Origin: Subtercola vilae
Lineage (GTDB): Bacteria; Actinomycetota; Actinomycetes; Actinomycetales; Microbacteriaceae
Reading direction: 5' to 3'
NCBI RefSeq assembly: GCF_004923255.1
Contig: NZ_QYRT01000040.1
Location: 1 to 35,287, forward strand
DNA length: 35,287 bases
Within the stretch, counting starts at the first letter, position 1. Each line of letters opens with the position of its first letter. A program made the position numbers and the translations under genes. The notes beneath the pieces were generated by a model. It did not search any database. It was not told the origin of the DNA and saw only the letters and a list, made by a program, of their open reading frames with translations. Positions 1-35,287 of the stretch are shown in pieces.

Positions 1-44
1 CCCCCCCCCTTATATCCATCGGCCTCCCGTCTACCCTTGGTGAC

Positions 45-1034
45 ATGTCGCTTCCCGAGATTCCGTCTTTTAGCTCAAGCTCTGATCAAATCTCGGCGAC
101 GCCATGGCCTGAGGGAACCGTCTGGCACTACACGACAGGGGCTGGACTTGCGGGCATGGTCGGCGACAACGTGCTGTGGGCCAGCGCCATGGCCCTCATG
201 AACGACTTCCGCGAACTGCGCACCGGGAAGAAGATATTCAAGCAACTGCGCAAAACCCACGTCGACGATGTGGAGGAGCAGATTAGGGGAGACTTCGACG
301 CCATGATTCGAACCGCCTCGAAGATCGACCCGTACAGAACGTTTGTCGCTTGCGCTTCCGAGCAGCCGGACCGTCTCACCATGTGGCGGAACTACGCGGG
401 CGAGGTCGGGTATGCCGTGGCTCTTGATAGTACGAAACCGCTTTACATGCGGCGTCAACGGCCGATGACCGAGGAAAAGATCGCTGCTTCGGGCCTCCTC
501 GACGAAGAGAGCAAGCAGCGTCTGCGCGACGACGCAAACTCCGGTTCACCGAAGTTTGAATGGACACGCGTTGTCTACAAACCCGACGCTCAATACTTGG
601 CGGCCTGGAAGGTGCTCCTTGATATCGAGGCCGCCGCCGCCGCTAGTGCCGAAGGCCGGCAAGCTAAGAAAGGCGAGTTGTACGCAATGCTGGACATGGC
701 CACCGTGATCTCAGCAATCAAGGACCCCGCGTTCGAGGACGAAACCGAGACGCGACTCGTGTGCAACGCTGCGATGTACGTCGACCTCATGTACCTCAAA
801 CACCGCCCAGGAAAATACGGGATGATTCCCTACGTCGAACTCGGACTCCCGAAAGACCCAGGACAGCTAGTCGGCGACGGCCCCGAACCAATGGGCAATC
901 TGCCGATCATAGAAGTGATCATCGGACCAACCCGCTATCCGAAAGACGCCTGTGCAGGCGTCCGTGAACTCCTTCGCTCCCACGGGCACACGAACATCCC
1001 CGTCACCGCGAGCCGAATTCCATTCCGCCCCTAA
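45..1034 (+). CDS. DUF2971-family protein
   Basis: This is a 329-residue soluble protein. An N-terminal WHYTTGAGL stretch (residues 27-35), an LWAS...MNDFREL segment (44-58) and an FVACASEQPDRLTMWRNYA-type block (100-118) followed by GYAVALD match the layout of DUF2971 proteins. These typically read YHYTS-GL, LND-E, then FS-DLSQWR-YG. The family has no firmly established function and is often seen in accessory or defence islands. The H-Y-T...N-D-x-x-E pattern recalls ADP-ribosyltransferase-like folds such as DarT, but that is only an inference. The start ATG lacks a convincing Shine-Dalgarno. It stands alone, with the recombinase convergent downstream. Confidence 0.7.
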   Translation: MSLPEIPSFSSSSDQISATPWPEGTVWHYTTGAGLAGMVGDNVLWASAMALMNDFRELRTGKKIFKQLRKTHVDDVEEQIRGDFDAMIRTASKIDPYRTFVACASEQPDRLTMWRNYAGEVGYAVALDSTKPLYMRRQRPMTEEKIAASGLLDEESKQRLRDDANSGSPKFEWTRVVYKPDAQYLAAWKVLLDIEAAAAASAEGRQAKKGELYAMLDMATVISAIKDPAFEDETETRLVCNAAMYVDLMYLKHRPGKYGMIPYVELGLPKDPGQLVGDGPEPMGNLPIIEVIIGPTRYPKDACAGVRELLRSHGHTNIPVTASRIPFRP

Positions 1035-1140
1035 GCACGCTCCAAGGTCAAACCCATCTCGATTTCAACAGCGCCGAGACGGAGCAAGAGCCTTAGCGTG
1101 GGATATTTCACTTTTTCACAAGCCGCCCCCCGAAGTCACT

Positions 1141-1737
1141 TCACGACACTGCTGAGTTGAGCCCGAGCTTCTCAAATCGTCGGTAGAGCGTCGAGCGACT
1201 CATCTTCATATCGCGGGCGACCGAGGCAACCGACTCACCACTGTCGATGAGCTTGTAGGCCTTTTGGATCTGCGAATCGGTGAAGCTCTGCTCGCGTCCG
1301 CCGAGGTCTTTTCCGGCGGCCCGCCGTTTGGTGATCGAATCGTTAACTCGTTCCTTCTTGATATCCAGCTCCATCTGAGCCAGGGCAGCCATGACCGTGA
1401 ATACCATCTGACCCATGGGCGTGCTGGTGTCGACGTTGAGGCCGCCGAGATTGAGAACTCGGAGCTCGGCGCCTCTGGTTCGGAGATCCTCGGGCAGTGC
1501 GAGCATGTTCACTGTCGATCGACCGAGACGATCCAGCGTCGTGACGACGAGGGTGTCGCCGGGGTGCAGTGCGTCGAGAGCACGATCGAACTGAGGCCGG
1601 CTTGCCAGTGCCCCTGATACGCCGTGGTCGACGTAGAGGTCATCTCGTCGAACGCCGGCAGCTAGAAGGTCGACCTCTTGCCGGTCTGTCTGCTGCATTT
1701 TCGTTGATACTCGCGCGTAGGCGATCAGCTTGCTCAT
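1141..1737 (-). CDS. serine recombinase, resolvase/invertase family
   Basis: This is a 198-residue small serine recombinase. The catalytic domain starts with YARVSTKMQQ, in which Ser11 is the nucleophile and Arg9 its neighbour. The DRLGR motif (69-73) supplies active-site arginines, and the long E helix runs through about 118-140. A C-terminal helix-turn-helix of the HTH_7 type (about 155-190, with SVASVARDMKMSRSTLYRR) binds half-sites. Length and domain order fit Tn3-type resolvases and Pin/Hin invertases, not the large phage integrases. The upstream DNA holds a matching set of inverted half-sites, which favours a resolvase acting in cis. It probably resolves multimers or cointegrates of the element. 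It is unlikely to be the integrase, which for a tRNA target is usually a tyrosine recombinase. Confidence 0.9.
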   Translation of the reverse strand: MSKLIAYARVSTKMQQTDRQEVDLLAAGVRRDDLYVDHGVSGALASRPQFDRALDALHPGDTLVVTTLDRLGRSTVNMLALPEDLRTRGAELRVLNLGGLNVDTSTPMGQMVFTVMAALAQMELDIKKERVNDSITKRRAAGKDLGGREQSFTDSQIQKAYKLIDSGESVASVARDMKMSRSTLYRRFEKLGLNSAVS

Positions 1738-1753
1738 CTGGTTCTCGTCACCT

Positions 1754-1886
1754 GTCGCACAACTCTTCTTAGATACGTCTATTTTACGAGAAGTTGTGCG
1801 ACGTATTTGTGCGCCACTTTTTTGCGCGAAACTCGATCACATTGTGTCGCATCGAGATCTGTCGCATATCTCTAGGGATATGCGAC
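1754..1886. other. putative res site of the serine recombinase
   Basis: Upstream of the recombinase, copies of GTCGCA or its complement occur at 1754, 1797-1802, 1846, 1861 and 1881-1886. The pair 1861-1870 / 1877-1886 is a perfect 10-bp inverted repeat (GTCGCATATC) around a 6-bp centre, 26 bp in total, the usual size of a crossover site. The pair 1754-1764 / 1792-1802 is an 11-bp inverted repeat (GTCGCACAACT) with a 27-bp spacer. With the crossover-like site distal and the accessory sites next to the gene, the layout resembles Tn3-type res. It probably also serves as the gene's operator. A further half-site lies at 2030. The rest of 1887-2099 shows nothing recognisable. Confidence 0.65.
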
Positions 1887-2099
1887 TCGGCATCGTCTCG
1901 CAGATAATGCACTTTGCCGAGAATCTTTATCGGAGGGGGGGCAAGTCCTTCTTTTTTGGTTGAGTATTCGATTTAGGTGCTCCTTTTGTTGATTAGGTGA
2001 TGGGGGCCGTTACTTTAGGCTCGCGCGCAGTCGCAACGTTAGAACCGGAGCAGGAGCAGACGAATTGATTGTGGTCTGTTGCGGGTGAATGTTCGCTGG

Positions 2100-3047
2100 T
2101 TACAGGGGGACATCTGCACATATTCGTGAACCTGGGTTCGCGAGGACCCACACCGGCCAGCTCTGCAACATGGCAACCTTGTCGTCTCCGAGCTCTGAGA
2201 TGACGAGGTCGAGCTCATTCACGTCCTTGAGCAGTATCAGCAGGCAGGCTTCCAGTAATCCGGCTTGCGTGTCATCCCTGTTCAGAGAGCGCCGCGCTGC
2301 ACGAATGTCGCGTCGATCCGCGTCGCTGAGCGTCCCCAAACGGTGCTGAATCTGCCACCAGTTGATTCGATGTATGAGCGAGTCTGGATCCTCCCCCAAC
2401 AACCACTTGCAAAGGTCGGTGGATCCTTGGAGCAGATAGGCGCGGTGGTGCTCTTCACTTGCCGAATCTGCGGCCGAGAGAAGTTGGAGCAACATCAGGT
2501 TGGCCTTGTTGAGCGCCGCGGAGCGATCCTCAAGCGCCACGTAGGCGGCCACAATGCCGCGCAATCTCAGATTTAGAACGGAAGCCATATCTTCCGACGT
2601 CATGGCCTCGTACACTGTTCCCCATTCCATCGGCTCTGGTGAGCCGCTCTCGTCGAGTCGGTAGATGCGGAACCGGTCACGTTTAGTTGGATCGAATGGA
2701 TCGACGATCTGCCAATAGCCTTCTTCCTCGGCTGGCATGACGATCACCATGATTTTGTACACGCCGAGCGCGATGTCATATCGTCCGGTCCCATCCGAGG
2801 TCCCTCGCACTGGATGATCCTGAAGAACTCCCTCATGTAGAGCGAGGAGCATTCGTTTCGTTTTGTCGTCAATCTCAAGAGTCGAGGTCAGGTCGTCGTC
2901 GATGCCGAACTCATCAAACAATTCGATCAGGCGGGCGAGCTCAGCGCGGACGCTTTGCAATTCGGCTTCCATTTTCGGATCACCATCATGACGTTCGTGA
3001 GTGACGCCGCCGATGACCAGCGCGTTCCCGGCGGCGGACGCGAGCAT
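2100..3047 (-). pseudogene. unknown protein gene with a probable 5' frameshift
   Basis: The open frame encodes 315 residues of acidic, mostly helical protein with no family I recognise. It has a short helical segment near residues 26-50 and a plausible beta-rich region (about 90-135) containing IALGVYKIMVIVMP. The ATG at 3047 has no ribosome-binding site. The same frame stays open upstream, reading KVGTTLNLTREGSFREQAKNFDF, back to about 3150, but without a start codon. One base out of frame, coding begins just after AGGAG (3176-3180) and reads ILVQLAEGLNFDS. Adding one base near 3128-3133 would join the two. I infer a single-base deletion, so the gene is probably broken. A downstream start at Met26 (MEAELQ) would still give a shorter protein. 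Confidence 0.55.
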
Positions 3048-3480
3048 GAAATCGAAGTTCTTGGCTTGTTCCCGAAACGAGCCTTCGCGCGTCAGATTGA
3101 GGGTCGTGCCGACCTTACCGTCGGCGTCCTTGAGTCGAAGTTGAGGCCTTCAGCGAGTTGCACAAGGATCGTGTTCTCCTAATGATCGATGTTGCAGTTG
3201 AACTGCCTGAACAGCCGCACGACCGGCACTGGGGGTACAACCTCGGCAAACGCATCGGCGTCGGCTCTGGTGCGCTCTACCTATTCTTCAGCGCCTTCTC
3301 GACGAACCTCTATAGGGTCAGTCTTTGTGTTAGGTAGTCAGCGAGGTCTTCCTGGTCGCGGCTACCCATAGGTGCGCTCCGCGATCATCGTGGCGGAACG
3401 CTCTACGAGTTCCGCCGGCTTGAGCTTGTTGTCCTAGGAAGCGCTAACCTTGCCTCATACGGGGGAAGGCGCAGGGCGGA
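3048..3480 (-). other. decay zone with remnants of minus-strand coding
   Basis: No intact gene is visible here. On the minus strand several short protein-like frames follow each other and are cut by stops. One ends at 3179 (33 codons, 3179-3280, ending FRQFNCNIDH). Another, starting at an ATG near 3370, reads MGSRDQEDLADYLTQRLTL and then a stop, followed in the same frame by RFVEKALKNR. A third upstream ends ELVERSATMIAERTYG, its stop overlapping that ATG. Together with the frameshift in the following gene, this suggests a small decayed operon. The last 20 bases (about 3462-3480) carry the GGGGAAGG ribosome-binding site of the plus-strand gene. Confidence 0.35.
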
Positions 3481-5472
3481 ATGGTCGATGTTCTACAGGA
3501 GAAGTCTGCAGAGTTCGAAAGCGAAGAGGTTCGGGTTGCTTCAGGCTTGGATTACCAAGCATTTTGGACCACGGATGCATCCAGCGGTTGGCTTGACCAA
3601 GCACTGGGCCAGGCTGCTGTTTGGGTCCGGGAGCGGCTTGGACTAGACGTTGATCTGTCGCAAGATGGCGAAGTCGCAAATGGCGACCGCAGCAGACGTG
3701 TACAGGTGCTGCACCGACAGGCTGGGCGCGATGTTGGCGTGCGGCTGCGAGCTTGGAATACAAATAACGGCACCACTTTCATTGTCACCGTCTTAGCTGT
3801 CGATGGCCCCAGCGGTGGGTGGCTGCTGGTACAGGCAAGCTCATCAGATCGATCTCGAAGAACAGCCAAGCCTGCCGTAGCAGACGCAATTTTGAGCGTC
3901 GTCGATTTTACCGATATCGGGCCCTTACGCACCAACGCTCAACACATCGCGCTTAGTCAACTCGATGAACTCGAGGAGCTAATCAACAATTCTGACCGCA
4001 GGTTCCCTGTGATCGTTGCCGCGCCGATAGACGGGGTGGACTTTGATCGGTGGCTTGAGGCTGTGAACCGGTGGACTCGCCACAGCGCGGGAATCGCCCA
4101 CGTTGTCTCTCTGGACCCGCAATCTGCCGACGAGTTCTCACACAGGCATGGTCGGCGAGCAGTACAGCCAGCAACACTTCGGACTTACCCACCGGGCGCA
4201 GACCTCGCCGACCCGGCGGTGGAACAAACTTCACGGTGGTTGACGCCCCGCGCACTGACTGGCGACGACCATAAGATCGCACGCGTTATTGAAGCTTTCG
4301 TTCGCCAATACCAAGTTACCCATCCGGTTCCGCTTCCTCCGCCTGTCAGGGAATGGTCGCGTGCTTTCGACAGGTTCGCAGCTCAACAACTTCGTTCCGC
4401 GGTCAGCCCCACCTCCGTCACCTTGCAAGCACGCGTTGCAGCGCGCCAGGCCGCCCGGAATCTGCAGAAATCGATACTGTCAGATCAATTAGAAGAGCTT
4501 GCAAGTGACTTCATCGCGGTTCCCAGCCGGCCAGACGTACCTGATCGCCTTGACGCCCGGGTTGTCTTCTTGCAAGAGCAACTTGCAGCGAGCGATCAGG
4601 CGCGCATGCGGGCCGAAAGTCAGCTTGAGCATGTTCAAGAGTTTCTTTCTTTGTCGGACCTCGAGGAACCCGCTCTGTTGGAACTGCTCGACGCTGCTAC
4701 TCAGGCACAGCCAGACAGTGGCGCCATCGCTCAATTGCTCAGTGATAACGATGACCTGCGAAACAAGGTCAATGAGCTGGAAGACGATCTTCTAGTCGAG
4801 CAGGTAAATCATGGCGAACTGAGCACAGAGCACGGGCGCCTGGAGGTCTACTACGCAGCGCTAACGAGAGAAGCTGCCTTCCTGCGTTCAAAGGTTGCAG
4901 AAAATGATCCGGCAACCGCCTACGGTTGGGTTGATGACGGTGGACCACCCAACCCACTGGGCGAATGCCCTCCAGGATGGGACGCTCTCATTGCGGATCC
5001 GCGACTCGTGGAACACGGCCTGATATTTACTGGCAACCAGCGCAGGGTAAGAGACGTCATGAGCATCGACATGGATGGAGCCGGACTGCGGGCCGCCTGG
5101 GATTCGCTGGGAACTCTGGCCTCATATCGCGCCGCTCGGCTCAATGAATCTTGGGACACGAATGTTCATTCGTTCTGTGAAAGTGGACCATCGAAAGCTT
5201 TCCATGTACCACCCAATAAGCATGCTCAGGACGAAACGAGTGGCACCAGGCAGGACAAGCGTCTGGCGGATTATCGTCTCCTCCCTATTCCCACAACAGT
5301 GGACACCTCCGGTCACGTCTATATGTGGGCTCACTTTAAGCCGTACAGCTGGTCATCCCAACAGAAATTGCGAATCCATTATTGCGACCAGGTCACCACG
5401 GACAAGAGGATCTATATCGGCCACATTGGACATCATCTTCCCTCTGCATCAACCGACAAGGTTCACCGGTAA
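3481..5472 (+). CDS. large coiled-coil protein with conserved N- and C-terminal domains, function unknown
   Basis: This is a 663-residue soluble protein. Residues 20-145 look alpha/beta. Residues 175-258 form a second alpha/beta unit beginning FPVIVAAPIDG and containing RTYPPG (234-239). Residues 320-475 are helical and heptad-like (coiled coil). The C-terminal part (500-663) is globular and contains YRLLPIPTTVDTSGHVYMWAH and RIYIGHIGHHLP. I recall the latter type of ending (IY-GYIG-HL) from uncharacterised actinobacterial proteins, but cannot name the family. The N-terminal unit resembles residues 49-130 of the convergent gene that ends at 5550. It could be a sensor/effector pair member in a defence-like locus, but no catalytic motif is certain. 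Confidence 0.7.
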   Translation: MVDVLQEKSAEFESEEVRVASGLDYQAFWTTDASSGWLDQALGQAAVWVRERLGLDVDLSQDGEVANGDRSRRVQVLHRQAGRDVGVRLRAWNTNNGTTFIVTVLAVDGPSGGWLLVQASSSDRSRRTAKPAVADAILSVVDFTDIGPLRTNAQHIALSQLDELEELINNSDRRFPVIVAAPIDGVDFDRWLEAVNRWTRHSAGIAHVVSLDPQSADEFSHRHGRRAVQPATLRTYPPGADLADPAVEQTSRWLTPRALTGDDHKIARVIEAFVRQYQVTHPVPLPPPVREWSRAFDRFAAQQLRSAVSPTSVTLQARVAARQAARNLQKSILSDQLEELASDFIAVPSRPDVPDRLDARVVFLQEQLAASDQARMRAESQLEHVQEFLSLSDLEEPALLELLDAATQAQPDSGAIAQLLSDNDDLRNKVNELEDDLLVEQVNHGELSTEHGRLEVYYAALTREAAFLRSKVAENDPATAYGWVDDGGPPNPLGECPPGWDALIADPRLVEHGLIFTGNQRRVRDVMSIDMDGAGLRAAWDSLGTLASYRAARLNESWDTNVHSFCESGPSKAFHVPPNKHAQDETSGTRQDKRLADYRLLPIPTTVDTSGHVYMWAHFKPYSWSSQQKLRIHYCDQVTTDKRIYIGHIGHHLPSASTDKVHR

Positions 5473-5508
5473 GCACTCACGCGACTTTGGTTCACACACA
5501 GGGATGGC

Positions 5509-5540
5509 CCTCTGAATCGCAATGAGATATTGCTCAGAGG
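5509..5540. terminator. bidirectional hairpin between convergent genes
   Basis: CCTCTGA (5509-5515) pairs with TCAGAGG (5534-5540), and inside it GCAAT (5519-5523) pairs with ATTGC (5529-5533) around a GAGAT loop. It sits in the short gap between two convergent stop codons. It has no T-run, so it could act as an imperfect terminator or an mRNA 3' end in both directions. Confidence 0.5.
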
Positions 5541-5549
5541 AGTGGATGC

Positions 5550-6896
5550 TCAGGCAGCGTAATCGTCGTGCACCACCACACGAGAAAGCTCGATTCCGAC
5601 ACCGTCGAGCTTCCAGTAGTGAAGCCGTCGAGCACTCGGAGTGTTCTCCTCTAAGTAAGCGCGGTAACAGAGTGCGCCGTCTTCTCGGGTGACTGTGAGC
5701 GAGGCGCTGTTCAGTCGGAGCGCGTGCACGTTTCTCGCTGCTAAAGCTTCAGTTGTTCCGATCAGGACGTCGACTACGCACCTGAACGCTTTCATCTGTG
5801 AAGACCGGTCGAACCCTTCGACCGATTTGAAGAAATCGGGCCCGATCTCATAGGAGGGGAGCTCCTTCTGACCCTTCTCGGCCGCGGGTACACGCTCGAC
5901 CCAAGCTTCATATATGGCGTGTCGTACGGCTTCGTCGCTCGATGAGAACAGCTCGGGGCTCAGCGGGTTGGCCACCTTCTCGGTAGTGACTGGCCTTCTC
6001 CGACTGTTCAGATGCGCTCGATGAGCCGTTGTCTGTTCAGCAATCTTCTGTTTGAGGTTCGCGTTCTCGATCTTCAATTCGCGCAGGTCAGCGTCACTAC
6101 GCTGCCAGTACTGAAGTGACGAGCTGAACTTGCCCTGCGAAGCTAGTAGCATTTCGGCCACGCGCTCGGTTCGATCCTGTTCCAAGCGGATCCGCTCGTT
6201 CAGTTGCGTAATCGTGGCGTCGCGAGAGTCGATGGTTCGATCTCGCTCCGAAAGAACCTCTTCGAGAAGCGCGGGTGCAGTTGCCTCAGTTGTGATGTCC
6301 GGTGACGCCTCTCGCTCGGGATTCACGAGGGCCGGCTGCACCTCTAGCGGTGTATTCACGAGGGCCGGCTGCACCTCTAGCGGTGTAGCCACAACGGCTT
6401 TCGATGCGCTTGCAGCAATGACGCGCGCTGGTGTCCTTTGAGCGGCTACGGATGATTCGACCACCTCACGCGGCGACCTGTAAGCGAGCTTGAGAGCTTC
6501 CTCGATTAGTCGTGGCTGCTTACGTCGGGCGCTCTCGACATCCGGGGCAAGGAACAGCGGCGCCAGTTCTCTCTGTTTGGTCCAGGTGATACCGCGGGGA
6601 TAGATGCGGGCACCTCCGTTGAAGACGCTGAATTCCTGGGTGAACGCCTCAGTGAGTTTGAAGGTGAGATCCGGGTCACGGATTACGGCAACCTCACCCT
6701 TGTTTCCGATTTCGTCGGCGATCGCTTTAGGATCGAATAGAAGTCGGCCGTCAGACGTGGGAGTCACGACTACAACCACGACGTCGCGGCGAAAGTCATT
6801 CAGGCGCTGCACCAAGTCGATGGCGTCAAACGCATTCTTGATTTCGACCGGATCAGCCGAACCCCACAGCTCATTTTCATCGACTCGCTTAGACAT
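5550..6896 (-). CDS. coiled-coil protein sharing an N-terminal domain with the convergent gene
   Basis: From the start MSKRVDENELW this is a 448-residue protein; a longer version from 6929 is possible. I chose 6896 because it overlaps the preceding stop codon by 8 bases, as expected for coupled translation. Order of parts: an alpha/beta unit (about 38-119) starting DVVVVVVTPTSDGR and including GGARIYPRG; a linker with two copies of TPLEVQPALVN (about 171-192); a coiled coil (about 210-295); and a C-terminal globular part with FGVVV-like strands ending RVVVHDDYAA. The first unit aligns by eye with the YPPG unit of the 663-residue protein. It is the last gene of the minus-strand operon. Its function is not recognised. 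Confidence 0.7.
   Translation of the reverse strand: MSKRVDENELWGSADPVEIKNAFDAIDLVQRLNDFRRDVVVVVVTPTSDGRLLFDPKAIADEIGNKGEVAVIRDPDLTFKLTEAFTQEFSVFNGGARIYPRGITWTKQRELAPLFLAPDVESARRKQPRLIEEALKLAYRSPREVVESSVAAQRTPARVIAASASKAVVATPLEVQPALVNTPLEVQPALVNPEREASPDITTEATAPALLEEVLSERDRTIDSRDATITQLNERIRLEQDRTERVAEMLLASQGKFSSSLQYWQRSDADLRELKIENANLKQKIAEQTTAHRAHLNSRRRPVTTEKVANPLSPELFSSSDEAVRHAIYEAWVERVPAAEKGQKELPSYEIGPDFFKSVEGFDRSSQMKAFRCVVDVLIGTTEALAARNVHALRLNSASLTVTREDGALCYRAYLEENTPSARRLHYWKLDGVGIELSRVVVHDDYAA
6321..6386 (-). repeat. perfect 33-bp tandem duplication inside the coding region
   Basis: Positions 6321-6353 and 6354-6386 are identical. In frame they add 11 residues (TPLEVQPALVN twice) to the linker before the coiled coil, so the reading frame is kept. 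The perfect identity suggests a recent event or a slippage-prone, length-variable tract. Confidence 0.9.
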
Positions 6897-7155
6897 CGGT
6901 GTCCCCATTCCCCGGCTCCAGTTTGGCACGGGCCGCCCGCAACCAATTGCCTTTGATCAGTAACCGGTCAATTACAGATGTTCTGACTTGGCCTATGAGG
7001 ACGAACTCGTGCCCGGCCGCGAGCCTTCGTATTAGTTGCTCCCGCTCGTCGGGCGTCTTACCTTCAAACAACGGGGCCCTCTGATCGAGCGCTATAGCTG
7101 AGGGGCTTTCGGCTAGCTCGGTAGCTTTCTTCGGATTGCTCGTGGCATTCATCAT
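6889..7155 (-). CDS. small protein of unknown function
   Basis: This encodes 88 residues (MMNATSNPKKATEL...), with a helical middle (EGKTPDEREQLIRRLAAGHEFVLIG begins near residue 32) and a basic stretch (IDRLLIKGNWLRAARAKLEPG). The start at 7155 is favoured because its ATG overlaps the stop of a 30-codon frame upstream in an ATGA arrangement. A longer form from GTG 7221 is also open. Its own stop overlaps the start of the coiled-coil gene by 8 bases. It is probably co-translated with its neighbours as part of the 10080-5550 operon. No domain is recognised; a small DNA- or protein-binding partner is possible. Confidence 0.55.
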   Translation of the reverse strand: MMNATSNPKKATELAESPSAIALDQRAPLFEGKTPDEREQLIRRLAAGHEFVLIGQVRTSVIDRLLIKGNWLRAARAKLEPGNGDTDV

Positions 7156-7244
7156 TCGTCCCGGGTTATCGGAGCGCGTCTCTCGCGCTTCGCGAGAACT
7201 GTAAGCGCGAAATCGAAGCACTCATGAGAAGCTGCGTCGAGCAT
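7152..7244 (-). CDS. possible 30-residue protein, translationally coupled
   Basis: A short frame (MLDAASHECFDFALTVLAKR and onward, ending ITRDE) starts 10 bases after the antitoxin-like gene stops, behind GGAAG. It ends in an ATGA overlap with the next gene. It is too short to classify, and could be a real micro-protein or a leader that couples translation. Confidence 0.35.
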   Translation of the reverse strand: MLDAASHECFDFALTVLAKRERRAPITRDE

Positions 7245-7254
7245 TGCTTCCAGC

Positions 7255-7614
7255 TCACTTTGGCCAGTCCACGTCCGCTATTCCAATTGCAGGTTCACCG
7301 GTCTCGCGGAATGACTCGAGGGCATTCTTCCCTTGGATGTAATCAGCGAGGTCATCTCGCTCGCTCGCCTCGATGAGCGTAGTAACGGCACTTGCGACGA
7401 GCTCCGGTGGCGTGAGCGCCTCACCGTAGAGCACCCTGAGCCGCGCGAGTTGCTCTAGCGTGATCGTGACAGGGAAATGTGTCTCGACAGGCTGGATGAC
7501 GGCGAACGGCTTCCCATGATCGGTAATGAGAATCGGTTCGTGTCGCTCGAACACTTCGAACGTGTAACGCAGTGCATTCCGGACGAACTGCTTCCGGCTT
7601 ACTGACCTTGTCAA
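7255..7614 (-). CDS. Phd/YefM-like antitoxin without an evident toxin
   Basis: This encodes 119 residues from a TTG start. The segment SVSRKQFVRNALRYTFEVFE followed by RHEPILITDHGKPFAVIQP is the typical Phd/YefM N-terminal DNA-binding fold, whose usual pattern is ERGEPVVITRHGRPVAVL. The rest is a helical C-terminal part ending DVDWPK. The TTG overlaps the upstream TGA (TTGA), with GGTGAAG about 6 bases before it, so translation is coupled to the metallophosphoesterase-like gene. Phd-type proteins usually repress their own operon and neutralise a small toxin encoded next door. No RelE, Doc or VapC partner is visible, so the partner may be one of the phosphoesterase-like or unknown proteins, or be missing. 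Confidence 0.75.
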   Translation of the reverse strand: MTRSVSRKQFVRNALRYTFEVFERHEPILITDHGKPFAVIQPVETHFPVTITLEQLARLRVLYGEALTPPELVASAVTTLIEASERDDLADYIQGKNALESFRETGEPAIGIADVDWPK

Positions 7615-8027
7615 CGGTTCTTCACCCACACCACTTCGAGTCGATCGGATCTCGGTCGCGCGAGCTCCTCTGCAAACCTGGTAACGGCGTCCGTAGGGGC
7701 GATCAACTGGTGCCTGGTTCCGTGAGGCTGTAGCGGCAGTCGGTCGCTCTCCGCGTAAGCGGGTAGGGACAGGATGTCGTGTTCCCCCGGGGTAATGAAA
7801 ATGTCGACTCCGTGTCGGTGGCATTGGCCGTCCACGTCCTCGAGGTACCAGTTGCGTCCCCACTGGTCGATTTCGCCGCGTTCACCGGGCCCGAAGCCGT
7901 AGCTTCCGAAGTGAAATATGCGAGTGATGCCGAGAAGCGCCGCCAAACTAATATCGCGCTCGGCTTGGTAGTGGTTCCCGTTCCAGTCGCGGACGATCCC
8001 AACTTTTTCTTGTTCGGGGGCATCCAT
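7611..8027 (-). CDS. truncated metallophosphoesterase-like protein with lost metal ligands
   Basis: This encodes 138 residues that align with the first third of the metallophosphoesterase immediately upstream. KVGIVRDWNG matches KVLIAGDWHG, RIFHFGSYGFG matches TILHLGDFGIW, and DIFITPGEHD matches RILVTPGNHE. Each metal-binding motif is altered: Asn16 replaces His in DxH, Ser42 replaces Asp in GD, and Glu82 replaces Asn in GNHE. The C-terminal histidine motifs (HE, GHMH) are absent. It is therefore unlikely to be an active phosphatase, yet the frame is open, has a strong GGAGGAG ribosome-binding site and overlaps both neighbours. It may be a regulatory subunit, decoy or antitoxin partner, or a decaying duplicate. 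Confidence 0.7.
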   Translation of the reverse strand: MDAPEQEKVGIVRDWNGNHYQAERDISLAALLGITRIFHFGSYGFGPGERGEIDQWGRNWYLEDVDGQCHRHGVDIFITPGEHDILSLPAYAESDRLPLQPHGTRHQLIAPTDAVTRFAEELARPRSDRLEVVWVKNR

Positions 8028-8911
8028 CAGTTGCTCTCCTCCGACTCAGACCCCGGTCGATCTAGGTAGAGCTTCTCCACGTTGAGCGTGCGCCGCGGCC
8101 GCGCGCTGACGAAGGTAACCTGCAATTCTCGCCAGCTGAGATCCTGCAGGTTCAGTTCTCCAATATTCCCGGCCTGGTTATCACACCCGAGGGAGCGCAC
8201 ACGCTGACCGCTGGGAAGAGTGACCTCATCGGGGTTGTGCATGTGACCGTGAAAAGTCAGCTTCGGACGGGTTCCCTCCCAGACCCTGGTTACCTGCGCT
8301 CTGGACTCCGCGGAATAGGCAAGCGCCTCGGCAGGCCAGCCCATGGGGTTTCTTACAATTACCTCCTCCACCGCCCCGGTCCCGCCGTTGATCGCTTCGT
8401 GAAGCAGTAGAACATCTACGTCCCCGCTGGCTGCCGCGGCTTCGGCTTCTGCCTCTGTTGCCATTTCGGACTTGAACCAGTCGAAGCCCTCAAGGCGCTG
8501 CTGGTAGTCAATGCTCGCTGCGCCTCCGAAAGACATGAAAGACCTCCCGCCCAAGGTGAACCTAAATCCGCGCGGAAGCGCGAGCACGGACGCACTGAGC
8601 GGAACCGGCGCCTCCGGAAGGGTTTCGAAACCGGCGTCGAGGATCCTCCAGTCCTCGTGGTTGCCTGGCGTCACCAAGATTCGCTCGATACCGATCTTTT
8701 CGCACAAGTAGTCGGCAGCTTCGAGGAACCCTCGGTCACGTTCTCCCCAAATGCCGAAATCACCTAGATGGAGGATCGTCCTGATACCTGTTGTGTCGTT
8801 TTCAATCGCAGATAGGAAGACGGAGCGCAGCCAGTCGCGTGATCCATGCCAATCCCCGGCAATGAGAACCTTCGCCTCGCCGCCAGCAGTTGTGAGATCT
8901 ACTTCAGCCAT
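8027..8911 (-). CDS. calcineurin-like metallophosphoesterase
   Basis: This encodes 294 residues from ATG 8911. The start is chosen because ATGGCTGA overlaps the stop of the RHH gene; a form from 8923 is four residues longer. All metallophosphoesterase motifs are present: GDWHG (Asp20, His22), LGDFG (Asp51), GNHE (84-86), LLHE (His171) and HGHMH (221-225). These bind two metal ions and hydrolyse phosphomonoesters or phosphodiesters. The substrate cannot be read from sequence; nucleotides or nucleic acid ends are typical. There is no signal peptide, so it is cytoplasmic. Its gene lies between an RHH protein and its own degenerate paralogue, and overlaps both. Confidence 0.85.
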   Translation of the reverse strand: MAEVDLTTAGGEAKVLIAGDWHGSRDWLRSVFLSAIENDTTGIRTILHLGDFGIWGERDRGFLEAADYLCEKIGIERILVTPGNHEDWRILDAGFETLPEAPVPLSASVLALPRGFRFTLGGRSFMSFGGAASIDYQQRLEGFDWFKSEMATEAEAEAAAASGDVDVLLLHEAINGGTGAVEEVIVRNPMGWPAEALAYSAESRAQVTRVWEGTRPKLTFHGHMHNPDEVTLPSGQRVRSLGCDNQAGNIGELNLQDLSWRELQVTFVSARPRRTLNVEKLYLDRPGSESEESN

Positions 8912-9077
8912 GTCGTAATTCATCCTCGGTAGTTAGGGCGGGCTGCGCCTTGGCCAGGTAGTCATCGATGGCGGTGGAGACCACGTCGCGGAATCTGATC
9001 CCGTCCTGCTTGGCAATCGCCTCGACGACGTGAATCTGGGAGTCGATGAAATAGACGAACTTGTTCACTGTCGCCAC
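8904..9077 (-). CDS. ribbon-helix-helix protein (CopG/Arc-like antitoxin or repressor)
   Basis: This is a 57-residue protein from GTG 9077, preceded by GGAAAGAG at good spacing. The pattern NKFVYFIDSQIHVVEAIAKQ followed by GIRFRDVVSTAIDDYLA is the beta-strand, helix, turn, helix of Arc/CopG DNA-binding proteins. It begins 2 bases after the HAD gene stops, and its stop overlaps the start of the metallophosphoesterase (ATGGCTGA). Such proteins are usually antitoxins or autorepressors, so it may control this operon. Confidence 0.7.
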   Translation of the reverse strand: MATVNKFVYFIDSQIHVVEAIAKQDGIRFRDVVSTAIDDYLAKAQPALTTEDELRHG

Positions 9078-9079
9078 GG

Positions 9080-9715
9080 CTAGCTCTTTCCATCGATGAA
9101 CCGGCGTATCTCGTCCACTTGATCGAGCGTGAGACCTACTGTCGGGTTTGTCTCAATGAGTAGACGGCCACCCGCAGGTACCGGCCCACGAATGAAGTCC
9201 GGCCTCAGGAGTCGCGCTTCTCCGATGGCCACATCATCTACCCAGACGTACGCGGGGCGTCCCAGTTCGACTTGATGCTCAATAAGCGCGCGTAGCTTCC
9301 AATCGGATGCGTAGGGATGCGTTCTTTCGATGACGTAGCCACCCGAAAGTAGGCCCCGCAGCGGACCTTCTATAAAAAGGTCGACATCGCGGCCCCAAGT
9401 TGTCAGCCATGCGAGGGCTACATTAGGCCGTTGGACTAGCTCGTCAAGTGCACGAACTACCTCGAGGTCGACATGGATTGGGAAGGTTCCGCGGCTCTCG
9501 CGAAGAACGACGAGATCTGCAGAAAGAGTTTCGTTCACTCGGTTTGTCGTATTTGGTAGCTGGTTTATCACCCCATCAACATCTAGAATCAGCTGGATGA
9601 TTGAACGTTCCGGCGGCAAGAAAGGTCGTTGGATCAGAGCATGCACAATCGACGGCTCCCAAGTTTGGACATTGATGTGGGGATCCGAGTTCGTTTTCGT
9701 CGGTCGAAAAATCAT
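9080..9715 (-). CDS. HAD-superfamily phosphatase, RNA-repair HAD type
   Basis: This encodes 211 residues. Motif I is LILDVDGVIN (nucleophile Asp45, acid/base Asp47), motif II is LAWLTTW (Thr105/106), Lys140 is a likely motif III, and VWVDD (160-161) is motif IV. The compact form with W-TTW and VWVDD resembles the HAD domain named after Swiss Army Knife RNA-repair proteins. In that family a role in removing phosphate from nucleic-acid ends has been proposed. The N-terminal 38 residues before the core are extra, and the start lacks a clear ribosome-binding site, so a later start is possible. It lies in the operon with the RHH protein and the metallophosphoesterase, giving two different phosphatase folds side by side. 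Confidence 0.75.
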   Translation of the reverse strand: MIFRPTKTNSDPHINVQTWEPSIVHALIQRPFLPPERSIIQLILDVDGVINQLPNTTNRVNETLSADLVVLRESRGTFPIHVDLEVVRALDELVQRPNVALAWLTTWGRDVDLFIEGPLRGLLSGGYVIERTHPYASDWKLRALIEHQVELGRPAYVWVDDVAIGEARLLRPDFIRGPVPAGGRLLIETNPTVGLTLDQVDEIRRFIDGKS

Positions 9716-9753
9716 CTAAATGATCGCGTTAGACGAAGTTGAATCCAGGACGA

Positions 9754-10080
9754 TCAGGATTTAGCTCTGCTAAAGAACGCGCGCGCTTCGCGAGGGGACG
9801 TGCCCAATATTTGGGCCAAGCGAAACCAGTTCAATTCGCCCGTTGGACTCGAGTGTCGAACGTCCTCGATGAAAATCGCAATCGCGCTCAGGGCGATGGC
9901 TTTCGCGACTTCCGCGCGTTCGACACGAACCAATCCACCACTCGACAGATACACGAGACGTTCGACCACAAGATCAACGTCCGCCTCCAGCTGCCAAGAG
10001 CTGGAGATGACGGAGGCGACAGTTGCGAGTTGGTCGTCCATGGACAACAGGGTCGCGGCACGATTGGGGATCGATGGCAT
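9754..10080 (-). CDS. small helical protein of unknown function, first gene of the operon
   Basis: This encodes 108 residues from ATG 10080 (MPSIPNRAATLL), chosen because AGAGGA sits about 6 bases upstream. The ATG two codons earlier is too close to it. The sequence is mainly helical, with an alanine/isoleucine-rich stretch (EVAKAIALSAIAIFIEDV) and a C-terminal FRLAQILGTSPREARAFFSR that could be a helix-turn-helix-like segment. I recognise no family. It is the island gene nearest the attachment site, a place often used for excision or control proteins, but this is inference. Confidence 0.6.
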   Translation of the reverse strand: MPSIPNRAATLLSMDDQLATVASVISSSWQLEADVDLVVERLVYLSSGGLVRVERAEVAKAIALSAIAIFIEDVRHSSPTGELNWFRLAQILGTSPREARAFFSRAKS

Positions 10081-10123
10081 GGTCATTCCTCTGTGAGTAA
10101 TGCCGCCGCCGACCCCGGGGCGT

Positions 10124-10150
10124 AAGACTCTAAATATTAGCCTTAGTCTT
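10124..10150 (-). promoter_or_regulatory. inverted repeat and possible promoter of the minus-strand operon
   Basis: AAGACT (10124-10129) and AGTCTT (10145-10150) form an inverted repeat. On the minus strand it encloses TAATAT, a fair -10 element, about 50 bases before the first gene. No good -35 is visible. TTAGTCTTT recurs directly at 10143-10151 and 10279-10287, the latter just before the tRNA fragment, so these could also be arm-type or excisionase sites of the element. Confidence 0.35.
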
Positions 10151-10290
10151 TATTCACGCGCTATCTACACAGGGCGGCGAGAGGCGGCCGCCTTCGGTGT
10201 TATTCGGAGTGGACAAACCAAAGTTGCTGATCAGGCGCTCATTGAACCGAGCCTGGCCGAACTAAACCGCTGATATCTTTAGTCTTTTGT

Positions 10291-10316
10291 TCTTGGTTCG
10301 AGTCCAGGTACCCCAG
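10291..10316 (+). other. attachment-site tRNA 3' fragment, probably tRNA-Gln
   Basis: CTTGG (10292-10296), loop TTCGAGT and CCAGG (10304-10308) make a perfect T arm. It is followed by TACCCCA, the 3' acceptor strand, and discriminator G at 10316. No anticodon or D arm lies upstream. A terminal A72 (implying U1-A72) with G73 is characteristic of bacterial tRNA-Gln. The fragment borders the island and is followed by a terminator, as in an element inserted into a tRNA gene. Confidence 0.8.
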
Positions 10317-10319
10317 CTC

Positions 10320-10351
10320 AAAAAGCCCTCCGCTTCGCGGGGGGCTTTTTT
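10320..10351 (+). terminator. intrinsic terminator, originally downstream of the tRNA
   Basis: A 14-bp stem (10320-10333 with 10337-10350, one G-T pair) closes a three-base loop and ends in six T. It lies 3 bases after the tRNA discriminator, so it is the natural tRNA terminator left on the chromosomal side. The run of A on the left arm lets it also stop transcription coming from the right. The rest of 10352-10411 shows nothing. Confidence 0.85.
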
Positions 10352-10411
10352 CGCGTTCCTACCTCCGTGAGACGTCGGGCCGAACAGGTGCGGCCGCCCG
10401 TTCAGTGAGGT

Positions 10412-10858
10412 TCAGGCAGCGGCAGGGGCAGCAGGGGCAGCGGGCGCGGCCGAGATGTTCACGAGCCAGTTGATGCCGAAACGGTCGATCAGCATGCCGA
10501 AGGTGTCGCCCCAGGGCGCGACGTTCAGCGGCGCGGTGATGGTGGCGCCCTCGGTGAGGGCATGCCAGAAGCCGGTCAGCTCGGCGCTGTCGGGGGCGAA
10601 ACCACTGAGCGAAACGGAGATGTTGTTGCCGGGGGTGTACTGCATTGTCGCGGGAGTGTCTGAGGCCATGAGTGTGAAACCTGAGGGCGTGGTGAGCTGC
10701 GAGTGCATGATCTTGTCGGCGTCAGCCGGGTCTTCGTTGGGGTTCATGTCGCCGAAGGTGCTGCGCACGATGTCGCCGCCGAAGACGCTCTGGTAGAAGT
10801 CGAGGGCCTCGCGAGCGGTGTCACTGAAGCTGATGTAGGGGTTGAGTGTGCTGGTCAT
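10412..10858 (-). CDS. VOC-superfamily protein, PhnB-like
   Basis: This encodes 148 residues. NPYISFSDTAREALDFYQSV starts the typical vicinal-oxygen-chelate fold, with FGD...DADKIMHSQL and the WGDTFGMLIDRFGINWLVNI ending seen in PhnB-like proteins. These form dimers of two beta-alpha-beta3 units and are mostly uncharacterised enzymes or binding proteins. The last 12 residues are a low-complexity Ala-Pro tail. It is the first chromosomal gene right of the island and stands 63 bases after the flavoprotein gene on the same strand. Confidence 0.85.
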   Translation of the reverse strand: MTSTLNPYISFSDTAREALDFYQSVFGGDIVRSTFGDMNPNEDPADADKIMHSQLTTPSGFTLMASDTPATMQYTPGNNISVSLSGFAPDSAELTGFWHALTEGATITAPLNVAPWGDTFGMLIDRFGINWLVNISAAPAAPAAPAAA

Positions 10859-10921
10859 GATGGTCTCCTCAGGTTCACGAAATCCCCCGGCACCCAGTAT
10901 GGCGCGGCGGGCCCCGGCGCG

Positions 10922-11989
10922 CTACAGAATTCCGATGAGGTGACGGTTGACGGCGGCGGCGACTTTTGCGCCTTCTCCGGCTGCGACGATGAGCTGTTGG
11001 GCGCCCGGAGGGGTGGAATCCCCCGCCGCGAAGACCCCAGCCACCGAGGTACGACCGTGCAGGTCGGTGACGATGAGGGTTTCGGCGTCGATTTCGAGGC
11101 CGAGCAGGGCGTGGTAGTCGAGAGCCGTTGTCCACACCGGGCGCACGAAGCCGCCGCTTCGCAGAATGACGGTTCCGTCGGCCAGTGAGACACCGGTCAT
11201 GCCGGTGCGGTCACCTTCGATGTCGGCGAGGGGCCTGCGTTCGACGCCGATTCCGCGGGCATCCAGAGCCTGTTCGTCGGCCTCGGTGATGTGACCGATG
11301 CCGTTCGTGAACACGATCAGGTCGTTCGACCACTGTGAGAGCAGCAGCGCGCGCTCGGCGAGGTCGTCGGTCTCGCCGATGAGGGCGAGGGGGGCATCCG
11401 ACTTCTCGTAGCCGTCGCATTCGGTACAACTGTGCAGGCTGGTGCCGTAGTAGGCGCGCATGCTGGGCAGTTTCGGCAGGGTTTCGAGCAGGCCTGTTGC
11501 GATGAGAACCGTGCGCGCGGTCGCTGTGCGGTCGCCGCTGCCCCGGATGCCCTTCGCCTCAACCACGAACAGTTCGCCGCTCGGCTCGTCGATGCGCCGG
11601 ATGCTCGCCACCATGCCTTGGTGAAAACTGGCCTCGGGGTAGCTCATGAACTCTTCGCGGCCGAGCCGGCGGAGGTCAAGCGGAGCGACGCCGTCGCGGG
11701 TGAGAAAGCCGTGCGAGAGCAGCGTGGCCGAGTGCCGCGGGCGATTGCTGTCGAGCATCAGCACCCGCCGCCGGGCGCGCACGAGGTTGAGGCCTGCGCT
11801 GAGGCCCGCGGGGCCCGCGCCGATGATGATGACGTCGAAGATCTCGTCAGGGTCAGGAGGCTGTACACCCTGAGGCGCGGTCGAGGGGTCGGCAGCGGCA
11901 CCGGGGTTCTGGATGCCCGGGCCTCCGCCTGCCGTCGAGCGGATGATCACCGTGCGCGGCGTGTGCGGCGCCGCGAGGGGTGCTCCCAC
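10922..11989 (-). CDS. thioredoxin-reductase-like FAD/NAD(P) oxidoreductase
   Basis: This encodes 355 residues from GTG. After a roughly 50-residue Pro/Gly-rich N-terminal extension comes FDVIIIGAGPAGLSAG, the FAD-binding Rossmann motif (57-62). Then SCTECDGYE follows, with Cys188 and Cys191 in the redox-active CxxC-D-G position of thioredoxin-reductase-type enzymes, then an NAD(P) domain and a C-terminal GVFAAGDST FAD motif. Its actual partner is unknown; a thioredoxin-like or small-thiol substrate is likely. The start is 2 bases after the gltX stop, and its GGAGGTG ribosome-binding site lies within the last codons of gltX, so the two are translationally coupled. Confidence 0.85.
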   Translation of the reverse strand: MGAPLAAPHTPRTVIIRSTAGGGPGIQNPGAAADPSTAPQGVQPPDPDEIFDVIIIGAGPAGLSAGLNLVRARRRVLMLDSNRPRHSATLLSHGFLTRDGVAPLDLRRLGREEFMSYPEASFHQGMVASIRRIDEPSGELFVVEAKGIRGSGDRTATARTVLIATGLLETLPKLPSMRAYYGTSLHSCTECDGYEKSDAPLALIGETDDLAERALLLSQWSNDLIVFTNGIGHITEADEQALDARGIGVERRPLADIEGDRTGMTGVSLADGTVILRSGGFVRPVWTTALDYHALLGLEIDAETLIVTDLHGRTSVAGVFAAGDSTPPGAQQLIVAAGEGAKVAAAVNRHLIGIL

Positions 11990-11991
11990 GG

Positions 11992-13557
11992 TTACACCTC
12001 CGAGCCGGAGGCGGAGGCGGAACCAGAACCGGAGCCGGGCTCGGCGCGGTGCTCGGCGAGCCGCACCAGGCGCGCCACGGTCTCGGGTTTGCCCAGAATC
12101 TGCATCGACTCGAACAGCGGCGGCGAGATCTTGCGCCCGCTGAGCGCGACCCGCAGCGGGCCGTATGCGATACGCGGCTTCAGCCCGAGCCCGCCGATCA
12201 GCGCGGCGGCGAGGTCGTCTTTGATGCGGTCGTGGGTGAAGTTCGTCTCCTCGATGAGCTCGAGGGCGCCGACCGCAGCAGCCAGGATGACGCCGGTGTT
12301 CTCGGGCAGGCTGGCCAGGGCATCCGGTTGGTAGTCGATCGCATGCGCCTGCTGAAACAGAAACCCGAGCATGGCGGGGGCCTCGCCGAGCAGCGCCATG
12401 CGCTCCTGCACGAGCGGGGCGGCTTCTCTGAGGGTGGCGAGCTGGGCATCCGGTACCGGCAGGCTCAGGATGCCCGCGTCGACCAGATACGGAACAACCC
12501 GCGCCGCGAAGTCGTCAACCGCCAGCAGCCTGATGTGGTCGCCGTTGATCGACTCGGCCTTCTTCAGGTCGAAGCGGGCCGGGTTCGGGTTCACGTCGAC
12601 GATGTCGAACGCCGCCACCAACTCGTCGATCGAGAACACGTCGCGGTCGTGGGTGAGCGACCAGCCGAGCAGGGCCAGGTAGTTCACGAGCCCCTCGGGA
12701 ATGAAGCCGCGGTCTCGGTGGTGAAAGAGGTTCGACTCGGGGTCGCGCTTCGACAGCTTCTTGTTGCCCTCACCCATCACGTAGGGCATGTGCCCGAAGC
12801 GCGGGATGAACGTGGTGACCCCGATGTCGACGAGCGCGTCGTACAGGGCGATCTGCCGCGGGGTCGAGCTCAGCAGGTCTTCGCCGCGCAACACGTGCGT
12901 GATACCCATGAGCGCATCGTCGACCGGATTCACGAAGGTGTAGAGCGGTGCCCCATTGGGGCGAACCACCACGAAGTCGACGAACGAGCCGGCGGGGAAG
13001 GTGATGGGCCCGCGCACGAGGTCATCGAAGCTCAGCTCGGAGTCGGGTACGCGGAGGCGGAGGGCCGGCAGCCGGCCTTCGCTGCGGTAACGCTCGCGGT
13101 CGGCGTCGGTGAGGCCGCGGTCGAAGTTGTCGTAGCCGAGCTGCTTGGCGCGGCCGTTGGCCTCGTTGCGCGCGTCGATCTCCTCGGCAGTCGAGAAGCT
13201 CTCGTAGAGGTGGCCGCTCGCCTTCAGCTTCTCGATGATCTCGAGGTAGATGTCGCCGCGCTGAGACTGCCGGTAGGGGGCGTGCGGGCCGCCCACGTTG
13301 ACGCCCTCGTCCCAGTCGATGCGCAGCCAGGTGAGCGCATCGATGAGCTGCTCGTAGCTCTCTTCGGAGTCACGGGCCGCGTCGGTGTCTTCGATGCGGA
13401 AGACAAGTTTGCCGCCGGTGTGCCTGGCATATGCCCAGTTGAACAAGGCCGTGCGAATGAGGCCCACGTGCGGGGTGCCGGTGGGCGACGGGCAGAACCG
13501 AACGCGAACGTCGGCGCCGGTGGCAGTCGAGAAAGGAGGGAGCTGTGTAGTTGACAT
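11992..13557 (-). CDS. gltX: glutamyl-tRNA synthetase
   Basis: This encodes 521 residues. The class I signature HIGH appears as [11 protein letters not shown] (27-33), and KLSKR follows near residue 270. [11 protein letters not shown] is also typical. It charges tRNA-Glu with glutamate. In actinobacteria it usually also mischarges tRNA-Gln, which the GatCAB amidotransferase then corrects. Most of the protein is canonical, but the last 15 residues are a Gly/Ser/Ala low-complexity tail ([15 protein letters not shown]) that is not part of the fold. It heads a transcript with the flavoprotein. The likely tRNA-Gln remnant is 1.7 kb away, as tRNA-Gln/Glu genes often sit near gltX in this phylum. 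Confidence 0.97.
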
Positions 13558-13567
13558 ACTGTCGTCA

Positions 13568-13573
13568 ATTGTA
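13568..13573 (-). promoter_or_regulatory. -10 element of gltX
   Basis: On the minus strand TACAAT lies 10 bases before the gltX ATG. This would give a 5' leader of only about three or four bases. No ribosome-binding site fits there. The -35 is not clear. Confidence 0.5.
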
Positions 13574-13617
13574 CGCGCTGGTGCTGCAGTTGCCCGCCGA
13601 ATCGGCGTGCGCCTGGG

Positions 13618-14346
13618 TTACAGGCCGCGTTCGACCATGTCGAGGAGGCGGGAGGTGGCCGCGGTGACCATGTCGGCGCTGAGGCCGCGGAGGGGGCCGT
13701 CGATGACAAGCATGCCGAGGCCGTGCACGGCTGACCATGCGTAGAGTTCGGCGTTGGCGCGGCGCTCGGGCGGGAGAATGCCGGCGGCGGCCCATGCGTC
13801 GAGGGCGGCGCCCAGAATCTGGAACGGTGTACGCCCCAGCGCTCCGGCCTTCACGGGGTCGGCGCTGTTCGCGAGGTGGTCGGGCACGCTGAATGCCGTG
13901 CGGAAGAGTCCGGGCTGTTCGCGGGCGAAGGCGATGTAGCCGGTTCCGACGCCGCGCAGCATTCGGCGGGCGTCGGCGGCGAGGCCCGCGGCCGGGTCGA
14001 AGGCGGTGTCGGCGGCCGGGTCTTTGGCGAGGCCGATGGTCGGGCCGGCCACCACGTCGGCGGCGGGGCCGGCCACGCGCGCCGCCGCCGCCACGGCCTG
14101 CTCCATACGGTCGGCCGCGAGCCCCTGCGCCGCATCGGCCACGGCCCGCAGCAGCGCGTCACGGTCAGCGAAGTGCCGATACGCCGCGTTGGGCGTCACA
14201 CCCGCGCGCCGGGTCGCCTCCCGCAGCACGACGGCGGCGGGTCCACCGGCCTCCGCCATCTGCAGCCCGGCCGCCACGAGGGCTTCGCGCAGGTCTCCGT
14301 GCCGGTATGTCGCTCGCACGGCAGGCGGGGACGCGTCAGCGCTCAT
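13618..14346 (-). CDS. TetR-family regulator
   Basis: This encodes 242 residues from ATG 14346, placed behind GGGGGAG; the frame is open further upstream but without a better site. An N-terminal DNA-binding domain (YRHGDLREALVAAGLQ to AGVTPNAAYRHFADRDALL) shows the TetR helix-turn-helix with the usual AYRHF ending. The C-terminal part, ending near EYRANAELYAWSAVHGLGML-like helices, fits the WHG-type ligand domain. It is divergent from the VOC gene at 14453 and probably represses it and itself through the 106-base intergenic region. Confidence 0.85.
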   Translation of the reverse strand: MSADASPPAVRATYRHGDLREALVAAGLQMAEAGGPAAVVLREATRRAGVTPNAAYRHFADRDALLRAVADAAQGLAADRMEQAVAAAARVAGPAADVVAGPTIGLAKDPAADTAFDPAAGLAADARRMLRGVGTGYIAFAREQPGLFRTAFSVPDHLANSADPVKAGALGRTPFQILGAALDAWAAAGILPPERRANAELYAWSAVHGLGMLVIDGPLRGLSADMVTAATSRLLDMVERGL

Positions 14347-14410
14347 CGACATCTCCCCCACACCTGCAGCCGGCCATCCGGTACTGGACACCACCGCCGA
14401 AACGTGTGAT

Positions 14411-14425
14411 TGTAAACATTGTACA
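14411..14425. promoter_or_regulatory. candidate TetR operator
   Basis: TGTAAACATTGTACA between the divergent TetR and VOC genes is a 15-base imperfect palindrome (TGTA...TACA). It is similar to operators of many TetR proteins. It also overlaps TACACT, a possible -10 for the VOC gene. Confidence 0.4.
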
Positions 14426-14452
14426 CTTAGCCATTTCGACTTCGGAGGCGCC

Positions 14453-14827
14453 ATGTTCGACCCCACCAACGCGTTCAGCGGATTCTCGGTGAACGACATC
14501 GACGCCGCCCGAAAATTCTACGGCGAAACCCTCGGGCTGACCGTGACCGACAACGAGATGGGCTTTCTCGAGCTGCAGCTCGGCAGCGGCGCGAAGGTGC
14601 TCGTCTATCCGAAGCCCGACCACGAGCCGGCCACGTTCACGATCATGAACTTTGCGGTGCCCGACGTCGATGCGGCCGTGGATGATCTGCGGCAGCGCGG
14701 CGTCGACACCAACCCCTACGCCGCCAGCATGCCCACCGACGAGAAGGGCATCATGCGCAATATGGGCCCCACCATCGCGTGGTTTCTCGACCCCGCCGGA
14801 AACGTTCTCTCGGTGCTTCAGGGCTGA
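14453..14827 (+). CDS. VOC-superfamily (glyoxalase-like) protein
   Basis: This encodes 124 residues from ATG 14453 with GGAGG six bases upstream. The frame is open for 450 bases before it, but that part is antisense to the TetR gene and is not coding. FSVNDIDAARKFYGETLGL and FLDPAGNVLSVLQ are the start and end of a typical single-domain vicinal-oxygen-chelate protein. It is a distant relative of the PhnB-like gene at 10412. The substrate is unknown. The divergent TetR gene is its likely regulator. Confidence 0.85.
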   Translation: MFDPTNAFSGFSVNDIDAARKFYGETLGLTVTDNEMGFLELQLGSGAKVLVYPKPDHEPATFTIMNFAVPDVDAAVDDLRQRGVDTNPYAASMPTDEKGIMRNMGPTIAWFLDPAGNVLSVLQG

Positions 14828-14894
14828 CGCCCCGCTCCAAGGCTGCCGCCGTGGCGACCCTCGCCGCACGCCGCTCACCCCGCAGAGCCAGCGC

Positions 14895-15656
14895 TCAGCG
14901 CGCGAGGTTGCTCAGCGTGCCGATGCCGTCGACCGAGATCTCCACCGTCTGGCCCGAGACGAATGGCCCCACGCCCGCCGGCGTACCGGTGAGAATCACG
15001 TCTCCGGGCAGGAGCGTGAAGACCCGTGACACGAAGGCCGCGATTTCGGGTATCGAGAAGATCATGTCTTTGATGTTGCCGAGCTGGGTGACGGTGCCGT
15101 CGACGCGAGCCTCGATGCGGGCATCCGACCAGTCGAATTCGGTCTCGATGATCGGGCCGAGGGGGCAGAAGGTGTCGTAGCCCTTCGCCCTCGTCCACTG
15201 CCCGTCGAGCTTCTGGATGTCGCGAGCCGTGACGTCGTTCGCCACCGTGTAGCCGAACACGACATCGGCGTAGTCTTCGGGCCGCACGTTCTTCGCCACG
15301 CTGCCGATGACGATGGCGAGCTCAGCCTCGTGCTCGACCTGGTTGCTGTCGGGCGGCAGCACGATGGTGTCGCCCGGCCCGATGACGCTCGTGTTCGGCT
15401 TCAGAAAGATGATGGGGTGATCGGGCGCTTCGCCGCCCATCTCGCGGGCGTGCTCGGTGTAGTTCTTGCCGATGCACACCACTTTCGAGCGCGGAATGAC
15501 CGGGGCAAGCAGCTTCACTGCCCCGAGCGACACCCGCTCTTCGGTCGTCTCGAAGCCCTGGAACATCGGGTCGCCCGCCAGAACCACCAGCTCGGTGCCG
15601 TCGACGATGCCGAACCGCGGGTCGCCGCCCTCTGTGCTGAACCGTGCAATCTTCAC
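14895..15656 (-). CDS. fumarylacetoacetate-hydrolase (FAH) family protein
   Basis: This encodes 253 residues. KVVCIGKNYTEHAREMG starts the FAH fold. The metal ligands lie in VEHEAELAIVIG (E-x-E) and later in VANDVTARD, and the end LTGTPAGVGP is typical. Family members cleave or decarboxylate acylpyruvates and similar 2-keto acids. The specific substrate is open; oxaloacetate decarboxylase and acylpyruvase are both possible. The same gene lies near gltX and leuB in other actinobacteria (Rv2993c in M. tuberculosis), so the position is conserved rather than accidental. It is 83 bases after ilvE on the same strand. Confidence 0.9.
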   Translation of the reverse strand: MKIARFSTEGGDPRFGIVDGTELVVLAGDPMFQGFETTEERVSLGAVKLLAPVIPRSKVVCIGKNYTEHAREMGGEAPDHPIIFLKPNTSVIGPGDTIVLPPDSNQVEHEAELAIVIGSVAKNVRPEDYADVVFGYTVANDVTARDIQKLDGQWTRAKGYDTFCPLGPIIETEFDWSDARIEARVDGTVTQLGNIKDMIFSIPEIAAFVSRVFTLLPGDVILTGTPAGVGPFVSGQTVEISVDGIGTLSNLAR

Positions 15657-15739
15657 GTGAGTGTCTTTCGTTGATGATGCGGCGAACGGGGGTCGGGCGC
15701 GGGCTCAGACGCACAGGCGGCGGGCCCGTGAAGCCCGGC

Positions 15740-16858
15740 TCAGGCGAGGCGCGTGAGCCAGTTGTGGCGGTCAGGCACGCGGCCGTACTGAATGTCGGTG
15801 AGCTCCTGGCGCAGCGACATGGTCAGTTCGCCGGCGGGCGCGCCCGCGGTGCCGAGCGCGAAGTCGTCGGCCAGCAGCTGGGCGACGGGCGTGATGACGG
15901 CAGCGGTTCCGCAGGCGAAGACTTCGACGATGTCACCGGATGCCGAGCCTTCCTTCCACTCCTCGATGCTGACGCGGCGGAGCTCCACGTTGTGACCACG
16001 GTCGCGGGCGAGCTGCATGATGCTGTCGCGGGTGATGCCCGCGAGAATGGAATCGCTCTCGGGCGTGACGAGCGTGCCGTCTTTGTAGACGAGGAAGAGG
16101 TTCATGCCGCCGAGCTCTTCGAGGTATTTGCCCTCCTGCGAGTCGAGGAAGAGCACCTGCGCGCAGCCCTTCTCATAGGCGAGCTCTTGCGGCAGCAGCG
16201 AGGAAGCGTAGTTGCCGCCGGTTTTGGCTGCACCCATTCCGCCGTGGCCGGCGCGGTTGAACTCGGTCGAGAGCCAGATGTTCACGGGGGTGACCCCACC
16301 CGTGAAGTAGGCGCCGGCGGGCGAGGCGATGAGGTAGTAGCCCACCTTCTGGGCCGACCGCACGCCGAGAAAGCTCTCGGTTGCCATCATGAACGGGCGG
16401 AGATAGAGGCTCGTCTCCGCGGCGTCGGGCACCCACGACGCATCGACCGCGACGAGCTGCTTGAGCGACTCGATGAAGTCTTCGGTCGAGAGCGGCGGCA
16501 ACGCGAGGCGGGCGGCCGAGCGCTGCAGGCGGGCGGCGTTCGCCTCGGGCCGAAAAGTGTAAATGGCGCCGTCGGCGTGACGATAGGCCTTCAGGCCCTC
16601 GAAGATCTCTTGCGCGTAGTGGAAGACCGACGCGGCCGGGTCGAGCGAGATGGGCCCGTACGGCAGAACCTGGGCCTCGTGCCAGCCACCGGCGAGGGTC
16701 CACTCGATCGAGACCATGTGGTCGGTGAAGTGCTTGCCAAAACCGGGGTCGGCGAGGATGGCCTCGCGCTCGGCTGTGGCCCGGGCATCCGTCGACGGGG
16801 TCAGAGCGAATGAGAGCGGAAAACCGGTGGTGGCGGGGGTCGGTGCGGTCGTGGTCAT
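15740..16858 (-). CDS. ilvE: branched-chain amino acid aminotransferase
   Basis: This encodes 372 residues. It catalyses the last step of valine, leucine and isoleucine synthesis, using glutamate and PLP. It is a class IV aminotransferase of the larger, type II form: QEIFEGLKAYR, LYLRPFMMATE, and the PLP lysine in AAKTGGNYASSLLPQ (Lys212). The ELGGMNLF and GITRDSIMQLA motifs follow. ATG 16858 has AAGGA six bases upstream and starts only 8 bases after leuB, so the two form an operon. Confidence 0.97.
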   Translation of the reverse strand: MTTTAPTPATTGFPLSFALTPSTDARATAEREAILADPGFGKHFTDHMVSIEWTLAGGWHEAQVLPYGPISLDPAASVFHYAQEIFEGLKAYRHADGAIYTFRPEANAARLQRSAARLALPPLSTEDFIESLKQLVAVDASWVPDAAETSLYLRPFMMATESFLGVRSAQKVGYYLIASPAGAYFTGGVTPVNIWLSTEFNRAGHGGMGAAKTGGNYASSLLPQELAYEKGCAQVLFLDSQEGKYLEELGGMNLFLVYKDGTLVTPESDSILAGITRDSIMQLARDRGHNVELRRVSIEEWKEGSASGDIVEVFACGTAAVITPVAQLLADDFALGTAGAPAGELTMSLRQELTDIQYGRVPDRHNWLTRLA

Positions 16859-16866
16859 CGTGTTCC

Positions 16867-17997
16867 TTACGAAACGAGGGCTGCCGAGGCAGCAAGCTGG
16901 GAGACGATGGCGTCGCCCACGGCGGCAGTGGTGCGGGCCGTGGGTGCGTCGACGTCGGCGGAGGGGGAATCGGCGGTGGCGGCAGCAACGCGTGCCGCCC
17001 GGTCGGCAAGATCGGTGGTCACCGCGGCGCGAACCCTCGTCGCCGCCTCTGCCATACCCTGCTGGTCGAGGAGAAGCGCTACCGAGAGAATCGCGGCCGT
17101 GGGGTCGGCGATCTGCTGGCCAGCAATGTCGGGAGCGGAACCGTGAACCGGCTCGAACATGCTGGGGAAGGCGCCAGACGGGTTGATGTTGCCCGAGGCT
17201 GCCAGACCGATGCCGCCGCTGATTGCGCCGGCCAGGTCGGTGAGAATGTCGCCGAAGAGGTTGTCTGTGACGATGGTGTCGAACTTAGCAGGGTTTGTGA
17301 CGAAGAAGATCGTTGCAGCGTCGACGTGCAGGTAGTCGACCGCCACATCGGGGTAGTCGGCGGCGACCGCCGTGACCGTGCGCTGCCACAGGCTGCCCGA
17401 GAAAACGAGCACGTTGGTCTTGTGCACGAGGGTGAGCTTCTTGCGCGGGCGGCTGGCTGCCAGCTCGAAGGCAAACCGAACGACACGTTCGACACCGTAC
17501 GCCGTGTTGACCGACACTTCGTTGGCGATTTCGTGCGGTGTTCCCGCGCGAATGACGCCGCCGTTGCCGACGTACGGGCCCTCGGTGCCTTCTCGCACAA
17601 CCACGAAGTCGACTTCTCCGGGGTTGCTCAGCGGGCTCGTCACCCCGGGGTAGATGGTGGTGGGCCGCAGGTTCACGTAGTGGTCGAGCGAGAACCGCAG
17701 CTTCAGCAGCAGCCCACGCTCGATGTTGGCGTCTTTCAGGCGCGGGTCGCCGGGCACGCCGCCCACGGCGCCCAGCAGAATGGCGTCGTGTGAGGCGATG
17801 GATGCGAGGTCTGCGTCGGTCAGCACGTCGCCGGTCTCGAGAAAACGGGCCGCCCCGAGCGAGAAGTGTGTCTTCTCGACGGTGACGCCCGACGGGTCGG
17901 CGGCGACGACCGCGTCGAGAACCTTCAGCGCCTCGGCAATGACCTCGGGGCCGATGCCGTCTCCGGGAATGACGGCAAGGCGGATGACGCGAGACAT
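16867..17997 (-). CDS. leuB: 3-isopropylmalate dehydrogenase
   Basis: This encodes 376 residues. It oxidatively decarboxylates 3-isopropylmalate to 2-ketoisocaproate in leucine synthesis, using NAD and a divalent metal. [18 protein letters not shown] at the N-terminus, [40 protein letters not shown] and [17 protein letters not shown] are diagnostic. The C-terminal 40 residues are Ala/Thr-rich and longer than usual. ATG 17997 follows GGAG at 7 bases. It forms an operon with ilvE. Confidence 0.97.
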
Positions 17998-18051
17998 AGG
18001 GGCTCCAACGCTGGACGAGTGTGTGCCTCCCAGATTACCAACTCGGGCGGG

Positions 18052-19596
18052 TCAGCCGCGGGCTTTGCGGAGGGTGACGAGCGCGAGGATGGTCGCCGCC
18101 ACCATGAGCGCCGCCCCGATGGCCGACGTGGTGACCACTCCGCTGTCGAACGCGTTGCGCGCCGAGTGCAGCAGCACCTGGCCGAGGCTCCACGGGAGCT
18201 CGTTCGAGACGCTCACCGCTCCCCCGAGGGTCTCGCTGGCGGCCGTCGCCTGCGTGTCTGAGAGCCCGAGCGGCAGCACAACTCCCGACCGATAGAACGC
18301 GGTCAGAATACTGCCCAGCACCGCGGTGCCGAGCACGGCACCGAGTTCGTACGCCGTCTCGGAGACAGCCGAGGCGGCCCCGGCCTTGTTCTCGGGAACC
18401 ACGGAGATGATCAGGTCGTTCGAGATCGTCTCGGCCGCGCCGATACCGAGGGCGAGCACCGCGAACGCGATCGACAGGGTCGCCGCGCTGGCGTGCTGCC
18501 CGGTGAGCATCACGATGATGTAGGCCACCGCTGACAACGCGAGCCCGAGAGCCACGACGATGCTGGGTTTCACCCGCCGAACGACGGGCACCACGGCGAG
18601 GCCGGCCACAACCATGACGATGAGGCCGGGCACCAGCGCGAGGGCGGCATCCAGTGGCGACAGCCCCAGCACCAGCTGGAGGTGCTGCGACACGAAGAAT
18701 AGGAAGCCCACCAGCGCCACGACGCTGAGCAGGTTCACGAGCACCGCGCCCGTGAAGGCGCCCACGCGGAACAGGCGCATGTCGAGCATGGGGTTCTCGC
18801 GCCCCAGCTGGCGCCGCACGAAGGCGAAGCCGGCCGCGAGCCCGAGCGCCACCAGGCCGAGCGCTGCGAACGAGAAGCCCTCTGTGGCCACCTGCTTGAT
18901 GGCGAACACGATGGGAACGATCATCACCAGCGAAAGGCCGATGCTGACGAGGTCGAGCGGGCCCGGGGTGGGGTCTTTCGACTCGGGAATGACGAGCGGG
19001 GCGAGAATCAGCAGCGGAATCAGTACCGGCACCGCGATGAGAAACACCGATCCCCACCAGAAGTGCTCGAGCAGCACACCGCCCACGATAGGGCCGAGGG
19101 CCGCGCCGGCGGCGAAACCGGCCGCCCAGATGGCGATGGCGAGGCGGCGCTGGCGGCGGTCGGCGAAGATCGTGCGGAGCAGGCTGAGGGTCGACGGCAT
19201 GAGCATGGCGCCGAAGAAGGCGAGCCCCGCGCGGGCGGCGATCAGCAGCTCGGCGGTGGGGGCGAAGGCCGCGACCATTGAGAGCGCTCCGAAACCGACG
19301 GCGCCGATGAGCAGCAGCTTGCGACGGCCGACGCGGTCGCCGAGGTTGCCCATGGCCACGAGCAGGCCGGCGAGCACGAGGGGGTAGGTGTCGATCATCC
19401 AGAGCTGCGCGGCGGCGCTCGGGTGCAGCGTCTCGGAGATGACCGGCAGCGCGAAGCTCAGCACGGTGTTGTCGATCGACACGAGCAGAACCGGCAGCAT
19501 GAGCACGGCGAGCGCGAGCCAGCCGCGAGCGCCGACGCGGAGGTCGGGCGTGCCGGTGCCGGTCGCTAGCGAACGGGTGGAGGTGGAGCTGGACAT
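18052..19596 (-). CDS. MFS drug exporter, DHA2 (EmrB/QacA) family
   Basis: This encodes 514 residues, with about 14 hydrophobic segments. After a cytoplasmic N-terminus, GWLALAVLMLPVLLVSIDNT is helix 1, and GNLGDRVGRRKLLLIGAVGF is the MFS loop 2-3 signature (GxxxDRxGRR). Proton-driven export of lipophilic drugs or dyes is typical; the substrate cannot be deduced. Its promoter contains a palindrome and lies opposite a TetR gene, so it is probably induced by its own substrates. It is unrelated to the surrounding biosynthesis genes. Confidence 0.93.
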   Translation of the reverse strand: MSSSTSTRSLATGTGTPDLRVGARGWLALAVLMLPVLLVSIDNTVLSFALPVISETLHPSAAAQLWMIDTYPLVLAGLLVAMGNLGDRVGRRKLLLIGAVGFGALSMVAAFAPTAELLIAARAGLAFFGAMLMPSTLSLLRTIFADRRQRRLAIAIWAAGFAAGAALGPIVGGVLLEHFWWGSVFLIAVPVLIPLLILAPLVIPESKDPTPGPLDLVSIGLSLVMIVPIVFAIKQVATEGFSFAALGLVALGLAAGFAFVRRQLGRENPMLDMRLFRVGAFTGAVLVNLLSVVALVGFLFFVSQHLQLVLGLSPLDAALALVPGLIVMVVAGLAVVPVVRRVKPSIVVALGLALSAVAYIIVMLTGQHASAATLSIAFAVLALGIGAAETISNDLIISVVPENKAGAASAVSETAYELGAVLGTAVLGSILTAFYRSGVVLPLGLSDTQATAASETLGGAVSVSNELPWSLGQVLLHSARNAFDSGVVTTSAIGAALMVAATILALVTLRKARG

Positions 19597-19628
19597 GACG
19601 TTTCCTGGCAGATTGTGGGTGAGACTTT

Positions 19629-19657
19629 AGTATACCGTCCAGTCGGTACAGTAGCAA
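19629..19657 (-). promoter_or_regulatory. promoter of the exporter with an embedded operator
   Basis: On the minus strand, -35 TTGCTA (19652-19657) and -10 TATACT (19629-19634) are separated by exactly 17 bases. Within the spacer lies the palindrome TACCG-N6-CGGTA (19633-19648), a classic TetR-type operator that would block RNA polymerase. The ATG is 32 bases after the -10, behind AGGAAA. Confidence 0.8.
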
Positions 19658-19720
19658 GCTTCTGGATGCTCGGCCCGCGTCACCCGCACCCTCAGACGCC
19701 CGGGGGAGGCCGGCCCTCTG

Positions 19721-19726
19721 TACGAT
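19721..19726 (+). promoter_or_regulatory. -10 element for a leaderless TetR transcript
   Basis: TACGAT ends 6 bases before the TetR ATG (19733), so transcription would start at or next to the A of the ATG. No ribosome-binding site is present. The -35 is poor. Confidence 0.45.
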
Positions 19727-19732
19727 GAACTC

Positions 19733-20278
19733 ATGCCTTCCGCGCCCTCCGCTCGTGATCGGGTGCTCGACGCATTCGAGAACATCCTCATCACGCAGGG
19801 CGAACGTACGGCCACTCTCGATGCCGTCGCAGCCGAAGCGGGCGTCAGTAAGGGCGGCCTGCTCTACCATTTCGGGTCGAAAGACGCGCTCGTCGAGGGC
19901 CTGATCGACCGGCTCGGGGCACTCGTGGTCGACGACCTCACGAACATCCGCACTGCCCCGGCCGGCGTGGTCGACTACTTCCTTCGCAGCTCGGTCAACA
20001 CCGAGAGCCCGCTCGACCGGGCCATCATCGCGGCAACGCGCCTCGCGCAGGGCTCACAGCCCAAGGCGCAGGAGGCGCTCAAGTCGATGCAGCGGGCCTG
20101 GTTCGATGTCGTGAACGAGGCCGTCGGCGACGAAGCGGTCGCCCGCACCATCATGCTCGTGAGCGACGGCCTCTACTACAACTCGGCCCTGCTGCCCACG
20201 GCCCTCAGCGAAACCTCGAACCGCGCCCTCGCAAACATGGACGAGCTCGTCGCGATGGTCTCCCGCCTCACCCGCTGA
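19733..20278 (+). CDS. TetR-family regulator of the divergent exporter
   Basis: This encodes 181 residues. RDRVLDAFENILITQGERTA leads into TLDAVAAEAGVSKGGLLYHF, a standard TetR helix-turn-helix with GLLYHFGSKDAL. The rest is an all-helical ligand domain. It is short for the family but complete. The palindrome in the exporter promoter, 90 bases away, is the likely binding site. It is probably a drug-responsive repressor. Confidence 0.92.
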   Translation: MPSAPSARDRVLDAFENILITQGERTATLDAVAAEAGVSKGGLLYHFGSKDALVEGLIDRLGALVVDDLTNIRTAPAGVVDYFLRSSVNTESPLDRAIIAATRLAQGSQPKAQEALKSMQRAWFDVVNEAVGDEAVARTIMLVSDGLYYNSALLPTALSETSNRALANMDELVAMVSRLTR

Positions 20279-20393
20279 CGGCGCTCACCTCGCCGCTTCA
20301 GGGTCGTTCGCCCCTCTCGCTGGCGCCCTGCAGCCACACCACCGCAGAGGGCCAACCACCGCGGCCAGCTGCAGTTCGGCGAAGCCGCAACCG

Positions 20394-21983
20394 CTACGCG
20401 GTGACGTCGATCTCGGTCAGCACGTCGGCGTCGATGGCCACGCGCACCCGCTCGAGCAGGCTCTCGGGCGCCGGCGAGTCGATGGTGAGAACGCTGAGCG
20501 CCTTGCCACCAGCGGTGGTACGGGCGATCTGCATACCGGCGATGTTGATCGACGCGTCGCCGAACTCTTTGCCGTAGACCGCAACGATGCCGGGGCGGTC
20601 GTCGTAGATCATCACGAGCAGGTGCTCGGCGATGGGAACCTCGACGTCGTACCCGTTGATCTCGACGATCTTCTCGATCTGCTTGGTGCCCGTGAGGGTA
20701 CCCGAGACCGAGATCTGCGTGCCGTCGGCCAGCGCGCCGGTGAGGGTGAGGATGTTGCGGTACTCCTCCGACACCGGGTCGGTGATGAGGCGCACGGTGA
20801 CACCGCGCTGCTCGGCGAGCAGGGGCGCATTGACGTACGACACGGTCTCAGAGACCACGTTCGTGAAGATGCCCTTGAGAGCGGCCAGCTTCAGCACGCT
20901 CACGTCGTAGTTCGCGAGCTCGCCGCGCACGGTGACATCGACGCTCGTGACGGGGCTCGACGCGAGGCCGGAGAACACCTGGCCGAGCTTCTCGAGCAAC
21001 GGGATGCCCGGCCGCACATACGGGTCGATGATGCCGCCCGCCACATTCACGGCGTCGGGAACCAGTTCGCCCGAGAGCGCGAGGCGCACCGACTTCGCAA
21101 CCGACACACCCGCCTTCTCCTGCGCTTCGTCGGTCGACGCGCCGAGGTGCGGCGTGACCACGACGTTCTCGAGCGCGAGCAGCTTCTCGTCTTTCGGCGG
21201 CTCGCTCACGAACACGTCGAGCCCGGCGCCCGCGATGACGTTGGTGCTGAGGGCACGGTAGAGGGCATCTTCGTCGATGAGCCCGCCGCGGGCCACGTTC
21301 ACGATGAAGGCCGTCGGCTTCATGAGCGCGAGCTGGGCGTCGCTGATCATGCCCGTGGTCTCGGGGGTCTTCGGCATGTGAATGGTGATGAAGTCGCTCT
21401 GGGCGAGCAGTTCATCCAGTGTCAGAAGGGTCACGCCGAGCTGCTGGGCGCGCGCCGACGTCACGTAGGGGTCATACGCCACCACGTTGGTGCCGAACGC
21501 CTGCATGCGGGCTGTGATGAGCGCACCGATGCGACCGAGGCCGATGATGCCCACGGTCTTCTCGTAGATCTCGACGCCGGTGTACTTCGACCGCTTCCAC
21601 TGCCCCTGCGCGAGCGCGTTGTGCGCCGCGGGAATGTGGCGCGCCAGGCTCAGGATGTGGCCGACCGTCAGCTCGGCGGCCGAGATGATGTTCGACGTGG
21701 GAGCGTTGACGACCATGACGCCGGCGGTCGTTGCAGCCTTGATGTCGACGTTGTCGAGGCCGACGCCGGCGCGCGCTATGACCTTCAGGTTCGGCGCTGC
21801 CGCGATGGCTTCAGCGTCGACCTTTGTAGCCGAACGCACCAGGATGGCGTCGGCGGTGGCGAGCGCTGCCAGCAGCGCCGGGCGGTCGGTACCGTCGACG
21901 TTGACCACGTCGAAGTCGGGGCCGAGAGCCTCGACGGTGGCAGGAGAAAGTTCTTCGGCGATCAACACGACCGGTTTAGACAC
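20394..21983 (-). CDS. serA: D-3-phosphoglycerate dehydrogenase
   Basis: This encodes 529 residues from GTG, with AAGGA about 10 bases upstream. It catalyses the first step of serine synthesis. The substrate domain is followed by the NAD Rossmann motif GIIGLGRIGALI, VNVARGGLIDEDAL with the active-site arginine, GAGLDVFVSEPP, and TPHLGAST with the catalytic histidine. The C-terminal half holds the intervening (ASB) domain and an ACT domain (LLVMIYDDRPGIVAVYG) for serine feedback, so it is the long, type I form. It stands alone, convergent with the TetR gene. The 115 bases between them show no clear terminator. Confidence 0.97.
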   Translation of the reverse strand: MSKPVVLIAEELSPATVEALGPDFDVVNVDGTDRPALLAALATADAILVRSATKVDAEAIAAAPNLKVIARAGVGLDNVDIKAATTAGVMVVNAPTSNIISAAELTVGHILSLARHIPAAHNALAQGQWKRSKYTGVEIYEKTVGIIGLGRIGALITARMQAFGTNVVAYDPYVTSARAQQLGVTLLTLDELLAQSDFITIHMPKTPETTGMISDAQLALMKPTAFIVNVARGGLIDEDALYRALSTNVIAGAGLDVFVSEPPKDEKLLALENVVVTPHLGASTDEAQEKAGVSVAKSVRLALSGELVPDAVNVAGGIIDPYVRPGIPLLEKLGQVFSGLASSPVTSVDVTVRGELANYDVSVLKLAALKGIFTNVVSETVSYVNAPLLAEQRGVTVRLITDPVSEEYRNILTLTGALADGTQISVSGTLTGTKQIEKIVEINGYDVEVPIAEHLLVMIYDDRPGIVAVYGKEFGDASINIAGMQIARTTAGGKALSVLTIDSPAPESLLERVRVAIDADVLTEIDVTA

Positions 21984-22059
21984 GAAAGTGATTCCTTACG
22001 ATGAGGCGCCGGCGGCGGGCTCGCGGGCGAGGTAGCCCCTCAACTTTAGCGCCAATGAC

Positions 22060-22458
22060 CTACGACGGAATGACGAACGGCACGATGCCGCGGTAGACGC
22101 TCTGCAGGTCGAGTGTGATGACCGCCGCGACCGCGAACCCCACGAGGAAGACGAGAAGGGCCGAGCCTGTGCGCATCCGTCGGGTCGCCCACAGAATGAG
22201 GGCGTAGACGACGATGGGCGCCGCGACAAGACCGATCAGGGCGCCGAGTGCGTTTGCGGGCATCGCAACGTCGACCGAGGCGAACGACTGGGTGAGCCCG
22301 ATGAGGTTCGACAGGGCCTCGAACACGTCGACCGCGAACAGGAACGCGAAGACGGTCGCGACGATCCAGCCGGCCCGCCCGCGCACGCGCTTCGTCGGCG
22401 CCGCCGGAGCAGACGCGGGCAGCACGGGCTCAGGCGCCGCTGCAGATTCTGACGTCAC
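22060..22458 (-). CDS. small membrane protein of unknown function
   Basis: This encodes 132 residues. An Ala/Pro-rich, positively charged N-terminus is followed by three hydrophobic helices (about 30-52, 67-88 and 98-117). No known motif is seen. It starts 6 bases after the neighbouring membrane-protein gene on the same strand, so the two are probably made together and may interact. It ends in front of serA, perhaps sharing its transcript. Confidence 0.75.
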   Translation of the reverse strand: MTSESAAAPEPVLPASAPAAPTKRVRGRAGWIVATVFAFLFAVDVFEALSNLIGLTQSFASVDVAMPANALGALIGLVAAPIVVYALILWATRRMRTGSALLVFLVGFAVAAVITLDLQSVYRGIVPFVIPS

Positions 22459-22464
22459 AATCGC

Positions 22465-23103
22465 CTACTTTCCGGTGAGAAACGGCCAGGGAACCAGCAC
22501 GACAACCCCCAGGATGAGCCAGATCAGCCGCACCGCCACCCGCCGCCGGGCCGCCAACAGCAGCGTGACGATGAACCACAGCGCCGGCGCCGCGATGGCA
22601 AGCACACCCTGCAGGTTCTGCACGATCTCCGCGAGCCCGGTGGGCGCGAGAGGGTTGCGAATGAACACGACGAGCCAACCCACCGTGTAGAGCAGAAGGA
22701 TTCCGCCGATGATGCCGAACGTGATGAGAGCAGCCGAGCTCAGCTGCCGGCCGTCGGCTTCTGCGGCAGCGAGGTCGTCGTCGGCGGCAGCATCTCGCTC
22801 GGCCTCGACCTGCGTGGCCCGCGCGCTCGCCACGGCCTCGGCGTTGGCGGCGCTGGCTTTCTCGTCGGGTACGGCTCTGGATGCCCAGCGGGGGCCCTTT
22901 CGGCTCTCATGCTGCAGCCCCACGCCCGACACCGCGGCCCCCGTCGACGAGATGAACGGGTCTTCACCCGGCCCCGAACGCGTGCCCGACTTCTCGGCCT
23001 CCGACAGCTCGTCATCGTCGATGCCCGACGGTTCGCCCTCGACGTAGGTCGGGTCGTTCTGGTCACCCCAACTGAGTGCGTCGTCGAAGGGATCACGGGC
23101 CAT
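22465..23103 (-). CDS. membrane protein with acidic N-terminal domain
   Basis: This encodes 212 residues from ATG 23103 (MARDPFDDALSWGD...). The first 120 residues are acidic, low-complexity and Ala/Glu-rich, probably disordered. Three hydrophobic segments follow (about 122-147, 158-178 and 188-206), separated by a loop with RNPLAPTGLAEIVQ. The N-terminal DDALSWGD-DPTY pattern is one I recall from conserved proteins of Microbacteriaceae, but the role is unknown. Its -10 element stands 6 bases before the ATG. Confidence 0.8.
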   Translation of the reverse strand: MARDPFDDALSWGDQNDPTYVEGEPSGIDDDELSEAEKSGTRSGPGEDPFISSTGAAVSGVGLQHESRKGPRWASRAVPDEKASAANAEAVASARATQVEAERDAAADDDLAAAEADGRQLSSAALITFGIIGGILLLYTVGWLVVFIRNPLAPTGLAEIVQNLQGVLAIAAPALWFIVTLLLAARRRVAVRLIWLILGVVVLVPWPFLTGK

Positions 23104-23109
23104 GTCACC

Positions 23110-23139
23110 AGAATACCGCTCCCCAACGATCACTACGAT
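23110..23139. promoter_or_regulatory. divergent leaderless promoter pair
   Basis: On the minus strand TATTCT (23110-23115) lies 6 bases before ATG 23103. On the plus strand TACGAT (23134-23139) lies 6 bases before ATG 23146. The intergenic region is only 42 bases, so the -35 region of each overlaps the -10 of the other. Competing, leaderless transcription is likely. Confidence 0.5.
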
Positions 23140-23145
23140 TGACGC

Positions 23146-23523
23146 ATGGCAGCTGTCGACTATTTCATCACCGGCGACCACGAGGCGGCCCGCGGTCTCC
23201 TCGCGCAGATCATGCAGGGTCAGGGCTTCGAGGTCACCGCCTCACCGCTCGGCGGCTGGAATGTGACCCGTGGCAGCGTGGGCGCGACGGTCTGGCTCGG
23301 CGCCTTCGCCGGCCGCGACAAGCAACGCCTCGAGTACACCATGCAGTTCTTCGACAGCGACGGGATGCTCGTGGCTCGCCTCGCCCGCACGAGTGGTGCC
23401 GGCGCGCTCGGCGGTGCCATCGGTGTCTCGCGTTCGGCGTCTGTCTTCACCGAACTCGATCAGGCCATCGGACAAGACCTCACAAACCGCGGCCTCCTCG
23501 CCAACGCCCTGCACCACCCCTGA
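23146..23523 (+). CDS. small conserved protein of unknown function
   Basis: This encodes 125 residues. MAAVDYFITGDHEAARGLLA leads into a two-strand motif (GFEVTASPLGGWNVTRGS) and a Gly/Ala-rich patch (GAGALGGAIGVS). It is soluble, and no known domain is seen. The gene has codon use like its neighbours, a credible start and a strong terminator behind it, so it is probably real. Confidence 0.75.
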   Translation: MAAVDYFITGDHEAARGLLAQIMQGQGFEVTASPLGGWNVTRGSVGATVWLGAFAGRDKQRLEYTMQFFDSDGMLVARLARTSGAGALGGAIGVSRSASVFTELDQAIGQDLTNRGLLANALHHP

Positions 23524-23558
23524 CCCGCTCGCCCGAACTGCGAGCGGTGCGGAGACAG

Positions 23559-23593
23559 CGATAGCCGGCACTCCGAAGGAGTACCGGCTATCG
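23559..23593. terminator. strong bidirectional terminator between convergent genes
   Basis: GATAGCCGG (23560-23568) pairs with CCGGCTATC (23584-23592), and ACTCC (23570-23574) with GGAGT (23578-23582) across a GAA loop. One C-A mismatch separates the two stems. It lies between the stops of the 125-residue gene and ilvC. It has no T-run. Confidence 0.75.
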
Positions 23594-23614
23594 ACGAGAC
23601 GGGAGAGCTGAGGA

Positions 23615-24661
<1,047 letters not shown>

Positions 24662-24699
24662 TTATTTTCTGCGGGTGGAGAACGAAAAGAGGTAAAAGA

Positions 24700-25209
24700 T
24701 CAGTTCTTGAAGATGCGCTCGGTGATCGACTTGCTGCCACGCCCGATGGCGAGCAGACCCGATTGGGCGATCTCTTTGATGCCGTATGGTTCGACGACCC
24801 GGAGGAACGCGTTCGTCTTACCGGTGTCGCCCGTCACTTCAATGACCAGGGCATCCGACGAGACATCGACGACGCGCGCCCGAAAGAGGTTCACAGCCTC
24901 GAGCACGTGCGAGCGGGTCGAGTTGTCGACCCGCACCTTCACGAGCAGGTGTTCACGCTGCACCGACTGGGTTGTGTCGAGTTCGACGATCTTGATGACG
25001 TTGACCAGCTTGTTGAGCTGCTTCGTCACTTGCTCGAGCGGCAACTCTTCGACATCGACGACCACAGTGATGCGCGACAGGCCGTCGATCTCGCTCTTGC
25101 CGACGGCGAGCGACTCGATGTTGAAGCCGCGACGGGCGAACAGCCCGGCAACGCGGGTCAGAAGGCCCGGTTTGTCTTCGACAAGCAGGGAAAGAACGTG
25201 GTGACTCAT
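24700..25209 (-). CDS. ilvN: acetolactate synthase regulatory (small) subunit
   Basis: This encodes 169 residues. An N-terminal ACT domain (HHVLSLLVEDKPGLLTRVAG to RRGFNIESLAVG) is followed by the C-terminal ACT-like part of the long-form small subunit. It binds valine and gives the large subunit feedback control. The start is 3 bases after the ilvB stop, with GAGGAG upstream, so it is coupled to ilvB. Confidence 0.96.
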   Translation of the reverse strand: MSHHVLSLLVEDKPGLLTRVAGLFARRGFNIESLAVGKSEIDGLSRITVVVDVEELPLEQVTKQLNKLVNVIKIVELDTTQSVQREHLLVKVRVDNSTRSHVLEAVNLFRARVVDVSSDALVIEVTGDTGKTNAFLRVVEPYGIKEIAQSGLLAIGRGSKSITERIFKN

Positions 25210-25212
25210 GGT

Positions 25213-27030
25213 CTACTCCTCTTCCCACTCGGGGGCGTGTTCGCGGGCGTACTGCACAGACGAGTTGCCGACACCCTGCGGCACCATGGGCCACACCATC
25301 GAGTCTCGGCTCACCACGAAGTCGATGACCACGGGGCGATCGTTCGTCTCGTTTGCCAGCTTGATGGCGGCGTCAACGTCTTCTTTCTTGGTGACTCGGA
25401 TGCCCAGCGCACCGTATGCGTCGGCGAGCTTCACGAAGTCAGGAATCATGATCGTGCCGTCGCCGGTGTTCAGATCGGTGAACGAGTGGCGACCGTCGTA
25501 GAACAGGGTCTGCCACTGGCGAACCATGCCGAGCGACGAGTTGTTGATGATCGCCACCTTGATCGGGATCTTGTTGATCGTGCAGGTGGCGAGTTCCTGA
25601 TTCGTCATCTGGAAGCAGCCGTCGCCGTCGATCGCCCAGACCGTGCGGTCGGGGTTCGCGACTTTGGCGCCCATGGCGGCAGGAACGCCGTAGCCCATGG
25701 TGCCGGCGCCGCCGGAGTTCAGCCACGCGTTGGGGCGCTCGTACTTGATGAACTGCGCGGCCCACATCTGATGCTGGCCTACGCCCGAGGCATAGATGCC
25801 CTCTGGCCCGGTGATCTGGCCGATGCGCTCGATGACGTACTGCGGCGAGATGAGCCCGTCGACCGGTTCGGCATAGCCGAGGGGAAAGTCGGTCTTCAGC
25901 TGGTTGAGCCGCAGCCACCACTCGGCGAGGTCGGGAGCAGTGCCGTGCGAGACCTCGGTGAACGCCGCGATGAGATCGATGATCACGTCTTTGGCGTCAC
26001 CCACGATGGGCACGTCGGCGACGCGGATCTTCGAGATCTCAGCCGGGTCGATGTCGACGTGCACAACCTTGGCGTCGGGCGCGAACTCGCTGACCTTGCC
26101 CGTGACCCGGTCGTCGAATCGGGCGCCGAGCGAGATGAGCAGGTCGCTCTCCTGCAGTGCCAGCACGGCCGGAACCGTACCGTGCATGCCGGGCATGCCG
26201 AGCGCCTGCGGGTGCGAGTCGGGGAAGGCGCCGCGCGCCATGAGTGTGGTGACGACAGGCACACCGGTGAGCTCGGCGAGCTTCAGCAGCTCGGCCGAGG
26301 CCTCGGCGCGAATGACGCCGCCACCCACGTAGAACACCGGGCGCTTGGCTTCGGCGAGCAGGGCGGCAGCGGCCTGGATCTGCTTGCCGTGCGCCTTGAT
26401 CACGGGGCGGTAGCCGGGCAGGTCGATCTTCGGCGGCCAGATGAAGGGCGCCGAGTTCTGCTGCGCGTCTTTCGTCACGTCGACGAGCACCGGGCCGGGG
26501 CGGCCGGTGGATGCGAGAAGATAGGCGGCCGCAAGGGTCGCCGGCACGTCGGCCGGGTCGGTGACCAGGAACGAGTGCTTCGTGATGGGCATGGTGATGC
26601 CCACGATGTCGACCTCCTGAAAAGCGTCGGTGCCCATCAGCGTGGAGAACACCTGGCCGGTGATGCACAGGAGCGGCACCGAATCCATGTAGGCGTCGGC
26701 GATGGCCGTGACGAGGTTCGTTGCGCCGGGGCCCGACGTCGCGATGGCGACACCGACCTTGCCGGTCGACGAGGCGTACCCCTCGGCGGCGTGGCCGGCG
26801 CCCTGCTCGTGGCGCACCAGAATGTGCCGGATGGCCGTCGATGACATCAGCTCGTCGTAGAACGGCATGATGGCACCGCCCGGCAGGCCGAAGACATCTT
26901 TCACGCCGAGCATCTCGAGCGAGCGCAGAATGGCGCCCGACCCGGTGAGAATGTCGGGCTGGTTCTTGAGGGCGGTTGGTTTCGCCGCAGCACTGGTGGC
27001 TGTCGGCACGGGAGTTGATTCCGCGGACAT
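25213..27030 (-). CDS. ilvB: acetolactate synthase catalytic (large) subunit
   Basis: This encodes 605 residues from ATG 27030, chosen for its AAAGGA; an open frame 11 codons longer lacks a good site. It condenses two pyruvate, or pyruvate and 2-ketobutyrate, with ThDP, FAD and magnesium. [16 protein letters not shown] contains the catalytic Glu, [15 protein letters not shown] to [12 protein letters not shown] is the ThDP motif, and [18 protein letters not shown] is typical. It follows ilvD by 32 bases and leads directly into ilvN. Confidence 0.97.
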
Positions 27031-27062
27031 GATGACTGATCCTTTGAGAAGTGTCGGGGCCA

Positions 27063-28757
27063 CTACCCCGTTATCGCGCCTTCTGCAGCAGAGTGCACGA
27101 GCTTGGAGTATTTGGCCAGAACGCCACGGGTATAGCGCGGAGGGAGTGGAGCCCAGCCTTCGCGGCGGGCTGCAAGCTCAGAAGACTCGACAAGTAGGTC
27201 AAGCGAGCGAGCTGCGATATCGACCCGTATTAGATCACCATCGCGCACGAAGGCGATCGGACCTGCGTCGACCGCTTCGGGTGCTATGTGGCCGATACAC
27301 AGTCCGGTTGTGCCGCCTGAGAATCTGCCGTCTGTCAAGAGTAGTACATCTTTGCCGAGCCCCGCACCCTTGATGGCGGCCGTGATGGCCAGCATCTCGC
27401 GCATGCCCGGGCCACCCTTGGGGCCTTCGTAGCGGATGATGACCACGTCGCCGTGCTCGATGAGACCCTCGGTGAGGGCATCCATCGCCGCACGCTCGCG
27501 CTCGAACACCTTTGCCGGGCCCTCGAAGACGGAGCCGTCGAAGCCCGCCGTCTTCACCACAGCGCCCTCGGGAGCAAGCGAGCCCTTCAGCACGGTGAGG
27601 CCACCGGTGGGGTGGATGGGGTTGTCCATGGTGCGCAGCACTGTGCCGTCGAGCGCGGGCGGGTCGATCTCGGCGAGGTTCTCGGCGAGGGTCTTGCCCG
27701 TGACAGTGAGTGCGTCGCCGTGCATGAGCCCAGCATCCAGGAGCGCCTTCATCAGAACGGGAAGCCCGCCCTGGCGATCGAGGTCGTTCATGACGTATTT
27801 ACCGAACGGCTTCATGTCGGCGAGATGCGGGATCTGGTCGCCGATGCGGTTGAAGTCGTCGATGGTGAGGTCGACCTCGGCCTCGTACGCGATGGCGAGC
27901 AGGTGCAGGATGACGTTGGTCGACCCTCCCAGCGCCATGGCGACGGCGATGGCGTTCTCGAAGGCGTCTTTCGTGAGAATCTGGCGCGTGGTGATGCCGA
28001 GGCGCAGCAGGTTGACCACGGCCTCGCCCGAGCGGTGCGCGAAGTAGTCGCGGCGGCGGTCGGCACTGGCCGGGGATGCACTGCCCGGCAGGCTCATACC
28101 GAGTGCTTCGGCCACACTGGCCATGGTGTTCGCGGTGTACATGCCACCACAGGCACCCTCACCCGGAGCGAAGGCGCATTCGATGCGCTTCGCATCGGCC
28201 TCGCTCATGGTGCCGGCCTTGACGCCGCCGACGGCCTCGAACGAGTCGATGATGGTGATGTCTTTCTCGGTGCCGTCGCTCAGCTTGACCCAGCCGGGTG
28301 CGATGGAGCCGGCGTACAGAAAGACGCTCGCGAGGTCGAGCCGGGCGGCTGCCATGAGCATGCCGGGCAGCGACTTGTCGCAGCCCGCGAGCAGCACAGA
28401 GCCGTCGAGGCGCTCGGCCTGCATGACGGTCTCGACCGAGTCGGCGATCACTTCACGCGAGACGAGCGAGAAGTGCATACCCTCGTGGCCCATGGAGATG
28501 CCGTCAGAGACCGAGATGGTGCCGAACTGCAGCGGGTACCCGCCACCCGAGTGCACGCCCTCTTTCGATGCCTGCGCGAGGCGGTCGAGCGAGAGGTTGC
28601 ACGGGGTGATCTCGTTCCATGAACTCGCGATGCCGATCTGGGGCTTCTCCCAGTCGGCGTCGCCCATGCCCACTGCGCGCAGCATTCCGCGCGAGGTGGT
28701 GGCTTCGATTCCATCGGTGACGACGCGGCTTCGCGGCTTCATGTCTATTTCGGGCAT
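27063..28757 (-). CDS. ilvD: dihydroxyacid dehydratase
   Basis: This encodes 564 residues. It removes water from 2,3-dihydroxy acids to form the keto-acid precursors of valine and isoleucine, with an iron-sulphur cluster and magnesium. [15 protein letters not shown] and [20 protein letters not shown] contain the cluster and signature cysteines, with PCN near the start. The ATG at 28757 stands 6 bases after TAAACT, so the operon may be leaderless. A second ATG five codons in is also usable. It is the first gene of the ilvDBNC group; having ilvD in front is less usual than a separate ilvD. Confidence 0.96.
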
Positions 28758-28763
28758 GGTAAG

Positions 28764-28769
28764 AGTTTA
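28764..28769 (-). promoter_or_regulatory. -10 element of the ilvDBNC operon
   Basis: TAAACT on the minus strand ends 6 bases before the ilvD ATG, predicting a transcript without a leader. That would leave no room for a leader-peptide attenuator in front of ilvD. No good -35 is seen. Confidence 0.45.
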
Positions 28770-28911
28770 GAACCTCTACGTGCGTGATTCTGCTCGGCGG
28801 CACCTCCGAGCGCAAGAGCAGTGCATGCATTGGGCGACCCCCGTTCAGGGCGATACGGTAGCAGCACAGGCGCTGTGCAGACCGCTGGCCGCCACGAGAA
28901 ACGAGCCCGAT

Positions 28912-29925
28912 ATGAGCCCTTTCGCGCATCGAACGCCGAGTGAACTGCGCTCCCTTGCGCTGCAGGTGGTTTCGCTGCCCGGTGCCGCATTCCTCGCCGT
29001 GCTGGCCGCGGTGGGCGACTTCACGCCGGGGGCGGCGCGCTGGGTGGTGGTTCTCGGCGTGGTGGTCGGGCTCGCCGTGTGCGCGATAGCGCGGTTCACC
29101 CGGCTGGCGACGGCGCGATTCACCATCGGGGTCATCGTGCTGACGATGGCACTGACGACACTGATCGGGCTGAGCATCCAGCCTCCCGCCATCGGCACGC
29201 TGCTCGCGTTTGTTCTGCTCGGTGTGGCCGTAGGGGCCTCCGCCTTCGTGCCGATTCGACTGGCCATCGCGTTCAGCGCGGTGTGTCTGGCGCTGGGCAT
29301 CGGGCTCATTGTGGCGCGCTCATCGATTCCGCTGGTGGCGTGCATCATCTTCGTGGCCTTGATGTCGATCACCGTGTTGGTCGTTGTGGTGCTCCGGCAG
29401 TCGCTGCAGGCCGCGCGCGACGAGGCGGTGGCACTGTCGTTGGCTGACGCACTCACGGGGCTGGCGAATCGTCGCAGCATGGAGGTGAATGTTCCATTGA
29501 TGACCGCCCTCGCCGAACGAACCGACCGTCAACTCGGGTGCCTGGTTCTCGACCTCGACCATTTCAAGCAGATCAACGACACGTACGGTCACCTGGTGGG
29601 CGATGGGGTTCTTCAGGTCACCGCGGATGCCCTGATCCAGTTCACCCGTTCGAGCGACCTCTGCGTGCGGGTCGGCGGCGACGAGTTCTCGGTGTTCACC
29701 ATCGTGCGCGGAAACGACGAGCTGGCCGAGGTGGCGGAGCGATTGCGCGCGGCCATCGAGGGGCTCGACGCAACGCCGAAGACCACTGTGAGCGTGGGCG
29801 GGGCACTGCGGCCGTTCCCCTCCGAGACAGTGCCCGCCCTCAGCCTCGAGGCACTCATGATGTCGGCCGATCAAGCGCTGTACCGGGCCAAGACCGAGGG
29901 GCGCAACGCCGTTCAGATCGCCTGA
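28912..29925 (+). CDS. membrane-anchored GGDEF diguanylate cyclase
   Basis: This encodes 337 residues from ATG 28912; a longer frame upstream lacks coding character. About six hydrophobic segments (15-160) form a membrane sensor. A short helical linker (LRQSLQAARDEAVALSLADA) then leads into the GGDEF domain with DALTGLANRR, DLDHFKQINDTYGH and an intact GGDEF (255-259). RSSD (246-249), five residues before it, is the inhibitory I-site, so the enzyme should make c-di-GMP and be product-inhibited. It is divergent from ilvD and not part of the biosynthesis operon. No EAL domain or receptor is nearby. Confidence 0.93.
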   Translation: MSPFAHRTPSELRSLALQVVSLPGAAFLAVLAAVGDFTPGAARWVVVLGVVVGLAVCAIARFTRLATARFTIGVIVLTMALTTLIGLSIQPPAIGTLLAFVLLGVAVGASAFVPIRLAIAFSAVCLALGIGLIVARSSIPLVACIIFVALMSITVLVVVVLRQSLQAARDEAVALSLADALTGLANRRSMEVNVPLMTALAERTDRQLGCLVLDLDHFKQINDTYGHLVGDGVLQVTADALIQFTRSSDLCVRVGGDEFSVFTIVRGNDELAEVAERLRAAIEGLDATPKTTVSVGGALRPFPSETVPALSLEALMMSADQALYRAKTEGRNAVQIA

Positions 29926-29948
29926 GGCGGCGGCCGTCAGGCTGTCAG

Positions 29949-30785
29949 CTACGGGCGGGCCGCGCGCAGATCGGCCAGCAGGGCCAGCACACCTGCAACC
30001 TCGCGCGGGTCGTGCACGCGAAACTCGGCGATGGTCTTGCCCGGGCCGCTCTTCAGCCCGAAGTCGCGCGGCCGCAGCACCGCGAAGGCGTCTTCGTCGG
30101 TCACATCGTCGCCCGCGTAGAGCACGGCGGTGGCCTTGGTGTACTCCTTCAGGTGCAGCAGGGCCTCGCCCTTCGTGGCACTGCGAACCGAGAACTCGAT
30201 GACGTTCTTGCCCTCCCGCACCGTGAGCCCGGCGATCTCCGCCTGGGTCTCACTGAGCGCCTGCAGGTGGGCGATGCGCGAGTCTTTCTCGGTGGCGAGG
30301 CGCGTGTGCAGCGCGAAACCGGCCGGCTTGGTCTCGACCCAGACATGCGCCAGGCCCGCGGCCACGTCTTCGAGTACCTCGCTCAGCACCTCGACCTGTT
30401 CGAGTTCGACGGTGTCGAGGTTCAGGTGGATGTCGGGGCTGTCGAGCCGGAATTCGACCCCGTGCGACCCCACCAGCAGCACCGAATCGGGCACGTTGGC
30501 CACGTGTTCGAGGCTCGCCATCGCTCGCCCCGAGATGAGGGCCACGCGGGTGTTCGGCAGGTCGAGCAGTCGAAGCACCGCCGCCCGGGCTTCGGGCAGG
30601 GCGCGGGCGCGCTGCGGATCATCCACTTCAGGAGCCAGTGTGCCGTCGAAGTCGAGCGCGACCAGCAGCCGCTCGGTCGAGGCGAGCTGCGTCAGCTTCG
30701 CCACGAGACTTTGTGTGTCGTCTGCCAACTCACCCGGCTCATACGGGCGCTGGATGTTCGCTTGGGACCCCGGCGCACCTGTCAC
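29949..30785 (-). CDS. otsB: trehalose-6-phosphate phosphatase
   Basis: This encodes 278 residues. HAD motif I is LLVALDFDGTL (45-49), motif II lies in VALISGR, and GDDVTDEDAF is motif IV. SHGVEFR and VIEFSVRSATKGEAL are OtsB hallmarks. It dephosphorylates trehalose-6-phosphate to trehalose, a stress protectant. Its ATG overlaps the otsA stop by 4 bases, so the two enzymes are made together. It is convergent with the cyclase gene. Confidence 0.95.
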   Translation of the reverse strand: MTGAPGSQANIQRPYEPGELADDTQSLVAKLTQLASTERLLVALDFDGTLAPEVDDPQRARALPEARAAVLRLLDLPNTRVALISGRAMASLEHVANVPDSVLLVGSHGVEFRLDSPDIHLNLDTVELEQVEVLSEVLEDVAAGLAHVWVETKPAGFALHTRLATEKDSRIAHLQALSETQAEIAGLTVREGKNVIEFSVRSATKGEALLHLKEYTKATAVLYAGDDVTDEDAFAVLRPRDFGLKSGPGKTIAEFRVHDPREVAGVLALLADLRAARP

Positions 30786-32404
30786 TTGCTCTGCCCACCC
30801 CCGTGCAGTTCATCGGCCGCGGCTCGTGCGTCGGCTCGTGCTTCCCGCTTCTCCGTTGCCGTCGTTGCTTCGTCGTCGGCCCGCGCCGCCGCATCGGCCG
30901 CATCAGAACTCGACTGCGCAGACGTCTGATCGGCGAGCGCGCCCAGAAAATTCTTCGACCAGCGCGCGACGTCGTATTCGATGACCCGTTTGCGCAGGCT
31001 CCGCATGCGCCTCGACTTTTCGTGCTTCGGCATGCCGATGGCCTTCATGATGGCCTCTTTCAGCCCGCCGATGTCGTGTGGGTTCACCAGTAACGCGGCC
31101 TTCAACTCATCGGCCGCACCCGCGAATTCACTCAATACGAGCACTCCGTCGTTGTCGAATCGGGTGGCGACGTACTCTTTTGCAACGAGGTTCATGCCAT
31201 CGCGCAGGGCCGTGACGAGCATGACATCGGCAGCCAGATACAGCGCCACCATCTCCTCGCGGGGCTGGCCCTGGTGAAGGTAGCTGATGGCCGTGTGGCT
31301 GATAGTACTGAAGTCACCGTTCAGTCGACCGACGGTCAGTTCGATCTCGTCGCGCAGCGTCATGTAGGTCTGAACCCGCTCGCGGCTCGGGCTCGCCACC
31401 TGCACGAGGCTGGCGTCGGCCACGCTGATCTTGCCGTCGGCGAGCAGTTCGCCGTAAGCCTTCAGGCGGTGGCCGATGCCCTTGGTGTAGTCGAGCCTGT
31501 CGACGCCGAGCATCACCACGGCTGGATCGCCCAGTTCGTGGCGGAGTTCCCTGGCACGGGCCTGTATCGCGGGGGTACGAGCCAGCTCTTCGAAGCTCGC
31601 GGCATCGATGGAGATGGGAAAGGCGCGGGCCGTGACGGTGCGCACCTGGTGGCCCCGGCGCGAGGTCTTCGCCCGGTGCGGGGCGCCCTGCACCTCGGAG
31701 ACGTCGGTTATGGGCACCTCGATGGTGGAGCCTTTGGTGGTGTAGCCGAGCAGGCGACGCACCGCGCGACTGAAGTTGCCGGCGTCAGCCACTCTCTGAA
31801 AGCCGATGACGTCGGCGCCGAGAAGGCCTTCGATCACCTGGGTACGCCAGGGCAGCTGCGAGAAGATGCCATATGCCGGAAATGGAATGTGATTGAAGAA
31901 ACCGATGACGAGGTCGGGGCGAATCTCCCGCAGCATCTTCGGTACGAGCTGCAACTGGTAGTCCTGCACCCACACCGTGGCACCGCTGGCGGCGACCGAC
32001 GCGGCGGCATCGGCGAAGCGCTGGTTCACGGACACGTAAGACTCCCACCAGTCGCGGTGGTATGTGGGCGGGGCAATGACGTCGTGGTAGAGCGGCCACA
32101 GCGTGTCGTTCGAGAATCCCTCGTAGTAGAGCTCGATCTCCTCCGCCGACAGCGTGACGGGAACGATCGAGATGTTGTCATGCTCGAACGGCTCGCTGTG
32201 GTCGTCAGCGATACCCGCCCAGCCCACCCACGCGCCGTCGCTCGCCGACATGATGGGCTCGAGCGCAGTGACCAATCCCCCCGGCGATACACGCCATTCG
32301 CTCGATCCGTCAGCTTCGACGACTTTGTCGACCGGAAGACGGTTCGACACCACGACGAGCTTGTACGAGCCGTCAGCGGTACCGGATGTGCGTTCAGAAG
32401 TGAT
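30782..32404 (-). CDS. otsA: trehalose-6-phosphate synthase, probable AUC start
   Basis: The protein is 540 residues if it starts at ATC 32404. It joins UDP-glucose and glucose-6-phosphate. VVSNRLPVDK, GWAGIAD, VWVQDYQLQLVPKMLR, FFNHIPFPAYGIF, RLDYTKGIGHRL and DGMNLVAKEYVA are all canonical. The first usual start codon (GTG 32353) would cut off YKLVV, the first beta strand next to the NRLP loop that binds substrate. Upstream in frame there is no ATG, GTG or TTG before a TAG, but an ATC lies 6 bases after AAAGGA and restores the N-terminus (ITSERTSGTADGSYKLVVV). The C-terminus is an Ala/Glu-rich tail. An ATG-to-ATC change or read error is the other explanation. Confidence 0.9.
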   Translation of the reverse strand: MTSERTSGTADGSYKLVVVSNRLPVDKVVEADGSSEWRVSPGGLVTALEPIMSASDGAWVGWAGIADDHSEPFEHDNISIVPVTLSAEEIELYYEGFSNDTLWPLYHDVIAPPTYHRDWWESYVSVNQRFADAAASVAASGATVWVQDYQLQLVPKMLREIRPDLVIGFFNHIPFPAYGIFSQLPWRTQVIEGLLGADVIGFQRVADAGNFSRAVRRLLGYTTKGSTIEVPITDVSEVQGAPHRAKTSRRGHQVRTVTARAFPISIDAASFEELARTPAIQARARELRHELGDPAVVMLGVDRLDYTKGIGHRLKAYGELLADGKISVADASLVQVASPSRERVQTYMTLRDEIELTVGRLNGDFSTISHTAISYLHQGQPREEMVALYLAADVMLVTALRDGMNLVAKEYVATRFDNDGVLVLSEFAGAADELKAALLVNPHDIGGLKEAIMKAIGMPKHEKSRRMRSLRKRVIEYDVARWSKNFLGALADQTSAQSSSDAADAAARADDEATTATEKREARADARAAADELHGGGQSK

Positions 32405-32456
32405 GGTGTTTCCTTTCCCTACCCACTACTCAGGTTACGGGTTTAGGCTCAGAAAG

Positions 32457-33329
32457 ATGATTCGAATAGGTATGAGCACCTCGTGCGTCTACCCGCTGGG
32501 GGTCGAAGAGGGCTTTCGTCACGCCAAGCTGGCCGGGTACGACGGGGTCGAAGTCATGGTCACGCGCGACGAGGTGACGCAGGCGCCTGAGACCCTTCGT
32601 GCGCTGTCGGAACGATACGAGATACCGATTCTGTCGATCCACGCGCCGGTACTTCTTCTCACGCACTTCGTCTGGGGCCGCGACCCGCAGGTCAAGCTCG
32701 AGAAGTCGGCCGAACTCGCTCGCGAGGTCGGGGCCACGACGGTGGTGGTGCATCCGCCATTCCGATGGCAGTCGGGCTACGCCGAGAACTTCTTGCGCAT
32801 CGTGCGGGAGACCACGGCCACGCACGGGGTCGAGATCGCCGTCGAGAACATGTTTCCGTGGAAGGTGAAGGGGTCGAGCCTGAAGGCGTACTCGCCCGGC
32901 TGGGATCCGGTGGTGATGGACTGCGACGCTGTCACCCTCGACTTCTCGCACGCCGCGCTTTCGGGGCGAGACTCGCTGGAGATGGCATTGGCGCTCGGCC
33001 CGCGGCTGCGGCACGTTCACCTCTGCGACGGCTCGGGATCGCTCGACGAAGGGCGTGTGTTCGACGAGCACCTGTTGCCCGGGTACGGTGGCCAGCCGGT
33101 TCGCGAGGTGCTGGCGCTGCTGGCAGCGAACGACTGGAACGGCAGCGTCGTGGCCGAGGTGAACACTCGCAAGGCCAAGACCGAAGGCGAACGACTGCAC
33201 CTGCTGCGGGAGACCCTGGCATTCGGCAGGCAGAGCGAGTGGGCACAGACTCCCAAGGCGCTCGGCAAGCGCAAGCAGAAGAAAGCCGACAAGGCCGAAC
33301 TGAAGTCACGGCAGTCTGCCGCAGAATAG
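32457..33329 (+). CDS. sugar phosphate isomerase/epimerase-like TIM barrel
   Basis: This encodes 290 residues from ATG 32457; the longer open frame is antisense to otsA. MIRIGMSTSCVYP starts the barrel. Metal and substrate residues fit the AP-endonuclease-2 / xylose-isomerase-like family: ILSIHAPVLL, TTVVVHPPF, EIAVENMFPW, VTLDFSHAAL and LRHVHLCDGSG. The substrate is unknown. The last 30 residues are a Lys-rich tail. It is divergent from otsA across only 52 bases, with TAGGCT as a possible -10 seven bases before the start. Confidence 0.88.
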   Translation: MIRIGMSTSCVYPLGVEEGFRHAKLAGYDGVEVMVTRDEVTQAPETLRALSERYEIPILSIHAPVLLLTHFVWGRDPQVKLEKSAELAREVGATTVVVHPPFRWQSGYAENFLRIVRETTATHGVEIAVENMFPWKVKGSSLKAYSPGWDPVVMDCDAVTLDFSHAALSGRDSLEMALALGPRLRHVHLCDGSGSLDEGRVFDEHLLPGYGGQPVREVLALLAANDWNGSVVAEVNTRKAKTEGERLHLLRETLAFGRQSEWAQTPKALGKRKQKKADKAELKSRQSAAE

Positions 33330-33397
33330 CGCAGCCCGAAAGCCCTCTCTGCGGTGGCGGCGAATGGCCTAACGTTGAACAAAACTGAAAGGCTGCC

Positions 33398-33589
33398 ATG
33401 CGCAAGTTCATCTTCAACAGCAGTGTCATCGGTGCGATCGCCAGCGGGTTCGCCGTGATCCAGACCAGCCGCCGCGGCCCCCGTGACTGGCGCCTCGCGC
33501 TCATGTGGGTGAGCTGGGCGTTGACCGTGGCACTCGCCGTGGGAAGCGTGCTTCAGGATGACCGTGAGGCGCGGGAGCTCGGAGAGTAG
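33398..33589 (+). CDS. small membrane protein of unknown function
   Basis: This encodes 63 residues, with GAAAGG seven bases before the start. One clear hydrophobic helix (about 33-51, LALMWVSWALTVALAVGSVL) follows a weaker one near the N-terminus, with a basic RRGPRDWR between them and an acidic tail. It stands alone after the TIM-barrel gene and may be co-transcribed with it. No family is known to me. Confidence 0.7.
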   Translation: MRKFIFNSSVIGAIASGFAVIQTSRRGPRDWRLALMWVSWALTVALAVGSVLQDDREARELGE

Positions 33590-33605
33590 TAGGTCGGGCG
33601 ATCGC

Positions 33606-33653
33606 GGGTTCGGTCGATCACGGGTTCGGGCGGTAATGGGTTCGGTCGGTCGT
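33606..33653. repeat. three degenerate 16-bp tandem repeats
   Basis: Units at 33606-33621, 33622-33637 and 33638-33653 each begin GGGTTCGG and vary after that. They lie in the 92-base gap between two convergent genes. They may have arisen by slippage; no function is evident. Confidence 0.6.
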
Positions 33654-33681
33654 AGCCGGTTCGCCGGTTGGTCTGATCGAT

Positions 33682-34419
33682 TCAGGCCAGAAAGCCGTGG
33701 AGCAGGGCAGCGGTGCCGGCAAGGTGCTCGCGCATCGCCTGGCCGGCGGCCTCGCGGTCACCGGCGAGAACGGCCGCGACGATGCGCTCGTGCTGATCGT
33801 TCGAGTGGCTGATGTTGCGGGCGAGCAACGGGATGCCGTCGAGTAGCGAGTTGACGAGCATACGGTTCTCGGCCAGAAGTGTGACGAGTGACGAGGATCC
33901 GGCGAGCTCGCCGAATGCCAGGTGCAGTCGCGAGTCGAGGCGGCGGTAGTCGTCGGGTGCAGCCGAGCTGACGGCGAGCAGGTGCTGTCTCAGTTCGGTT
34001 GACTCTGCCGGGCCCACAGGGCGTTCGGCGGCGGCGCGGGCGGCACCGACCTCGAGAACCTCGCGCACGATCAGCACATCGGTGATCTGAGTGCCAACGT
34101 GGGCGGGGTCGGTGGTGGTCGCGGTGGTGCTGGCGGCGGCTCGCGCGCGGTCGGCCGCGGCCGAGGGCAGCGGCTCGCAGACGAAGGTGCCGCCGTAGCG
34201 GCCGCGCTTCGCGAGGAGAAACCCGGCGCCGGTGAGCGAGGCGATCGCCTCGCGAACGGTGTCGCGACTCACCTCGAAGAGGGTCGCCAGTTCGCGCTCA
34301 GGGGGCAGCACGCCGCCAGGCGCGACGATTCCGAGGCGGATGATCTGCAGCAGGCGCGCGACGGTCTCCTCGAACACGTTGCCGCCGCGCACCGGGCGAA
34401 AGTGGGTGATGTCAGGCAT
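33682..34419 (-). CDS. FadR-subfamily GntR regulator
   Basis: This encodes 245 residues from ATG 34419; the longer frame runs antiparallel to nothing coding and has no better start. A winged helix at the N-terminus (GGVLPPERELATLFEVSRDT to EAIASLTGAGFLLAKRGRYGGTFV) is typical GntR. The C-terminal helical FCD domain contains the metal-binding histidines (RLDSRLHLAFGELAGSS and SHSNDQHERIVAAVLAGD). It starts 11 bases after the SDR gene and shares its transcript. It probably senses a carboxylic acid related to the SDR substrate. Confidence 0.9.
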   Translation of the reverse strand: MPDITHFRPVRGGNVFEETVARLLQIIRLGIVAPGGVLPPERELATLFEVSRDTVREAIASLTGAGFLLAKRGRYGGTFVCEPLPSAAADRARAAASTTATTTDPAHVGTQITDVLIVREVLEVGAARAAAERPVGPAESTELRQHLLAVSSAAPDDYRRLDSRLHLAFGELAGSSSLVTLLAENRMLVNSLLDGIPLLARNISHSNDQHERIVAAVLAGDREAAGQAMREHLAGTAALLHGFLA

Positions 34420-34430
34420 CCGGTGCCCCG

Positions 34431-35222
34431 TTAGATCGGGGTGACATAGGCCGCACTGATGCCGCCGTCGACCATGAACGTCGAGGCGGTGATGAACGAG
34501 GCGTCGTCGCTGGCGAGAAACGCCACCGCCGCCGCGAGCTCGGCGGGTTCGGCGAACCGGCCCGTGGGGATGTGCACCAAGCGCCGGGCGGCGCGCTCGG
34601 GGTCTTTTGCGAAGAGTTCCTGCAGCAGCTGAGTGTTGACAGGGCCGGGGCAGAGCGCGTTCACCCGGATGCCTTGGCGCGCGAACTGCACGCCGAGCTC
34701 GCGGGTCATTGCCAGCACGCCGCCCTTCGACGCCGTGTACGAGATCTGCGACGTGGCAGAGCCCAGCACGGCGACGAACGAGGCGGTGTTGATGATCGAT
34801 CCGCGCTGCTGGCGCACCATGTGGCGAAGCGCCGCGCGGGAGCAGAGGTACACCGACTTCAGGTTCACGTCTTGCACCTTCTCCCATGCCGGCAGCTCGG
34901 TGGTCTCGATGGAGTCGTCGTCGGGCGGCGAGATGCCGGCGTTGTTGAAGGCGATGTCGACCGAGCCGTAGGTGTCGTTCGTGAGGTCGAACAGGTGGTT
35001 GACCTGGGCTTCGTCGGTGACGTCGACTGGGACGAAGAGGCCGCCGACCTCGGTGGCGGCCAGGGTGCCCGCGGTCTCGTCGAGGTCGGCGATGACCACG
35101 GTGGCGCCCTCGGCGGCGAAACGGCGGGCGGTGGCGAGGCCGATGCCACTGGCTCCCCCGGTGATGACGGCGACCTTGCCGGCGAGGCGCTGGGTGAGGT
35201 CGATGCGGGCGGGTGCGGTCAC
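34431..35222 (-). CDS. short-chain dehydrogenase/reductase
   Basis: This encodes 263 residues from GTG 35222, with AAGGA seven bases upstream. VAVITGGASGIGLATAR is the NAD(P) motif, IAFNNAGISPP the NNAG motif, SIINTASF supplies the catalytic Ser, and YTASKGG the YxxxK. Asp in VVIADLD suggests NAD over NADP. The substrate is unknown. It is followed by a FadR-type regulator, which points to a catabolic step. The 65 bases to the window end show nothing else. Confidence 0.9.
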   Translation of the reverse strand: MTAPARIDLTQRLAGKVAVITGGASGIGLATARRFAAEGATVVIADLDETAGTLAATEVGGLFVPVDVTDEAQVNHLFDLTNDTYGSVDIAFNNAGISPPDDDSIETTELPAWEKVQDVNLKSVYLCSRAALRHMVRQQRGSIINTASFVAVLGSATSQISYTASKGGVLAMTRELGVQFARQGIRVNALCPGPVNTQLLQELFAKDPERAARRLVHIPTGRFAEPAELAAAVAFLASDDASFITASTFMVDGGISAAYVTPI

Positions 35223-35287
35223 GGGGTTCCTTCGGTTCGTGCGTGTGTGCGTGTGGGCTGGCGGGCGGCGGGCGGGCGCTTCGTGCG

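Follow-up and report, generated by a model that had tools for sequence, protein, structure and literature searches.

An intact metallophosphoesterase and an overlapping half-length homologue with altered metal-binding motifs in Subtercola vilae

Introduction

The regulatory B-subunits of the eukaryotic DNA polymerases are long-established parts of replication, and their partner is an unrelated enzyme, the polymerase. These subunits carry an inactive calcineurin-like phosphodiesterase fold, which is active in the DP1 protein of archaeal PolD, and they set a precedent for the principle of an inactive phosphodiesterase fold serving in regulation (PMC4996933). In the literature on bacterial metallophosphoesterase (MPE) pseudoenzymes we found no report of a pair composed of such an active and an inactive member, and the one match on catalytically inactive MPE paralogs in operons concerns a mycobacterial cAMP phosphodiesterase; among the matches listed for bacterial pseudoenzymes in general, none is on MPEs by title. 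Here we describe two adjacent genes in a 35,287-nucleotide stretch of Subtercola vilae DNA, referred to as the window, in which an intact MPE (P0001) is followed by a half-length homologue that has lost metal ligands (P0002).

Organization of the locus

The genes lie on the minus strand and follow one another in the order of a HAD_SAK_2 phosphatase-like gene (9080..9715; PF18143, 35.1 bits against a cut-off of 27.5), which is upstream of the MPE and runs in the same direction, a small 57-aa frame that appears ribbon-helix-helix-like by eye, is without Pfam match, and overlaps the MPE start (8904..9077), the intact MPE of 298 aa (8027..8923), the short homologue of 138 aa (7611..8027), and a Phd/YefM-like gene of 124 aa that starts from a GTG at 7629 (7255..7629). 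An earlier note on this DNA had placed the pair at 7611..8911; the MPE frame runs to 8923, and 8911 is an internal ATG at Met5, an alternative start. The note's description of two adjacent, overlapping homologous genes was borne out by an overlap of one base (TGATG) and by a BLASTP match between the two proteins (E=5e-8, 33% over 85 aa), and so was that of an open short frame with a ribosome-binding site, as a GGAGG ends 10 nt upstream of its ATG. At the other end, the GTG start of the Phd-like gene and the 3′ end of the short gene overlap by 19 nt. GC content by codon position is similar in the short gene (0.67/0.43/0.70), the MPE (0.64/0.46/0.68), and the Phd-like gene (0.66/0.41/0.65).

GC content is 56-60% in the leftmost 10.3 kb of the window, compared to 62-70% to the right, and this low-GC island (1-10300) contains a serine recombinase (1141-1737) and a DUF2971 gene (45-1034) and ends near a glyoxalase-like gene. 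The latter was matched in four of seven compared genomes of the genus (L093, L094, L095, L097); G003 and G006 gave no match, and the contig of G011 stops there and is hence uninformative. The thioredoxin-reductase-like gene next to it has matches at E<=1e-100 in 11 of 12 genus genomes, its own included. We read the locus as accessory DNA adjoining core genes. Two large genes of the island (3481-5472 on the plus strand and 5550-6929 on the minus strand) gave weak PADLOC matches to HEC-07, the former also to NsnC, and in a Microbacterium locus (L025) an MPE has both a resolvase and a relative of the 5550-6929 gene in its vicinity.

The intact MPE and its family

P0001 is an ordinary member of the calcineurin-like phosphoesterases of phrog_1649 and PF00149, which occur in actinobacterial genomes, plasmids, and phages. 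It scores 46.8 bits against PF00149 (gathering cut-off 21.5) and E=1.3e-26 against phrog_1649, a family matched by all 31 rows of our alignment A4, P0001 among them. In the alignment motifs I-V are complete (GDWHG, GDFG, GNHED, LLLHE, GHMH), in agreement with the earlier claim that the first gene keeps all its metal motifs. Full MPEs of this kind are commoner than the short gene, with matches at E<=1e-15 in 38 of the 398 family genomes, a count that includes P0001 and a fragment in G003. In a profile comparison with solved structures, lariat-debranching enzymes came closest (E=2.6e-6), the match covering the C-terminal half.

Tandem full-length MPE pairs were observed at L068:901-2563 and L018:3965-5962, one L018 member reading GNLD in motif III with the His lost. 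Single-ligand changes are also present in other MPE relatives (L024:5983-6786, L041:1507-2358, L046:1471-2307, and L101:4917-5768; GGFG, GDWE twice, and GNRE), so that the window is not the only place where ligands have been lost.

HAD_SAK_2 (PF18143) is named in Pfam as the “HAD domain in Swiss Army Knife RNA repair proteins,” and its members lie both upstream in the window and near related MPEs. A profile seeded with the HAD_SAK_2 gene of the window recovered HAD_SAK_2-like frames around 12 of 48 distinct MPE sequences, within the flanks that were fetched, corresponding to 10 places with the window included (9080-9715, L019, L011, L064, L065, L067, L025, L068, L018, and L060), where they sometimes overlap the MPE. 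Among the 40 MPE sequences whose flanks extend 1 kb or more in each direction, eight have such a frame within 2.5 kb; the 32 loci without an MPE yield a single case, L074, and this locus belongs to the window. Six of the nine places outside the window were checked against Pfam; all six matched PF18143, five of them above the cut-off. The MPE and HAD_SAK_2 genes possibly form a two-phosphatase cassette, and these neighbours, together with the lariat-debranching structures, give a hint that nucleic-acid ends may be the MPE substrate. The putative RNA repair role of the HAD_SAK_2 genes comes from the Pfam name alone, and we found nothing in passages of PMC5512222 on calcineurin-like phosphoesterases beside HAD genes.

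The short protein and its lost ligands

A hidden Markov model built from 39 MPEs, P0001 among them, matches the P0002 frame at E=4.9e-12 among 13176 frames. This match and the BLASTP alignment go beyond chance and make P0002, by sequence, a clear homologue of the MPE N-terminal half. The earlier note had described the second gene as truncated, with a ligand lost from each of three metal motifs (H to N, D to S, N to E), and the alignment confirms this: motif I has changed from GDWHG to RDWNG, where the Asp is retained and the His is gone; in motif II (GDFG to GSYG) the Asp is replaced by Ser; and in motif III (GNHE to GEHD) the His is retained and the Asn is gone. The C-terminal half, and with it motifs IV and V, is missing. 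Moreover, P0002 carries an extra insert of approximately 7-9 residues, within RGEIDQWGRNW, which is absent from all 31 MPE rows of alignment A3 and is conserved as RGEID-x-x-GRNW between the two known copies, as is a tail at residues 97-125.

No family was matched by P0002 in Pfam, NCBIfam, or PHROGs (E up to 1) or in PADLOC (E up to 0.1). It falls below the gathering cut-off of PF00149, the copy in G003 is likewise without any Pfam family, and solved structures searched with a profile of the two short proteins yielded no credible match (best E=0.075).

Distribution of the pair

The short gene is present in two of 12 genus genomes, and two of the 10 without it are less than 90% complete. A search with P0002 in 298 genomes at E<=0.01 matched 10, namely its own, G003 (56% identity over 128 residues, E=1.6e-35), and eight weak ones with 30-39% identity in frames of 266-734 aa. 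A two-row profile matched seven of 398 family genomes, strongly only in the own genome and G003, the other five being longer MPE frames (264-315 aa); in samples that overlap this one and each other, it matched, among 396 order genomes, nothing beyond the own copy and a 271-aa MPE frame, and the own copy only among 296 class genomes. The two-row profile had no match in viral_contigs, and P0002 alone had none in genome_contigs, viral_contigs, or plasmids. In phages, 59 records were matched by P0002, none over 80% of the query, and the matches listed (20 of 59) fall under genes annotated as phosphoesterases, metallophosphatases, or esterases.

Close relatives of P0002 outside the genus were not found in the sampled genomes. 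A six-frame scan of 102 fetched loci, many with flanks of only about 1.5 kb, revealed no other half-length ligand-less MPE partner; it did recover tandem full-length MPE pairs (L018, L068) and one frame-broken single gene (L037). The active/inactive pair is rare. The earlier note had proposed to look for the same pair in other genomes; of the two genus loci with the short gene, only one has an intact MPE.

A probable relic of the locus in a second genome

In G003 the MPE tail, the short gene, and the Phd-like gene are collinear with the window, and the locus lies about 1.2 kb from the same thioredoxin-reductase-like core gene in the opposite relative orientation. Its MPE consists of the last 48 codons only, 38 of them identical, and the open stretch before the homology is without a start codon. 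The short frame is open for 229 aa, past the stop of the window gene, because the stop position has changed, and the Phd-like frame has no start ahead of a TTG within the homologous part. Since the MPE is reduced to 48 codons, the Phd-like start is missing, and the short frame overruns its stop, the G003 locus looks like a relic, where the short gene has persisted longer than its putative partner. An IstA/IstB-like transposase pair, recognized by eye, lies a few kb from this damaged locus (L058:12744-14749). The G003 protein is the more diverged of the two (branch of 0.89, compared to 0.60) and has lost the Trp of motif I and the His of motif III, a divergence that relaxed constraint after MPE loss would fit, in this one case only.

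The survival of the short and Phd-like genes side by side where the MPE is gone raises the alternative that P0002 works with the overlapping Phd-like gene, as a DNA-binding or antitoxin-type pair, and that the MPE is merely in the same operon. The Phd-like gene occurs in the same two genomes as the short gene (two of 149), and its pairwise dN/dS (omega) is 0.333 (72 codons, LRT 10.1); by co-occurrence it is as good a candidate partner for P0002 as the MPE. Its family assignment is weak, however, the match to TIGR01552 being 21.4 bits for a 202-aa frame, barely above the cut-off of 20.8, and that to PF02604 being 22.5 bits, below the cut-off of 29.8. Nor does its start survive in G003, no toxin family was recognized in P0002 (Pfam, NCBIfam, PHROGs, PADLOC), and the MPE tail has an omega of 0.118 (48 codons, LRT 26.5), so that selection acted on the MPE as well during much of the time since the split. 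On this evidence we regard a Phd-type pairing as rather doubtful.

Selection on a probably non-catalytic protein

Selection was estimated as pairwise dN/dS (GY94/F3x4, own code) from one pair only, the window and G003. The short gene has an omega of 0.173 (dN 0.36; dS 2.1, near saturation) with a bootstrap range of 0.03-0.36 (60 resamples) and an LRT against 1 of 43.6, and its differences by codon position are 42/38/72 over 133 codons. These shared codons contain no stop in G003, and the four gaps are each a multiple of three. Thus neither a dN/dS near 1 nor stops and frameshifts in relatives, the two signs of decay named in the earlier note, were found, in that the omega is 0.17 and the shared part of G003 has in-frame gaps only. 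Shifted sense frames gave omegas of 2.7 and 2.9, and the antisense registers 1.2, 0.30, and 3.2; the 0.30 register (LRT 20), which has five and two stops in the two sequences, is read as an echo of the sense frame. At the level of the two sequences, the comparison shows purifying selection on the short protein since the two species split, looser than in core genes of the same genomes (omega 0.028 for the thioredoxin-reductase-like gene and 0.042 for gltX, assigned by eye). Overlaps at both ends of the short gene would also be expected if the frame were kept solely to couple Phd-like translation to the MPE, its amino-acid sequence being irrelevant, but coupling would not hold amino-acid identity while third positions vary freely, and with the observed omega this explanation is highly improbable.

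Both copies encode the Ser of motif II as AGC, two base changes away from an Asp codon, and the Arg of motif I as CGC. A single ancestral inactivation before the split is the simplest reading of these common codons, and ligand loss probably predates the divergence of the window and G003, in which case constraint would have been exerted largely on a non-catalytic protein. Identity between the two is 15/33 in residues 1-33 with motif I, 9/13 in 34-46 with GSYG, 10/14 in the insert (47-60), 10/19 in 61-79, 5/17 in 80-96 with motif III, 20/29 in 97-125, and 3/13 in 126-138. As to an origin of the short gene by copying of its neighbour, a maximum likelihood tree (102 columns) joins the two short proteins by a long shared stem and keeps them apart from the P0001 group; a tree in which they join P0001 is not rejected (p-AU 0.367), nor are two other placements (0.196 and 0.203), the groups for this test having been chosen after the tree was seen.

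Alternatively, the short gene may be what is left of an ancient tandem MPE duplicate, now in slow decay after losing the C-terminal half and the metal site but not yet interrupted by a stop. It is missing from 10 of the 12 genus genomes, the G003 locus is partly destroyed, the omega exceeds that of core genes, and a GC-rich frame can stay open by chance: in neutral drift simulated with substitutions only, to the observed third-position divergence of 0.54, all 133 codons stayed free of stops in 1.5% of 400 runs, and neighbouring distances gave 2-3%. Such a remnant is nevertheless improbable in view of the low omega with its LRT of 43.6 and the third-position excess, the in-frame gaps, an inactivation that apparently preceded the split, so that the protein was already dead over the period for which constraint was estimated, and the better conservation of the insert and residues 97-125 than of the old motif I and III regions. 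Of the earlier proposal of a conserved pseudoenzyme, the part that sets simple decay aside is supported by the omega, the stop-free shared frame, and the apparently ancestral loss, whereas conservation together with the MPE is not, as G003 keeps 48 MPE codons.

A possible role for the half-length homologue

It is rather probable that P0002 is a selected pseudoenzyme of some kind. In the scenario we favour, one ancestral event would have abolished catalysis, and P0002 would then have been kept as a binding module, in which strand 2 with GSYG, the new insert, and residues 97-125 are held and the surroundings of the former motifs I and III are free to drift. P0002 would most likely act as a non-catalytic subunit that binds the co-translated MPE, or its substrate, and modulates its activity. 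We give an even chance to a non-catalytic half-MPE kept as a binding module, most likely as a subunit modulating the co-translated MPE. Translational coupling and common ancestry make the MPE a plausible candidate partner, the survival of the short gene without it in G003 speaks against this, and we judge the MPE as binding partner to be possible at somewhat below an even chance; regulation of the MPE by P0002 is plausible. More tentatively, and on balance unlikely, a mobile island may encode an MPE together with a half-sized metal-free mimic that would dock through the RGEID-x-x-GRNW insert and the tail and gate its activity.

Comparison with known systems

Compared to the MPEs of phrog_1649 and PF00149, P0002 is related to their N-terminal half and differs by ligand loss in all three motifs it keeps, by the missing second half, and by the 7-9 residue insert. 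Unlike the window, the HAD_SAK_2 loci elsewhere have no half-length ligand-less MPE partner in their fetched flanks. If the favoured scenario is true, the pair would be a small, tractable bacterial case of an enzyme turned regulator, half-length and selected after loss of its metal site, and would offer a handle on a functionally blank MPE group of actinobacterial chromosomes, plasmids, and phages; if docking takes place, it would represent a built-in inhibitor or allosteric subunit of a bacterial MPE, fashioned from one half of the same fold. The polymerase B-subunits are likened to P0002 by description; unlike them, P0002 is accessory, half-length, and encoded beside an active MPE.
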